Origin: Thermanaeromonas sp. C210
GTDB taxonomy: Bacteria > Bacillota > DSM-521 > Neomoorellales > Neomoorellaceae
NCBI RefSeq assembly: GCF_013167955.1
Contig: NZ_BLWF01000002.1
Span: 537,185 to 601,184 of the forward strand
Direction of reading: 5' to 3'
DNA length: 64,000 nucleotides
Part shown: positions 1 to 64,000 of the stretch, one piece after another
Layout of the letters: every line of letters begins with the position of its first letter
Numbering within the stretch: position 1 is the stretch's first letter
Position numbers and translations under genes: made by a program
The notes under the pieces: model-generated
What the model was told of the DNA's origin: nothing
Database searches by the model: none
The model's input: the letters and a program-made list of their open reading frames with translations, nothing else

Positions 1-562
1 GGCGGTAGTACTCCTTCAGGGGCGCCGCCTGTTTATCATAGGCGGCCAGCCGTTCCCTTACGGCAAACTCTTTATCGTCCAGGCGCTGGGTAAGCTCCCG
101 GCTGCACCCGTCGCAGTGCTCTGGCACCCGGGGAGGATTGTATACCGTGTGGTAAGTGTTGCCGCAGAATAGGCATACCCGGCGGCCTGTAATGCGCTCC
201 AGGAGCAAATCCCGGGGAACCTCGATGTCCAGGACCGCGTCCAGCCGTAGCCCGTTTCCTTCCAGCCACTCGTCCAGGGCCGTGGCCTGGTTCACCGTGC
301 GCGGAAAGCCATCCAGGATAAAGCCCTCGTCGCAATCCCTCCGGCTAAGGCGGTCCTTTACCAGCTCAATAACCACCTCGTCAGGGACCAGCCTTCCGGC
401 TTCCAGGTATTCCTTGGCTTTCCGCCCGACCTCATTGCCGCTCCTGATGGCTACCCGGAGCATATCGCCCGTGGAGATATGGGGTATATCCAGACGGCGG
501 CTGATCTCCTGGGCTTGCGTTCCTTTCCCTGCCCCTGGAGGCCCCATCATTACCAGACGCAT
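1..562 (-). CDS. adk: adenylate kinase (3' end cut by window edge)
   Basis: Cytosolic enzyme that interconverts ATP + AMP and 2 ADP. The reading frame opens MRLVMM and runs straight into the P-loop GPPGAGKGTQ, followed by STGDMLR (NMP-binding region) and DGFPRT. The LID region carries two Cys-x2-Cys pairs (CLFC and CDGC), the structural zinc site usual in Gram-positive and thermophilic enzymes. The ATG at 562 is preceded by GGAGGT at good spacing. The last part of the protein lies beyond the left edge. It follows secY by 17 nt, the standard secY-adk order of the spc operon. Confidence 0.96.
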   Translation of the reverse strand, partial: MRLVMMGPPGAGKGTQAQEISRRLDIPHISTGDMLRVAIRSGNEVGRKAKEYLEAGRLVPDEVVIELVKDRLSRRDCDEGFILDGFPRTVNQATALDEWLEGNGLRLDAVLDIEVPRDLLLERITGRRVCLFCGNTYHTVYNPPRVPEHCDGCSRELTQRLDDKEFAVRERLAAYDKQAAPLKEYYR

Positions 563-579
563 GCGACTACCTCCTGCCT

Positions 580-1842
580 TTATTTTATAAAACCTTGGTA
601 GTGCCGGAGCAATAGATGGGATTCCAGTTGTTTCATGGTTTCCAGGGCTACGCCGACCACAATGAGGAGGGAGGTACCCCCGAAGTAGATGTTTATGCCC
701 GTAACTGCCATGACGAAATTCGGCAGAAGGGCTATGAAGGCCAGGAATACAGCGCCGGCCAAGGTAATCCGGGCCAGAATGCGCTCGATATATTCTGCCG
801 TGGGACGGCCCGGCCTCAAGCCGGGGATAAAGCCACCGTATTTCTTAATATTGTCGGCCACGTCCTGGGGATTAAAGGTCACGGCAGTGTAAAAATAGGT
901 GAAGAAGATAATGAGCAGGGCGTAAAGGCTCATGTAGAGCACCGACCCGGGGTCGAACATGGCCGTTATGGTCTGGGCAAACCGGTTATGGGGAAACCAG
1001 GATGCCAGGGTATGGGGGAAGAACAGGATTGACATGGCGAAGATCACCGGGATAACCCCTGCCTGGTTCACCCGCAGGGGAATATGGGTGCTCTGTCCCC
1101 CGTAGACCCGGCGGCCCACCACCCTCTTGGTGTACTGCACCGGGATGCGCCGCTGCCCCTCCTGCATGGCCACCACGGCCGCAATGACCACTATGGCAAT
1201 GACCGCGAATAGGAGCACGGAAAGGATACCGGCCGTTCCACTGGTAATATACTGGTAGATGGACACCGCCCCCGCCGGTAGCCGCGACACTATGCCGGCG
1301 AAGATGATCAGGGAGATGCCGTTGCCGATGCCCTTTTCGGTGATCAGTTCTCCCAGCCACATGAGAAATACGGTGCCTGCCGTAAGGCTGATGACCGTCA
1401 CCGCATGGTTGAAGAATCCGGGCGTAACATAGGCTCCCTGGCGGGCGAGCAGGACGGACATCCCCACGGCCTGGAGCACGCTGAGGACTACGGTACCATA
1501 GCGGGTGTACTGGATAATCTTCTTCCGCCCGTCGATTCCCTCCTTGGCCAGCCTCTCCAGGGAGGGTATTACCACCGTCAGGAGCTGCATAATGATAGAG
1601 GCGTTGATATAGGGCATAATACCCATGGCCAGGATCGTGAACCGTTTAAAGGCGCCGCCGGAGATGACGTCAAAAAACCCGAAGATTAACCCCGTGTCCA
1701 GCAGTTCCTTTAGCATTTCGGCGTTGATACCGGGCACCGGGATATGGGCTCCCAGGCGGAAGACCAAAAACATAAGGAGGGTAAAGATTATCCTTTTTCG
1801 CAGGTCCTCCAGTTTCCAGGCCTTTTGCAGGGTACCCAGCAC
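580..1842 (-). CDS. secY: protein translocase subunit SecY
   Basis: Pore-forming subunit of the SecYEG translocon, 420 residues with about ten predicted membrane helices. The N-terminus (LGTLQKAWKLEDLRKRI) and the loops with TKRVVGRRVYGGQSTHIPLRVNQAGVIPVIFA and the C-terminal GGTSLLIVVGVALETMKQLES are diagnostic of SecY. It begins directly after the rplO stop, so the two are translationally linked. SecE is encoded about 44 kb away at 45.3 kb. Confidence 0.98.
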   Translation of the reverse strand: MLGTLQKAWKLEDLRKRIIFTLLMFLVFRLGAHIPVPGINAEMLKELLDTGLIFGFFDVISGGAFKRFTILAMGIMPYINASIIMQLLTVVIPSLERLAKEGIDGRKKIIQYTRYGTVVLSVLQAVGMSVLLARQGAYVTPGFFNHAVTVISLTAGTVFLMWLGELITEKGIGNGISLIIFAGIVSRLPAGAVSIYQYITSGTAGILSVLLFAVIAIVVIAAVVAMQEGQRRIPVQYTKRVVGRRVYGGQSTHIPLRVNQAGVIPVIFAMSILFFPHTLASWFPHNRFAQTITAMFDPGSVLYMSLYALLIIFFTYFYTAVTFNPQDVADNIKKYGGFIPGLRPGRPTAEYIERILARITLAGAVFLAFIALLPNFVMAVTGINIYFGGTSLLIVVGVALETMKQLESHLLLRHYQGFIK

Positions 1843-2283
1843 CTATATCACCTCGACTCTGCCGCCCGCGGCCTCAATCTTGGCAATGGCCTGGCGGCTC
1901 GCCGCCTGGGCCTTGACCACCAGGGGCTTGGTAATCTCCCCGTCCCCTAGGACCTTTACTCCATCACGGCCTTTCTTGACTAGCCCTGCTTCCCGCAGGA
2001 GCTCGGGGGTCACGACGGTTCCGCTATCGAATCTTTCCAGGTCCCCGACATTAACCACCGCCAGCTGGCGCTTGAAGATGTTGGTAAACCCGCGCTTGGG
2101 TATCCGGCGGCTAAGGGGCATTTGCCCGCCCTCAAAGCCCGGCCGCACTCCTCCGCCGGCCCGGGCCTTTTGGCCCTTGTGCCCCCTGCCGGCGGTCTTG
2201 CCCAGTCCTGAACCGGTTCCACGCCCGACGCGGGTGGGTGAGCGCCGTGCGCCGGGGGCCGGGCGCAGCTCATGCAACTGCAC
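1843..2283 (-). CDS. rplO: 50S ribosomal protein L15
   Basis: Large-subunit protein L15, 146 residues. The basic glycine-rich N-terminal part ([22 protein letters not shown]) and the globular C-terminal half ([29 protein letters not shown]) are typical. I place the start at the GTG at 2283 (protein begins [14 protein letters not shown]) because a GAGGAGG sits about eight bases upstream. An in-frame GTG at 2292 would have its RBS abutting the codon. It sits between rpmD and secY as usual. Confidence 0.96.
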
Positions 2284-2296
2284 CTTCCTCACCTCC

Positions 2297-2479
2297 TCAT
2301 TCGGCCTCTTCTACCTGCAGCATATGGGCCAGCTTCCGGATCTGGCCCCGTACCGCGGGATTGTCGGGTTGAAGGACCTGTTGCCCTATCTTCCGCAGCC
2401 CCAGGGCCTCGGCCGTCCGGCGCACCTGGGGCGGGTGCCCGATAAGGCTGCGCTTAAGGGTCACTTTGAGCTTGCCCAA
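2297..2479 (-). CDS. rpmD: 50S ribosomal protein L30
   Basis: Small large-subunit protein L30. I choose the TTG at 2479, giving a 60-residue product beginning (M)[16 protein letters not shown], because GAGGTGG lies about six bases upstream and the length equals the family norm. In-frame GTG at 2488 and TTG at 2515 lie upstream but lack a suitable RBS. Conserved features are the RSLIGHP turn, the [12 protein letters not shown] helix and the PAVRGQI motif. It lies between rpsE and rplO. Confidence 0.93.
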
Positions 2480-2546
2480 CTTTGCCACCTCGCTTGCTGA
2501 GGGTGAACTGTTCAACCGCCAACTGCCCGGGGCGGCCTCGAAAACT

Positions 2547-3053
2547 TTAGCCTATGAGTTCCTTTACCGTTTTGCCACGCAGCCGCGCAACCTCTTCCGC
2601 CCGCTTCAGGGATTTCAGGGCCTCCATGGTCGCATAGACCACATTAATGGGGTTGTTGGACCCCAGGGATTTGGTAAGGATGTCCCGTACACCCGCCGCT
2701 TCCATCACGGCCCGGACCGGTCCGCCAGCGATAACCCCTGTACCGGGTGCGGCCGGCTTTAGGAGCACCTTGCTGGCCCCGAAGTGGCCCAGGACTTCAT
2801 GGGGAATAGTGGTCCCTACCATGGGCACTTCCAGGAGGTTCTTTTTGGCGCCCTCCACCCCTTTGCGGATGGCGTCCGGCACCTCTCCGGCCTTGCCCAG
2901 GCCCGCACCTACGCGTCCCTGGCCGTCCCCTACCACTACCAGGGCCGAGAAGTTGAAGCGGCGGCCGCCCTTTACCACCTTGGCCACGCGTCGTACATGT
3001 ACTACCCTCTCCATCAGGTTGGATTCCCTGTTTTCCATGCGTGTCCGCGCCAT
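2547..3053 (-). CDS. rpsE: 30S ribosomal protein S5
   Basis: Small-subunit protein S5, 168 residues. The N-terminal S5-type RNA-binding domain ([35 protein letters not shown], about residues 15-50) is followed by the alpha/beta C-terminal domain with [30 protein letters not shown]. It sits between rplR and rpmD. I see no mutation in the loop around residues 22-30 where spectinomycin resistance usually arises. Confidence 0.97.
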
Positions 3054-3077
3054 CCCGTTCCTCCTTACCTAACGCCG

Positions 3078-3446
3078 TTAGAATTCTAGCCCGCCGGCCC
3101 GGGCGCCTTCGGCCAGGGCCGCAATGCGCCCGTGGTAGATGTTGCCGCCGCGGTCGAAGACCACTTTCTTGATACCACGCTCCAGGGCTTTTTTCGCGAG
3201 CAGCTCTCCCACCTTGTAGGCCGCTTCCTTGTTACCCGTGTAGGACAGGGAAGTCCGCAGGGAGGGTTCCAGGGTAGAGGCTGCCACCAGAGTGCGACCC
3301 TCAACATCGTCGATTATCTGGGCATAGATATGGCGCAGGCTCCTGTAGACCGAAAGACGGGGCCGCTCGGGTGTACCGAATATTTTCTTGCGCACGCGCA
3401 GATGCTTGCGCGCCCTTATTTCTTTCCGAGTAGGTTTCTTAATCAT
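3078..3446 (-). CDS. rplR: 50S ribosomal protein L18
   Basis: 5S rRNA-binding protein L18, 122 residues. The strongly basic N-terminus ([16 protein letters not shown]) precedes the conserved core [24 protein letters not shown] and the C-terminal [28 protein letters not shown]. It lies in the rplF-rplR-rpsE block. Confidence 0.97.
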
Positions 3447-3462
3447 ACCAGGCCTTTACCCC

Positions 3463-4026
3463 CTATTTCTTGCCGCCCTTACCGCCGCCTTTGGCGCCCG
3501 CCTTACCCACTTTGAGGCGCACTTGCTCGTTTTCGTATCTGATCCCTTTGCCCTTGTAGGGTTCCGGCTCCCGCACCGACCGGATGTTGGCGGCCAGGGT
3601 TCCTACGGCTTCCTTGTCAATACCCTTTACGATTATTTTGGTCGGCGCGGGTACCTCTATCTCCAGGCCGGCCGGCGGCTCGATTTCCACCGGGTGGGAA
3701 TATCCCACGCTTAAGACCAGCTTCCGCCCCTGTTTGGAGGCCCGGTAGCCGACGCCTACCAGCTCCAGGTTCTTTTGGAAGCCCTTCGTTACCCCCTCCA
3801 CCATATTGTTTAGGAGGGCTCGCGAGAGGCCGTGCAGGGCCCGGTGGGGTTTAGCGTCGGAAGGACGGTTTACCTTCAGGACATCTCCTTCCCGGGTGAT
3901 GGATATGGGATCCGGGAAGGTCCGGGTCAGCTCTCCTTTAGGGCCTTTTACCGTAACGGTGTTGCCCTCGATCTTCACTTCCACTCCGGCCGGTATCTTC
4001 ACCGGCATTTTACCTACGCGCGACAC
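3463..4026 (-). CDS. rplF: 50S ribosomal protein L6
   Basis: L6, with two related domains, 187 residues from the GTG at 4026 (M)[16 protein letters not shown]. That start has GGGGTGG about six bases upstream and matches the family N-terminus; an in-frame GTG at 4041 adds five atypical residues. Conserved stretches are [30 protein letters not shown] and the C-terminal [24 protein letters not shown]. The tail ends in a Gly/Lys-rich extension ([11 protein letters not shown]) a little longer than in most homologues. Confidence 0.96.
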
Positions 4027-4041
4027 CTGAAACCACCCCAC

Positions 4042-4437
4042 CTACCAGATATAACAGATTACTTCACCGCCCAGCCCTTCCCGCCTGGCTTGCCTGTCCG
4101 TCATAATGCCTTTGGAGGTGGAGATGAGGGCTATCCCCAACCCCCCTAAAACCCGCGGGAGCTGGTCCTTCTTGGCATAAATCCTCAGGCCGGGCCGGCT
4201 GATGCGCTTCAGTCCCGTGATGACCCTTTCCCGGTTGGGCCCGTACTTAAGGTAGATCCGCAATATCCCTTGCTTGCCGTCTTCAATATACTCATAGTCC
4301 TTGATGTATCCTTCGTTCTTGAGGATCTCGGCCATGGCCCGCTTAACCCGGGAGGCCGGGACCTCCACTTTCTCGTGATAGGCTAGATTGGCGTTGCGGA
4401 TGCGGGTGAGGAAATCGGCAATGGGATCCGTCATCAT
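4042..4437 (-). CDS. rpsH: 30S ribosomal protein S8
   Basis: 16S rRNA-binding S8, about 131 residues, beginning [29 protein letters not shown]. The open frame continues upstream to 4581, but that stretch overlaps rpsN and is not S8-like. An AAGGGGG lies about 12 bases before the tandem ATGATG at 4437/4434. The C-terminal signature [26 protein letters not shown] is complete. Confidence 0.95.
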
Positions 4438-4474
4438 TGGTTTATAGCTACCCCCTTCCTTGCTATGCCCGGGC

Positions 4475-4660
4475 TTACCAGCTGGCTTTGGTAATGCCGG
4501 GAAGCTCCCCCCTATGGGCCAACTCGCGGAAGCAGATGCGGCAAAGCCCGAACTTCCGCAAGTAAGCTCGAGGCCGACCACAACGCCGACAACGGTTGTA
4601 GGCGCGCACCCGAAATTTGGGCTTTCGCTGCTGTTTGGCGATCATGCTCTTCTTGGCCAT
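4475..4660 (-). CDS. rpsN: 30S ribosomal protein S14, zinc (type Z) form
   Basis: Short S14 of 61 residues with the zinc ribbon Cys-x2-Cys (CRRC) and Cys-x2-Cys (CRIC), the form found in Gram-positives and thermophiles rather than the 100-residue zinc-free form. The ending [13 protein letters not shown] is standard. It lies between rplE and rpsH. Confidence 0.97.
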
Positions 4661-4676
4661 GTTGGTCCCCCTTTTG

Positions 4677-5225
4677 TTAACTCTCCCGGAAGGGCATTCC
4701 GAAAAGGCGCAGCAATTCCCGGGCCTCCTCGTCCGTCTTGGCCGTGGTCACTACGGTAATATCCATGCCGCGCACCTGGTCGATCTTGTCGTAATCTATT
4801 TCGGGAAAGATGAGCTGTTCCCGCAGGCCCAGGGTATAGTTGCCCCGGCCGTCGAAGGAATTGGGCGATACACCCTTGAAATCCCGCACCCTGGGCAAGG
4901 CCACGTTGATGAGGCGATCCAGAAACTCATACATCCGGTCTCCCCGTAGGGTGACCTTGCACCCGATCTTGTTACCTTTGCGCAACTTAAAGGCCGCAAT
5001 GGATTTTTTGGCCCTCGTCACCACCGGCCTCTGGCCGGTAATGGCCATCAGGTCCTCCACCGCCCCGTCCAGGGCCTTAGGGTTCTGGGTGGCTTCTCCG
5101 ATGCCCATGTTTACCACTATCTTTTCCAGCCGTGGTATCTCCATAATGTTGCGGTAGCCGAATTTGGTCTGCATGGCCGGACGGATATCCTTAAGATATT
5201 TCTCCTTCAATCTTGCCACCGTCAC
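4677..5225 (-). CDS. rplE: 50S ribosomal protein L5
   Basis: 5S rRNA-binding L5, about 182 residues. The conserved body includes [41 protein letters not shown] and [27 protein letters not shown]. Three in-frame GTG codons lie close together (5234, 5225, 5219). I favour 5225 because AGGGGGTG is six bases upstream of it; the family N-terminus MARLKEKY would begin at 5219. The exact start is uncertain by a few residues. Confidence 0.94.
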
Positions 5226-5248
5226 GGGGCTCACCCCCTACCTTCACG

Positions 5249-5575
5249 CTAGTCAATGACCTCACCGCACTTCTTACATACGCGGACCTTTCGGCCGTCG
5301 GCCAAGATCCGCCGCCCGATCCTTGTAGGCCGGTCGCACTTAGTGCAGACCAGCATAACGTTGCTGCTGTGCAGGGGCGCCTCCTTCTCAATAATGCCGC
5401 CCTGCTGGAGTTGGGGATTGGGCCGCATGTGCCTCTTTACTTTATTCACTCCCTCCACAATTACCCGTTGTTCCGAGGGAATGACTCGGAGGACCTTGCC
5501 CTTCTTGCCCTTATCCTTTCCGGCTATAACCACTACGGTGTCGCCCTTGCGGACATGCACCTTAGGCCGCGTCAC
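5249..5575 (-). CDS. rplX: 50S ribosomal protein L24 with C-terminal zinc ribbon
   Basis: Assembly-initiator L24, 108 residues. An N-terminal KOW motif ([35 protein letters not shown]) is followed by the conserved [27 protein letters not shown]. The C-terminus carries two Cys-x2-Cys pairs (CTKC and CKKC) that look like an intact zinc ribbon, the cysteine-containing form of L24. Confidence 0.96.
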
Positions 5576-5602
5576 GTCGCCATCACCTCGCTTGCTGGCT
5601 GC

Positions 5603-5971
5603 CTATAGCACCTCTGGCGCTAAGGAGATGATTCTCATAAAGTCCTTCTCCCTCAGCTCTCGGGCTACCGGGCCAAAGATACGGGTTCCGCGGGGATTAC
5701 CCTGCTCGTTAATGATCACTGCCGCGTTCTCATTAAAGCGGATATAGGAACCGTCCTCGCGCCTTATGGGTTTCCGGGTGCGGACCACCACCGCCCGCAC
5801 GACATCTCCCTTTTTAACCACGCCTCCGGGGGTGGCCTCTTTAACCGAAGCTATAATAACGTCCCCCACGGAGGCGTAGCGGCGTTTGGACCCGCCGAGG
5901 ACGCGAATGCACATTATCTTCTTAGCCCCGGTATTATCACCGACTTTGAGGATGGACTGTTGCTGGATCAC
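5603..5971 (-). CDS. rplN: 50S ribosomal protein L14
   Basis: L14, 122 residues, the family length. It begins [28 protein letters not shown] and contains the signature around residues 55-85 ([37 protein letters not shown]) and ends [20 protein letters not shown]. It lies between rpsQ and rplX. Confidence 0.98.
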
Positions 5972-6013
5972 CGCTTACTACCTCCTTCCCGGCTAGCCTA
6001 TCGCGCCAAAACG

Positions 6014-6286
6014 TTACTCGGGACGCTCGATAAGTTCGACCACCCGCCACCTCTTCTCCTTGCTTAAGGGCCGGGTCTCCATGATGCGCACCTTATCTCC
6101 CACCCGGTACTGGTTTTCTTCATCGTGGGCCTTGAATTTCCTGGTCCGGCGGATGGTCTTGCCCAGCAGCGGGTGGCGTTCGAAGCTTTCTACCGCTACC
6201 ACCACGGTCTTATCCATCTTATCGCTGACCACCCGGCCCACCCGGGTCTTGCGCCTTCCTCTCTCCAAGTTGCCGAACCTCCCCAT
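6014..6286 (-). CDS. rpsQ: 30S ribosomal protein S17
   Basis: S17, 90 residues, an OB-fold 16S-binding protein. Conserved stretches are [44 protein letters not shown] and [26 protein letters not shown]. The first about ten residues ([10 protein letters not shown]) extend the usual N-terminus slightly. It lies between rpmC and rplN. Confidence 0.96.
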
Positions 6287-6309
6287 TGCAGCTGTTTAAA
6301 AGCCGGCCG

Positions 6310-6516
6310 TCAAGCCTGGCGGCGCTCCTTAAGCTCCCTTTCCCGCAAGATGGTCTTGGCCCGGGCGATATTGCGCCGCACCTCCCGCAGCCTCATGGGA
6401 TTGTCCAGCTGCCCGGTCGCCTGCTGGAAGCGCAAATTGAAAAGCTCCTGCTTCCAGTCTAAAACTTTGCGCGCCAGCTCTTCCGTGCTCAGTTCGCGGA
6501 GCTCACTCGCTTTCAT
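6310..6516 (-). CDS. rpmC: 50S ribosomal protein L29
   Basis: Helical hairpin protein near the exit tunnel, 68 residues from the ATG at 6516 ([61 protein letters not shown]). GGTGAGGT lies just upstream. The start lies inside the end of rplP (overlap about 14 nt), so translation is coupled. An upstream in-frame ATG at 6528 is less likely because the RBS would be inside the coding region. Confidence 0.95.
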
Positions 6517-6940
6517 GGACCTCACCATCCAATCCTACCCGCGTTACAAACCTCGTCTTAATGGGCAGCTTGTGCGAGGCCAGACGCATGGCCTCCCGCG
6601 CCACCTCCTCGGGGACCCCGCCCAGCTCGAAAAGAATGCGGCCTGGCTTTACCACGGCTACCCAGAGTTCGGGCGAACCTTTGCCGCTGCCCATACGGGT
6701 CTCAGCGGGTTTGGCCGTAATGGGCCTGTCGGGGAAAATGCGAATCCATATCTTACCACCGCGCCGAATAAAACGGGTGATGGCCACGCGGGCAGCCTCG
6801 ATCTGCTGGCTGGTAATCCAAGCCGGCTCCAAAGCCATGAGGCCGTAGTCGCCGAAGGTGACCTCTGTGCCCTTGCCGGCCTTGCCCCGGGTATCCGGCC
6901 GGTGGGGTTTGCGCCACTTAACCCTCTTTGGCATCAGCAT
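6503..6940 (-). CDS. rplP: 50S ribosomal protein L16
   Basis: L16, 145 residues, begins [15 protein letters not shown]. Conserved segments include [83 protein letters not shown]. The start overlaps the end of rpsC by about 23 nt, and an AGGGGG lies about ten bases upstream. Confidence 0.97.
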
Positions 6941-7613
6941 TGGTCGTACGTCCCCCTATCGTGCCTTTAGCTCTTGTCTGCACCTTCTCGGGTAAGACCT
7001 CACCCCGGAAAATCCAAACCTTGACCCCGATCTTGCCGTAGGTGGTGTTCGCCTCGGCAAAGCCGTAGTCGATATCTGCCCTCAGGGTATGAAGGGGCAC
7101 TTTGCCTTCGCTGTACCATTCAGTTCGGGCGATCTCCGCCCCGGCCAGCCGGCCCGACACGGCGATCTTGATCCCCTCGGCCCCCATGCGCATGGCCCGG
7201 CCCACGGCCTGCTTCATGGCCCGGCGGAAGGCCACGCGCTTCTCCAGCTGGGCCGCCACGTTCTCGGCCACCAGCTGGGCATCCAGCTCGGGCTTTTTGA
7301 CCTCCGCTATATTCAGGTTTACCTGCTTGCCGGTCATCCTCTCGAGCTGCTGCCTGAGGTTCTCCACTTCGGCTCCCCCGCGGCCGATGACCACCCCGGG
7401 TTTGGCCGTGTGAATGGTCACTCTAAGCCGGTTAGCCGCCCGCTCGATTTCGATGGTCGAAACGCCCGCCTGATAAAGGCGTTCTTTGATGAACTTGCGT
7501 ATCTTTAAGTCCTCATGCAGAAGTTCCTTATACTCCTTGCCGGCGTACCAGCGGGCGTCCCAATCGCGTATTATGCCGAGGCGCAGGCCTTTAGGGTGAA
7601 CTTTTTGCCCCAC
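6918..7613 (-). CDS. rpsC: 30S ribosomal protein S3
   Basis: S3, 231 residues, GTG start. The N-terminal [24 protein letters not shown] and the type-2 KH domain ([27 protein letters not shown], GxxG = GRGG) are followed by the C-terminal S3 domain ([50 protein letters not shown]). It lies between rplV and rplP. Confidence 0.98.
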
Positions 7614-7617
7614 TTAA

Positions 7618-7956
7618 TCAATCCTCCTTTTCTGCTACCACCACGGTAATGTGGCTGGTCCTTTTCCGGCGCAGGTCGGCCCGGCCCAAGGCCCGCGGCC
7701 GGTAGCGTTTCCAGGTCGGGCCTTCATCCACATAGGCTTTAGTAACCACCAGCTTATCCCGATCCAGGTTATAGTTGTGCTCGGCATTGGCCACGGCGGA
7801 CTTCAGAACCTTGGCAATGATACTGGACGCCCTCTTGGGTGTGGCCCAGAGGATGGCTTCCGCTTCCCGCACAGTCTTCCCCCGGATGAGGTCGATGACC
7901 TGCCGCGCCCGACGCGGGGATATACGGATATATCTTGCCACAGCTCTAGCTTCCAT
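7618..7956 (-). CDS. rplV: 50S ribosomal protein L22
   Basis: L22, 112 residues, lining the exit tunnel. It starts [36 protein letters not shown]. The beta-hairpin tip region [32 protein letters not shown], where macrolide-resistance mutations arise in other bacteria, looks intact. It ends four bases before the rpsC start. Confidence 0.98.
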
Positions 7957-7975
7957 TTATTCCTAACCTCCCAGA

Positions 7976-8260
7976 TTACTTCAACGCTGTAGACCGCTCG
8001 GTATGGGCACCGTGGCCTCGGAATACACGGGTGGGAGCGAACTCCCCTAGTTTATGCCCCACCATGTCCTCCGTAATGTAGATGGGCACATGTTTGCGGC
8101 CGTCATGCACGGCTATGGTATGGCCCACCATTTCCGGCATAATGGTCGAGCGCCGGGACCAGGTCTTGATGACCCGCTTTTCCCCCTTCTCGTTCATTTC
8201 CATAATACGTCGGAGGAGTTTTGGGTCGCAATAGGGCCCCTTTTTCAAGGACCTCCCCAT
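7976..8260 (-). CDS. rpsS: 30S ribosomal protein S19
   Basis: S19, 94 residues: [19 protein letters not shown] start, [51 protein letters not shown] core. It lies between rplB and rplV. Confidence 0.98.
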
Positions 8261-8280
8261 TCTTTAACCCCCTTTGGCCT

Positions 8281-9105
8281 CTATTTGCGCCGCTTTACGA
8301 TGAGTTTATCCGAAGGCTTGTGTTTCTTTCTTGTTTTAACACCCAGGGCGGGCTTGCCCCACGGTGTTACAGGATGCCGGCCGATGGGCGACTTGCCCTC
8401 ACCTCCGCCATGGGGGTGGTCCACCGGGTTCATAACCACTCCGCGCACCGTGGGCCGGATACCCAGCCACCGCGACCGGCCGGCCTTGCCGATGGTGATG
8501 TTCTCGTGGTCCAGGTTGCCGACCTGGCCGATGGTTGCCCGGCAGTCCAGGTGCACCATGCGTATCTCCCCTGAGGGGAGGCGCAGCTGGGCGTAATCCC
8601 CTTCCTTGGCCATAACCTGGGCGGCCGAACCCGCCGAGCGCACTATCTGCCCTCCCCGGCCGGGCTTCAGTTCTACATTGTGGACCAAGGTGCCTACCGG
8701 GATGTTGCGCAGCGGCAGGGCATTCCCCACTTTAATGTCCGCCTGGGGACCCGAGTAAATTACGTCTCCCACCCTTAAGTTCTCCGGCGCCAGGATGTAG
8801 CGCTTCTCGCCGTCCGCATAATGGATGAGGGCTATATTGGCCGAGCGGTTGGGATCGTATTCAATGGTGGCCACGCGGCCGGGTATGCCGTCCTTATCGC
8901 GTTTAAAATCGATAAGGCGGTACAGCCGCTTATGACCCCCTCCCCGGTGCCGTACCGTAATGCGTCCCTGGTTGTTGCGGCCGCCGGTTTTGGTCAGGGG
9001 CACCAGGAGGGATTTTTCCGGCTCCGTCGCCGTAATTTCGGCAAAGGTGGAAACCGTCATCTGCCGCCGTCCGGGCGAGGTTGGTTTAAACTTCTTGATA
9101 GCCAT
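8281..9105 (-). CDS. rplB: 50S ribosomal protein L2
   Basis: Peptidyl-transferase-centre protein L2, 274 residues. The N-terminal [16 protein letters not shown], the [20 protein letters not shown] region and the conserved C-terminal loop [28 protein letters not shown] (with the functionally important His) are all present. It lies between rplW and rpsS. Confidence 0.98.
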
Positions 9106-9125
9106 CGTACCCTACTCTCCTTTTC

Positions 9126-9416
9126 CTACTCCAACCCTTCAAAAACGGGGATCTTCTGCCCGGGCGCCAGGGTCACAATAGCTTTCTTGCGGTCGGGCTG
9201 GCGGCCCTGGAACCGTCCCATCCGCCGGAGCTTGCCCCGGTCCGGCAGGGTATTAACCTTAAGGACTTTGACGTTAAACAGCTTCTCAATGGCGTGCTTG
9301 ATCTCGATTTTATTAGCATCCCGGGCCACGATAAAGGTGTACTTATTATCAGCCATGAGATTGGTAGTTTTCTCCGTAATCAGTGGTGCGATTACGATGT
9401 CCTGAGGAGCGCGCAT
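9126..9416 (-). CDS. rplW: 50S ribosomal protein L23
   Basis: L23, 96 residues, docking site at the tunnel exit for SRP and trigger factor. It opens [57 protein letters not shown] and ends in a basic [30 protein letters not shown]. It begins immediately after the rplD stop. Confidence 0.97.
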
Positions 9417-10043
9417 TTAGGCAAGCACCTCCTGCACCCGCTCCACAGCATCCCGGGTGATGACCAGCTTGTTGTGGGCCAGAATATCGTAAACATTGAT
9501 GTTCTGGGAAGGCACCAGCGTTACCCCCGGAAGATTGCGGGCGGAGAGCTCTACGTTCCTATCCTTGTCGGCCGTTACTATCAGGGCCTTATCTTCCTCC
9601 AGACGGAGGGCCTTAAGAATTCCCACCATATCCTTGGTCCGCGGCCGGGAAAGGGCGAGACCTTCCAGGACGATAAGATTCCCCTCCTGGACTTTGGCCG
9701 AAAGGGCCGAGCGCAAGGCCAGCCGCCGAACCTTCTTGGGCAGCTTATAGCCGAAGTCCCGCGGCCGGGGCCCGAACACCACGCCTCCCCCTCGCCAGAG
9801 GGGCGACCGAATAGTCCCTACCCGGGCGCGGCCGGTGCCCTTCTGCCTCCAGGGTTTGCGCCCGCCGCCGCGGACCTCAGACCTGGTCTTGGTGTCCGCA
9901 GTACCCCTCCGCCTAGCGGCGAGGTGCGCGACTACGGCTTCATGGAGGGCGGCTTCGTTAACCTCTATCCCGAAGACGCGGTCGTCCAATTCCATTTCGC
10001 CCACCTGCTGGCCCTGGGTATTATATACCGCCACCTTGGGCAT
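9417..10043 (-). CDS. rplD: 50S ribosomal protein L4
   Basis: L4, 208 residues. The extended tunnel loop with [38 protein letters not shown] is intact and is followed by the globular C-terminal half ([52 protein letters not shown]). In some bacteria L4 also represses the S10 operon; no leader motif of that kind is evident here. Confidence 0.97.
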
Positions 10044-10050
10044 AGGTCTT

Positions 10051-10680
10051 TTAGTCCCCCTTCACTGAGTTCTTAATGATTAGAAGGCCGCGGCGCGGTC
10101 CGGGCACTGCCCCCTTGACCAGCAAGAGGTTGCGTTCGGGATCGCTCTTGATTACCTCCAGATTCAAAACCGTTACCCTTTCGCCGCCCGTGCGCCCCGG
10201 TAGTTTCCGGCCTTTGAAAACCCGTGCCGGCCCCTTGGCCGCCAGAGAGCCGGGGCGCCGGTGATACTTGGAACCGTGGGCCATGGGCCCCCGCCGGAAA
10301 CCGTGCCGTTTAATTCCCCCGGCAAAGCCCTTGCCTTTGGAAATACCCGTCACATCCACGTGGTCTCCCGGCTGGAAGATATCCGCCCTGATTTCCTGGC
10401 CGACCTGGTATTCGGCGGTATTGGCCAGGCGGAGCTCCCGGAGGAACCGGAAGGGCTTAACCTTAGCCCGGGCAAAATGACCCCGCAGGGGCTTATTGAC
10501 CCGGCTTTCAGGGATGGGCTCAAAGCCCACCTGTAGAGCCTCATACCCGTCCCTTTCCACGGTCTTTTTCTGGACGACCACGCAGGGGCCTGCCTGGATG
10601 ACGGTAGCCGGCACAACGCGGCCTGCCTCGTCAAAAACCTGGGTCATGCCCAGTTTCCTTCCTAGGATACCCTTCTGCAC
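10051..10680 (-). CDS. rplC: 50S ribosomal protein L3
   Basis: L3, 209 residues from the GTG at 10680 (M)[33 protein letters not shown] lies about ten bases upstream, whereas the alternative TTG at 10689 has its RBS too close. The conserved [39 protein letters not shown] loop that reaches the peptidyl-transferase centre is present. Second gene of the S10 operon. Confidence 0.96.
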
Positions 10681-10694
10681 GCGAACCAAACCCC

Positions 10695-11003
10695 CTACAG
10701 CTTGATCTCAATGTCCACCCCGGCCGGGAGATCTAGGCGCATCAGGGCGTCGATGGTCTTGGGTGTTGGCTCCAGGATATCGATGAGCCGCTTGTGAATG
10801 CACATCTGGAACTGCTCCCGGGAATCTTTATTCACGTGGGGTGAACGCAAGACCGTAAAAACGCTCCGTTTAGTCGGCAGGGGGATGGGGCCGGAAACTA
10901 CAGCACCGGTGCGCCTGGCCGTCTCCACTATCCTCTGGGATGACTGGTCCAGAACCCGGTGATCGAAGGCCTTGAGGCGGATGCGGATTTTTTGTCTGGC
11001 CAT
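10695..11003 (-). CDS. rpsJ: 30S ribosomal protein S10 (NusE)
   Basis: S10, 102 residues, also the NusE antitermination partner of NusB. The sequence [66 protein letters not shown] is canonical. It heads the S10 ribosomal block, 94 nt after the tuf stop. Confidence 0.98.
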
Positions 11004-11097
11004 GGGCCTGCTTACCTCCCTCGTAGGTTGCCCGACATCTCAAAATGGGGGATATGCCCTTCTTTAGAGTCCGGCCGGACATATCCCCGCGTTATAT

Positions 11098-12300
<1,203 letters not shown>

Positions 12301-12391
12301 CCCTTTGCCTCCTTACTAAACTGAATTAGTTTGATTTATTAAGTATCAGTCCCCCGGCAGGCCAGGCCGCCGGGGTTTAAGGCCCGGGGGA
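12301..12391 (-). other. fusA-tuf spacer with GC-rich hairpin
   Basis: On the minus strand this 91-bp spacer holds a strong stem CCCCGGC / GCCGGGG (about 12354-12377) without a U-tract. Nearer tuf there is a small AAACT / AGTTT hairpin and then the tuf RBS. It may tune readthrough from fusA into tuf. I see no clear promoter. Confidence 0.5.
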
Positions 12392-14470
12392 TTACATCCC
12401 CCGCTGCCTCTTAATAATCTCCTCGGCCAGATTCTGGGGTACTTCGCTGTAATGGGAAAACTGCATAACATAGGTTCCCCGGCCCTGGGTGCGGGAGCGG
12501 AGATCCGTGGCATAGCCGAACATCTCGGCCAGGGGTACGTAGCCGCGGATTACCTCGGTCCCGCCCCGCGGCTCTAGGCCCTCGATCCGTCCCCGGCGGG
12601 CGTTGATATCGCCGATAACGTCTCCCATATACTCTTCCGGGACGGTAACCTCCACTTTCATGATGGGTTCCAAAAGGACCGGATCGGCCTTTTTTACCCC
12701 CTCCTTAAGGGCCTGGGAAGCCGCAATTTTGAAGGCCATTTCCGAGGAGTCTACCTCGTGGTAGGAGCCGTCTACCAAGACGGCCCGGATGTCCACCAAG
12801 GGATACCCTGCCAGGACACCGGTTTCCATAGCTTCCCGTACCCCGGCGTCCACCGCCGGGATGTACTCTTTGGGCACCACTCCGCCGACGATTTTGCTGA
12901 CGAATTCGTAGCCCTTGCCCGGCTCCAGGGGTTCCAGTTCCAGGACCACATGGCCGTACTGGCCGCGGCCGCCCGACTGGCGGATATACTTGCCCTCCGC
13001 CTTGACGGCCTTGCGGATGGTCTCTTTATAGGCCACCTGGGGCTTGCCTACGTTGGCCCCTACTTTGAACTCCCGCACCAGCCGATCCACAATAATCTCC
13101 AGGTGCAGCTCTCCCATGCCCGAGATGATGGTCTGCCCGGTTTCCGGATCGGTATGCATGCGGAAGGTAGGGTCTTCTTCCGCCAGCTTCTGCAGAGCCA
13201 GGCTCAGCTTCTCCTGGTCGGCCTTAGTTTTGGGCTCGATGGCTACGGAGATAACCGGCTCCGGGAACTGCATGGCCTCCAGCACAATGGGGTGTTCCTC
13301 GTCGCACAGGGTATCACCGGTGGTGGTGAACCTCAGGCCCACGGCGGCAACGATGTCGCCGGCAAAGGCCTCGCCCACCTCCTCCCGATGGTTGGCGTGC
13401 ATGCGCAAGATCCGACCAATGCGCTCCCGGCGGCCCTTGGTGGAATTATACACATAAGAGCCGGAAGAAAGGGTTCCCGAGTAGACGCGGATAAAGGTCA
13501 GCTTGCCCACATAGGGATCGGCCATGATTTTAAAGGCCAGGGCCGAAAAGGGTTCGCTGTCGCTGGAGCGCCGCCGGTCCTCTTCCCCCGTCTCCGGATC
13601 CACGCCGCGGATAGCGGGTATATCGGTGGGCGCCGGCAGGTAATCCACAATGGCGTCCAGCAAGGGCTGCACGCCCTTGTTCTTGAAGGATGAGCCGCAG
13701 AGAACCGGCACCATTTTTAACGCAATGGTGGCCTTGCGGATGCCGGCCTTGATTTCCTCCTCCGACAGTTCCTCACCTTCCAGGTATTTAAGCATGAGTT
13801 CTTCGTCGCTTTCCGCCACTGCCTCCAGCAGCTTTTCCCGGTACTCGGCCACCCTGTCGGCCATCTCCGGAGGAATGGGCTGCTCCTCCATGGTCGTCCC
13901 CAGTTCGTCGGTGTAAACCACGGCCTTCATGCGCACCAGGTCCACAATGCCCCGGAAATTATCCTCCGCGCCGATGGGAAGCTGAATGGGAACCGGCGTT
14001 GCGCCCAGGCGTTCCGCAATCTGGCCTACCACTCGGAAGAAATCGGCTCCTACCCGGTCCATCTTATTCACATAGGCGATCCGGGGCACACCGTACTTGT
14101 CGGCCTGCCGCCACACCGTTTCCGACTGGGGCTCCACCCCCCCAACGGCACAGAAGATGGCCACCGACCCGTCCAGGACCCTCAGGGACCTCTCCACTTC
14201 TACGGTGAAGTCCACGTGGCCTGGCGTGTCTATAATGTTAATACGACAATCGCGCCAGAAGCAGGTGGTAGCCGCCGACGTAATGGTAATGCCCCGTTCC
14301 TGCTCCTGGACCATCCAGTCCATGGTAGCCGTACCTTCGTGAACCTCACCCATCCGGTGTACCCGCCCGGTGTAGAAAAGGATCCTCTCGGTCGTGGTGG
14401 TTTTACCGGCATCGATGTGAGCCATGATCCCGATGTTTCTGGTCTTTTCGAGTGGGTATTCGCGCGGCAT
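12392..14470 (-). CDS. fusA: elongation factor G
   Basis: Translocation GTPase EF-G, 692 residues. G1 [13 protein letters not shown], switch [16 protein letters not shown]3 DTPGHVDF, G4 NKMDR, followed by domains II-V ([61 protein letters not shown]). A full-length translocation-type protein rather than the EF-G2 paralogue. It lies between rpsG and tuf in the str operon. Confidence 0.98.
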
Positions 14471-14555
14471 CCTTTATCACCCTTTCCTATCAGGTTGCAG
14501 GCCTCCGGGCTCCGAAAGGAGGACCCCGTTGCACCTGGGCCCCTGACCCCCGCAG

Positions 14556-15029
<474 letters not shown>

Positions 15030-15071
15030 CTATCCCTCCTCCTAATCAGATATCCCTTTTCCCACTGTGGT

Positions 15072-15446
15072 TCAGCTCTTGGGACGCTTGGCCCCGTACT
15101 TGGAACGGCCCTGGCGCCGGTTCTGGACCCCGGCGGCGTCCAGAGTGCCGCGAATGATATGGTATCGTACGCCCGGCAGGTCCTTTACCCTGCCTCCCCT
15201 GACCAGCACGACCGAGTGCTCCTGGAGGTTATGGCCAATGCCGGGGATGTAGGCGGTAACCTCAATGCCGTTAGTTAGGCGTACGCGGGCCACCTTGCGC
15301 AGGGCGGAGTTGGGCTTTTTGGGCGTAGTAGTATAAACCCGCGTGCACACCCCGCGCCGCTGGGGAGCTCCTTTAAGGGCCGGTGCCGATGACTTCTTCT
15401 CCACCTGCCGGCGGGCCTCACGTACCAGCTGCTGTACTGTCGGCAT
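15072..15446 (-). CDS. rpsL: 30S ribosomal protein S12
   Basis: Decoding-centre protein S12, 124 residues. The two loops where streptomycin-resistance mutations occur ([20 protein letters not shown] and [18 protein letters not shown]) carry the wild-type lysines. It precedes rpsG. Confidence 0.98.
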
Positions 15447-15473
15447 GTTCTTCCCACCTCCTTCCCCAGCCGT

Positions 15474-15725
15474 CTATTCCTCAAGGATGGCAGCCGAGGC
15501 CGAACCCACTTCAATGCCGCAGGCCCGGCCCAGCTCCTGCATGGAATCTACCATAACGACTTCAACGCCTTTTTCTCGGCAGAGGGCCAGCAAAGGCTCG
15601 GTTACATGAGCCTCGGCATCCCGCGCCACAAAAACCACCCGAGCATTCCCTTTTTGCACGGCTTTCATGGTCTGCTTGGTACCCACCGTCTTCTTGCGGG
15701 CTGCCCGTATGCGCTCGCAGGACAT
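15474..15725 (-). CDS. rplGB: L7Ae-family kink-turn-binding ribosomal-like protein
   Basis: 83-residue member of the L7Ae/L30e family, the YbxF-like protein found between rpoC and rpsL in Firmicutes, known in Bacillus to bind kink-turn RNA. Seen here: GTKQTMKAVQKGNARVVFVARDAEAHVTEPLLALCREKGVEVVMVDSMQELGRACGIEVGSASAAIL, with the helix G-x2-Q-x3-A and the characteristic LGRACGIEVGSA segment. Its precise role in this organism is inferred from position and family. Confidence 0.9.
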   Translation of the reverse strand: MSCERIRAARKKTVGTKQTMKAVQKGNARVVFVARDAEAHVTEPLLALCREKGVEVVMVDSMQELGRACGIEVGSASAAILEE

Positions 15726-15763
15726 CTCTCGACCCTCCTAAAAGTCACACGCTTGATATATTA

Positions 15764-18700
15764 TCATTTTCCAGCCGCAGAGTCAACACCGGCCATGCCT
15801 TCCTCCTGCTCCGGACAGACCACCTTGATCTGCCGGTACCGGGCCATACCGGTGCCCGCCGGGATAAGCTTGCCGATAATCACGTTTTCCTTTAAGCCCA
15901 TGAGGGGATCCACCTTCCCCTTAACCGCCGCTTCGGTCAGCACCCTGGTAGTCTCCTGGAAGGAAGCCGCGGAGAGGAAGGAGTCGGTAGTCAGGGAAGC
16001 CTTGGTGATGCCCAAGAGCACCGGCCGCGCCGTAGCCGGCTTCCCGCCCGCGGCCCTCACTTTTTCGTTGGCCTCCATAAACTCGAAAGCATCGATCAGG
16101 CCGCCGGGCAAGAGGGCGGTATCCCCCGGATCCTCGACCTTAACCTTGCGCAACATCTGGCGGATCATGATCTCGATATGCTTATCGTTAATCTCCACCC
16201 CCTGCATGCGGTAGACCCGCTGTACCTCCCGCAACAGGTATAGCTGTACGCCGCGCACACCCTTCACCCTCAGGAGGTCGTGGGGGTTAACCGAACCTTC
16301 CGTGAGCTCGTCCCCGGGCTCTACCCGCTGCCCTTCTTCCACCCGCAGGCGGGACCCGAAGGGCACCTGGTAGGTATAGCGCTCGCCGTTGTCGGCGGTA
16401 AGCTCTATCTCCCGCCGGCCTTTGATTTCGTGGATGTGTACCACACCGGCTGCTTCGGCGATGACGGCCTGCCCCTTGGGCTTGCGGGCTTCAAAGAGCT
16501 CCTCCACCCGGGGTAAGCCCTGGGTGATGTCCTCACCAGCCACCCCTCCGGTATGGAAGGTTCTCATGGTCAGCTGGGTGCCGGGCTCACCTATGGACTG
16601 GGCGGCAATTATGCCCACGGCTTCACCTATCTCGACCGGCTGGCCGGTGGCCAGGTTGCGGCCGTAGCACTTGCAGCAGACACCGTAACGGGTCTGGCAG
16701 GTGAGGACGGAGCGGACGGGTACCTTCTTGATCCCGGCCGCCAGAATGGCCTCTACGGCCTCCTCGTCGATCTCCTCATCTCTTTTGACGAGAATCTCAC
16801 CCGTTGCAGGGTGGACGATGTCCCGGGCGGCATACCGGCCCAGTATCCGCTCTCCCAGCTTTTCGATGACCTCGCTGCCCTCCCGCAGCTCCTCAATCTC
16901 GATGCCTTCCTCCGTACCGCAGTCCTCTTCTCGCACAATAACGTCCTGGGCCACATCCACCAGGCGGCGGGTAAGATAGCCGGAGTCTGCCGTGCGCAGG
17001 GCGGTATCGGCCAACCCCTTACGCGCTCCGTGGGTGGAAATGAAGTATTCCAGCACCGTCAATCCTTCGCGGAAGTTGGCCTTGATGGGCATATCGATGA
17101 TACGGCCGGAGGGATCGGCCATGAGGCCCCGCATACCGGCCAGCTGCCGGATCTGCTGGATGTTGCCGCGGGCGCCGGAGTTGGCCATCATGAACACCGG
17201 GTTAAACTTATCCATCTTCTCTACTAGACAGCTGGTAACCCGATCGGTGGCCTCGTTCCACAGCCGGATGACCTTCTGGTAACGTTCCTCCTCGCTGATG
17301 AGGCCGCGGCGGTACTGCATATCGACCTTCTCTACTTCTTCTTCCGTCTCCCGAATAATGCTCTGTTTCTCCTCCGGCACCGCGATGTCTTCCAGGCCGA
17401 TGGTTATGCCGGCCAGGGTAGAGTAATGGAAGCCCAGCCGCTTCATCCCGTCGAGCATCTGCGCCGTGGCCGCGGTGCCCAGTTCCCGGTAGCAGCGGGC
17501 CACAATCTCGCCGAGCTGCTTCTTACCTACTTCACAGTTGTAAAAGCCGAGCTCTTGGGGAATGGGAACCTCCTTGTTGAAGATCAGGCGGCCTATGGTG
17601 GTCTCCATCAGTTTGCCGTCTTCCATCCGGACCTTAATTAGGGCGTGGAGGTCGATAACCTTGTTTAAATAGGCCAGGTAAGCCTCTTCGTAGCTGGCAA
17701 AGGCCCGACCCTCCCCCTTGGCGCCGGGCCGGGCTACCGTCAACCAATAAACTCCCAGGACGATATCCTGGGTTGGAGTCACCACCGGCCGGCCGTCCTT
17801 GGGATTCAAAATATTATTGCTGGCCAGCATTAGTAGACGGGCTTCTGCCTGGGCCTCGGCCGACAGGGGCACGTGAACGGCCATCTGGTCGCCGTCGAAG
17901 TCCGCATTGTAAGCCGTGCAGACCAGGGGGTGTATCTGGATGGCCCGCCCCTCTACCAGCACCGGCTCAAAGGCCTGAATGCCCAAACGGTGCAAGGTGG
18001 GAGCCCTGTTCAGCAGTACGGGATGTTCCTTAATAACCTCCTCCAGGACGTCCCAGACCTCATTGCGTACCCGCTCCACCATGCGCTTGGCGCTCTTAAT
18101 GTTGTGGGCAAATCCCTTGTCCACCAGCCTCTTCATGACGAAGGGCTTGAAGAGCTCCAGGGCCATCTCTTTGGGCAGACCGCACTGGTGCATTTTAAGC
18201 TCCGGCCCCACCACAATGACCGAACGGCCGGAATAATCCACCCGCTTGCCCAGCAGGTTCTGCCGGAAGCGACCCTGCTTACCTTTGAGCATGTCGCTTA
18301 AAGACTTTAATGGGCGGTTGCCCGGCCCCGTCACCGGCCGGCCCCGGCGGCCGTTGTCGATGAGGGCATCGACCGCTTCCTGGAGCATGCGTTTTTCATT
18401 GCGCACTATGATGTCCGGGGCTCCCAGGTCCAGCAGCCTCTTCAACCGGTTATTCCGGTTGATGACCCGGCGGTAGAGATCGTTTAAGTCCGAGGTGGCA
18501 AAGCGGCCGCCGTCCAGCTGGACCATGGGCCTGAGTTCCGGCGGGATAACCGGGATGACATCCAGAATCATCCACTCCGGCCGGTTGCCGGACTGGCGGA
18601 AGGCTTCCACCACCTCCAGCCTCCTGATGGCCCTTATCCGTCGCTGGCCGGTGCTCTCCTTGAGCTCCTGTCTGAGTTCTTCGGCCAGCTTGTCGAGGTC

Positions 18701-19255
18701 GATCTCCATAAGGAGCTCTTTAATGGCCTCGGCGCCCATGCCGGCCTTAAATCTCTTGCCCTCGCGTTCGCAGCGTTCGCGCCACTCCCGGTATTCGGCT
18801 TCGGAGAGAAGCTGTTTCTTGGTCAACCCCGTGTCCCCGGGGTCGATTACAATATATGATACGAAGTAAAGCACCCGCTCCAGGGACCTGGGGGACATAT
18901 CCAGGAGGAGCCCCATGCGGCTGGGAATACCCTTGAAATACCATATGTGGGATACAGGGGCCGCCAGTTCGATATGGCCCAGGCGCTCCCGCCGGACCTT
19001 GGACCGGGTAACCTCTACGCCGCAGCGGTCACACACTACTCCCTTGTAGCGCACCCTCTTGTACTTACCGCAGTGGCACTCCCAGTCCCGGGTAGGACCG
19101 AAGATGCGCTCGCAGAAGAGGCCGTCGCGCTCCGGCTTCAAGGTCCGGTAATTAATGGTTTCCGGCTTTTTTACTTCCCCGCTGGACCAGGCCCGGATCT
19201 GCTCCGGGGAGGCCAGGGCAATGCGCATACGCTCGAAATTGCTTACATCCAGCAC
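15764..19255 (-). CDS. rpoC: RNA polymerase beta' subunit
   Basis: Catalytic large subunit, 1163 residues. The N-terminal zinc finger (CHC...CDRC at about 60-78), the active-site [14 protein letters not shown] with the three Mg-binding aspartates, the rudder/bridge-helix region ([24 protein letters not shown]) and the second zinc site ([13 protein letters not shown]) are all present. The length is the compact Firmicute size with no large insertion. It follows rpoB by 20 nt. Confidence 0.98.
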
Positions 19256-19275
19256 ACGGACTCCCTCCCACAGGG

Positions 19276-22200
19276 TTATTCTTCCTCAAAGTCTCCGTTG
19301 GGCACTACTTTAGCCCGCTGGAAGCGCTGGCCGTAAGGCAACCCTTCATCCTCTTCCTCAGCCTCCTCCAGACCCCCTTCGCCTGCCAGGTCGGCTTCCA
19401 ATTCCACCAGGTCCAGATCTTCTTCCGCCTCCTCCTCGGCCTCTTCCTCCTCTGTTTCAGCCGTTTCATCTTCCGGCCGGCTACCTGCCCTGCGGCTCAA
19501 TTTTTCTTCGGGGTGGAGGTCAAAGCCCAATTCCTTGGCCGACTCGGCGATATCCTCGTCGTCGTCCTTAATCTCTATCTCCTCGTCCTCCTCCGAGAGG
19601 ACCTTTACGTCCAAACCCAGGCTCTGCAATTCCTTGATCAACACTTTAAAGGATTCGGGTACGCCGGGTTCGGGTACGTTTTCGCCTTTAACGATGGCCT
19701 CATAAGTCTTCACCCGGCCCACCACGTCATCGGACTTGACGGTCAGAATCTCCTGGAGGGTGTAGGCCGCCCCGTAGGCCTCCAGGGCCCAGACCTCCAT
19801 TTCTCCGAAGCGCTGGCCGCCGAACTGGGCCTTGCCGCCCAGGGGCTGCTGGGTGACCAGGGAATAGGGGCCCGTTGAACGGGCGTGGATCTTATCGTCC
19901 ACCAAGTGGGCCAGCTTGAGCATGTACATATAGCCCACGGTTATAGGCCGGTCGAAGGGCTCGCCGGTACGCCCGTCATAGAGGATGGTTTTACCGTCTT
20001 CCGGCAGGCCGGCCCGGCGCAGGGCTTCCCTTATCTCTTCTTCATCCGCGCCGTCGAAGACCGGGCAGGCCACATGGATGCCCAGTTCCTTAGCCGCCCA
20101 CCCTAAGTGGGTTTCCAGGATCTGGCCGAGGTTCATGCGTGAAGGTACGCCCAGGGGGTTCAGTACGATGTCTACGGGAGTACCGTCGGGCAAGAAGGGC
20201 ATATCCTCCTCCGGCAGGATGCGGGAAATGACCCCCTTGTTGCCGTGGCGGCCGGCCATCTTGTCGCCCACGGAAATCTTGCGCTTCTGGGCTACGTAGA
20301 CGCGCACCAGTTTATTCACTCCCGGCGCCAGCTCGTCGCCGCTTTCCCGGGAAAAGACTTTAACATCCACCACCTTGCCCGACTCACCGTGGGGTACCCG
20401 CAGGGAAGTATCCCGTACCTCGCGGGCCTTTTCTCCGAAGATGGCCCTCAGCAGCCTTTCCTCGGCCGTGAGCTCCGTTTCCCCTTTGGGAGTCACCTTG
20501 CCCACCAGGATATCTCCGGGCCTTACCTCGGCCCCCACCCGGATGATGCCCCTCTCATCCAGATCCTTTAAAACGTCCTCGCCCACATTGGGAATATCCC
20601 GGGTGATCTCTTCCGGGCCCAATTTGGTGTCCCGGGCCTCGCACTCGTATTCCTCAATATGAATGGAAGTAAATATATCGTCCTTCACCAACCGCTCACT
20701 GATGAGAATGGCGTCTTCGTAATTGTAGCCCTCCCATGTCATAAAGGCGACCAGCACATTCCGGCCCAGGGCCAGTTCACCGTTTTCGGTGGAAGGTCCA
20801 TCGGCGATGACCTGACCTGCCTCCACGCGCTGACCTTTACGGACGATAGGTTTTTGATTAATGCAGGTACCCTGGTTGGACCGGACGAATTTCTGCAGCC
20901 GGTAGGTATCCAGGGTGCCCCCGTCAGTACGAATTACTATTTCCCGGGCGGTCACCCGTTCCACAACCCCGGCGTTTTCGGCCAGCAGGGCCACGCCCGA
21001 ATCCCTGGCAGCCCGCCATTCCATACCCGTGCCCACCAAGGGGGCTTCCGTCCTCACCAGGGGTACCGCCTGGCGCTGCATGTTGGCGCCCATCAAAGCC
21101 CGGTTGGCGTCATCGTGCTCCAGGAAAGGAATGAGGGAGGCCGCCAGACTAACCATCTGTTTGGGAGACACGTCCATAAGGTCCACCCGGTCGGCGGGTA
21201 CTACCACGATCTCGCCGCGGTGCCGCGCGGTAACGCGGGGCTCCAGAAAACGTCCCTGTTCGTCCACGGGCGTATTGGCCTGGGCGATGATGTACTGGTC
21301 CTCCTCGTCGGCGCTGAGGTAGATCACCTCGTCGGTGACTATACCCCTCTCTTTATCCACCTTGCGGTAGGGCGTCTCGATAAAGCCGAATTCGTTGACC
21401 CGGGCATAGGTGCTTAAAGAACCGATGAGCCCGATATTGGGTCCTTCCGGCGTCTCAATGGGGCACATGCGGCCGTAGTGGGAGGTATGCACGTCCCGTA
21501 CTTCAAAGCCGGCCCGTTCCCTGCTCAGGCCGCCCGGGCCAAGGGCCGAAAGGCGGCGCTTGTGGGTCAACTCCGATAGGGGGTTGGTCTGGTCCATAAA
21601 CTGGGACAGTTGGCTGGAACCGAAGAACTCCTTAACGGCCGCCACCACCGGGCGAATGTTGATGAGAACTTGGGGTGTTATGGCTTCTATATCCTGGATG
21701 GTCATCCTCTCCCGCACCACCCTCTCCATGCGGGCGAGACCGATGCGGAATTGGTTCTGCAGGAGCTCTCCCACCGAGCGCACCCGGCGGTTCCCCAGGT
21801 GATCGATATCATCGGGCTGCTCCTGGCCGTCCATGAGGCGCAGCAAGTAGCGGATGATGTGGACTATATCCTCCTTGGTCAACGTACGGATATATTCCTG
21901 GCGGCCGTTAACCTCATGGGTAAGAACGCCGTGACCCAGTTTCTTATGCAACTTGTAGCGACCGACCTGGCCTAAATCGTAGCGCTTGGAATCGAAGAAG
22001 AGGGACTCCAGGAGGTTCCGGGCGCTCTCCACCGTCGGAGGCTCGCCGGGCCGGAGGCGCTTATAAATTTCCACCAGGGCCTCTTCTTCGGAATCCGTGG
22101 GGTCCTTCTCCAGGGTGGTCTGGATGCGCACATCGTAATCGAAGAGTTCCAGGATACGGGCTTTGGTGTTATATCCCAGGGCCTTCAGCAAAACGGTAGC

Positions 22201-22767
22201 CGGAATTTTGCGGGTACGGTCCACGCGTACGTACACGCTGCCCGTGTTGTCCGTCTCGAATTCGAGCCAGGCTCCCCGGTTGGGAATCAAAGTAGCCCCG
22301 AAAATCCTGGCGCCGGAGGGATCGGCGCTTTCCGAATAATAGACCCCGGGGGAGCGTACCAGCTGGCTCACGATAACCCTCTCGGCCCCGTTGATGATAA
22401 AGGTGCCCTTGGAAGTCATAAGGGGCAGATCCCCCATAAAGACCTCCTGCTCCTTGACCTCGCCCGTCTCTTTATTGATGAGGCGCACTTTGACCCTTAA
22501 AGGCGCGGCATAGGTCATATCGCGCTCCTTGCATTCTTCCACGCTGTATTTGGGGTCGCCTATGGAATAGTCCACGAACTCTAAAATCAAGTTGCCCGTA
22601 AAATCCTGGATGGGTGATATCTCCTGGAAGGTTTCCCGGATTCCTTCTTCGATGAACCACTGGTAGGATTGGCGCTGAACCTCGATGAGATTGGGAAGAT
22701 CCAGGACCTCCTTGATGCTAGCGTAGCTCCAGCGTTCCCTATTGCCGACCTTAATGGGATAAGGCAT
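19276..22767 (-). CDS. rpoB: RNA polymerase beta subunit, with acidic C-terminal tail
   Basis: Beta subunit, 1163 residues. The rifampicin-pocket region (about 430-470: [30 protein letters not shown]) carries wild-type residues at the usual resistance positions. [15 protein letters not shown] and the C-terminal clamp [26 protein letters not shown] are typical. After the core the chain continues as an extremely Glu/Asp-rich tail of about 60 residues and ends [12 protein letters not shown]. rplL is not upstream but about 19.5 kb away, so the gene depends on the promoter at 22910-22938. Confidence 0.98.
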
Positions 22768-22798
22768 GGCCAGGTCCCCCCCGAGAGAAATTACAAAA

Positions 22799-22846
22799 GC
22801 AAGGTTTGGGAAACCTCGCTTTTCCTTCTAAAGCAAAACGTTGCTT
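22799..22846 (-). promoter_or_regulatory. rpoB leader hairpins, attenuator-like
   Basis: On the minus strand the leader holds stem AAGCAA/TTGCTT (22831-22846), then a strong stem with arms AGGTTT/AAACCT extended by GC pairs (22799-22819) followed by TTTTG, like an intrinsic terminator. The segment between can form GCTTT/AAAGC, which uses one arm of each flanking hairpin. The two folds are therefore mutually exclusive, as in attenuators. The main hairpin also has a U-rich flank on the opposite strand, so it could terminate both ways. Function is inferred. Confidence 0.5.
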
Positions 22847-22909
22847 AACTAATTATTGCCCTTGGTGGAAAAGTTTAATCGTGGAGTCGCAAAATAATGG
22901 CATTCTAGT

Positions 22910-22938
22910 ATGCTATCATAAGGTAGGCCCCATGTCAA
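22910..22938 (-). promoter_or_regulatory. sigma-A promoter of rpoBC
   Basis: On the minus strand TTGACA (22933-22938), 17 bases, TAGCAT (22910-22915). A perfect -35 with a 4/6 -10 at ideal spacing, about 140 nt before the rpoB start. It lies about 20 bp from the edge of the ISNCY remnant. Confidence 0.7.
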
Positions 22939-22958
22939 GGGAAGGAAGGATTTTTTGT

Positions 22959-23660
22959 GATCCGTCTGTGATATTGTCAGGGTGAAATCCATCAGTGAAA
23001 ATGTCAGTATGAGCAGGGAGAGGATTACTTTGTCACAGACGGAAATGAACCGGGTAATTATTTTACAAAAAGTTTTAGATGGAGAAGTTTCATTACCGTA
23101 TGCAGCCCTCATCTTGGGAATTAGCGAACGCCATGCCTATCGCCTTAAGGCAAAACTTCAAACCTCGGGTCCCGCAGGCCTGGCCCATGGAAATCGTGGC
23201 CGTAGACCCGCTCATGCTATCCCTGATAATATCCGCCAGGTGGTGGTGCAGCTCGCTCAAACTAAATACAGGGGGTGTAATTATACTTTCTTGAGCGAAT
23301 TGCTCCGCGAGCATGAAGGTATTTGTTTAAGCCCGGCTTCTGTGGGCCGTATCCTTAAAGCCGCCGGTATCCTTAGTCCTAGAAAACACCGACCCCATAA
23401 ACCCCATTGTCGCCGCCCTCGTAAACCGCAATTCGGCATGCTGGTTCAAATTGACGGTAGCCACCATGATTGGTTGGAGGGCCGTGGCCCTTCGCTGGTT
23501 TTATTATTGGCAGAAAAAGTGCGGGCCCTACCCCTTCTCTTCCTCGTAGGACCGCTGCAGACCATCCATGGCGTAAACCATGGAAACCTCGCAGGCCAAT
23601 TATACCACATCCCTGACATTTTCACAGATGTGTTTTACCTGACATTTTCATGGATGCTTG
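22959..23660. mobile_element. ISNCY-type insertion sequence remnant
   Basis: Both ends carry inverted, iterated motifs. GTGATATTGTCAG and GTGAAAATGTCAG occur at 22968-22980 and 22995-23007, and their reverse complements at 23613-23625 and 23639-23651, with 26-27 bp periodicity at each end. Only about 700 bp remain between the ends, too little for the full transposase. The internal part was therefore lost and the element should be immobile alone, though its ends could be moved in trans. The outer boundaries are approximate. Confidence 0.75.
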
Positions 23661-23731
23661 ACAGACCTCTCTTAGTGTGGGGCAATTCTCTACTCTGCCA
23701 GCTTTCTGTTACCAGCCGGGTATACTTATAA
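23009..23731 (+). pseudogene. truncated ISNCY-family transposase
   Basis: The frame begins MSRERITLSQTEMNRVIILQKVLDGEVSLPYAALILGISERHAYRLKAK, an N-terminal helix-turn-helix, and continues to the start of the catalytic domain (KPQFGMLVQIDGSHHDWLEGRGPSLVLLLA, first catalytic Asp). After about 23515 the sequence is no longer transposase-like; the rest of the open frame runs through the right inverted repeat and beyond. The later DDE residues are missing. Confidence 0.78.
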
Positions 23732-23749
23732 TTTATAGCAGAAAATATC

Positions 23750-24400
23750 CTATCCTACATCCCTCCGGCTGAACACCCATCCGGCCAGCAGCCCCAAAGC
23801 CAGGTAGCAGATCAGGGATGCCAGGAGCAACCCCGGCAGGAAGTACCCGGAGTCAACAGTTATATGATCCACCACCCACCCGATGACCGGGCGAAATAAG
23901 GATGGAAACGCCAGGGGTAAAAGGCCCAGAAGGGGTAACAACATTACATAAGAAGCGCGTTTATAATCCCAGGCAAAGAAGACCAGGAAAAACAATCCTT
24001 CCAGAACCAGCACCAGGGCCAGGGGGAAAGCCAGGGATATGAATAGTAGGCTGATTCCGCCCGGTAGCGCAAACCAGCCCAGACAGTATGCCAGGCTGCC
24101 CGCAGCGATTACCAGGAGGCTGCCGCCTATGGTTAGCAACAGGCCGCCGGCGAATTTGCTGGCCACAATGGCGCCGGGGCTTACAGGCAGGGAGCGCAGC
24201 AGGCCCAGGCCCCCGTCTAGTTCCTCCTGATAACACATGCGGCTAACATAAAAGTAGGGTAAGAAAATACCCCAAAAGGCTATGAAGGCATTCCCATTTT
24301 CCATCCGGCTAAAAAATAAGATTATGGCCGCAGCGATCAAGGTATAAGTCAAGATACTCGAGCGCAAAACCCTCAGGTCCTTGGCTATAAGGGTCCACAT
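23750..24400 (-). CDS. ABC-2 type transporter permease
   Basis: 216-residue integral membrane protein with about six helices (LTYTLIAAAIILFF, AFIAFWGIFLPYFYV, GGLLLTIGGSLLVIAAGSLAYCLGWFAL, LVLVLEGLFFLVFFAW, LLPLLGLLPLAF, LLLASLICYLALGLLAGWVF), resembling the compact ABC-2 permeases of YtrC/D- or bacitracin-type exporters. It begins MWTLIAKDLRVLRS. It follows the ATPase gene by about 105 nt in a GntR-ATPase-permease operon. Substrate unknown. Confidence 0.85.
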   Translation of the reverse strand: MWTLIAKDLRVLRSSILTYTLIAAAIILFFSRMENGNAFIAFWGIFLPYFYVSRMCYQEELDGGLGLLRSLPVSPGAIVASKFAGGLLLTIGGSLLVIAAGSLAYCLGWFALPGGISLLFISLAFPLALVLVLEGLFFLVFFAWDYKRASYVMLLPLLGLLPLAFPSLFRPVIGWVVDHITVDSGYFLPGLLLASLICYLALGLLAGWVFSRRDVG

Positions 24401-24505
24401 GTTTTCTCCCCCCTGGAATTTATTTTCAAGGGAAAATAGCTTTTTCCTTACTTTCTCCGGTGAAAATTAAACCCTCGCTCCTGTGATTGCTCTGTTTAAC
24501 TTTAG

Positions 24506-25375
24506 CTACGGTCGGATCTGCCTTACGGCCGCCAGGAGCAGGTCTTCTAGCTTTAAAGGACTCGTCTCCAGGTACCGGGTCGCCTCCGGGAGCTGCTGCA
24601 GCAGGTCGCGGTAACTGCCCGTTACTCCCAGGCAACGCCCGCCTTCCTGCTGCCAGGTTTTCAGCCAGGGCTTCAGTTCCTCCAGGCGCGAAACAGGGAA
24701 GGCCAGTACCTTCCAGTCGGCCAGGAGGTCGTCCTTCTCCTGGCACAGGAGCAATCTGCCCTCGTTTAAAACCGCCACATAATCGGCCACCTTCTCCACG
24801 TCTTCCATGATGTGGGTGGAGAAAAAAATGGCCCGTTCTTCATCCTGGATGAAGGCCAGCATCTCCTGGAGGACTTCGTGCCGGGCGATGGGGTCCAGGC
24901 CGGCCATGGGCTCATCCAGGATGAGCAGGCGGGGCCGGTGGGCCAACGCCAGGGCCAGGGAGAGCTTGGCCCGGGTCCCCTTGGAAAGTTCTTTAATCTT
25001 CTTGTCGCGGGGCACATTAAACTTTTCCAGGAGCCGGCGGCACAGCCCATCGTCCCAATGTCGGTAAAGGCGGGCGTAAAAGCCGGCCGTCCAGGACACC
25101 GTCATGTCTTGGTAATAGGGGTGGGTTTCGGCAACGTAGCCTACCAGCTGGCGAATTTCCTGTTCGTCCCGGCGGGAATCTAGGCCATATACCCGGATTT
25201 CCCCGTCGTCAGGGTGGAAAAGATTCAACAGGCATTTAATGGTAGTGCTTTTGCCGGCGCCGTTGGGACCGATGAAGCCCATGATATAACCGGCAGGCAG
25301 TTCCAGGGATAAGGGCCCCAGGGTAAAACCGGGGAAAGACTTTGTTAAGTTCCGTACTTCCAGGGCGGCAATCAT
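24506..25375 (-). CDS. ABC transporter ATP-binding protein
   Basis: 289-residue ABC ATPase. Walker A GPNGAGKST, Q-loop region YVAETHPYYQ, signature LSKGTRAKLSLALAL (LSKGT in place of LSGGQ, as in the BcrA/YtrB group), Walker B LLILDEP, switch His in STHIMEDVEK. The C-terminal about 80 residues are accessory. The start overlaps the gntR stop by four bases (ATGA), so the genes are translationally coupled. Partner of the adjacent permease, probably a homodimeric exporter. Confidence 0.92.
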   Translation of the reverse strand: MIAALEVRNLTKSFPGFTLGPLSLELPAGYIMGFIGPNGAGKSTTIKCLLNLFHPDDGEIRVYGLDSRRDEQEIRQLVGYVAETHPYYQDMTVSWTAGFYARLYRHWDDGLCRRLLEKFNVPRDKKIKELSKGTRAKLSLALALAHRPRLLILDEPMAGLDPIARHEVLQEMLAFIQDEERAIFFSTHIMEDVEKVADYVAVLNEGRLLLCQEKDDLLADWKVLAFPVSRLEELKPWLKTWQQEGGRCLGVTGSYRDLLQQLPEATRYLETSPLKLEDLLLAAVRQIRP

Positions 25376-25758
25376 TGCGTGTCACTACCTCCTTGCAGGA
25401 TTTGGTGGCAAAGGGCGCTGATTTCCTCATCCGTAAGCCCCAGCCTGCGGGCCTCCGCCAGGGCCCGGCTAAGCAATCCGGCCGCTATTTTCTTGGCCGC
25501 CGCGCGGGCGGTTTCCCGGTCCACCCGGGCTACAAAGGTCCCCACCCCCTGGCGGGTGGTAAGCAAACCCTCCCGCTCCAGCTCCAGGTAGGCCCGCCGG
25601 GTGGTAATGACGCTGGTGGTAAGCTGCTGGGCCAATTCGCGGATGGAGGGCAGGGGGTCCCCCGGGGAAAGCTCGCCGGTGAGAATCAGGCGGCGAATTT
25701 CGTTAATGATCTGCTGGTACATGGGCTCCGGGTTTTCCCCTGATACTTTGAGGAGCAA
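25372..25758 (-). CDS. GntR-family (YtrA-type) transcriptional regulator
   Basis: 128 residues from the TTG at 25758 (M)LLKVSGENPEPMYQQIINEIRRLILTGELSPGDPLPSIRELAQQL, with GGGAGG seven bases upstream. The open frame extends further but without family similarity. The N-terminal winged helix (SIRELAQQLTTSVITTRRAYLELEREGLLTTRQGVGTFV) is followed by only a short helical tail of about 50 residues, the YtrA type that controls adjacent ABC operons. A palindromic site overlaps its own promoter (25832-25858), suggesting autorepression relieved by a cell-envelope or antibiotic signal. Confidence 0.9.
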   Translation of the reverse strand: MLLKVSGENPEPMYQQIINEIRRLILTGELSPGDPLPSIRELAQQLTTSVITTRRAYLELEREGLLTTRQGVGTFVARVDRETARAAAKKIAAGLLSRALAEARRLGLTDEEISALCHQILQGGSDTQ

Positions 25759-25831
25759 GGATATCCCTCCCCTCTTACGCTTTCGGGTGACCCGTCCCCC
25801 CTGGTGGCAAAAATGCCCTTCAAAGGAAATG

Positions 25832-25881
25832 CTGTATATACTGTCTATATACAGTATAGATGTAATTGAGGCCCCTGTCAA
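25832..25881 (-). promoter_or_regulatory. promoter and palindromic operator of the GntR-ABC operon
   Basis: Minus strand: TTGACA (25876-25881), 17 bases, TATACT (25853-25858), close to consensus. Overlapping the -10 and the start site lie two nested dyads: CTGTATATA-5-TATATACAG (25832-25854) and TATACTGT-6-ACAGTATA (25837-25858). The arrangement fits repression by the GntR protein encoded just downstream. Confidence 0.75.
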
Positions 25882-26035
25882 CCGCTGGTCACCACTATGA
25901 CAAGCTTTTCGGCCACAAGAAACAGGATGGATTTGGCAACCTGACCCACCTCAACACCCACTGCCCTGGCTGCCAACCCGGCCGTACTGGTGCTTAGTAA
26001 ATTGCACTGCAAGCTAGAAACAACCGCAAGACAGC

Positions 26036-26107
26036 TTGCCAGACTGCTTGTTACGAGCTACAATGGTACTAGGTAAACTATATAAACTATTCTAGTATTA
26101 TTAGTTT
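26036..26107 (+). promoter_or_regulatory. promoter of the HlyD-ABC-TetR operon with a nearby dyad
   Basis: TTGCCA (26036-26041), 17 bases, TACAAT (26059-26064). About 20 bases further on, AAACTA (26084-26089) and TAGTTT (26102-26107) form a 12-bp-spaced inverted repeat in the likely leader, a possible site for the TetR-type regulator encoded at the end of the operon. The rest of the 25882-26177 spacer shows only a small GAGCC/GGCTC hairpin. Confidence 0.55.
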
Positions 26108-26177
26108 CCGTGAGCTAGTTTTAAGGAGCCATATACTTCCTGGCTCTGAGTAGTTTTTCAGGGGGAGGGTTAACCAC

Positions 26178-27212
26178 TTGGGTAAAGGTAAAACAGCTAG
26201 CCTTGTGCTGCTGGCAGTTTTAATACTCACCCTGGCGTTACTAACCGGCTGCCAGTTCCAGGAGACGGAAAATGTCCTTACAGCCAGCGGCACCATCGAA
26301 GCTACCGAGGTTAAAGTAATTGCTGAAGTGGGCGGCACGCTGCAGGAGCTCACCGTCAAGGAGGGGGACACCATCCACGCCGGCAAGATCATCGGCCGTC
26401 TGGATCCAGCCCTTTATCAAATTCAGGTGGCCCAGGCCGAAGCCGGTGTGGCCGCAGCCCGGGCCGCTTTAGCCGAAGCCCGTGCCGGGGCCAGGTCCGA
26501 GGAAATTGTCGCCGCCGAACAGGAAGTAGCCCGCCTGGACGCCCAGGTAGCCGCCGTGCAGGAGCAGGTAACCCTGCTGGAAGATAATCTTCGCCGCGCT
26601 CGGGAACTCTTCCAGGCCGGGGCCCTGCCGGAACAGGAACTGGTAAACCGGGAAAGCCAATATAACCAGACCCGGCACCAGCTGGAAGCAGCCCGCGCCC
26701 AGCTGGAAGGAGCCAAATCCCGGCTCGCCCTACTCCAGGCCGGGAGTACGCCGTACACCCTGGAGCGCCTGGTAGCCGGGGTAAAGCAGAGTGAAGCTAA
26801 CCTGGCCGTGGCGCGGTTGAACTTGAGCAAAACTGCCCTGCGGTCCCCGGCTGCCGGCCTGGTAGCCAGCGTTAACTTTGAAACGGGAGAACTGGTCCCC
26901 CCCGGGGCGGAAGTGGTCACCCTCCTGGACCTCAACAACCTGTGGCTCAATGTCTACATCCCGGAAAACAGGCTCGGGGAAGTGCAAATAGGCCAGCCGG
27001 TCCAGATCCAGGTAGACCCCTATCCGGGCCAGTCCTTCCCCGGCCGGGTAGAGTATATCGCTCCTCGGGCTGAATTTACCCCCCGCCAGGTCCAGACTAG
27101 GGAGGACCGGGTCAACCTGGTCTTCCGGGTAAAAATCCGGGTAACCGGGGGGCAGGATAAGTTGCGGCCGGGACTGCCTGCCGACGTTACCTTTATGCCC
27201 ACCACCCCCTGA
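26178..27212 (+). CDS. HlyD-family membrane-fusion lipoprotein
   Basis: 344-residue periplasmic-adaptor-type protein, TTG start with GGGGGAGGG about seven bases upstream. The N-terminal segment LVLLAVLILTLALLTGC is a lipoprotein signal ending in a lipobox. A barrel-sandwich half (VIAEVGGTLQELTVKEGDTIHAGKIIGRLDP) is followed by a long coiled coil (about residues 75-200, Ala/Glu/Gln-rich), the second lipoyl half (ALRSPAAGLVASVNFETGELVPPGAEVVTLLDLNNLWLNVYIPE) and a beta-barrel. First gene of an efflux operon with the next two ABC genes. Confidence 0.93.
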   Translation: MGKGKTASLVLLAVLILTLALLTGCQFQETENVLTASGTIEATEVKVIAEVGGTLQELTVKEGDTIHAGKIIGRLDPALYQIQVAQAEAGVAAARAALAEARAGARSEEIVAAEQEVARLDAQVAAVQEQVTLLEDNLRRARELFQAGALPEQELVNRESQYNQTRHQLEAARAQLEGAKSRLALLQAGSTPYTLERLVAGVKQSEANLAVARLNLSKTALRSPAAGLVASVNFETGELVPPGAEVVTLLDLNNLWLNVYIPENRLGEVQIGQPVQIQVDPYPGQSFPGRVEYIAPRAEFTPRQVQTREDRVNLVFRVKIRVTGGQDKLRPGLPADVTFMPTTP

Positions 27213-27228
27213 AAAGGAGGTTAACTTT

Positions 27229-28032
27229 ATGAAACTTCGTTATCAGGTCCCCGAGCCAGGGGCCGGTGAGCAGCCAGACCCAGCCACGCCCGATCACCAA
27301 GCTCCCCCGGCCATTGAGGTCACCAACTTAAGCAAGAACTTCGGCCCCATCCAGGCCGTACGTCAGGTGAGCTTCCGGGTCCCTGCCGGTAGCATCTTTG
27401 GCCTTCTGGGCCCCAACGGTTCGGGCAAAAGCACAACTATCCGTATGCTGTGTGGCCTGATGCGGCCCAGTAGCGGCAGCGGCCGGGTCCTGGGCCTGGA
27501 CATTGTTACCCAGGCTGAAGCCATCAAGGCCGGCATCGGCTACATGTCCCAGAAATTCAACCTCTACGAGGATCTCACCGTGGCCGAAAACCTGCATTTT
27601 TTTGGGAGCATTTATGGCCTTCGGGGGGAGGACGTTACCCGGCGCTGCCGGGAACTCTACGAGGACATGCGCCTTTGGGGATGCGAGAAACAACGGGTGG
27701 GTACTTTATCCGGTGGCTGGAAGCAGCGGGTGGCCCTGGCCTGTGCCTTTATTCACCGCCCGCGTTTGCTGATCCTGGACGAACCTACTGCCGGCGTCGA
27801 CCCCGTTTCCCGCCGCCTCTTCTGGGATCTCCTGGAGGGGCTGGCTGCCGAGGGCATCACCATCCTGGTTACTACCCACTATATGGACGAGGCGGAACGC
27901 TGCCACCTTATAGCCCTCATGGACCGCGGCCGGCTCCATGCTTTTGGTCCCCCGGCCCGGCTCATGGCAGCGGCCGGCCTGCCCACCCTGGAAGACGTCT
28001 TCATCAACATGGCCGGTACAGAGGGTAATTAA
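27229..28032 (+). CDS. ABC transporter ATPase (YbhF/YhiH-like exporter)
   Basis: 267-residue ATPase. After a Pro/Gln-rich leader of about 30 residues come Walker A GPNGSGKST, Q-loop GYMSQKFNLY, a degenerate signature LSGGWKQRVALACAF, Walker B LLILDEP, and switch His TTHYMDEAERC. The layout matches the ATPases that pair with HlyD-type adaptors and ABC-2 permeases in drug or steroid export. It begins 16 nt after the adaptor stop, with AAAGGAGG upstream. Confidence 0.93.
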   Translation: MKLRYQVPEPGAGEQPDPATPDHQAPPAIEVTNLSKNFGPIQAVRQVSFRVPAGSIFGLLGPNGSGKSTTIRMLCGLMRPSSGSGRVLGLDIVTQAEAIKAGIGYMSQKFNLYEDLTVAENLHFFGSIYGLRGEDVTRRCRELYEDMRLWGCEKQRVGTLSGGWKQRVALACAFIHRPRLLILDEPTAGVDPVSRRLFWDLLEGLAAEGITILVTTHYMDEAERCHLIALMDRGRLHAFGPPARLMAAAGLPTLEDVFINMAGTEGN

Positions 28033-28073
28033 AACGAACCGGCAGCTCTCCCGGCCGCCTGCCGGCTTATTCT

Positions 28074-29231
28074 ATGCCATCGCAGGGAGTGATTACTACG
28101 AACAGGCAGCGGTTACTGGCCATTATCCGGAAAGAATTTATCCATATCCGCCGGGACCCCCCCAGCCTGGTGATAGTCTTTATTATGCCGGTACTGATGC
28201 TGCTCCTTTTTGGCTATGCCGTGAATACCGATGTCAATCACATCCCCCTGGCCGTCTTTGATCAGGACCGGAGCCAGGACAGCCGCTTACTGGTTGCCAG
28301 CCTGGTCAACACCGGCTACTTCGACCTGGCCTTCCAGACAGAGAGCGAAGGGGAGTTGAAAGCCCTCCTGGACAGCGGCCGCGTCCACGCCGGCCTGATC
28401 ATCCCTGCCGGCTATGCCCGGAGCTTAAAGCGCCAGGAAACGGCCACCGCCCAGCTTCTCGTCGACGGTTCCGACCCCCTGGTGGCCCGTACCGCCCTTT
28501 CCATGGCGGAAATAGTTGCCCAGGTCAGGTCACAAGAATTACGCCTGGCTGCTCTGGCCAGGGAGGGCCCGGCCCTGCCTCCCGGCCCGGCCATTGACCT
28601 GCGGGCGCGGGCCTGGTACAATCCCGGCCTGGAGAGCCTGAAATTCAACATCCCGGGTCTCATCGGGTTAATCATGCAAAATATAACCATGATGTTGACG
28701 GCCTTTGCCCTGGTGCGGGAACGGGAACGGGGCACCCTGGAGCAATTGATGGTAACCCCCATCCGGGGCCCGGAATTAATGCTCGGCAAGCTTATCCCTT
28801 ACATTGTCATTGCCTTCATCGACATGGGCCTGGCCCTGGTGATAGGTACCCTGTGGTTCAAGGTGCCCATCGCCGGGAGCCCCCTGCTGCTCCTGGGGCT
28901 GACCGTCCTCTTCCTCGTCTTCGCCCTGGGACTGGGCATGTTTTTCTCCACCATTGCCCGTACCCAGCTCCAGGCCATGCAGATGACCATGCTCTTCATC
29001 CTACCCAGTGTCCTGTTGAGCGGTTTCATTTTTCCCCGCGCTTCCATGCCCCGTCCCATCCAGTACCTGGGCAACCTGCTACCCCTCACCTATTTTCTGG
29101 AAATTCTCCGGGGTATTATGCTCAAAGGTATAGGAATTAACTATCTATGGAAGGACGTCTGGGCCCTGGCCGGCTTTGGTGCCGGCATCATCGCCCTGGC
29201 TGCCTTACGTTTTCGCAAGCAGGTAGAGTAA
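28074..29231 (+). CDS. ABC-2 type permease (YbhR/YhhJ-like)
   Basis: 385-residue exporter permease. An N-terminal helix (PSLVIVFIMPVLMLLLFGYAV), a large extracytoplasmic domain of about 130 residues (IPLAVFDQDRSQDSRLLVASLVNTGYFDLAF...), then five more helices. It contains the ABC-2 motif RERERGTLEQLMVTPIRGPELMLGKLIPY. The start is uncertain: the ATG at 28074 lacks a clear RBS, and a GTG at 28090 follows GGGA closely. It acts with the two preceding genes. Confidence 0.92.
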   Translation: MPSQGVITTNRQRLLAIIRKEFIHIRRDPPSLVIVFIMPVLMLLLFGYAVNTDVNHIPLAVFDQDRSQDSRLLVASLVNTGYFDLAFQTESEGELKALLDSGRVHAGLIIPAGYARSLKRQETATAQLLVDGSDPLVARTALSMAEIVAQVRSQELRLAALAREGPALPPGPAIDLRARAWYNPGLESLKFNIPGLIGLIMQNITMMLTAFALVRERERGTLEQLMVTPIRGPELMLGKLIPYIVIAFIDMGLALVIGTLWFKVPIAGSPLLLLGLTVLFLVFALGLGMFFSTIARTQLQAMQMTMLFILPSVLLSGFIFPRASMPRPIQYLGNLLPLTYFLEILRGIMLKGIGINYLWKDVWALAGFGAGIIALAALRFRKQVE

Positions 29232-29256
29232 GGCTGAAAGCAGGAGTGAGCGACAA

Positions 29257-29877
29257 GTGGAAATCAGGGACAAGATCCTGGCCACCATGAAAAGGCTGGC
29301 CGGCGAAAGAGGGTTCCGCGCTGTGACTACCGATGAGCTGGCAGCCGCCTGCGGGATAAGCAAGCGCACCCTGTACCGCTACTTCAACAGTAAAGATGAA
29401 ATTGTGGAGCAAGTGCTGGATAATATGCTGCAAGAGGTGGGAGACCGGGTGGAGGCCATACTTACCGGCCCCCTCAGCCCGCCGGCGAAGCTGCAGGCCA
29501 TGGCCCGCGCCGTTGCCGAGGAAGTACGCTTTCTGGAACCCCATATCTTCCATGACCTGCAGCACTATTACCCCCATCTATGGGAAAAGATCGACCGTTT
29601 TAGGACCGAACGATCAGAGAGACTGGGGCAGGTCTACCTGGAAGGTTGCCAGAAGGGATTTTTTAAAGAGTTTAATGTTGCCCTGGTGATCAATTCCTTC
29701 ATAGCCGCTGCCCGCGCCGTAATCAGCCCTGGCTTTCTTATCAACCATAACATTTCTCTACCGCGGGCCATGGATACCATGGTGGAAATCTTCCTCTACG
29801 GCATCAGCCTGGCAACGCCACGTAATGCAGGCAAAGTGCCCCGAGAGCATAATTTCACCCCCCGCAGTAAAGGTTAA
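29257..29877 (+). CDS. TetR-family transcriptional regulator
   Basis: 206 residues, GTG start. The N-terminal TetR helix-turn-helix is clear (VTTDELAAACGISKRTLYRYFNSKDEIVEQVL, about 25-57); the ligand-binding C-terminal domain is variable. Its place in the efflux operon suggests it represses the operon from the dyad near 26084-26107 and responds to a transported compound. Confidence 0.92.
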   Translation: MEIRDKILATMKRLAGERGFRAVTTDELAAACGISKRTLYRYFNSKDEIVEQVLDNMLQEVGDRVEAILTGPLSPPAKLQAMARAVAEEVRFLEPHIFHDLQHYYPHLWEKIDRFRTERSERLGQVYLEGCQKGFFKEFNVALVINSFIAAARAVISPGFLINHNISLPRAMDTMVEIFLYGISLATPRNAGKVPREHNFTPRSKG

Positions 29878-29894
29878 TTAAGGGGTGCCGTTCC

Positions 29895-30347
29895 TTGGAA
29901 GAAAAAGAGCTCATCCGGAGCCTCAACTGGTTTTATACTTTAGAGATCGAGCAGGTAGATCTCTACCAGACCCAGGCCCGGGCGACGCCGGATATTTATC
30001 TCCGCAAGGTGTTGACCCGGGTGGCACAGGTCGAACAAGAACACGTCATCAATCTGGAAGCGGAAATCCGCCGCCGCGGCGCCAACCCCACCCGCACCGG
30101 GGCCGTTATTGCCCCCCTTCTGGGGGTGGCGGCAGGAACCATCCTCAACTGGACCGACACCCGCACCGTGCTTTGGGCCAACATAACTCTAGAGGAAAAG
30201 GCCATGGCCGACTACAAAAGGCTAATTCTCAAAGTTGCCGAAAAGCCTCTCTTTGACCTCCTCTGGAGCCACCTTATTGATGAAGACCTCCATACCGCCT
30301 GGTTCAGCAATAAGCTGAAGGAGCTGGACCGCCTGGCCCTTAATTAA
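29895..30347 (+). CDS. ferritin-like diiron-domain protein
   Basis: 150 residues, TTG start, 17 nt after tetR. An all-helical protein with carboxylate/histidine motifs expected for a diiron four-helix bundle: EIEQVDLY (about 17-24), VEQEHV (E-x2-H type, about 47-52), TLEEKAMADY, and IDEDLHTAWF. It resembles the Coq7/rubrerythrin-like ferritin-like superfamily. No rubredoxin domain. Role unknown; in an anaerobe such proteins often handle oxygen, peroxide or iron. Its link to the efflux operon is positional. Confidence 0.75.
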   Translation: MEEKELIRSLNWFYTLEIEQVDLYQTQARATPDIYLRKVLTRVAQVEQEHVINLEAEIRRRGANPTRTGAVIAPLLGVAAGTILNWTDTRTVLWANITLEEKAMADYKRLILKVAEKPLFDLLWSHLIDEDLHTAWFSNKLKELDRLALN

Positions 30348-30484
30348 CGACAGTAAGAGCCATCTGCGCTGACGCGGAAATAAGAAAGGTGAAGGTATGA
30401 AGGGATTGGGGGAAAAAATTTTACCCCGGGAAAGGCATGAATTTGGTTGGGGTTGAGGGGGATTGGGTTTAAGGAATTAAAAAA

Positions 30485-31960
30485 TTGACCCCAAAAAAGA
30501 GGATGACCCTCCTTCAGAGCGAATCTGTTAAGTAAGACCAAACCAACCAAACAAAGGAGGGTCATCCATGGCTATTATACCACAACAGAGGCTTTTTGGG
30601 TGGAGGGAAATCGAAAATTTAGGGGAGCTCGAACGACTTAGGCTAGTACTTGAATACATGCCGGACGAAGAATTGATGGTGGAACTGGAGAAGGAACGGG
30701 CGAATGGGCGGGATGACTATCCCATAAGGGCCGTATGGAACTCTGTACTGGCAGGGATAGTATACCAACATCCTTCGATAGAAAGTTTAAGGCGGGAACT
30801 TTGGCGTAATGCCCAATTACGAGAGCTATGCGGATTTGACCTAACGAAGGGAGAAAAAGCCGTACCGCCGTCATGGGTATACAGCCGGTTTTTGGGGAAA
30901 CTGCTTAAGAAAGAAGAGAAGGTCGAAGAAATATTTTACCGGCTGGTAGAGGAGCTAAGGGAGGAACTACCGGGTTTTGGAGAAGTAGCGGCCATAGACG
31001 GCAAAGCCTTGGCGAGCTTAAGTCGTGGGAGGAAGAAGGAAAAAGTGGGGGAGCTTAGACCTGACGGTCGGCGGGAACAAGATGCAGACTGGGGGTGTAA
31101 GGTTTACCGGGGTAAGAGGGAAGACGGCAGCCAGTGGGAAAAAGTAGTGAAATGGTTTGGATTTCGGCTGCACCTAATAGTAGATGCCCTATACGAACTG
31201 CCTCTAGGGTTTAAAGTTACCAAGGCGTCGGCGAGCGAAGTAAAAGAGGCGCCCAAGCTTCTGGAGAGGGTAAAAGAGAAGGCACCGGGGACCTTTGAAA
31301 GGATTAAATATCTTACAGCAGACAAGGCCTACGACTCCACAGAACTAATCATCGAGCTATGGGAAGAGTATCAAATAAAGCCGGTCATAGACATAAGGAA
31401 CCAATGGAAAGACGGGGAAGAAACTAAACTAATAGCGGGGCAGGAGAGCGTAGTATACGACTATAAGGGGAAAGTATACTGTTACTGTCCGGAGACGGGG
31501 ATAAAGAGGGAGATGGCCTATGGAGGATTTGAGAAGGACCGGGAAACATTAAAATACCGCTGTCCGGCCAGGCATTATGGGTTAAGATGCAAGGGAATAG
31601 ATAAATGTCCGGTTAAGAGCAGTATTCGGATACCCCTTAAGGAAGACCGGAGGGTGTTCACGCCGCTAGCACGTTCCAGCTACCGCTGGGAGGAACTTTA
31701 CAAGAAGCGTACAGCGGTGGAGCGAGTAAACAGCCGATTAGACCAGAGTTTTGGTTTTGAGCAACACTTTATTCGAGGATTAAAGAAGATGAGTTTAACA
31801 TGCGCTCTAGCGTTAGCGGTGATGCTGGCCATGGCGCTAGGGAGGATACGAGAAAAGAAAGGAGAAAACCTACGCAGTTTAGTAAAGGCAGCCTAAATTA
31901 AGTGGTAGATACTACCATAAAGGGTGGTAGAAGAAGTAATATACCCTTTTTGGGGTTATT
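30485..31960 (+). mobile_element. complete insertion sequence with DDE transposase
   Basis: A full-length transposase gene lies between short imperfect inverted ends: ACCCCAAAAAA at 30488-30498, and its complement CTTTTTGGGGT at 31946-31956. Looser A/T-rich similarity continues outward. I cannot fix the outer ends or a target duplication. Base composition is lower in GC than the neighbours, consistent with recent arrival. It separates the ferritin-like gene from rrf2-cyd. Confidence 0.8.
30568..31896 (+). CDS. IS4/IS5/IS1182-like DDE transposase
   Basis: 442 residues, uninterrupted. The N-terminal transposase domain (IRAVWNSVLAGIVYQHPSIESLRRELWRN) is followed by the RNase-H-like catalytic core: first Asp in VAAIDGKAL, second in LTADKAYDS, and Glu in KKRTAVERVNSRLDQSFGFEQHFIRG. 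A Cys-rich insert (CYCPETG, CPARHYGLRCKGIDKCPVKSS) lies before the last motif, as in IS1182-type enzymes. AAAGGAGG precedes the ATG. The exact family needs a comparison with ISfinder. Confidence 0.88.
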   Translation: MAIIPQQRLFGWREIENLGELERLRLVLEYMPDEELMVELEKERANGRDDYPIRAVWNSVLAGIVYQHPSIESLRRELWRNAQLRELCGFDLTKGEKAVPPSWVYSRFLGKLLKKEEKVEEIFYRLVEELREELPGFGEVAAIDGKALASLSRGRKKEKVGELRPDGRREQDADWGCKVYRGKREDGSQWEKVVKWFGFRLHLIVDALYELPLGFKVTKASASEVKEAPKLLERVKEKAPGTFERIKYLTADKAYDSTELIIELWEEYQIKPVIDIRNQWKDGEETKLIAGQESVVYDYKGKVYCYCPETGIKREMAYGGFEKDRETLKYRCPARHYGLRCKGIDKCPVKSSIRIPLKEDRRVFTPLARSSYRWEELYKKRTAVERVNSRLDQSFGFEQHFIRGLKKMSLTCALALAVMLAMALGRIREKKGENLRSLVKAA

Positions 31961-32101
31961 TTACCAACGCTTGCCATCTCCTTAAGGCTTTTTATATTCC
32001 TGAGGCGCCTACCCTATTAATTATAGGGTTGCTTCTGTAAGATTATGTCAAGGCCTTCTAAAAAATCGGCCACAACGCAGATGCCTCAGTAATAGAAAAA
32101 C

Positions 32102-32146
32102 TTGACAGCAAAATTAGGATGAGTTATTATTACTATAAACTATACC
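32102..32146 (+). promoter_or_regulatory. rrf2 promoter with putative Rrf2 operator
   Basis: TTGACA (32102-32107), 17 bases, TATTAT (32125-32130). Immediately downstream, where transcription should start, is ATAAACTATACC (32135-32146). The same 12-mer recurs before cydA (32625-32636). The rest of 31961-32101 holds a small ACCCTAT/ATAGGGT hairpin and nothing else I can name. Confidence 0.65.
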
Positions 32147-32180
32147 AATTGAATATACTTTAGAGTGGAAGTAGTTTTAC

Positions 32181-32594
32181 ATGCCCTTAAACCAAGCCAC
32201 TGATTACGCTTTGCGCGCCGTCCTGTACCTGGCCAAATTGGAACCAGGCACCATTGCTGAAGCCCAGATGATTGCTTCCTCCGAAGAGATCCCCATGCGC
32301 TTCTTGCTTAAAATCATGCGTTCCCTGGTTCAGGCCGGGATAGTGCAATCCTACCGCGGCATTAAAGGCGGTTTTTCCCTTGCCCGGCCGGCCCGGGAAA
32401 TTACCCTGCTGGATGTCGTCGAAGCTGTAGAAGGACCAATCAGCATTAACCGCTGCCTTCTTGATCCCGGGTATTGTAATAAACACGGCGCCCCTTACTG
32501 CCCGGTCCACCGAGCCCTGGCTTCAGTCCAGGATGCCATGCGCCGGGAGCTGGAGCGTTACAACTTCGCCGAGCTGGCCGGAAAAAGCGAGTAA
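32181..32594 (+). CDS. Rrf2-family regulator with three-cysteine cluster site
   Basis: 137 residues. The N-terminal winged helix (QATDYALRAVLYLAKL ... IPMRFLLKIMRSLVQAGIVQSYRGIKGGFSLARP) is classic Rrf2. Cysteines at about 92, 99 and 107 (RCLLDPGYCNKHGAPYCPVH) match the spacing used by IscR/NsrR/RsrR proteins to hold an Fe-S cluster, so it is probably a redox, NO or oxygen sensor. It lies 85 bp upstream of cydA. Confidence 0.92.
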   Translation: MPLNQATDYALRAVLYLAKLEPGTIAEAQMIASSEEIPMRFLLKIMRSLVQAGIVQSYRGIKGGFSLARPAREITLLDVVEAVEGPISINRCLLDPGYCNKHGAPYCPVHRALASVQDAMRRELERYNFAELAGKSE

Positions 32595-32624
32595 AATAGT
32601 GGAAAGGAGGGATTTTATATACAA

Positions 32625-32636
32625 ATAAACTATACC
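32625..32636 (+). promoter_or_regulatory. putative Rrf2 operator before cydA
   Basis: Exact second copy of ATAAACTATACC in the rrf2-cydA gap, about 45 bp before the cydA start. Identity to the copy at the rrf2 promoter suggests one regulator controls both. Confidence 0.5.
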
Positions 32637-32679
32637 TCTTTAGTACACTTTTTAATAACCCGAGGGGAGGAGAAAATTG

Positions 32680-34065
32680 ATGGATGCGCTTTTACTGGCC
32701 CGGTGGCAGTTCGGGATTACGTCGGTTTACCACTTTCTCTTCGTCCCCCTGACTCTGGGGTTGTCTGTCCTGGTGGCCATCATGGAAACCATCTACGTCC
32801 GCACTGGTGATGAAACTTACAAGAACATGGCCCGCTTCTGGGGCAAACTCTTCCTCATCAACTTTGCCATGGGCGTCGTGACCGGTATCGTCCAGGAGTT
32901 TCATTTCGGCATGAACTGGTCCGAATACTCCCGTTTCGTCGGGGACATTTTCGGCGCCCCCCTGGCCATAGAAGCCCTGGCCGCCTTTTTCCTGGAATCC
33001 ACCTTTCTGGGCTTATGGCTTTTTGGCTGGGATAAGCTGTCTAAAACCCTCCATCTTGCCTGTATCTGGTTGGTAGCCTTCGCCACCAACCTTTCCGCCT
33101 TCTGGATCCTGGTGGCCAACTCCTTTATGCAGGAGCCGGTGGGTTACGTCCTGCGTAACGGCCGGTCCGAGATGACAGATTTCTTTGCCTTGCTCACCAA
33201 TCCCCATGTCCTCTATCAATTCCCCCATACCGTCCTGGCCGGTTTTGTGACGGCAGCCTTCTTTGTCATGGGGATCAGTGCCTATCATCTCCTGCGGCGA
33301 AGCCAATTAGAGCCCTTCCGCCGTTCCTTCCGGCTGGCCTTGATAATGGGCGTCATCTGCAGCCTGCTGGTGGCGGCCGTCGGCCACTTCCAGGGCCAGT
33401 ACCTGGTCGATACCCAGCCCATGAAGATGGCAGCGGCCGAGGCCTTGTGGGAGAGTGCCGACCCGGCCCCTCTGGCTCTGGTGGCCCTGGTTGATGAAAA
33501 AAACCAGACCAATACCTTCGAGATTAAGATTCCCGCCCTGGCCAGCTTTCTGGCCTACAACAGCTTCCAGGGCGAGGTTAAAGGCCTGAAAGAGCTCCAG
33601 GCCGCGGCAGAGGCCAGCTTCGGCCCCGGCAATTATATTCCGCCCGTCGCTCCGGTTTTCTGGAGCTTCCGCCTAATGGTCATCGCCGGGCTGTGGCTAA
33701 TTTTGCTGTCCCTCTACAGCCTGTACCTCTGGCGGCGGGGGCGGCTGGAAGAAAAACCCCGGGTCCTCAAGGCCCTCCTCTGGAGCATTCCCGTGCCCTA
33801 TCTCGCCAACACCGCCGGCTGGTTGATGGCCGAAATCGGCCGCTATCCCTGGATTGTCTACGGGCTGCAGCGGGTCGAGGCGGCCGTCTCGCCCGGAGTA
33901 TCCGCCGTCGCTATTTTAACGACCCTGGTGGCCTTTACCCTGCTGTACGGGGTCCTGGCGGTAGCCGACATCTTTCTCCTGGCTAAATATGCCCGGCAGG
34001 GTGTTGAGGCAACTCCTGCCACCAGGATGTTAGATAATTCCGGGGAGGTATCATTATGGATCTAA
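32680..34065 (+). CDS. cydA: cytochrome bd oxidase subunit I
   Basis: 461-residue quinol oxidase subunit that reduces O2 to water without proton pumping. ATG at 32680 with GGAGG nine bases upstream; a TTG three bases earlier is also in frame. Haem b595 His lies in SVYHFLF (residue 18), b558 ligands in NPHVLYQFPHTVLAGF and the later helices. The Q-loop between helices 6 and 7 is short, the form common in Firmicutes. Nine predicted helices. In a strict anaerobe it would scavenge oxygen. Confidence 0.97.
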   Translation: MDALLLARWQFGITSVYHFLFVPLTLGLSVLVAIMETIYVRTGDETYKNMARFWGKLFLINFAMGVVTGIVQEFHFGMNWSEYSRFVGDIFGAPLAIEALAAFFLESTFLGLWLFGWDKLSKTLHLACIWLVAFATNLSAFWILVANSFMQEPVGYVLRNGRSEMTDFFALLTNPHVLYQFPHTVLAGFVTAAFFVMGISAYHLLRRSQLEPFRRSFRLALIMGVICSLLVAAVGHFQGQYLVDTQPMKMAAAEALWESADPAPLALVALVDEKNQTNTFEIKIPALASFLAYNSFQGEVKGLKELQAAAEASFGPGNYIPPVAPVFWSFRLMVIAGLWLILLSLYSLYLWRRGRLEEKPRVLKALLWSIPVPYLANTAGWLMAEIGRYPWIVYGLQRVEAAVSPGVSAVAILTTLVAFTLLYGVLAVADIFLLAKYARQGVEATPATRMLDNSGEVSLWI

Positions 34066-35060
34066 CTGTCCTCTGGTTTATCCTGGTAGCCGTCCTTTTT
34101 GCCGGCTTCTTTTTCCTGGAGGGTTTTGACTACGGCGTCGGTATCTTGTTGCCCTTCCTGGGGAAAAGTGATGGGGAGCGCCGAGCCATTATCAACAGCA
34201 TCGGCCCCTTCTGGGACGGGAACGAGGTGTGGATGCTCACCGCCGGCGGGGCCATGTTTGCCGCCTTCCCCCACTGGTACGCCACCCTTTTCAGTGGCTT
34301 CTACCTGGCGTTATTTCTTATCCTCGTAGCCTTAATCTTGCGCGGGGTAGCCTTTGAATTCCGCAGCAAGGATGACCGCCCGGCCTGGCGTAACTTCTGG
34401 GACTGGATGCTGTTCCTGGGGAGCTTTTTGCCGGCCCTCCTCTGGGGCGTGGCTCTGGCCAACCTGATCCGGGGCGTACCCATTGACGCCAAGATGCAGT
34501 ATACCGGTACCTTTTTCGATCTCCTTTCTCCTTATACCCTCTTAGCAGGCATAACCTCCCTTCTCCTTTTTACCCTGCAGGGGGCGCTTTTCCTGGCCCT
34601 CAAGACGGGAGATGAATTACCGGAGCGGGCCCGGCAGGCGGGGTTAAAGATCGGTACCGGCGCCGCGGTGGCCTTCCTCCTGCTGTTAATTATGAGTTAC
34701 CGCGAAACCGATATCTTTACCCGCCTGGGACCGGCATTGGCCTTCTGGAGCGCCCTGGCAACCCTCATTCTGGCAAGATGGTTGCTCAGAGCCCGGAACT
34801 ATATTCTGGCCTTTATCTTTAACGGTCTGACCATCCTCCTGGGTACCGGCGCTATCTTCGGCGGCCTCTTCCCCCGGGTAATGGTTTCCAGCCTGAACCC
34901 CCAGTGGAGCCTGACCATTTACGAGGCCTCCTCGAGCCCCTATACCCTTAAAGTTATGACCATCGTCGCCCTTACCCTGGTACCCGTGGTCCTCCTTTAC
35001 CAGGGCTGGACCTACTGGGTCTTTCGCCAGCGGGTTAAAGACAGGAACCTTGAATATTAG
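34056..35060 (+). CDS. cydB: cytochrome bd oxidase subunit II
   Basis: 334 residues, about nine helices, starting MDLTVLWFILVAVLFAGFFFLEGFDYGVGILLPFLG. GPFWDGNEVWMLTAGGAMFAAFPHWYATLFSGFYLALFLIL is the family signature. It overlaps cydA by ten bases, so the subunits are translationally coupled. Confidence 0.97.
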   Translation: MDLTVLWFILVAVLFAGFFFLEGFDYGVGILLPFLGKSDGERRAIINSIGPFWDGNEVWMLTAGGAMFAAFPHWYATLFSGFYLALFLILVALILRGVAFEFRSKDDRPAWRNFWDWMLFLGSFLPALLWGVALANLIRGVPIDAKMQYTGTFFDLLSPYTLLAGITSLLLFTLQGALFLALKTGDELPERARQAGLKIGTGAAVAFLLLLIMSYRETDIFTRLGPALAFWSALATLILARWLLRARNYILAFIFNGLTILLGTGAIFGGLFPRVMVSSLNPQWSLTIYEASSSPYTLKVMTIVALTLVPVVLLYQGWTYWVFRQRVKDRNLEY

Positions 35061-35205
35061 TAGCCGATCCCGGGGCAGGGGAGGCCCGGTTATGCTAGTT
35101 CCAATTTTAAATCCATTAGCGGTAGAATGGGGTTGCCAAAGGAGGTTTATTTAATGAAGAGATAGATAGAGTAATGAAGGTCCTAAAGGGAGAGGAGAAG
35201 GCAAT
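35061..35205 (+). other. cydB-cydDC spacer with a strong RBS on a three-codon frame
   Basis: An AAAGGAGG (about 35138-35145) is well placed before ATG AAG AGA TAG (35154-35165), a three-codon frame. The real cydDC start follows about 40 bases later with its own weaker AGGAG. It could be a relic of an earlier start or a translational-coupling uORF. A possible -10 TAGAAT lies near 35123 without a good -35. Confidence 0.4.
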
Positions 35206-38200
35206 TTGTTGCTGGAAGGGAATCTCCTGGGCGAAGCCCGCCGGGTACGCCGGTATCTGGCCTTCACCACCGGCCTGGGCCTGGCGGCCGGCTTGCTGGC
35301 TATCCTGCAGGCCGGTTACCTGGCCCGGGTGGTAAACGGGGTCTTCCTGGAAGGCCGTAATCTGCGGGAGGTCTGGCCCTGGCTTGTGGTCTTCCTGGGC
35401 ATCATTCTCTTGCGGGCGGGCCTGGCCTGGGGTGTAGAGGTGGCGTCCCACCGGGCCGCGGCCGAGGTCAAATATGACCTCCGCCAGCGCCTGGTAGCTC
35501 ACCTTTTAGCTCTGGGGCCGGTTCCTTTAAAGGATGAGCATACCGGGGAGCTGGTAAACATTCTGGTGGAAGGTGTAGAGGACCTGGAGGCTTATTTCGC
35601 TCGCTATTTGCCCCAGCTGGCCCTGGCAGCCCTGGTGCCCCTGGCGGTGCTGGGTTTTATTTTCCCCCTGGACCTGTTTTCCGGCCTGCTGCTACTGTTT
35701 ACCGCTCCCCTCCTACCCCTGTTCATGATCCTCATCGGCAACCGGGCAGAAACCCTCAGCCAGCAGCAGTGGAAAACCCTGACCACCCTGAGCGGCCACT
35801 TCCTGGATGTATTGCAGGGTCTACCCACCTTGAAAATCTTCGGCCGCAGCAAAGCTCAGGCCGAAGTCCTGGCCCGTATCAGCGAACGCTTCCGTTCCAC
35901 CACCCTGGGGGTGCTGCGGGTGGCCTTTCTCTCGGCCCTGGTGCTGGAACTCGTAGCTACCATCAGCACCGCCCTGGTGGCCGTCACCGTAGGACTGCGC
36001 CTGGTCTATGCCCGCATACCTTATCAAGAAGCCCTTTTTCTCCTATTGCTGGCCCCGGAATTCTACCTGCCCCTGCGCCTCCTGGGTAGTCAGTTCCATG
36101 CCGGCCTGGCCGGTGTCAACGCTGCCCGGCGGATCTTCGCCCTTCTGGATATGGCCTCTCCCTGCCCGGCATCGGCATTAGGGAACGCGGGGGTTAAATC
36201 CCCGCCTCACGGCTCAGGAACAGGAAATGATCCTGGGGCTGGGGCCAACGCAAGGCAGCAGCCGGGGCTGCATATTGTCCTGGCAGACGTTCATTATACT
36301 TACCCGGACAGGGAGCGGCCGGCCCTGGAGGATGTCACCCTGGAACTCCGGCCGGGGGAAAAGGTGGCCCTGGTTGGTCCCAGCGGCGGGGGGAAAAGCA
36401 CCATCGCCCACCTGCTCCTACGTTTCCTGGAACCCGACAGGGGGCTAATTACCGCCAACGGACTTCCCTTAAACCAGATCCCCCTGGAGGAATGGCGCCG
36501 GCAGGTGGCCCTGGTTCCCCAGCATCCCTACCTTTTCAGCGGTACTATAGCCGACAATATCCTCCTGGGACGCCCGGAAGCCTCGCGGGAAGAAGTGGTA
36601 GCGGCAGCCCGCCTTGCCGGTGCCCACGAATTCATTGTCGCCCTGCCCCAGGGGTATGACACGCCCATAGGTGAGCGGGGGCTGCGCTTGAGCGGCGGCC
36701 AGGCCCGGCTCCTGGCCATAGCCCGGGCCATCTTGAAGGACGCCCCCCTGTTAATCCTGGATGAAGCTACGGCCAACCTGGACCCGGCTACCGACCAGCT
36801 CATCCAGGCGGCCCTGGAGCGCCTGATGGAAAACCGCACGGTGTTGATTATCGCCCACCGCCTCAGCACCGTCTACCGAGCTGACCGCATCGTGGTCCTG
36901 GCCTCCGGCCGGGTAGTGGAAACAGGACGGCACGAGGAATTAATGGCGCGGCAGGGTGTCTACTACCGCCTGGTCACGGCCTTCCGCGGCGCTAGCATGA
37001 AACACGCTGCCGGGGAAAAAAGTCGTCGTCATAAGCTCCTCCCGAACCAGGCAGTCGGCAAGACCCCGTACCGGCAGATAGGGCCTAGCCTCCTTCAACG
37101 TGGGAATGCTGCCGGTACCTTCATCCGACTCCTGGGTTTAATTATGCCTTCCTGGCCGACCGTAGTAATGGCTGCTTTCCTCGGATTTTTTACCGTTGCC
37201 AGCAACGTCGGCCTCATGGCCACTGCGGCCTTTCTCCTTGCCAGCGCCGCCCTCCACCCACCAGTTTCTGACCTCATGCTCCCCATCGTCGGGGTACGCT
37301 TTTTCAGCCTCTCCCGGGCCGCAAGCCGCTACTTGGAGCGTTACGTCAACCATAGCGTCACCCTGCACATCCTCACCCGGCTCCGGGTTTCCTTTTACCG
37401 CGCCCTTGAGCCATTGATCCCCTCCCGCCTGCCGGATTACCATAGCGGCGACTTGTTACATCGCATCGTAGCCGATGTGGCGACCCTGGAAAACTTTTAT
37501 CTCCGCGTCCTAGCACCACCCCTGGTAGCCCTGCTGGTAATGGTTGCCGTTTTCATGTTCCTGGCCCATTTTGCCTGGCAACTGGCCATAGCCTGGCTGT
37601 TGTTATTCCTTGGGGGCGGCGTAATCGCGCCCCTGGGCATTAAGGTTGCCGGCCGGCGAACGGCCCGGCAACAGGGAGAAGTACGGGCGGCCCTTAACAC
37701 CGCCCTGGTGGATACCGTCCAGGGCATGCCTGAAATACTGGCCTTCGGCCGGGCCAGACAACAGCAGGAGCGCATTGCCGCTTTGAGCCGGGAACTGGAG
37801 GTTCTCCGGGGGCGCGAAGCAGGGGTGGCCGGACTGGCAGCAGCCGTCACAAGCCTGGCTATGAACCTGACTATCTGGCTTGTACTGGTACTGGCCGTTC
37901 CCCTGGTTAACGGCGGGAAAATGGCCGGTGTTTACCTGGCCGCCCTGGCCTTGGGAGCGGCCGGCAGTTTTGAGGCCGTCACACCCCTGGTCAGGATTCC
38001 CCAGTACCTGGAAGCAAGCCTGGCTTCCGGGCGACGGCTTTTCGCCCTTATTGATACCCGCCCTGCCGTCCAGGACCCTCCCGGCTCGACGCCTCAGCCC
38101 GCCAATTACCAGCTCCAGGTCAAAGGGCTGCGCTTTCGCTATGCTCCGGAAGAACCCCGCGTACTGGACGGCATCGACTTTACCGTGCCCGAAGGAGGCC

Positions 38201-38850
38201 GGGTAGCCCTCGTCGGTCCCAGCGGAGCTGGCAAAAGCACATTAGTAAACCTGCTCCTGCGATTTTGGGATTACGAGGAAGGGACCATCAGCCTGGGCGG
38301 CTATGAACTCAAAGCCTATCCCCAAGAGGAATTGCGCCGTCTAATAGCCGTAGTCTCCCAGCAGACCCACCTTTTCCATGGCACCATCGCCGAAAACCTA
38401 TTGCTAGCCAGACCGGATGCCAGCTGGGAGGAAATCGAGGAGGCAGTGCGGGAGGCCAGGCTGGACGATTTTATCCAGAGCCTGCCCCGGGGATATGCTA
38501 CCTGTATCGGTGAAGAGGGGCTGAAACTCTCTGGAGGGCAGCGCCAGCGCCTGGCCATCGCTCGCGCCCTTTTAAAAAACGCCCCTATCCTGGTACTGGA
38601 CGAGGCGACATCGGGTCTGGACGCGGTGACCGCGGAGGAAATAAGGCAGGCTCTCTACCGTTTAATGGCCGGCCGGACCACCCTGGTCATAACCCACCAC
38701 CTGGCAGGCCTGGAAGCCATGGATGAGATCCTGGTCCTGGATAAAGGGCGGGTTGTCCAGCGGGGACGGCATGAAGAACTCCTCCGGCAAGAAGGGCTTT
38801 ACCGCCGCATGTGGGAGCTGCAGCACGAAATACTGGAGATGGACAGTTAG
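35206..38850 (+). CDS. cydDC: fused CydDC thiol/haem-linked ABC exporter
   Basis: 1214-residue fusion of two ABC half-transporters needed to assemble cytochrome bd. Half 1 (about 1-600) is CydD-like: six-helix domain, Walker A GPSGGGKST, signature LSGGQARLLAIARAI, Walker B LLILDEA. Half 2 (about 635-1214) is CydC-like: Walker A GPSGAGKST, signature LSGGQRQRLAIARALL, Walker B ILVLDEA. A Pro/Gly-rich stretch about residues 325-350 links the first membrane domain and its ATPase. TTG start with AGGAG eight bases upstream. Fused cydDC is a minority arrangement. Confidence 0.94.
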   Translation: MLLEGNLLGEARRVRRYLAFTTGLGLAAGLLAILQAGYLARVVNGVFLEGRNLREVWPWLVVFLGIILLRAGLAWGVEVASHRAAAEVKYDLRQRLVAHLLALGPVPLKDEHTGELVNILVEGVEDLEAYFARYLPQLALAALVPLAVLGFIFPLDLFSGLLLLFTAPLLPLFMILIGNRAETLSQQQWKTLTTLSGHFLDVLQGLPTLKIFGRSKAQAEVLARISERFRSTTLGVLRVAFLSALVLELVATISTALVAVTVGLRLVYARIPYQEALFLLLLAPEFYLPLRLLGSQFHAGLAGVNAARRIFALLDMASPCPASALGNAGVKSPPHGSGTGNDPGAGANARQQPGLHIVLADVHYTYPDRERPALEDVTLELRPGEKVALVGPSGGGKSTIAHLLLRFLEPDRGLITANGLPLNQIPLEEWRRQVALVPQHPYLFSGTIADNILLGRPEASREEVVAAARLAGAHEFIVALPQGYDTPIGERGLRLSGGQARLLAIARAILKDAPLLILDEATANLDPATDQLIQAALERLMENRTVLIIAHRLSTVYRADRIVVLASGRVVETGRHEELMARQGVYYRLVTAFRGASMKHAAGEKSRRHKLLPNQAVGKTPYRQIGPSLLQRGNAAGTFIRLLGLIMPSWPTVVMAAFLGFFTVASNVGLMATAAFLLASAALHPPVSDLMLPIVGVRFFSLSRAASRYLERYVNHSVTLHILTRLRVSFYRALEPLIPSRLPDYHSGDLLHRIVADVATLENFYLRVLAPPLVALLVMVAVFMFLAHFAWQLAIAWLLLFLGGGVIAPLGIKVAGRRTARQQGEVRAALNTALVDTVQGMPEILAFGRARQQQERIAALSRELEVLRGREAGVAGLAAAVTSLAMNLTIWLVLVLAVPLVNGGKMAGVYLAALALGAAGSFEAVTPLVRIPQYLEASLASGRRLFALIDTRPAVQDPPGSTPQPANYQLQVKGLRFRYAPEEPRVLDGIDFTVPEGGRVALVGPSGAGKSTLVNLLLRFWDYEEGTISLGGYELKAYPQEELRRLIAVVSQQTHLFHGTIAENLLLARPDASWEEIEEAVREARLDDFIQSLPRGYATCIGEEGLKLSGGQRQRLAIARALLKNAPILVLDEATSGLDAVTAEEIRQALYRLMAGRTTLVITHHLAGLEAMDEILVLDKGRVVQRGRHEELLRQEGLYRRMWELQHEILEMDS

Positions 38851-38945
38851 CCTTCCCTTTTTAAAGCCTTGGGGAATACTGCTCTAAAATGCGAACCAGC
38901 TTTTCCCCGGGCATAAGGATAGATACAGGCTAAGGAGCAGAAAAA

Positions 38946-38992
38946 GCCCGGTGCTGGTGAACACCGGGCAAAACAAGGGGCCGAAAAACGGC
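38946..38992 (-). terminator. terminators between cydDC and the YgfK-like gene
   Basis: On the minus strand the perfect stem GCCCGGTG / CACCGGGC (38946-38969) is followed by TTTTTC and ends the YgfK-like transcript. On the plus strand a small GCCG-AAAAA-CGGC hairpin with TTTT (38980-38996) may end the cyd transcript. Confidence 0.75.
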
Positions 38993-39014
38993 TTTTGCAG
39001 CCCATCCGCATCTC

Positions 39015-42000
39015 TTAGAACAAATACTTGTGTTCCTTATAGGTGGTCCAGAGGAGGTCCTGGAGGCCCGGTTCCAGTTCCTTATCCGCCCTACCGGCGG
39101 CGTCGAATTTGACCTCCAGCACCTTGTCGCCCCTCCGCACCCTGAAGAGGGGTTGTTCCCCATTCTGCAGGAGAAGGAAGCCGTCGTTCCGGCTGTTGCT
39201 AAAGTCCTCCTCGCTCCAGAAGAGGGTAAACTTATCCTTGTAGGGGGCCCCGTCATAGGGGCAGAAGGTGGCGCAGTTGCCGCACTCGTTGCACATGCCG
39301 TCCACATGGATGATCTGGCTGGGATCCCTTAAGGCCTCGCCCTTTACCTCCACGGCCACGTTGGCCCGGTTGGGACACACTTCCACGCAGAGGTTGCAGA
39401 GGTAACCGCACTCCAGGCAGCGCAGGTGTTCGTCCGCCAGGTCCGGGGAGGCTCCCTTGAGGAGGCCTTTCTTCTGGATTATCTCCTGCTGGCGTCTTGC
39501 CCCGTCAAAGGAAGGCCGTGCCACAACCCTTTCAGACGCCAGGCCTTCTTTCTCCATGATGGCCCGGGCGACCTTCCGGCCGTCGGCCATAGCCTGGACT
39601 ATGGTAGAGGGGCCGGTACGGGCATCGCCGGCCACCAACACGTTCTCCACGTTCGTCTCACCGGTGGCCGGATCCGCGTCAATCCGGCCCGCCTCGTCTA
39701 CCCGGATACCGTTTTTCTTTAGGATATCGTAATCAACTTGCTGCCCGATGGCTGCAATGACGGTATCTACCTTGAGGTCCTCGAACTCGCCCTCCCGGGG
39801 AACCGGCCGCCGGCGCCCGGAGGCATCCGGTTCGCCCAGCTCCATCTTCTGGCACCGGAGCACGCCCCCGGACCAGGAATAGGGCGCCAGGAGCTCTTTG
39901 AGGATAACCCCTTCCCTCAAGGCCGCCTCCAGCTCTTCCCGGTCCACAGGCATATACTTACGGGTTCGCCGGTAGACCACGTAAACCTCTTCTACGCCCT
40001 CCACCCTGAGGGCAGCCCGGGCCGCATCCATGGCCGAATTCCCGCCGCCGATAACCGCCACCTTTTTACCCAGCTTGAGGGCCTTCTTGTCCCTGTTAAA
40101 CTGCTCCAGGAATTCCAGGACGTCCATTGCTCTTTCCGAGCCGCCCTTGAGGTCCAGGGGATTAGCCCGGCCCGCTCCGATGGCCAGCACTACATATTGG
40201 TAGCCCTCTTCGCGGAGGCCCTTTACGGTAAGGTCGGGATCCACGCCCAGGCGGAATTCCACCCCTGCCCCCCTGATGAGGTCCAGGTCCTTCTCGATAT
40301 ATTCCCTGGAGATGCGGAAATCGGGGATTACCCAGGCCACGGTGCCTCCAGGACGGTCCCGGTGATCGAAGACCGTTACCTTTACCCCGTTCCTGGCCAG
40401 GAAATACCCTGCGGCCAGGCCGGCAGGTCCTGCCCCGATAATCGCCACCCTGGCGGCGCTGGCCTCCGGCCGCGCCGGGGGCCGGTAGAACCCATGGCCC
40501 CTTTCGGCGGCCACCCTCTTAAGGGCCCGTATGCACACCGGCTCTTCGTAATCGAGGCGGGTGCACTTGGTAGCGCAAAACTGGGGACACAGGGTACCCG
40601 TAATGAAGGGGAGGGGGTTCTTGTCCACGATAACTTCATAGGCCTCCCGGTACCTCCCCTCGCCGATAAGCCTGATATAGTCGGGAACATCCTGTCCAAT
40701 GGGGCATCCCACAGTGCAGGGAGCCACAAAACAGTCCGTCAGGGGAAGGCGCCGGGAGATCTTCCGGCTCTCCACAACCCTTCTTTCTTTATGGTAGTTT
40801 ACATCCTGGAGGGCGCTGTCGGCCAGCTCCTGGAGTTGCCGGACATCGGTAAGCCCGTCCCGGGCTTGGACCAGATAGGGCTCCAGGTCTTCGGCCATCT
40901 GCTTAAGCCGCGCGTATCCACCCGGCTTTAGGAGGGTGGTGGCCACTGTGATGGGCCATATACCGCACTGGAATATCCTGGCGATGTTGAAGGCGTCCGC
41001 CCCGCCGGCGTAAGAGATCTTGAGCCGGCCCTGGAATTCCGCCGCCAGCTTGGCGGCCAGGTTGATGGTTAAGGGGTATAGGGCCCGGCCGGACATATAC
41101 ATTTCTTCCCCGGGTAATTCGCCGCGCGTAATCTTCACGGGCAGGGTATTGGAAAGCTTAACCCCGAAACCTAGCTGCCGTTCCTGGGCGAAGGCCAGGA
41201 CCCGCCGTAGAAGTTGCAGGGCATCGCCGTACTGCAGGTCATGGGCAAAGGACTCTTCCTTAAGCTGTATATAGTCGTAGCCCAGACCCGCCAGGGCCCT
41301 TTGGACAAATTCATAACCCAAAAGGGTGGGGTTCAGCTTCACAAAGGTATGCAGGCCCTTCTCGCCCAGAAGATATTTGCATATGGCCTCAATTTCTCCC
41401 GGCGGGCAGCCGTGGAGGGTCGAGAGGGTCACCGAGCTGCAGATGCGGGGCGAGATATCTTCAATAAATTCCTCGTCTAGGGCGGAAAAGGCCCCCAGCT
41501 CTTCTTTCAAGACCCTCTTGCATTCTTGGAAAACGGGGCTCTGGGAGGCATCCTTTAAGCCTTCGATGAACTGATCTACTTTAGGGGACTTGATTCCTTC
41601 TAAGTCATAACCCACACTCATATTGAACATGAAGGAGCGGGGTCCCCTCAGGCCCCATTCCCGCTCCAGAACGTGGAGCAGGAACCAGGCCTTGACATAC
41701 TCGCCAAAGGCCTCCTCCACCGAGAGCTCCGTGGACCACTCCACATTGTAGCATTCGTCCTGGGCGGCAATACACGGTTTGGGGATGTCGAGGTCATCCA
41801 GGATCTGTACCGTTTTGAGTTCAAAGAACCTGCCCCCGCTGAGGTAGGCCGCCACGATATTCTGGGCCAGCTGGGTATGGGGTCCGGCCGCCGGTCCCAA
41901 GGGGGTGCCCAGGTGTTCCCCGAAGAGGGACAGGAGGGTACCGTCCTTCTTCCGGTAAAACTTTTCCTCAGGAATACCGAAAATTCTCCGGTAACGGCGC

Positions 42001-42062
42001 CCCTCTTCCCGTACCCAATTTAAGAGCTTTCTGAACGGGATGGGACGCATGACATCGCTCAT
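39015..42062 (-). CDS. YgfK-like flavin/Fe-S oxidoreductase (annotated elsewhere as putative selenate reductase)
   Basis: 1015 residues in three parts. About 1-430 is a dihydroorotate-dehydrogenase-like TIM barrel (RPIPFRKLLNWVREE, GTPLGPAAGPHTQLAQNIVAAYLSGGRFFELKTVQI, VKLNPTLLGYEF). About 455-880 is a GltD-like module: Cys-rich Fe-S region (CTVGCPIGQDVP, CPQFCATKC), FAD motif GAGPAGLAAGYFL, NAD(P)H motif GGGNSAMDAARAAL, ATGETNVENVLVAGDARTGPSTIVQAMADG. About 900-960 is a double [4Fe-4S] ferredoxin (CLECGYLCNLCVEVC, CNECGNCATFC). E. coli YgfK sits in a purine/urate gene cluster; here it stands alone. Substrate unknown. Confidence 0.88.
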   Translation of the reverse strand: MSDVMRPIPFRKLLNWVREEGRRYRRIFGIPEEKFYRKKDGTLLSLFGEHLGTPLGPAAGPHTQLAQNIVAAYLSGGRFFELKTVQILDDLDIPKPCIAAQDECYNVEWSTELSVEEAFGEYVKAWFLLHVLEREWGLRGPRSFMFNMSVGYDLEGIKSPKVDQFIEGLKDASQSPVFQECKRVLKEELGAFSALDEEFIEDISPRICSSVTLSTLHGCPPGEIEAICKYLLGEKGLHTFVKLNPTLLGYEFVQRALAGLGYDYIQLKEESFAHDLQYGDALQLLRRVLAFAQERQLGFGVKLSNTLPVKITRGELPGEEMYMSGRALYPLTINLAAKLAAEFQGRLKISYAGGADAFNIARIFQCGIWPITVATTLLKPGGYARLKQMAEDLEPYLVQARDGLTDVRQLQELADSALQDVNYHKERRVVESRKISRRLPLTDCFVAPCTVGCPIGQDVPDYIRLIGEGRYREAYEVIVDKNPLPFITGTLCPQFCATKCTRLDYEEPVCIRALKRVAAERGHGFYRPPARPEASAARVAIIGAGPAGLAAGYFLARNGVKVTVFDHRDRPGGTVAWVIPDFRISREYIEKDLDLIRGAGVEFRLGVDPDLTVKGLREEGYQYVVLAIGAGRANPLDLKGGSERAMDVLEFLEQFNRDKKALKLGKKVAVIGGGNSAMDAARAALRVEGVEEVYVVYRRTRKYMPVDREELEAALREGVILKELLAPYSWSGGVLRCQKMELGEPDASGRRRPVPREGEFEDLKVDTVIAAIGQQVDYDILKKNGIRVDEAGRIDADPATGETNVENVLVAGDARTGPSTIVQAMADGRKVARAIMEKEGLASERVVARPSFDGARRQQEIIQKKGLLKGASPDLADEHLRCLECGYLCNLCVEVCPNRANVAVEVKGEALRDPSQIIHVDGMCNECGNCATFCPYDGAPYKDKFTLFWSEEDFSNSRNDGFLLLQNGEQPLFRVRRGDKVLEVKFDAAGRADKELEPGLQDLLWTTYKEHKYLF

Positions 42063-42225
42063 GTGTTCTCCCCCTTGCGTGTTTGAATCGTTGCCAAGTT
42101 TTAATAGTACTTATATTCTACGCATACAGGTGAATTCCTGCTAAAACACCATAAAATTAAGGCTAATGGTCACTTTTCCCTGTCTATTCTGGCAACAGTG
42201 CCGTCCAAATCCCCTTTATTAAGAC

Positions 42226-42266
42226 GGCGGGAGGCCGCATGGCCGTGGGCCACACTGCCTCCCGCC
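42226..42266 (-). terminator. hairpin after rplL
   Basis: Perfect 10-bp stem GGCGGGAGGC / GCCTCCCGCC, 30 nt downstream of the rplL stop on the minus strand. The U-tract is weak (GTCTTAAT). It probably ends the rplKAJL transcript, which normally continues into rpoBC. Confidence 0.6.
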
Positions 42267-42295
42267 CGGAAAGGACTTTTCCCTGCCCCTAAGTT

Positions 42296-42679
42296 CTACT
42301 TTACCTCCACCGTAGCGCCAGCTTCTTCCAGCTTTTTCTTGATGCTTTCGGCCTCTTCCTTGCTGACCTTTTCCTTCACCGGCTTGGGTGCGCCGTCCAC
42401 CAGGTCTTTAGCCTCTTTAAGGCCGAGGCCGGTGATCTCGCGTACCACTTTAATTACGTTGATCTTCTTATCCCCGACCTCTTTGAGGATGACATCGAAT
42501 TCGGTCTGCTCCTCCGCCGGCGCCTCGGCCGGAGCCGCCGCCGCGCCGGGCACTGCGGCCACCGCTACGGGCGCTGCCGCACTAACGCCGAACTCTTCCT
42601 CCAAGGCCTTCACCAGTTCGGCCAGTTCCAGTACCGTCATCCCTTTTACCGCTTCGATAATCTCGGCTACTTTGCTCAT
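42296..42679 (-). CDS. rplL: 50S ribosomal protein L7/L12
   Basis: Stalk protein, 127 residues. N-terminal dimerisation helix ([28 protein letters not shown]), Ala-rich hinge ([21 protein letters not shown]) and C-terminal factor-binding domain ([68 protein letters not shown]) are canonical. Confidence 0.98.
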
Positions 42680-42712
42680 AGTGGATCCTTCCTCCTTAAC
42701 CTTGATATTCCC

Positions 42713-43240
42713 TTACGAGGCTTCCTTTTGCTGCCGTATGGCCTCCAGCGCATAAACCAGGCTGCGCAGAGGCCCGGACAGTACGCTGACCAGCCCGTAC
42801 AGCGGGCCTTGCAGCCCGCCCACCACCTTGGCCAGTAATTGTTCCCGGGGCGGCAGCTCGGCCAGGGCTTTAATCTCCGCCTGGCTGATGATCTTGCCCT
42901 GGAGCACCCCGGCCTTGAGCTTAAACTCCTCTTTCGTCCGGGCCAAACCGGATACGACCTTGGCCGGCGCCACCGGGTCCTGGAAACTAAAAACTATGGC
43001 CGTGGGTCCCTCCAGATAAGGGTCCAGGCCTTCCAGGCCTGCATCGCGGGCGGCGATCCTGGTCAGGGTATTCTTGACCACCTTTAGTTCGGCCCCTGCT
43101 TCCTTAAGCTGCCGCCTGAGCTGGGTCATTTCGGCCACGTTCAGGCCCCGGTAATCGGCCAGGATTAAGGCCGAAGACTGGCTGATTTTGCCCTTAATCT
43201 CCTCTACTGCTGCCACTTTCGCCTGCCGCTGCTTATTCAA
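42713..43240 (-). CDS. rplJ: 50S ribosomal protein L10
   Basis: Stalk base protein and translational autoregulator, 175 residues from the TTG at 43240 (M)[32 protein letters not shown]. An upstream in-frame TTG at 43264 gives a longer, less typical N-terminus. Contains [44 protein letters not shown]. Preceded by the L10 leader at 43277-43435. Confidence 0.95.
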
Positions 43241-43276
43241 AACCTTAGCACCCCCTTCCCGCAAGGCAAAGATAAA

Positions 43277-43435
43277 GCCCCTGCCGAAGCAAGGGCCGAT
43301 CTATCCCTCCGTGACAACGGAGAAATACGCGCCGCCCACCGGCCTCGGCAGGCCACTTTAAGCTCCCGGAGGAGCACCTGCTGTCTGCGGCCTCTGGGTT
43401 TATCCATCTTGTAGTCTTTGCTCCCTAAACCTTTA
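43277..43435 (-). ncRNA. L10 (rplJL) leader RNA with UUCG hairpin attenuator
   Basis: The minus-strand leader holds the conserved L10-binding core: AGACAGCAGGTGC, a TTAA linker after a GCTC/GAGC hairpin, and CTGCCGAGG (43343-43388). Near rplJ, GCCCTTGC-TTCG-GCAGGGGC (43277-43296) followed by TTTATCTTT is a UUCG-capped terminator-like hairpin. Free L10-L12 binding to this leader is the established feedback mechanism for rplJL. Confidence 0.85.
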
Positions 43436-43506
43436 GCTTCAAGAGGCGCCCCGTACCCACCATCCATCCCGCCCCGGGGTTCGCGTCCGCCATTGCACGG
43501 CCGGGC

Positions 43507-44205
43507 CTATCGGGGCACCGCCTTAAGGGGATTGATCTTGATACCCGGGCCCATGGTGCAGGACAGGCTAACGGCCTTAATGTACTGGCCCTTGGCCGCC
43601 GCGGGTTTGGCCCTGACCAGGGCTTCCATAAGGGCCCGGAAGTTTTCCACCAGTTTATCTTCGGGGAAGCTGACCTTGCCTATGGGGGCATGCACAATGC
43701 CGCCCTTGTCTACCCGGAATTCAATCTTACCGGCCTTGACTTCCTTTACCGCCCTTGTTACATCCATGGTCACGGTGCCGGCCTTGGGGTTGGGCATTAA
43801 ACCGCGCGGACCCAGGATCCGCCCCAGTTTGCCCACCGTCCCCATCATATCGGGCGTGGCGATGGCCACGTCGAAATCCATCCATCCGCCCTGGATCTTC
43901 TCCACCAGCTCTTCGGCCCCCACGATATCCGCGCCGGCTTCTTCCGCTTCCTTGGCCTTATCCCCCTTGGCGAAAACCAGCACCCGCGGCGTCTTGCCAG
44001 TGCCGTGGGGTAGGACTACCGTACCGCGGACCTGCTGGTCGGCGTGGCGGGGATCCACGCCCAGGCGTACTGCCGCCTCCACCGTTTCGTCAAACCTGGC
44101 GGTGGCCGTTTGCTTAACGAGGCTAACGGCCTCGGCCGGCTCGTAGAGGCGCTGCCGATCCACCAGTTTCTTGGCTTCTAGATATTTCTTGCCGTGTTTG
44201 GGCAT
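43507..44205 (-). CDS. rplA: 50S ribosomal protein L1
   Basis: L1, 232 residues from the ATG at 44205 ([16 protein letters not shown]), with GAGGAGG seven bases upstream; the ATG at 44211 is too close to the RBS. Two-domain fold with [73 protein letters not shown]. Confidence 0.97.
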
Positions 44206-44263
44206 AAACATTCCTCCTCGTGGTTCTAGCGGATTGCTCCTCCCACTCGGGAAGGGCGAGGGA

Positions 44264-44689
44264 TTACCCTTCCACCTCGATGCCCATGCTGCGGGCCGTG
44301 CCCTCGATCATGCGCATGGCCGCCTCTATGTCGGCGGTATTGAGATCCTTCATTTTCTGCTCGGCTATTTCCCTGATGGTGGCCCGGGAAACCTTGCCCA
44401 CCTTCTTGCGATTGGGCTCTCCCGAGGCCGTCTCTAGGCCCAGGGCTTTCTTGAGCAACACCGCCGCCGGCGGGGTTTTGGTGATAAAGGTGAAGGAGCG
44501 GTCTTCATAAATAGTAATTTCTACCGGGATGATCAACCCGGCCTGACCCGCCGTGCGCTCGTTAAATTCCTTTACAAAGGCCATTATGTTGACGCCGTGC
44601 TGGCCCAAGGCAGGCCCTACCGGCGGGGCCGGTGTAGCCTTCCCTGCAGGAACTTGTAGCTTAACCACCGCCGCAACCTTCTTGGCCAT
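44264..44689 (-). CDS. rplK: 50S ribosomal protein L11
   Basis: L11, 141 residues. Begins [46 protein letters not shown] (the thiostrepton-region prolines are present). The C-terminal 23S-binding domain includes [46 protein letters not shown]. Confidence 0.98.
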
Positions 44690-44711
44690 CTCGCCACCTC
44701 CCCTTTCCCGT

Positions 44712-45239
44712 CTAATCCAGCTTCTCTATCTGGTCGAATTCCAACTCTACCGGCGTTTCCCGGCCGAACATGGAAACCAGTACCTTTAATTTCCCTTTAT
44801 CTGGATGTATTTCTTCCACGGTGCCGATGAAATTCTCGAAGGGACCGCTGATGACCCGTACGTTTTCACCGATGCTGACGTCGATGCGCGGCCTGGGCGT
44901 ATCGGTACCCGCCCGTTCAAGGATCTGCTGGACCTCTTCCTCCTGTAGAGGGATGGGTTTGCTGCCCGCACCCACAAAGCCGGTGACCCCCGGGGTGTTC
45001 CGCACTACGTACCATGAGGCATCGGTCAGGATCATTTCCACCAGGACGTACCCCGGATATATCCTGCGCTTGGTGATCTTTCGCTTGCCGTCTTTGACCT
45101 GAATCTCGTCCTCCATGGGGACCACAATGCGGAATATCTTGTCCCCCATATTCATGGATTCCACGCGCTTTTCCAGATTGGCCTTCACCTTGTTCTCATA
45201 CCCGGAGTAGGTGTGGATAACGTACCAGGCCTTCTCCAT
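44712..45239 (-). CDS. nusG: transcription termination/antitermination factor NusG
   Basis: 175 residues. NGN domain ([23 protein letters not shown] ... [30 protein letters not shown]) and C-terminal KOW domain ([51 protein letters not shown]). It follows secE by 11 nt. Confidence 0.98.
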
Positions 45240-45250
45240 GAGTTATCCCT

Positions 45251-45478
45251 CTACAGAATCAGTTTAAATATAAAGCTGTACAGGGAATCCATGACCCACA
45301 GCAGGATCCCCACAACAAAAACAGACACCAGCACCACGCCGGTATAAACGGCCAGCTCCCGCCGGGTAGGCCAGTGTACTTTTTTTAACTCCGCCCAGGA
45401 GCCCTTAATAAACTTTACGGCCCTTTCACCCAACTTAGTTCTATTGCCGGCAGGCTTGGCTACTGACTTGGTCACCAT
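45251..45478 (-). CDS. secE: protein translocase subunit SecE
   Basis: 75-residue single-span SecE. A basic N-terminus, then the conserved amphipathic WAELKKVHWPTRREL and one helix AVYTGVVLVSVFVVGILLWVMDSLYSFIFKLIL. The start may be the ATG at 45478 or the one at 45490; the latter is only four bases from the rpmG stop with a poorly placed RBS. Confidence 0.95.
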   Translation of the reverse strand: MVTKSVAKPAGNRTKLGERAVKFIKGSWAELKKVHWPTRRELAVYTGVVLVSVFVVGILLWVMDSLYSFIFKLIL

Positions 45479-45493
45479 GCCACCCCACATCCC

Positions 45494-45643
45494 TTACTTG
45501 GTCTCTTTATGGACCGTATGCCTGCCGCAGTTGCTGCAGTACTTCTTAAGCTCCAGGCGATTGGGATCATTTTTCTTGTTCTTGGTGGTAGTATAGTTCC
45601 GGCGTTTGCATTCGCTGCACTCCAGGGTTATACCTATACGCAC
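45494..45643 (-). CDS. rpmG: 50S ribosomal protein L33 (zinc form)
   Basis: 49 residues, GTG start: [49 protein letters not shown]. Two Cys-x2-Cys pairs mark the zinc-binding form. GGAGGAGGT lies upstream of the GTG. First gene of the rpmG-secE-nusG-rplK transcript. Confidence 0.96.
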
Positions 45644-45746
45644 TACGCCCACCTCCTCCAAAGGTGCCGCTCAAAGGATACCGAACCAACGCAGAGACAC
45701 CATGTACCCTTCCAGTCACACGCCCCACGCCAGGAATGCCTAACCT

Positions 45747-45775
45747 AATTTAGCATAAAAGTAATACCCTGTCAA
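45747..45775 (-). promoter_or_regulatory. promoter of rpmG-secE-nusG-rplKAJL
   Basis: Minus strand TTGACA (45770-45775), 17 bases, TAAATT (45747-45752). The leader to rpmG is about 95 nt. No tRNA gene is present here, although a tRNA-Trp occupies this place in some Firmicutes. Confidence 0.8.
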
Positions 45776-45903
45776 CAAAGGCCCGGCCTGGGCCCAGCCC
45801 CACCTTGTGGCCCGCGGCCGGCAGTCCCCATGATACTTCTGGCGCTACAACCCCCTGTTTCCAGCGCCGGGGGACTAGGGCTGCTAAACCCAGGAAGGCT
45901 CCC

Positions 45904-47310
45904 CTAGGGCGTCAAAAGCAGGGAAGCGATATTAAAGTAAACTATTAAAGTCAGGGCGTCCACCACGGTGCTGATGAGGGGACTGGCCATAATGGCCGGA
46001 TCGATTCTAAGACCCTTGGCCATTAACGGCAACAGCCCTCCCACCACCTTGGCCAGGAAAATGGTTATCACTAGGGTCAAGCTGACCACCAAGGCAATAC
46101 CGAGAGGAACCCGCTCCAGAAAGAGCAGACGGATAAAATTTACGGCCGCCAGTACCAGGCCCACCACCAAGCTTACACAGCTCTCCTTGGCCAGGACCCG
46201 CCAGGCGTCCCGGGGCCTGATCTCCCCCAGCGCCAGGCTGCGAATAACCGTGGTGGAAGACTGGGACCCCGCGTTCCCGCCCGTACCCATGAGCATGGGA
46301 ATAAAGGCCGCCAGAATCACCATCCCCTGGAGCACCGTCTCAAAATGCTCGATAATCCGGCCCGTGAAAGTGGCCGAAAGCATGAGGGCCAGCAGCCAGA
46401 AGATGCGGTTGCGGGCCACGGCAAAAATACTCTGGGCCAGGTAGGATTCCTCCGTAGGCTTGATACCGCCTATCCTGTGAAAGTCTTCCGTAGCTTCCGC
46501 TTCTATGACGTCCATCACATCGTCGACGGTAATGATACCTACCAGACGGTTTTCCTGATCTACTACCGGCATGGCCAAAAGGTCGTATTTCTTGAAGAGG
46601 GCAGCCACCACTTCCCTGTCTTCGTGGGTTTTGACGGCCACGACATCCCGGGTCATTAAATCTCTTATCCAGGCTTCCGGCCGGGCCAGTACCAGGTCTT
46701 TGAGGGTGATGGCCCCTACCAGGCGGCGTTCTTTATCGATGATATAGCAGGTGTAGATGGTTTCTTTATCCGGGCCGGTATAGCGTACGTGCTCCAGGGC
46801 CTCCGCCACCGTCATACCCTCGCGGAGGTCCACAAACTCGATGGTCATAATGCTGCCGGCCGAGTCCTCCGGGTAATTCAGAAATTCGTTTATGAGCCTG
46901 CGTTCGCTCTCCGGTGTGCGCTGGAGGATTTTCTTAACCACGTTAGCCGGCATTTCCTCGAGGAAGTCGATTTTATCGTCGAAGGATAAGGCCTCCACCA
47001 GGCTTTTAAGTTCATCCTCGGCGATCATCTGGGATAGGGCGGTCCGGATCTTTTCCGACAGATAGGCAAATACCTCCACCGCCTTTTCCTTGGGCAGAAG
47101 CCTGAAGGTAAGCAGGCTGCGCTTGGCATCCAGCCGGTTGAGGATTTCCGCAATATCCTGCACGGGGGCCTGTATAAGGTAGGTCTTCAACTGCCGGTAG
47201 TTCTTTTCCTCAATCCACCCGCGAAACAATTCCACGGTGCGGTCTACGTCTTCTATCTTGTTTCCCCCTTCGAGGTGGGGGAGTCCGGTAGGCGGCAGAC
47301 GGTTGGCCAC
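45904..47310 (-). CDS. mgtE: magnesium transporter MgtE
   Basis: 468-residue Mg2+ channel. N-terminal superhelical domain (residues about 25-135), two CBS domains (about 140-265: MTIEFVDLREGMTVAEAL, DLMTRDVVAVKTHEDREVVAALFKKYDLLAMPVVDQENRLVGIITVDDVMD) that sense cytoplasmic Mg2+, and a five-helix pore domain with the PMLMGTGGNAGSQSSTTVIRSLALGEI motif. GTG start. It has its own promoter at 47434-47462; I do not find the M-box consensus in its leader. Confidence 0.95.
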   Translation of the reverse strand: MANRLPPTGLPHLEGGNKIEDVDRTVELFRGWIEEKNYRQLKTYLIQAPVQDIAEILNRLDAKRSLLTFRLLPKEKAVEVFAYLSEKIRTALSQMIAEDELKSLVEALSFDDKIDFLEEMPANVVKKILQRTPESERRLINEFLNYPEDSAGSIMTIEFVDLREGMTVAEALEHVRYTGPDKETIYTCYIIDKERRLVGAITLKDLVLARPEAWIRDLMTRDVVAVKTHEDREVVAALFKKYDLLAMPVVDQENRLVGIITVDDVMDVIEAEATEDFHRIGGIKPTEESYLAQSIFAVARNRIFWLLALMLSATFTGRIIEHFETVLQGMVILAAFIPMLMGTGGNAGSQSSTTVIRSLALGEIRPRDAWRVLAKESCVSLVVGLVLAAVNFIRLLFLERVPLGIALVVSLTLVITIFLAKVVGGLLPLMAKGLRIDPAIMASPLISTVVDALTLIVYFNIASLLLTP

Positions 47311-47433
47311 GATAATCCCCCACTCTTTAGTTTACTGTATGAAGTTGTAAAATATAGCGCGTCGAACCATCGTGGGAGCGGGTCCACCGTACCACCACCC
47401 TTCGCTAAAAGTAGAAACTAGGAAAGCGGACAT

Positions 47434-47462
47434 ATCATAGCACATTGAAGGGAAAAGATCAA
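47434..47462 (-). promoter_or_regulatory. promoter of mgtE
   Basis: Minus strand TTGATC (47457-47462), 17 bases, TATGAT (47434-47439), giving a leader of about 115 nt. It lies downstream of the terminator at 47474-47512, so mgtE is transcribed independently of the upstream GC-rich region. Confidence 0.65.
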
Positions 47463-47473
47463 CGAACGCAGCA

Positions 47474-47512
47474 CAAAAGGGCCGGGCCATTATCCGTAAT
47501 CCTTACCCGGCC
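47474..47512 (-). terminator. intrinsic terminator upstream of mgtE
   Basis: Minus strand stem GGCCGGG / CCCGGCC (47480-47486 with 47506-47512) followed by CTTTTG. It closes the non-coding stretch 47513-47829, which implies that something is transcribed through that stretch. Confidence 0.65.
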
Positions 47513-47829
47513 GTTGGAGCGTTCCTGAGGCCCTTGGAAGAATTCGCCCCGGCCCCCCTTTGCTCAGACGCCTCACTCGCCTACCCCGATAGGGGGCCTT
47601 CCGGTCCTCGGCACCGCCGGGGTTGGGAGTCCGCCAGGGTACGGCCATCTCCCAGGGAGGCGACATGGTCCGGCTGGTCTCCGGGCTCTACGCCATTGGG
47701 AAAGGGGCCAAGGCTTACCGAGGGGCCGCGGTAGAAAGGGCACCGGTCGGTCCCCCAGCGTGCATGGGCCTCGGTCCTGACTAGGCACCTCCCCCGCAAG
47801 GGCGGGGTCCCCGGCGCCAGAAAGCCGAA
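47513..47829 (-). ncRNA. candidate structured non-coding RNA, unassigned
   Basis: About 315 bp of very GC-rich DNA between the hairpin after doxX and a U-tailed terminator before mgtE. Minus-strand hairpins include CCCCGC/GCGGGG (about 47796-47810), CCCC/GGGG around 47585-47600 and CTCCC/GGGAG (about 47648-47660). Reading frames crossing it resemble no protein I know. I compared it by eye with M-box, cobalamin, SRP, RNase P, tmRNA and 6S features and found none convincing. Being a transcript is an inference from the bounding hairpins. Confidence 0.35.
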
Positions 47830-47853
47830 AGCCCCGGGGCGTCTCCCGGGGCT
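47830..47853 (-). terminator. hairpin after doxX
   Basis: Perfect 9-bp stem AGCCCCGGG / CCCGGGGCT with a six-base loop, about 75 nt past the doxX stop; the U-tract is interrupted (TTTCGGCTTTC). Confidence 0.5.
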
Positions 47854-47928
47854 CTAGCTCCCTTTAAACGGCATTCTCCTCAATATTAATTTAGTCCCCT
47901 TCGGCGGCGGTAAAACGTCCCCGCGCCT

Positions 47929-48444
47929 TTACCCTGCCAGGGCCTCTCCTTCCCGCCGGAGAACCCTTTGGAGGTAAGGCAACAGCAGGCGGTCCAGGCC
48001 GTACTGGTAGGCGGCAGGCCCGGCCACCAGAAGGAGGATGGCTACAGTGTACATAACCGGATTAGTGCTGGCCGTACCCGCGAGCATAAAATTCAAATTC
48101 ATAAAGGCACCGACGAAGAGGGCAAAAACCGTAGCGGCTCCCAAGATTAAGGCCAGCCCCGTCAATATCTCGCCCAGTACTACCAGCTTGGCAAACCAAG
48201 AGTAGTGGCCGCCGTCCAACAAGCCCTGGATGAAAGCCTTGTACCAGCCGTACTTGATGGCCGGCTGGGACTCGGGCAAAGCCCCCACCGCCCTGGCCCA
48301 GAATCCCTGAAGGGCTTCCCCTCCCCTCATCCACCTGGGATCGGACAGCTTGTGCCAGCCCGCCTGCAACCACTCCCACCCCAGCCAGATCCTGAGCACG
48401 GTCAAAAGGGGCGCCAGGGCTTTGCTACGTAAAAAGCTTGGCAT
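47929..48444 (-). CDS. DoxX-family membrane protein
   Basis: 171 residues, about four membrane helices (APLLTVLRIWLGWEWLQAGWHKL, WFAKLVVLGEILTGLALILGAATVFALFVGAFMNLNFMLAGT, PVMYTVAILLLVAGPAAYQYGLDRLLLPYL). The RIWLGWEWLQAGWHKLSDP motif is typical of the DoxX/TQO small-subunit-like group. No biochemical role can be assigned; relatives are linked to thiosulfate:quinone oxidation or redox stress. GAGGGGG precedes the ATG. Confidence 0.85.
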   Translation of the reverse strand: MPSFLRSKALAPLLTVLRIWLGWEWLQAGWHKLSDPRWMRGGEALQGFWARAVGALPESQPAIKYGWYKAFIQGLLDGGHYSWFAKLVVLGEILTGLALILGAATVFALFVGAFMNLNFMLAGTASTNPVMYTVAILLLVAGPAAYQYGLDRLLLPYLQRVLRREGEALAG

Positions 48445-48523
48445 GAAGACCCCCTCCTTGTTTATGCTTGACCTTTTTACCTTTAACTATACGGTCCGGA
48501 GGAAAGCCTTTCTATCGGCCCTG

Positions 48524-48574
48524 GAACCCATTTTGGCTAGGGTGCTGACCCTAGGGTCCGTGCCCTATGGGTTC
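48524..48574. other. compact three-stem palindromic structure
   Basis: An outer stem GAACCCAT/ATGGGTTC (48524-48531 with 48567-48574) encloses a perfect CTAGGGT-GCTG-ACCCTAG hairpin (48537-48554) and a second AGGG/CCCT arm. It is palindromic, so either strand can fold. It lies between the response-regulator stop and doxX, without a U-tract. Terminator, protein-binding site or leader are all possible. Confidence 0.4.
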
Positions 48575-48653
48575 TCTAAAGCTACCCCCTCTACATCATA
48601 GACGAGGGACCGCTCCCCTAACTCTTTACTCCCCTTTCGAGGGCGCCCAGCTG

Positions 48654-49325
48654 TTAACTTTCTTCCTCCTCCAGGGTCCAAAAGCCTTTCCTGAGGGCGT
48701 ATTTCACCAGATCCACCCGGTCGTGGACACCCAGCTTTTTCATAAGGTTGGCCCGGTGGGCCTGGACGGTCTTTACGCTTATGAAAAGGCGCCGGGCGAT
48801 TTCCGCATTGGTCAGTCCTTTGGCTACCAGCCGCAAAATCTCTTGCTCCCTGGGAGTGAGTTCGGGGCCCGCTTCCTCCGCCGTGCGCCCTCCTCCTACT
48901 CCTGTCCTCTGCAGCCCTTCCACTACCCGGCGGGACACCGCCGGGTCTAGGTAAACCTCACCCTGGGCCACCAGCCGGATGGCTTCGACCAGTTGGGACA
49001 CCCCGGCCCTTTTCAGCACGTAACCCGAAGCCCCCGCTTTCAAGGCGCGCAAGATCGTATTCTCATCATCGTACATGCTAAGAACGACAATACCGAGGTT
49101 GGGAAAGGCTTCTCTCAGGGCCCGGGTGGCCTCTATGCCGCTCATGCGCGGTAGGCGCAAATCCATAACCACTACTTGGGGGTCGGTCCGCGCCGCTACC
49201 TCGAGGGCTTCCTCTCCGGTAGAGGCCTCACCGACTATAACCACATCTTCTTCGGCCGCCAGTAAGGTCTTCAGGCCTTCCCGCACCACTACATGATCCT
49301 CTACCAGCATGACCTTAATGACCAT
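48654..49325 (-). CDS. NarL/LuxR-family response regulator
   Basis: 223 residues. Receiver domain with acidic pair near the N-terminus (MLVEDHVVVREGL), phospho-acceptor Asp in VVVMDLRLPRMSGIEA, Thr/Ser and Lys in VVLSMYDDEN and SGYVLKRAG. C-terminal LuxR helix-turn-helix (LTPREQEILRLVAKGLTNAEIARRLFISVKTVQAHRANLMKKLG). The start overlaps the kinase stop by 11 bases. Targets unknown. Confidence 0.95.
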   Translation of the reverse strand: MVIKVMLVEDHVVVREGLKTLLAAEEDVVIVGEASTGEEALEVAARTDPQVVVMDLRLPRMSGIEATRALREAFPNLGIVVLSMYDDENTILRALKAGASGYVLKRAGVSQLVEAIRLVAQGEVYLDPAVSRRVVEGLQRTGVGGGRTAEEAGPELTPREQEILRLVAKGLTNAEIARRLFISVKTVQAHRANLMKKLGVHDRVDLVKYALRKGFWTLEEEES

Positions 49326-50763
49326 TCCCGTTGTCCCCTCCCGGGGCGCTGTAAGGCAGCCACACGGTAACCCGGGTACCTTTACCTGGCAGGCTCTTAA
49401 TATCCAGCCTTCCCCCGGCCATAGCCGCCCGTTCGCGCAAATTGAACAGGCCCATACCCCGGGAATCGGCCGCTTCTTCCCATCTGAAACCCACTCCGTT
49501 ATCCGCTACGGCAAGGCCTAACCCCGTGCTTCCCAGGTCCAGCTGCACCTCCACCCGGGTGGCAGACGCGTGCCGACGGATGTTGCTTAAGATTTCCGAC
49601 GCCATATGATAGAAATGACTCCGCTGATCCGCATCCATGTCCTTCTCCTGCCTGCCCCGCCAGTGAAAGTTTACTTCCATCCCCGTACTCGCCGTAAAGT
49701 CGGCCAGCAAATCCTCCAAGATGGGTACGGCCCTGCCCGGCAAACCGGGAGCCAGCTCCAGCTGCTGCAAATAGCGGCGCAGCTCGTTGAGGAGGCCATC
49801 GGCCCGGTCCCTCAACCGGCGCAGCTGAGCCCCGCAGGCCTCTGGTTCTTTTTTCAACAGTGCCAGGGCGTGGTCCAGTCCCAGGGAAAAGCCGTAGACG
49901 GACTGGATGACGCCGTCATGCAGGTCCCTCCGAATGCGCTCCCTTTCCAACCACACCAGTTCCCGCCGGCGCAATTCCTCTAACCTGCGCCTGTTTTCGA
50001 TTTCGTACAAATCCAGGGTGCGGATGATAAAATAAGCTGCAAGGACGGCGGCGGCGGTTCGCCATAGCTGGACCGGCAGACCCCATTGCAGCAGGAGGGA
50101 AGTGTTAATGAGACTGGCCGGCGGGAAAGGGGCCGGAGGCACTACCATCCCACCGGCAAAGGCGTAGAGGGCAAAGGCCAGGGAAGCCCCTACCAGGCCC
50201 CGGTCCAGGGGCGGATAATGGACTTCTTTTACTTCCTCCCTCTGGAGGAACAGGCCCAGAGAGCTCGTCACGGCACCCGGCAGGGCCAAAAAATAGCGCG
50301 CCATGACTTCCGTGGAGGTTAGCCATGCGGAAAAGTTTCCGGGGTCGGCGGGACGGCGGGCCAGGAAAACATAGAGCCAGACCGCCGCCATGAGGAAAGG
50401 CAGCCTCTGCCACCCCTTTGACCAACCCCACCTGCTGGCCAAGAGGGAAAGGCCAAAGCTCAGCAGGAAGGCAAAGGATAGGGCCATTAAGGCGGCATGC
50501 CCGCCGGTAAGCACTGCGCCCTGGAGGGTCTGCCGTCCCCTGGCCGCCATGCCGGGGGATAGGAAAATATATAGCCATTCGGCCAGGCCATGGGTCAGGC
50601 CGAAGACGGCCAGCAGAGGAAGATACTGGCCCAGGCGGAAGGAGCTCGGCCCCCTGCCCCGCAGGGCAATACTAAAACCCATGAGGAAGAAGGCTAGCCC
50701 GTAGACAAAAAATACCAGATACCAGTTGTGGTCTAAAATTTCCAGCAGGGTGCTGCGCAGCAT
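49315..50763 (-). CDS. membrane sensor histidine kinase (HisKA_3 type)
   Basis: 482 residues. The N-terminal about 250 residues hold seven or so membrane helices with no recognisable extracellular sensor. A HisKA_3 dimerisation domain follows (RERIRRDLHDGVIQSVYGFSLGLDHAL, phospho-acceptor His in RDLHD), then an HATPase_c domain (EILSNIRRHASATRVEV, ADNGVGF, GMGLFNLRERAAMAGG). Partner of the overlapping response regulator. Domain layout resembles LiaS/NarX-type kinases; signal unknown. Confidence 0.93.
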   Translation of the reverse strand: MLRSTLLEILDHNWYLVFFVYGLAFFLMGFSIALRGRGPSSFRLGQYLPLLAVFGLTHGLAEWLYIFLSPGMAARGRQTLQGAVLTGGHAALMALSFAFLLSFGLSLLASRWGWSKGWQRLPFLMAAVWLYVFLARRPADPGNFSAWLTSTEVMARYFLALPGAVTSSLGLFLQREEVKEVHYPPLDRGLVGASLAFALYAFAGGMVVPPAPFPPASLINTSLLLQWGLPVQLWRTAAAVLAAYFIIRTLDLYEIENRRRLEELRRRELVWLERERIRRDLHDGVIQSVYGFSLGLDHALALLKKEPEACGAQLRRLRDRADGLLNELRRYLQQLELAPGLPGRAVPILEDLLADFTASTGMEVNFHWRGRQEKDMDADQRSHFYHMASEILSNIRRHASATRVEVQLDLGSTGLGLAVADNGVGFRWEEAADSRGMGLFNLRERAAMAGGRLDIKSLPGKGTRVTVWLPYSAPGGDNGNGH

Positions 50764-50801
50764 CTCGGATCTCCCTTGGCGACCAAAGGGGGTCCCGGGG
50801 C

Positions 50802-52427
<1,626 letters not shown>

Positions 52428-54005
52428 TTAAAGGTGGAGGTAGCGGACGTCCAGCACCCCTGAAATCCGGCGAAGGACCTGGAGGACTTCCCGGGGCACC
52501 TCGGAATCGATGCTCATGATCATGACCGCCTCTCCCCCCGCCTCCCGGCGTCCTACCTGCATGGCCGCAATATTAATACCGTGGTCGCCCATGGCCAAGC
52601 CCACGGGTCCGATGATTTTGGGCCGGTCGATGTGGGGAACGTAGAGCATATGCCCTTTCAGTCCCGCGTCCAGGCTATAACCGTTGAGACCCACCAGGCG
52701 GGGCTCGCCAGCCTGGTTCACCGTACCCGCGGCCAGGAATTCTTCCCGGCGGCCTTGGAGCCGGGCCCTGACCAGGTTGGTGTAATAACCCATATCCCGG
52801 CTCTTGTTTTCCCTTACCCGGATGCCCCGCTTTTTGGCCACTACGGGAGCGTTTACGTAGTTTACGGCATCACCCAGGAGCGGACGGAGGAGCCCCTTAA
52901 GAAAGGAACTGGTCAACGGCGAGAGGTCGTATTGGGCCAGGTCGCCGTCAACGGTGAGCTCCGCTTCCAGGACGGGCCCTTCCATGAGCTGGCCCAAAAA
53001 ACCTCCGAGCCTTTCGGCCAGCTCCAGATAGGGCCGCAGGACCTCGGCCTGGGGTCCCCGCACCACCGGAATGTTCACGGCATTGTGGACTGGTTCCCCT
53101 TTAAGGCAGCGCACAACATCCTGGGCTACCTCCGCGGCCACCGCCCTCTGGGCCTCGGCAGTAGAGGCGCCAAGGTGGGGAGTTACGATGACGTTGGCCA
53201 GCCGGAACAGGGGGCTTGCCGTCACGGGCTCCTGTTCAAAGACATCCAGGGCCGCCCCTGCCAGGTGCCCGCCGGCCAGGGCGTCATAGAGGGCCTCCTC
53301 GTCCACTATACCCCCCCGGGCCACGTTCAAGAGGCGGGCCCCCGGTTTCATAAGGCCCAGCTCCCGGCGGCCCAGGAGATGATAAGTATCCTTCGTCAAA
53401 GGCAGGTGGATGGTGAGAAAATCGGCCTCCTTAAGGACCTGTTCCAGGGGGGCCAGGCCGACTTCCAGGCGTTCCGCCTGTTCCGGTGGTACAAAGGGGT
53501 CATAGGCGAGCAAGCGCATATCAAAGGCCCGGGCCCTGCGGGCAACCTCGCTGCCGATCTTGCCCAGGCCGAGGATGCCCAGGGTTTTATCCTTGAGCTC
53601 TACACCCAGAAATTTCTTTTTTTCCCATATCCCTTCCTTGAGAAACTTGTCGGCCTGGGGAATATTCCGCGCCAGGGCGAGCATCAGGGCTAAGGTGTGC
53701 TCTGCAGCTGCAACGGTGTTGCCTTCGGGTGCGTTGACCACCAGGATACCCCGCTCGGTGGCCGCGGCCACATCGATGTTATCCGTTCCCACTCCCGCCC
53801 GTCCGATAATGCGCAGCCTCCGGGCTCCTGCCATGGCTGCAGCGGTAACCCTGGTGGCGCTGCGCACGATTAAAGCATCATAAAGGGGCAGAACTTTTTT
53901 TAGCTCTTCTTCGTCCATCTTCCCCCGGGCCTCCACTTCCAGCCCCGCCTCTTCCAGGATCTTTAGACCCTGGGGATCGATATGGTCCAAGGCGAGAACC
54001 CGCAT
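52428..54005 (-). CDS. serA: D-3-phosphoglycerate dehydrogenase
   Basis: First enzyme of serine synthesis, 525 residues from the ATG at 54005 (MRVLALDHIDPQGLKILEEAGLEVE), with AAAGGAGG nine bases upstream; the ATG at 54014 is too close to that RBS. Contains NAD-binding LGLGKIGSEVARRA, catalytic Arg/Glu/His region (NVARGGIVDEEALYDAL, TPHLGASTAEAQ), the intervening ASB domain and a C-terminal ACT domain (GDHGINIAAMQVGRREAGGEAVMIMSID) for serine feedback. It lies downstream of the T-box aminotransferase. Confidence 0.97.
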   Translation of the reverse strand: MRVLALDHIDPQGLKILEEAGLEVEARGKMDEEELKKVLPLYDALIVRSATRVTAAAMAGARRLRIIGRAGVGTDNIDVAAATERGILVVNAPEGNTVAAAEHTLALMLALARNIPQADKFLKEGIWEKKKFLGVELKDKTLGILGLGKIGSEVARRARAFDMRLLAYDPFVPPEQAERLEVGLAPLEQVLKEADFLTIHLPLTKDTYHLLGRRELGLMKPGARLLNVARGGIVDEEALYDALAGGHLAGAALDVFEQEPVTASPLFRLANVIVTPHLGASTAEAQRAVAAEVAQDVVRCLKGEPVHNAVNIPVVRGPQAEVLRPYLELAERLGGFLGQLMEGPVLEAELTVDGDLAQYDLSPLTSSFLKGLLRPLLGDAVNYVNAPVVAKKRGIRVRENKSRDMGYYTNLVRARLQGRREEFLAAGTVNQAGEPRLVGLNGYSLDAGLKGHMLYVPHIDRPKIIGPVGLAMGDHGINIAAMQVGRREAGGEAVMIMSIDSEVPREVLQVLRRISGVLDVRYLHL

Positions 54006-54297
54006 AGGAAACATCCTCCTTTGGGGATTTTGTTATGCTCTATCCTTCGCCTCCCTCTCTCGCCGGAGAGCCCCTGTGGGGATCCTCACGGCAACCCCTC
54101 CCACCGCTCCGGCCGGGTGCCTTTCCCCTCCAGGTTCCCAGGGACAACTGCCGGCGAGTTCGGCTTTCCACCGGGGTTGGGGTGCTCCCGTTCCCCTCTG
54201 TGCGGAGAACCTTAAGCCGGCCTCCCCGTAGCGTGCGCCCGGAGGGGGGATTTTGCCCCCCGGTGAGGATTAAAGGGGGTTGGGGGCCGGCACCCGG
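54006..54297 (-). other. aminotransferase-serA spacer, GC-rich with hairpins
   Basis: About 290 bp with no convincing gene. On the minus strand GTTCTCC/GGGGAAC forms a hairpin near 54190-54212, and several further GC-rich stems are possible. I recognise no riboswitch. No promoter is evident, so serA is probably co-transcribed with the aminotransferase across this stretch. Confidence 0.45.
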
Positions 54298-55458
54298 TTA
54301 GGATGCCCGCCCCTCCTGGTACACCCTTAGGGCCGCCGTAACCCCCGCCCCGTCGCGGGTCCTTATACCCAACCGGTCCAGGACGTCCTCTAACGCCGCC
54401 AGGCCTGCCAGTATGTCATGGGTAGTGACATAGCCCAGGTGGCCGATGCGGAAAATGCTGTCCTTTACCTCCCCCTGGCCCGCGGCTACTATTACGCCGT
54501 GCCTTTCCCTCAAGGGAACAATGATGTCGGAGGGTTTAAGTCCCTGCGGCACTTTAACGGCGGTGACCGAGGGCGAAGCTACCTCGTCCGGCGCCAAAAG
54601 CTCCAGGCCCAGGGCTTTGAGGCCGGCCCGGACCATATCCCGGAGGAGGGCATGCCGCCGGAAACTGCCCGCCAAGGTTTCTTCGGCCACCATATGCAGT
54701 GCTTCCTCCAATCCGTAAAGGAGGGAAACGGCCGGCGTGTAGGGGGTACAGCCCCGGGCAGCCTGCTCCCGGGCCGCCAGGAGATCGAAGTAGTAGCGGC
54801 GGTTGGTACACCGCTCCACGGCCTCCCAGGCCCGCCGGCTCAAGGCCAGCATGGACAGGCCCGGCGGAACCATAAAGGCCTTCTGGGAACCTGCAATGGC
54901 CACATCCACCTTCCAGGCGTCCACGGGGAGATCGGCGGCTATGAGGCCGCTTATGGTGTCAACCACCAGCAGGGCCGGGTGCCCGCGGCGGGCTTCGCTG
55001 ATGGCGCGGATATCATTGAGAACCCCCGTTGAAGTTTCGTTATGCTGGACCAGGATGGCTTGGATCTGGCCCCCTTTGTCCCTCTCCAGCCTCGCGGCAA
55101 CGGCCTCCGGATCGGCAGCCTGCCCGTAGGGAAAGGCCATTACCTCCACGTCGACCTCGAAACGGCGGGCTATCTGAATAAATCGTTCCCCAAAGGCCCC
55201 TACGCTCACGGCCAGGGCCTTATCCCCGGGGGACAGGAGGTTGGCCACGGCTGCTTCCATGGCCCCCGTACCGGAAGAGGTGAGGACTACTACGTCGTTA
55301 TTAGTCTGAAAGACCCCTTGCAGGCCGCGGGTCACTTCCTGCAGGAGCCGGACGAACTCGGGTCCCCGGTGGTTTATGGCCGGCCGGGCCATGGCCTGAG
55401 CCACCCGGGGCGGTACCGGCGTAGGGCCGGGCAAGAGCAAGATTTGCTTGTCAAGCAT
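54298..55458 (-). CDS. class V aminotransferase (serine-pyruvate / alanine-glyoxylate type)
   Basis: 386-residue PLP enzyme. It opens MLDKQILLLPGPTPVPPRVAQAMARPAINHRGPEFVRLLQEV, contains LTSSGTGAMEAAVANLL, HNETSTGVLNDI, VDTISGLIAADLPVDAWKVDVAIAGSQKAFMVPPGLS (PLP lysine in GSQK). Position upstream of serA under a serine-type T-box suggests it serves serine synthesis in place of or beside SerC, as proposed for similar pairs in Clostridia; a serine-glyoxylate role is also possible. Confidence 0.92.
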   Translation of the reverse strand: MLDKQILLLPGPTPVPPRVAQAMARPAINHRGPEFVRLLQEVTRGLQGVFQTNNDVVVLTSSGTGAMEAAVANLLSPGDKALAVSVGAFGERFIQIARRFEVDVEVMAFPYGQAADPEAVAARLERDKGGQIQAILVQHNETSTGVLNDIRAISEARRGHPALLVVDTISGLIAADLPVDAWKVDVAIAGSQKAFMVPPGLSMLALSRRAWEAVERCTNRRYYFDLLAAREQAARGCTPYTPAVSLLYGLEEALHMVAEETLAGSFRRHALLRDMVRAGLKALGLELLAPDEVASPSVTAVKVPQGLKPSDIIVPLRERHGVIVAAGQGEVKDSIFRIGHLGYVTTHDILAGLAALEDVLDRLGIRTRDGAGVTAALRVYQEGRAS

Positions 55459-55492
55459 ACTCTAATATCTCCTCCTTCCCTTTAATCGGGTT

Positions 55493-55812
55493 AAAACAAG
55501 AACTCCCGTCCCTGCCGAGTCGTCAGGGACGGGAGTCTCTTCCCGCGGTGCCACCCTACTTGGCCAGGAAAGACCGTACCGGTTTTCCTGACCCCCTCTG
55601 CATGCGTAACGGACATGACCGGGCCGGTTTGCCCCGCCGCTGGCCTTCTCCGCTGAAGAGACCCTCCCCGACGGGTTTATCGCCGGCCACTCAGGGGTGC
55701 CTGGCTGCAGCCTCCGGGCTGGTTCCCACCGACCACCAGCTCTCTCGCTTACCGGAGTGGGCGCGCCTCCTCCCCCTCATCATTTTGGCGGTATCCTTTG
55801 TTTTTGGCAATG
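55493..55812 (-). ncRNA. T-box leader, probably tRNA-Ser responsive
   Basis: Minus-strand leader of the aminotransferase-serA operon. The T-box sequence AGGGTGGCACCGCGGG is at 55542-55557. The terminator stem ACTCCCGTCCCTG/CAGGGACGGGAGT (55502-55536) is followed by TTTT. Stem I closes with CCACTC/GAGTGG (about 55686-55762) and contains AGAGAG and a GCTGGT/ACCAGC hairpin. The UGGC bulge pairs with tRNAs whose discriminator base is G, which includes tRNA-Ser; the serine genes downstream agree. I could not fix the specifier codon (an AGC is one candidate). Confidence 0.92.
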
Positions 55813-55841
55813 ATTTTAGCACAGGCCCGGCGACAAAGCAA
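55813..55841 (-). promoter_or_regulatory. promoter of the T-box operon
   Basis: Minus strand TTGCTT (55836-55841), 17 bases, TAAAAT (55813-55818). It lies only about 14 bp from the end of repeat copy B. Confidence 0.65.
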
Positions 55842-55854
55842 GGGCCTTTTTCCC

Positions 55855-56115
55855 CTGAGTTATCCCCTGTTCTTATTCCAGACCTGCTTGGCTTTCGCTG
55901 GCTCCAAAAACCCTCGCGGGCCAAACTAGCGACCGGCCGCAAGCTCCGGCGGGGTTCCCGGCCCAATCGGCATCCTTGCCGGTGGGGCCGGTCTCGGACA
56001 TCCTATCCTCGACCCCGCCTCCGCTTTCGGCCGAAGCTCAAGCTCGGCTAGCCGCTCGTGTTTAGTCGCTCGCTTTCAAGTCCAAGCAGGCCTCTCCTTG
56101 CTAAAAGTGGAGATG
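55855..56115 (-). repeat. structured repeat element, copy B (unassigned)
   Basis: About 260 nt, homologous over its length to 60634-60884 in opposite orientation. Reading the minus strand it shares exact blocks with copy A: GGAGAGGCCTGC, CTTGAAAGCGAG, CGAAAGCGGAGGCGG and TAGTTTGGCCCGCGAGG. Helices: CCTGCTTGG/CCAAGCAGG near the ends, GGCGGGG/CCCCGCC (56013-56019 with 55948-55954), CCGGCCC/GGGCCGG (55985-55991 with 55958-55964), and small hairpins with GGA in the loop. It lies between the lysM stop and the T-box promoter. It may be an RNA or a DNA repeat; I know no family that fits. Confidence 0.85.
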
Positions 56116-56157
56116 CGCCAGCCTTTTCCCCAGGCGCGACGGCTGCCGGAGCGGGCC

Positions 56158-56331
56158 CTAGGGCAGGCAGATATACTGGCCGACCTGGAGATTGTACGGG
56201 TCTATGCCCGGGTTGAGTTCCAGCAGGCGCTCCACCGTGGTGCCCACGGCCTGGGCAATGCGGAACAGGGTATCGCCCGGAGCAACTTCCCAGAAGGCGC
56301 CGGAAGGACAAGGAGGCCTCACTTCTCCCAT
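56158..56331 (-). CDS. small LysM-domain protein
   Basis: 57 residues from the ATG at 56331 (MGEVRPPCPSGAFWEVAPGD...), AGGGGG eight bases upstream; an ATG at 56337 is also in frame. Nearly the whole protein is one LysM module: WEVAPGDTLFRIAQAVGTTVERLLELN, then PGIDPYNLQVGQYICLP. No signal peptide. The CPSG-LysM form is common in spore-forming Firmicutes, where LysM proteins bind peptidoglycan or spore cortex. It follows the DUF1848 gene by about 130 bp. Confidence 0.88.
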   Translation of the reverse strand: MGEVRPPCPSGAFWEVAPGDTLFRIAQAVGTTVERLLELNPGIDPYNLQVGQYICLP

Positions 56332-56464
56332 AAGCATAACCCCCTGGAGAAAACTTTTGCACTTCCCCGCTTTAATTTATGCTGTCTCCTGTCAAAGGGG
56401 TATAGGCCGCCCTCTGGGGTTTGAGGGACTTGCCGGGGGTGTGCCGATACGCCTTGCTCGGAAG

Positions 56465-57235
56465 TCAGCGGCCTGCGTTGGCGTAGCAATAAAGGCAGCC
56501 CGAAGGGCAGACCATGTTGTACCAGCCCAGATCTACTGCATGGGTACAACCGCATAAGGGGCGCTGTCCCCTGGCCCTATCCGTACGGCACGGTTCACCG
56601 CGGGGGTGGAGCTGGCTCAAGAGCCGGCCGTCGATACAGCTTGAGGTGGGCAAGCCCGGAACACAGCAGGCATATAAGGTTGCCCCGCACGCCCCGGCGG
56701 CTGCGGCCAGACGGCTCCATATCTGCCGGCGCTGGTCGCCGTCAAAGGGCACCGCCTCCCATCCCCGCCCGCCGAGGCGGCGCCGCACCTTGGGATATAA
56801 TTCCACAAAGGAAGTAGAAAAGCTTTTTACCCCCCGCGCGGCTGCTTCCCGTATAATGTCCACGGCTTCTTCTACGTTAGTAAAGGTCCGTTCACCGCGG
56901 CGGAAGATCAGCAGGGGATCCGGGCGCACCCGCAGGCGGCGGGGATCGCCCAGGAAGTCCACCAGGTCCGGGATCCTGGCCAGGACCTGCTCGGGTGGGG
57001 GTACTTGGGGCTCGACGGGCGTGCCTCCCAGGCCGGTGATGGTGAGGTGAAGGTAGACTTGGTCATAGCGCCTCAAGGCCGGCCGGAGCCCTCCCAGCAC
57101 CGCCTGGGGAAACTTAGTCCACACCACCACTGTGTGCACTCGTTCCGGGGGATAGCGGCTGGTCAGGAGGTTGGCCAGCCTGTCGGCGTAAAAGAAAGGC
57201 TCTGTCCGGCGGGAAAGGCTTACCACGACCTTCAC
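56465..57235 (-). CDS. DUF1848 family protein
   Basis: 256 residues from the GTG at 57235 (M)KVVVSLSRRTEPFFYADRLANLL, with GGGAGG about eight bases upstream. Typical of the family are the SxSRRT start, VVVWTKFPQAVL, the D-x-V-YLHLTITGLG strand, FSTSFVELYPKV and the C-terminal cysteine cluster RPLCGCTHAVDLGWYNMVCPSGCLYCYA. Such Cys motifs suggest an Fe-S or radical-SAM-like centre, but the function is unknown. It starts 19 nt after the selB stop, so it is probably co-transcribed with selAB. Confidence 0.9.
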   Translation of the reverse strand: MKVVVSLSRRTEPFFYADRLANLLTSRYPPERVHTVVVWTKFPQAVLGGLRPALRRYDQVYLHLTITGLGGTPVEPQVPPPEQVLARIPDLVDFLGDPRRLRVRPDPLLIFRRGERTFTNVEEAVDIIREAAARGVKSFSTSFVELYPKVRRRLGGRGWEAVPFDGDQRRQIWSRLAAAAGACGATLYACCVPGLPTSSCIDGRLLSQLHPRGEPCRTDRARGQRPLCGCTHAVDLGWYNMVCPSGCLYCYANAGR

Positions 57236-57254
57236 GGCCCCGGCCTCCCTAACC

Positions 57255-59159
57255 TCAGCCGATGACAATCCGCTTGTCGCCGACGCGGCGCGTAAACTTG
57301 GTGTGGTCCAGGTATTCCAGGAGGGGCAGTACATACTTGCGCGAGCTTCCCAAGAGGTCCCGCACCTCGGCCAGGGTAAAAGGGCCCTTTTCCCCCAACC
57401 GCCTTATGGCTTCCCGGGCCTCTTCCAGGGCTTCGCGGTGAAAGTATAGGCCTTCGGATACTTTCACCAGAATTCCCTGGCGCACCAGGTAATGGAGCAA
57501 CTCTTCCAGTTCCCCTGCCGTAAGGTCCAGGTCTTTCCCGGCCTCCTCCGTCGAGGGTGGCTGGAAATGGCCCTGCCGGTAGCGCTCCTCCAGCACGGAG
57601 ATGGCCTTTTGCTGGCGCGCATCCATCTGGGGGCGGTAGCCTGCCAGGTGCACGCTGTTCCCCTCTACGCCGATTCTTCCTTCGGCCTCCCAGTGTTCCA
57701 GGAGACCGTAGAAAGTGCGCCCGTCCAGCCGGGGGAAGAATCGCGTCCGCAGCTCCTCTTTGGGAAGGCCGGATCTCAAGGAGTAGCGGCGGTGAAACTC
57801 CTCCAGGGCGTCCCGGACCCTCTCCCACCACCGGTTCAACGAGGCCGGGGTCACGGCATAAAGATCCCCCTCTCCTGCAGGAAGGAGCACCACCTTGCCT
57901 TCTTTCTCGGCGACCGCGAGGATCTCATGGGCCTCCTTACGATCCACCTCCGCCCGGGCAGCTGCCTTCCGCAGGCTAAGGCCCTCCCTCTCCTCCCCCA
58001 CTACACTTAGGAGGATGTCCCGGGAGGTCCCGGCCATCCGCCGCGCCAGGGTCTGGATCACCTCTTCCCGGAATCGCCGTCGCCGGGGAGGATTGATGCT
58101 GATTACCTCCCCCCCTCCGATGGTTTCCAGGGGGGAATAGGTGCGCAGGATAAAACGATCCCGCGCGGCCGCTACCACCGGTTCCTCCAGGAGGAGTTGG
58201 GCAAAGGCTTCTTGTCCCCCGCCCAATTCCTCCCGGTCCAGCAGGGCCACCCGTCCCAGGGCTTCTTTAGTGCCCAGGTAGAAGCGGATCCGCTGCCGGT
58301 GTTTTAAAGGCTGGGCCTCCGGCAGGAGCTTTAGGCTTACGTCCAGCCGCCAGGCCGGCCTCCACCATCCCGGCTCCACCACCACGCTACCCCGGTGGAC
58401 TTCTTCCACGTTCACACCCGTGAGGTTGACGGCCACCCGCTGGCCGGCCTGGGCCCGCTCCACAGACCTGCCATGGACCTGCAGGCTTCGCGCCCGGCTC
58501 TTTAAACCTTCCGGCTGGATTTCCACTTCACTGCCGACCTGGATGGTTCCCGACCACAGGGTACCGGTCACGATAGTACCGAAGCCGGGGAGGGAAAAAA
58601 CCCGGTCGATGGGCAGTCTTACCCTCCCCGAGGCCGGACGGGGCGGAATTTCACGGGTTTCTTGGGCCAGGAGGTCCTGGAGTTCTTCAATCCCCTCCCC
58701 CGTCACGGCCGAAACCTTCACGAGGGGCGCCCCTTCCAGGACCGTCCCTTTAACGGCGTCCCGGACTTCCTCCTCCACCAGGGCCAGCCAATCCTCCTCC
58801 ACCAGATCTATCTTGGTCACCACCAGGATACCCCGGGGAACCCGGAGGAGGTCGATTATGGCCAGGTGTTCCCGGGTCTGGGGCATTACACCTTCGTCCG
58901 CAGCTACCACCAGGAGGACGAGGTCAATGCCCGCCACCCCGGCCAGCATCTGCCGGATGAAACGCTCGTGGCCGGGGACATCCACCAGCCCCAGCTGCCG
59001 ACCGTCGGGCAGCCGCAGGGGCGCAAACCCCAGCTCTATAGAGATGCCTCGTTCTTTCTCTTCCTTCAGCCGGTCCGTGTCCACGCCGGTGAGGGCTTTG
59101 ACCAGTTCGGTTTTCCCGTGATCTACATGGCCCGCCGTGCCTACCACCACATAATCCAA
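57255..59159 (-). CDS. selB: selenocysteine-specific elongation factor SelB
   Basis: GTPase that delivers Sec-tRNA-Sec to UGA codons marked by a SECIS hairpin, 634 residues. G1 [31 protein letters not shown] are intact; EF-Tu-like domains 2-3 follow. The C-terminal half (from about 377) consists of winged-helix modules ([73 protein letters not shown]) that bind SECIS RNA. I recall 634 residues as the length of the crystallised Moorella thermoacetica SelB. It follows selA by 12 nt. Confidence 0.97.
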
Positions 59160-59171
59160 GGAGCTTCCCCC

Positions 59172-60560
59172 TTATGCCAGGACCTGGGATAGGGCCCGCA
59201 CTATCTCCGCTTCTTCTCCCGGCAAGACGGTACGCAGGTCGAGGATCAGATTCTCATCCTGTATGCGGGTCAGGACGGGCGGCTCCACCTGTCGTAATTT
59301 TTCTGCCGCCCGGGCGGCGCTGACCCGGAGGGGACGGACCGTCACCCCCCACGAAGGAAGCTCGGCCAGGGGCAGGGCACCGCCGCCCACCTGGGAAGAT
59401 ACTTCCTTGACCCCCACCTCGGCCCGGCCTCCTATCTTCTCCCCCAGCAATTCGCTAAGCCTGGCGGCCCGCCTGGCCAGCTCTTCCCCGGAAAGGGTTA
59501 AAAGCCGCAAGGTGGGGATCTCCTGCCGGGCCCTTTCCGGCTCCCGGTACGCCCTTAAGGTGGCTTCCAGGGCAGCTAGGGTCATCTTATCGATGCGCAC
59601 GGCCCGGTTCAGGGGGTGACGGGCCACCTCCCGGACTAAATCCGCCCGGCCTACAATAATACCTGCCTGGGGCCCTCCCAGGAGTTTATCACCGCTAAAG
59701 GTGAGGAGATCCACCCCCGCCGCCACTTCGTCCTGGACCGTGGGCTCATGGCCTAGGCCGTATTCACCTAAATCCACAAAGCAGCCGCTTCCCAGGTCTT
59801 CCATGACGGGAATACCGTACTTGCGGCCCAGGCTCACCAGCTCGGCGGTGCTCACCTCCCGGGTAAAGCCGAGGACCCGGTAATTGCTGGGATGGACTTT
59901 GAGGAGTAGGGCCGTATCCGAGGTAATGGCCCTTTCATAATCGGAGAGGTAAGTCTTGTTGGTAGTCCCCACTTCCACCAGCCGCGTCCCGCTATGGGCC
60001 ATGACTTCCGGCACCCGGAAGGAGCCCCCGATCTCTACCAGCTGGCCGCGAGAAATAACGGTCTCGCGGCCGGCGGCCAGAGCGGCCAGGCAGAGAAATA
60101 CGGCGGCCGCATTATTGTTGACCACCAACGCCGCTTCGGCCCCCGTAATCTCCTGCAACAGCTCTACTACGTGGCTGTACCGGCTGCCCCTCTCCCCCGT
60201 GGTCAGGTCCATCTCCAGGTTGCTGTAATGGGCAGCACAGATGGCCACGGCTTCCACGGCGGCGGGGCTTAAGAGGGCCCGCCCCAGATTGGTGTGAAGG
60301 ACCACCCCGGTGGCGTTGATAACCCTTCGCAGGCTGGGCCTTTCACGGCGTTCAAAGAGGGCGGCAGCTTGGGCCGCCAGTTCCGCCGGGCCCGGGGGTT
60401 CGGCCCCCTCCTTTAAGATGCGTTCCCGCCACTCCTCCAGCACCCGGCGTACACAGTCCCTGGCCCGCAACCGGTCCCTGGCCACCGCTGGTGCCAGTTC
60501 CTCGCGCTGCAGCACTTCATGGACTGCCGGCAAGAGGCGCAGCAATTCTTCCGGCCCCAT
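59172..60560 (-). CDS. selA: L-seryl-tRNA(Sec) selenium transferase
   Basis: PLP enzyme that converts Ser-tRNA-Sec to Sec-tRNA-Sec with selenophosphate, 462 residues from the ATG at 60560 (MGPEELLRLLPAVHEVLQ); GAGGTGTTAAGG lies upstream. The open frame runs to 60641 but that extension enters the repeat region. PLP-binding lysine in LLTFSGDKLLGGPQAG; GVVLHTNLGRALLSPAA and NNNAAAVFL are conserved. selC and selD are not in the window. Confidence 0.97.
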   Translation of the reverse strand: MGPEELLRLLPAVHEVLQREELAPAVARDRLRARDCVRRVLEEWRERILKEGAEPPGPAELAAQAAALFERRERPSLRRVINATGVVLHTNLGRALLSPAAVEAVAICAAHYSNLEMDLTTGERGSRYSHVVELLQEITGAEAALVVNNNAAAVFLCLAALAAGRETVISRGQLVEIGGSFRVPEVMAHSGTRLVEVGTTNKTYLSDYERAITSDTALLLKVHPSNYRVLGFTREVSTAELVSLGRKYGIPVMEDLGSGCFVDLGEYGLGHEPTVQDEVAAGVDLLTFSGDKLLGGPQAGIIVGRADLVREVARHPLNRAVRIDKMTLAALEATLRAYREPERARQEIPTLRLLTLSGEELARRAARLSELLGEKIGGRAEVGVKEVSSQVGGGALPLAELPSWGVTVRPLRVSAARAAEKLRQVEPPVLTRIQDENLILDLRTVLPGEEAEIVRALSQVLA

Positions 60561-60633
60561 CCTTAACACCTCTTCTTCTGCCTGGATTATATCCTTCCCG
60601 GCCGTCCCGCGCAACCTAGGCGCTACCTGAGTT

Positions 60634-60884
60634 ATCCCCACTTTTTGCGGGAGAGGCCTGCCTTGGCTTGAAAGCGAGGGACTAAACCCGAGGGGCTGCC
60701 GAACTTCACGAGGTCGAAAGCGGAGGCGGACCCGAGGCCGTGGACGGCCGAAGCCGGCAATTGAGACGGGAGGTCGGATTTGCCGGGAAGTCCGCCTTAA
60801 GCTTATAGGCTGAGTGATAGTTTGGCCCGCGAGGATTTCCAGAGGGAGGGAAAGCCTAGCAGACCCAGGCTCGAAAGTGGGGAT
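60634..60884 (+). repeat. structured repeat element, copy A (unassigned)
   Basis: 251 nt on the plus strand, upstream of and divergent from selA. It is closed by an 11-bp stem ATCCCCACTTT (60634-60644) / AAAGTGGGGAT (60874-60884). Inner helices: GGCGGAC/GTCCGCC (60725-60731 with 60790-60796), CCGGCAA/TTGCCGG (60754-60760 with 60780-60786), and the hairpin GGCCG-TGGA-CGGCC (60736-60749). Copy B has different bases at both sides of the two inner helices but keeps the pairing. CTGAGTTATCCCC (60627-60639) also recurs, same strand, at 55855-55867. Function unknown. Confidence 0.85.
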
Positions 60885-60965
60885 GCAACGGGGATGCGCC
60901 CGGAGCAGTACACCGGAACAGGCTTTCCCGACTGCCGCGTGAGGGAGGGGATCGTCAACAGGCCC

Positions 60966-62129
60966 TCACGCCAGGGGCCGGGCACCTTGGGGAGTTACCA
61001 CGTAAGTCTCTTCTAGTCCCACCGCCCCCTGGCCGGGAAATACGAATTTGGGCTCTATGGCGATCACCATGCCGGCGGCTAGAACGGTCCTGTCCCCGCG
61101 GGCCAAGACCGGCCACTCGTTGAGCTCCAGCCCTACGCCGTGGCCGATGTATGCCGCCTGTTTGCCCCAGCCCATGAAATGCTCGCCCAGACCGGCCTCG
61201 CGAGCCTTACGAACTGCCAGGTCGTAAAGCTCTCCTGCCGTGACGCCGGGCCTGGCCCGCTCCGCCACCAGGGCGGCTATTTCTTCTGCCACTTTCTGGG
61301 CCCGGAGAAGCTCCGCCGGTGTCGACCCGGCAAAATACACTTTGGTCTTGTCCACCAGGTAGTCGCCGTAGACCCCCGCGTAATCGATGAGCAGGGGCTC
61401 CCCGGCCTGCCATACGCGGGTACCGGCCCCCAGAGGATATAGGGCGGATAGGCCGCGCCCGGTGAGTGTCCAAGGATAGCCGGCGGCGTAGGCCGCGTGG
61501 GGGCCGGCGGCCACCAGGCCTATGGGGAGCCCCTGCTCGTACCCCCGGTACCGCACCCGGCCCTGGTGCCCGCGGCGCCGGGCGTAACCTTCCAGATCAG
61601 CCGCAATTTCCAGCTCGGTCATCCCCGGAACTATCTTTTCTTCGATGTACTGGAAAACCTCTTTATGTTGAGCGGCGGAATGCCGCAGGGCGGCCAGCTC
61701 CGGCTCGGATTTAACCATGCGTAAGGAGCGCAACTCCCCGCTGATGTCCTCCCACTGGACCTCCGGGAATACCTGCCGGTAGCGGGAAAAAAGCTTCCAG
61801 GATATTACATCCATCTCGGTACCCAGGCGTAGCAGGCGGCGGTACCCGAGATCCGCCAGGTGCAGGGGGATCTCCCGGAAGTTTGCCAGGGGTATGACCG
61901 TGTCCCACACTGTTTCTCTCCGGGCCCGAGCTTCGTCTTGGTATACCAGCAGACAGGGTTCGCCCGCCTGGGGGACGAAGAGATGGGCCTCCTGGGCCGT
62001 GCCGGTGAGGTAGAAGAGGTCTGCGGCCTGGAAGAGGAGGGCGCCGTCGAGGCCCCTGTCGCAGAGCCTCTCCTGGAATAGGGTCAGCCTCCGGCCGAAT
62101 TCTTCGCGAAGCATCTTCGGGATTTCCAT
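60966..62129 (-). CDS. M24-family metallopeptidase (Xaa-Pro aminopeptidase type)
   Basis: 387 residues from the ATG at 62129 (MEIPKMLREEFGRRL); the open frame continues to 62249 without family similarity, and the start could also be 62114. A creatinase-like N-terminal domain (about 1-150) is followed by the pita-bread catalytic fold. Metal ligands: Asp in LLIDYAGVYGDYLVDKTKV, His in YIGHGVGLELNEWP, Glu in IAIEPKFVFPG and GLEETYVV. A cytosolic dipeptidase or proline-specific peptidase is likely; substrate unknown. Confidence 0.92.
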   Translation of the reverse strand: MEIPKMLREEFGRRLTLFQERLCDRGLDGALLFQAADLFYLTGTAQEAHLFVPQAGEPCLLVYQDEARARRETVWDTVIPLANFREIPLHLADLGYRRLLRLGTEMDVISWKLFSRYRQVFPEVQWEDISGELRSLRMVKSEPELAALRHSAAQHKEVFQYIEEKIVPGMTELEIAADLEGYARRRGHQGRVRYRGYEQGLPIGLVAAGPHAAYAAGYPWTLTGRGLSALYPLGAGTRVWQAGEPLLIDYAGVYGDYLVDKTKVYFAGSTPAELLRAQKVAEEIAALVAERARPGVTAGELYDLAVRKAREAGLGEHFMGWGKQAAYIGHGVGLELNEWPVLARGDRTVLAAGMVIAIEPKFVFPGQGAVGLEETYVVTPQGARPLA

Positions 62130-62238
62130 GGACCTTGCAGCAACTCCTTTGGGTGCATAATCTGGGTCGTAGAGGATAAAAGCTATAACTAGTATCCGCC
62201 TGAGGAAACTAACATAAGAAATGAAGGAGGGAACCCCA

Positions 62239-62691
62239 GTGGAGATCACACCCTGGCGGCCTTGGCGTCAGAGGTCACCCTGGCCTTTGCGGGAACTGGT
62301 GGCCTGGCCGGAGGAGGTAATGCGCAATTGGTTTGGTGGCTGGGCGGGTAATCTATGGGAAACCGGGCCTCGCCTGGACCTTTACCAGACCGACAAAGAA
62401 GTGGTAGTGACGGCGGAGCTGCCCGGCCTCGTATCCAAGGATGATGTAGAGATAACCGCTACCGAAAACAGCCTCTCCATCCGGGGCGAGGTACGCCGGA
62501 CCCAAGAGGCAGCCGAACAGGACTACCACCGCTCAGAGCGTTTTTACGGCACCTTTGCACGTACTATCAGCCTGCCAGCCGAGGTGGATCCGGAAAGGGC
62601 GACTGCCTCCTACAGGAACGGAATCCTGGAGATCCGCATCCCCAAGGCCGCCCAGCAGCGCCAAAGGCGCATCCCCATCGACCTCCATTAA
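62239..62691 (+). CDS. Hsp20-family small heat-shock protein
   Basis: 150 residues from the GTG at 62239, with GAAGGAGGG about eight bases upstream; an ATG at 62221 is in frame but contains that RBS. The alpha-crystallin domain is clear (RLDLYQTDKEVVVTAELPGLVSKDDVEITATENSLSIRGE, then FYGTFARTISLPAEVDPERATASYRNGILEIRIPK) with C-terminal IPI motif (RRIPIDLH). The only plus-strand gene outside the accessory region. An ATP-independent holdase. No CIRCE element is seen upstream. Confidence 0.95.
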   Translation: MEITPWRPWRQRSPWPLRELVAWPEEVMRNWFGGWAGNLWETGPRLDLYQTDKEVVVTAELPGLVSKDDVEITATENSLSIRGEVRRTQEAAEQDYHRSERFYGTFARTISLPAEVDPERATASYRNGILEIRIPKAAQQRQRRIPIDLH

Positions 62692-62695
62692 CAGT

Positions 62696-62727
62696 GGTCC
62701 CCAGCAAGAACCCTCTTGCTGGGGACC
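62696..62727. terminator. perfect hairpin between convergent hsp20 and GerMN genes
   Basis: A 14-bp perfect stem GGTCCCCAGCAAGA / TCTTGCTGGGGACC with a four-base loop, five bases after the hsp20 stop and 14 before the GerMN stop. Little U-tract on either side, but the position suggests bidirectional termination. Confidence 0.65.
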
Positions 62728-62740
62728 CCGCTGCAGCCAT

Positions 62741-63757
62741 CTAGTGGTAAACCACATTCAGGTGCTCCGGCCGGGGCAGGGGATCCCTGATGGGCGTACC
62801 TTCCGGTAGATATTCCCTTTTTTCTCCTTCGATCAACAGCTGGACCTTATGGATAGAAGGAAATTGGGTCAGGGTCCAGAGCAGGGAATCGACGAAGAGG
62901 GTTTCCATGGTGGTCCCCCCGCCGTAACCCACTGCCTCCTTGCTCAGGTCTACCACCGCTACCCCGTCCTGTACGGCTAAATGGAGCAGCTTGGTTCCCG
63001 GCCAGACCGTGGGCAGCAGACCGCTGTCTTTGGGGGGACCGGCCAAAAGGGCCTCCACCGCCGCCCTGGGCAAATCTTTTTCGCCGTTGCCGGGGGCGGC
63101 TACGGTGACCGGAACCAGATGAAGGGCCTGCTCATCGCTGAAATACACCTGGACGGAACCCTCCTGCCCTTCCCCTTGGACAAGGCTGTTAATAGCGGGT
63201 GGGCGTTTGATGGTTCCCTCCAGTTTAATCCCCGCCAACTCGGGGATATTCTGGCCTTCCACCATAACTTTGACCCCTTCGATACCCTGTACTTCCGTCA
63301 GGGTGAGCACCAGGGAACGCAGGGCCAATTCTGCTTCCCGGGCGTCTTTGATCTTTAACAGATCGCTGGTGAAATCCACATAGGCGGTCTTCTCACCTGT
63401 CAGGGCGTAAACCTCCCGCAGCTTGACGCCTTCGGGCATGGTGGGGTTCAAGCCGTCTTCCGGGGGACCAGCCAGGAGCTTTTCTACGGCCGTCTTGGCG
63501 ACTTCCCGGGTGGGATTAATGCTTATGGTCACCGGCACCAGGTAGCGCCCATCGGAAGTAGCATAATAGACCAATACCTGGGCCAGCTCCTTGTCGTACA
63601 AGAGAGGCCGTGTCTGCTGCACAGGGCCAGGTGCCGGAGCGGCCTCTGTTGTGGCCTTACGCCCGCAACCCGGGCTCCACAGTAGGGCTAGGGCCAAAAA
63701 CAGCACAGAGGCCACACGCCAACCTCGCGCCTTTTTCCTCCCGGTCCCGACTGACAT
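62741..63757 (-). CDS. lipoprotein with two GerMN domains
   Basis: 338 residues. The signal peptide SVLFLALALLWSPGC ends in a lipobox-like cysteine. Two GerMN repeats follow: first (about 60-180) with LVPVTISINPTREVAKTAVEKLLAGPPEDGLNPTMPEGVKLREVYALTGEKTAYVDFT, second (about 205-325) with LVPVTVAAPGNGEKDLPRAAVEALLAGPPKDSGLLPTVWPGTKLLHLAVQDGVAVVDLS. GerM-type proteins act in sporulation and germination at the forespore membrane. The specific role is inferred from the family. Confidence 0.9.
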   Translation of the reverse strand: MSVGTGRKKARGWRVASVLFLALALLWSPGCGRKATTEAAPAPGPVQQTRPLLYDKELAQVLVYYATSDGRYLVPVTISINPTREVAKTAVEKLLAGPPEDGLNPTMPEGVKLREVYALTGEKTAYVDFTSDLLKIKDAREAELALRSLVLTLTEVQGIEGVKVMVEGQNIPELAGIKLEGTIKRPPAINSLVQGEGQEGSVQVYFSDEQALHLVPVTVAAPGNGEKDLPRAAVEALLAGPPKDSGLLPTVWPGTKLLHLAVQDGVAVVDLSKEAVGYGGGTTMETLFVDSLLWTLTQFPSIHKVQLLIEGEKREYLPEGTPIRDPLPRPEHLNVVYH

Positions 63758-63843
63758 ATCTTCTTTCCACTCCTTTCCGGCCCTGGATGATAGATATCTT
63801 TCGACAGATAACCTGCGAATCCTGCCAGAAAGGGCCTCTTGCT

Positions 63844-64000
63844 TTAAATTTGGCGGCCAAGCTTGTTAAAGCACTGCCGGATCGCGCCGGCCACCAGCAG
63901 CAACAGGACGACATAACCGAAGAAGGGATAGAGGTAGGCTACGAGGCGGGCAAAGCCCAGGCCCGAAGCGGGCAGGGCCAGGCCGACGATTATCAAGCCC
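63844..64000 (-). CDS. membrane protein, C-terminal part (window edge)
   Basis: The last 51 codons of a frame ending at 63844: GLIIVGLALPASGLGFARL, VAYLYPFFGYVVLLLLVAGAIRQCFNKL. Two hydrophobic helices and a short basic tail. The YPxFGY-VVLLLLV pattern recalls YkvI-like membrane proteins, but too little is present for assignment. About 85 bp separates it from the GerMN gene. Confidence 0.6.
   Translation of the reverse strand, partial: GLIIVGLALPASGLGFARLVAYLYPFFGYVVLLLLVAGAIRQCFNKLGRQI

Follow-up and report, generated by a model that had tools for sequence, protein, structure and literature searches.

The window analyzed here is a 64,000-nucleotide stretch of Thermanaeromonas sp. C210 (contig NZ_BLWF01000002.1, positions 537,185 to 601,184 of the forward strand). 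Within the window, four genes whose products were identified with Pfam as SelA, SelB, a DUF1848 protein, and a LysM protein are flanked by two diverged, inverted copies of one element. A sequence-only reading of the window had described this arrangement, and both its gene content and its two copies were confirmed: copy A (plus strand) and copy B (minus strand) can be aligned over ~265 nt and share the exact sequence blocks quoted in that reading. Both are slightly longer than first described, as copy B occupies 55855-56121 and copy A begins at 60627. Copy A lies between two minus-strand genes and is antisense to them. Copy B is in sense orientation; it separates the LysM gene from an aminotransferase/serA operon and precedes the T-box of that operon. 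The features of the two copies are as follows.

55846..55854, unstranded: left target duplication of copy B, CTTTTTCCC (9-bp duplication, 1 mismatch)
55855..56121, minus strand: copy B, mobile element, complete from CTG to CAG (profile HMM, 177.9 bits, positions 1-265)
55882..56091, minus strand: TwoAYGGAY-like RNA core of copy B (covariance model R1, 152.2 bits, E 9e-35, full length)
55969..55980, minus strand: second tip hairpin of copy B, GGC-AAGGAU-GCC, loop with GGA (structural alignment)
55996..56008, minus strand: first tip hairpin of copy B, GGAU-AGGAU-GUCC, loop with GGA (structural alignment)
56122..56130, unstranded: right target duplication of copy B, CCTTTTCCC (9-bp duplication, 1 mismatch)
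60627..60889, plus strand: copy A, mobile element (profile HMM, 230.9 bits, envelope 60627-60889)
60627..60645, plus strand: left terminal inverted repeat of copy A, CTGAGTTATCCCCACTTTT (from the sequence; agrees with the family ends)
60656..60864, plus strand: TwoAYGGAY-like RNA core of copy A, rod and three-way junction (covariance model R1, 95.8 bits, E 3e-21, full length 1-209)
60736..60749, plus strand: first tip hairpin of copy A, GGCC-GUGGAC-GGCC, loop with GGA (structural alignment)
60765..60775, plus strand: second tip hairpin of copy A, GAC-GGGAG-GUC, loop with GGA (structural alignment)
60874..60886, plus strand: right terminal repeat of copy A, AAAGTGGGGATGC (from the sequence; agrees with the family ends)

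The 3' end of copy A is degenerate near 60886-60902, with GGGGATGC partly repeated to ~60902, and no clean target duplication was found at the flanks of this copy. The compensatory changes that had been proposed for the two copies are real: the helix GGCGGAC/GTCCGCC in A is GGCGGGG/CCCCGCC in B, CCGGCAA/TTGCCGG is CCGGCCC/GGGCCGG, and the small hairpin is likewise compensated. Folding of both copies was more stable than folding of all shuffled versions (z = -5.1 and -4.9).

Copy number, ends, and target duplications

The 2.68-Mb Thermanaeromonas sp. C210 genome contains ~50 copies of this element, A and B included, which bears out the earlier suggestion of a dispersed family. BLAST identified 41 matches at E 1e-5, a profile HMM identified 52 (38 of them near full length), and a covariance model identified 53. 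Copies are 239-273 bp long (typically ~265 bp), have neither a transposase gene nor the space for one, and have a median pairwise identity of ~75%; two copies from unlinked sites share the same sequence, and a third is slightly different. Both window copies do point outward from the selenocysteine genes, as had been noted, but with ~50 copies scattered over the genome this orientation has no evident meaning. A and B are two of the ~50 rather than a flanking pair, and it is incidental that they flank the selenocysteine cassette.

The element has terminal inverted repeats (CTGRSKTATCCCC..., with CTG...CAG termini), and the ends common to its copies are CTGRSKTATCCCCRSTTT...AAASTGGGGATRMGYCAG. 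Both termini are intact in 25 copies, and 9-bp target duplications with no more than one mismatch flank 14 of these (9 are exact), compared with 1 of 600 in a control of mismatched left and right flank pairs; other duplication lengths showed essentially no excess. Based on its terminal inverted repeats and 9-bp target duplications, the element is a non-autonomous, MITE-like transposon.

Insertion sequences of the IS4 type (IS10/IS50) have ends that begin with CTG and produce 9-bp target duplications. The element appears to resemble them in both respects; unlike them, it lacks a transposase. A helper transposase would act on it in trans, and no insertion sequence with its exact end pattern was found in this genome or in seven others; draft assemblies break at copies. 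The DDE_Tnp_1 insertion sequences of the genome were considered as helpers and rejected because their ends differ. Elsewhere, exact matches to the end pattern were elements, isolated sites, or pairs of ends 154-230 bp apart that resemble shorter variants. Such matches also occur in distant phyla, where they may be due to chance.

A second genus of the family has dozens of copies with the same ends, and end repeats or flanking duplications also accompany relatives in other families. One copy from a different family (in genome G280), located inside a region that Rfam assigns to a T-box leader preceding metG, appears by eye to be nearly the same as one subfamily in Thermanaeromonas sp. C210, and this resemblance suggests horizontal spread of the element.

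A conserved RNA fold on one strand

When applied to a plain sequence alignment of all copies, RNAalifold returned only a poor structure. The structure was taken from another genus and then evaluated on the copies of this genome. We derived the consensus structure from 13 copies of a neighboring genus (g5, probably Moorella), which have kept the core of the element and not its ends, and we built covariance model R1 from these copies only. In this fold, short helices alternate with symmetric GA/GA loops along a single long rod, and the rod carries at its tip a three-way junction from which two hairpins extend.

R1 matched 43 places in the loci examined, 41 of them in this genome, and both A and B were among the matches. 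In the alignment of these 43 copies, 91% of cells pair and 48 of 68 pairs show two-sided change; two-sided cells numbered 303, compared with 95 ± 10 after shuffling and 26-52 when partners were slid. A phylum-wide set of 33 copies (median identity 62%) showed two-sided change at 63 of 68 pairs, with 454 two-sided cells against 125 ± 9 in the control. The absolute covariation values are inflated by fitting the alignments to the structure, which itself came from other genomes. The excess over shuffled and slid controls upholds the view that selection acts on a fold. On the plus strand of the element, G-U pairs outnumber A-C pairs 114:62 (p = 1e-4), and the conserved unpaired bases are mainly G and A, both as expected of an RNA folded from this strand. 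The element thus has a conserved RNA fold on one strand. The sequence-only reading had left the choice between a non-coding RNA and a hairpin element, and both terms apply, as this is a MITE-like mobile element that carries an RNA fold.

Relationship to TwoAYGGAY (RF01731)

R1 identified matches in 18 of 22 genomes of the order and in 56 of 299 sampled genomes of the phylum; carriers identified by name include Desulfovirgula and Desulfofundulus. In other genomes of the phylum, some of the R1 matches coincided in position and strand with matches to the Rfam model RF01731 (TwoAYGGAY), which reached the Rfam cut-off at several of these loci (among them G125:C34, G193:C30, G125:C26, G037:C50, G037:C52, G076:C5, and G254:C16). 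At G125:C34, R1 scored 70.1 bits and RF01731 scored 73.6 bits. Six of the ten best RF01731 loci were also matched by R1. The earlier statement that no known RNA family has these features therefore did not hold.

An Rfam search with the window copies alone returned no family: RF01731 did not match A or B at E values up to 10, nor did it match 20 other copies or any place in the scan of the Thermanaeromonas sp. C210 genome, and the link to TwoAYGGAY emerged through relatives only. Because the copies fall below Rfam detection, they are a divergent branch related to TwoAYGGAY rather than members certified by the Rfam threshold. The relationship is evident in the structure, as both A and B have two hairpins with AYGGAY-like loops at a junction on a long stem, and tandem-GA pairs occur in symmetric GA/GA loops along the whole rod; tandem-GA pairs have been described for the TwoAYGGAY stem (PMC4333381). 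The RNA differs from RF01731 in its longer outer rod (~209 versus 168 positions) and in being the cargo of a transposable element with ~50 copies. Spread of a TwoAYGGAY-type RNA by transposition appears to be previously undescribed.

GGA loops and co-occurrence with CsrA

GGA is present in both tip loops in 28 of the 43 copies aligned with R1. In the phylum-wide set, the two hairpins retain GGA in 30 of 33 and 33 of 33 copies, respectively, and both do so together in 30 of 33. Some copies have lost the GGA loops. The usual forms of the tips are C-AUGGAU-G and ACAGGAUGU. CsrA-binding RNAs have GGA in the loops of short hairpins, and such hairpins usually come in pairs. The loops found here agree with an ANGGAX hexaloop that sits directly atop a stem, the form bound most tightly by CsrA/RsmE (PMC4005645), and with the SELEX consensus for CsrA, RUACARGGAUGU (PMC7652899). 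A motif survey had proposed TwoAYGGAY as a CsrA-binding sRNA based on motifs alone (PMC4333381). The tips are probably paired CsrA sites.

Across the phylum, CsrA was identified in 71 of 74 genomes with a match to R1 or RF01731, whereas it was identified in 143 of 225 genomes without one (p = 5e-9, in a test that ignores phylogeny). For matches to RF01731 taken alone, the count was 45 of 46 genomes (p = 1.6e-6, again ignoring phylogeny). Within the order, CsrA is encoded by 17 of 18 genomes that carry the element and by none of the four element-free genomes. Each of these four comes from a different genus, and one of the genera also includes a species with both the RNA and CsrA; joint loss of the two has therefore probably occurred more than once. 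The RNA is present with no CsrA match in four genomes (G019, G022, G152, and G193), of which G019 is a draft of 590 contigs. CsrA may also merely mark motile lineages. Two csrA genes are present in Thermanaeromonas sp. C210, and directly downstream of fliW-csrA-fliD lies a sense copy of the element (genes named by sequence resemblance).

Interpretation and alternatives

We favor, with moderate confidence, the explanation that the element encodes a CsrA-binding RNA that was spread by transposition and that serves as a decoy for CsrA and, at some sites, as a leader responsive to it. The non-autonomous element of ~265 bp, with its terminal inverted repeats and 9-bp duplications, encodes a TwoAYGGAY-type RNA in its interior, and the long tandem-GA rod of this RNA leads to a three-way junction with two short GGA-loop hairpins. 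In this proposal, once transcribed, the two loops would each bind one face of a CsrA dimer; an RNA with two sites suits CsrA because CsrA is a dimer. Copies within transcripts would titrate CsrA as decoys, and those just before a start codon could serve as CsrA-responsive leaders. The decoy role has a counterpart in RNAs of the CsrB/RsmZ type, which likewise have hairpin loops with GGA of the high-affinity ANGGAX type; the element RNA differs from them in having two putative sites rather than many, in its many genomic copies, and in having no known sequence relation to them. A broader version of this explanation, which we consider possible and put forward tentatively, is that a CsrA-binding module has been dispersed across this Firmicutes phylum by different DNA transposon ends. 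Every genome would thereby gain up to tens of mobile decoys with two sites, or leaders already responsive to CsrA, and transposition would rewire the CsrA network time and again.

A purely cis-acting leader, in which a sense element has no decoy role and controls the next gene by way of CsrA or the ribosome, is somewhat unlikely, though it draws on the gene context in the neighboring genus. There, 20 of 34 scanned copies have a Shine-Dalgarno-like sequence and an open start codon ≤120 nt from the core, and the genes that follow such copies include purQ, dnaK, and an argJ-like gene. A site before the Shine-Dalgarno sequence would be a natural place for CsrA to control translation, and in B. subtilis CsrA represses hag by masking the hag Shine-Dalgarno sequence (PMC7652899). 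We do not claim that insertion duplicated the Shine-Dalgarno sequence in this genus, as the GGAG may belong to the element there. Outside the neighboring genus, many copies are antisense to both neighbors or lie between convergent genes, and sister species have one syntenic copy in opposite orientations. In this genome, the orientation of copies relative to co-directional flanking genes is split 18:8 (p = 0.08, with genes called by a simple longest-ORF rule), and the ratio elsewhere is 18:13. A bias of 31:12 first seemed significant and was dropped, because divergent gene pairs are uninformative. With orientation bias merely weak, many copies, including A, are antisense to nearby operons, and a purely cis role is unlikely to account for all copies.

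It is improbable that the element is a MITE at the DNA level only, namely a near-palindrome that is useful in transposition or merely accumulates, with no RNA function; its paired changes would then come from hairpin gene conversion or template switching. The terminal repeats and target duplications do show DNA transposition, the orientation bias is weak, and the entire element is nearly self-complementary, such that its own reverse complement scores ~130 bits. However, the core is conserved without these ends in other genera and families, conservation of the tandem-GA loops and GGA tips is confined to one strand, and G-U pairs exceed A-C pairs. In addition, three species of one genus have each retained a single copy within a shared gene neighborhood. 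A DNA palindrome needs none of these properties, which together argue against this explanation.

The RNA might instead bind another protein or a ligand, with GGA tips that merely resemble CsrA sites; we regard this, too, as unlikely. The long tandem-GA rod exceeds what a CsrA site needs, and no tested function of TwoAYGGAY is given in PMC2864571 or PMC4333381. Against this stand the identity of the loops, the presence of two paired sites, and the co-occurrence with CsrA. A decayed protein-coding repeat, an alternative that the sequence-only reading had itself named, can be dismissed with near certainty: some open frames cross the element, as chance predicts in GC-rich DNA, but the changes track base pairing rather than codon position (with GC/CG and AU/GC helix swaps unfit for coding), indels of 1-3 nt are common, and the short frame of some neighboring-genus copies sits in a hairpin with co-changing arms.

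Significance

The element is not categorically new, since the RNA family and MITEs are both already known. A MITE with a conserved RNA fold is exemplified by bcr1 of Bacillus cereus. Like elements of the bcr1 type, the element described here is short, non-autonomous, and dispersed, with a fold maintained by compensatory changes; it differs from them in sequence, ends, and 9-bp target duplication, and it carries a defined RNA family with apparent protein sites. What appears to be new is the combination, its scale, and the co-occurrence with CsrA. Both the fold and its dispersal are genuine: a transposon carries a divergent RNA of the TwoAYGGAY type, in which paired CsrA sites are probable.

TwoAYGGAY has been an orphan RNA since 2010. 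It now gains a much wider family within one phylum, a longer and well-supported structure, and a mode of spread by transposition with 9-bp duplications. Its proposed link to CsrA gains genome-scale support, including joint absence within one order. The R1 covariance model and the GGA-loop prediction make the CsrA hypothesis directly testable. In Gram-positive bacteria, the known antagonist of CsrA is mainly a protein, FliW. If the element RNA does bind CsrA, then Gram-positive CsrA would also have RNA decoys in addition to FliW, and new CsrA targets would arise from mobile elements. If the module has indeed been dispersed by different transposon ends, CsrA control in Gram-positive bacteria would have an RNA branch.

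Genomic contexts of the element

Three sister species each carry one copy of the element between the same pair of flanking genes (at about 1501-1714 in loci L144, L146 and L147). The L146 copy lies in the opposite orientation to those in L144 and L147, which suggests that the near-palindromic element flipped in place. Within the neighbouring genus (probably Moorella), copies occur in conserved operons, very near start codons, in L196, L113 (lepA-hemW) and L197 (purS-purQ); in the lepA-hemW copies, the hemW start codon seems to lie at or within the element.

RNA leaders and neighbouring genes

Leader matches in the window and in L020, a locus around another element copy
Window 55522-55789, minus strand: T-box leader, 76.9 bits (under the Rfam cut-off of 93)
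Window 43262-43408, minus strand: ribosomal protein L10 leader (RF00557), 45.8 bits
L020 1253-1449, minus strand: Cobalamin riboswitch, 121.6 bits

The T-box leader precedes an operon with aminotransferase and serA-like genes, and copy B is located immediately upstream of this leader. The Cobalamin riboswitch immediately adjoins a recent element insertion bearing a target duplication. Upstream of metG in G280, a genome of a different family, an element copy (G280:C2:36451-36660; L222 / L141) lies within an Rfam T-box leader match covering 545 nt, as if placed between two halves of the metG leader. The Thermanaeromonas sp. C210 genome contains two csrA genes (C4:423146-423298 and C1:797366-797509), one of which adjoins fliW and fliD.

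Draft assemblies and other ends

In the G003 draft genome, many contigs terminate inside element copies (e.g., C6, C45, C47, C62, C75 and C81); the element therefore fragments assemblies. In G260, a genome from another family, the ends of the copies (L230-L233) differ, reading CAGACTGTAGACAAA...TTTGTCGACAAACTG, and these copies seem to lie within terminator-like hairpins; it looks as though a different transposon carries the same RNA core there.
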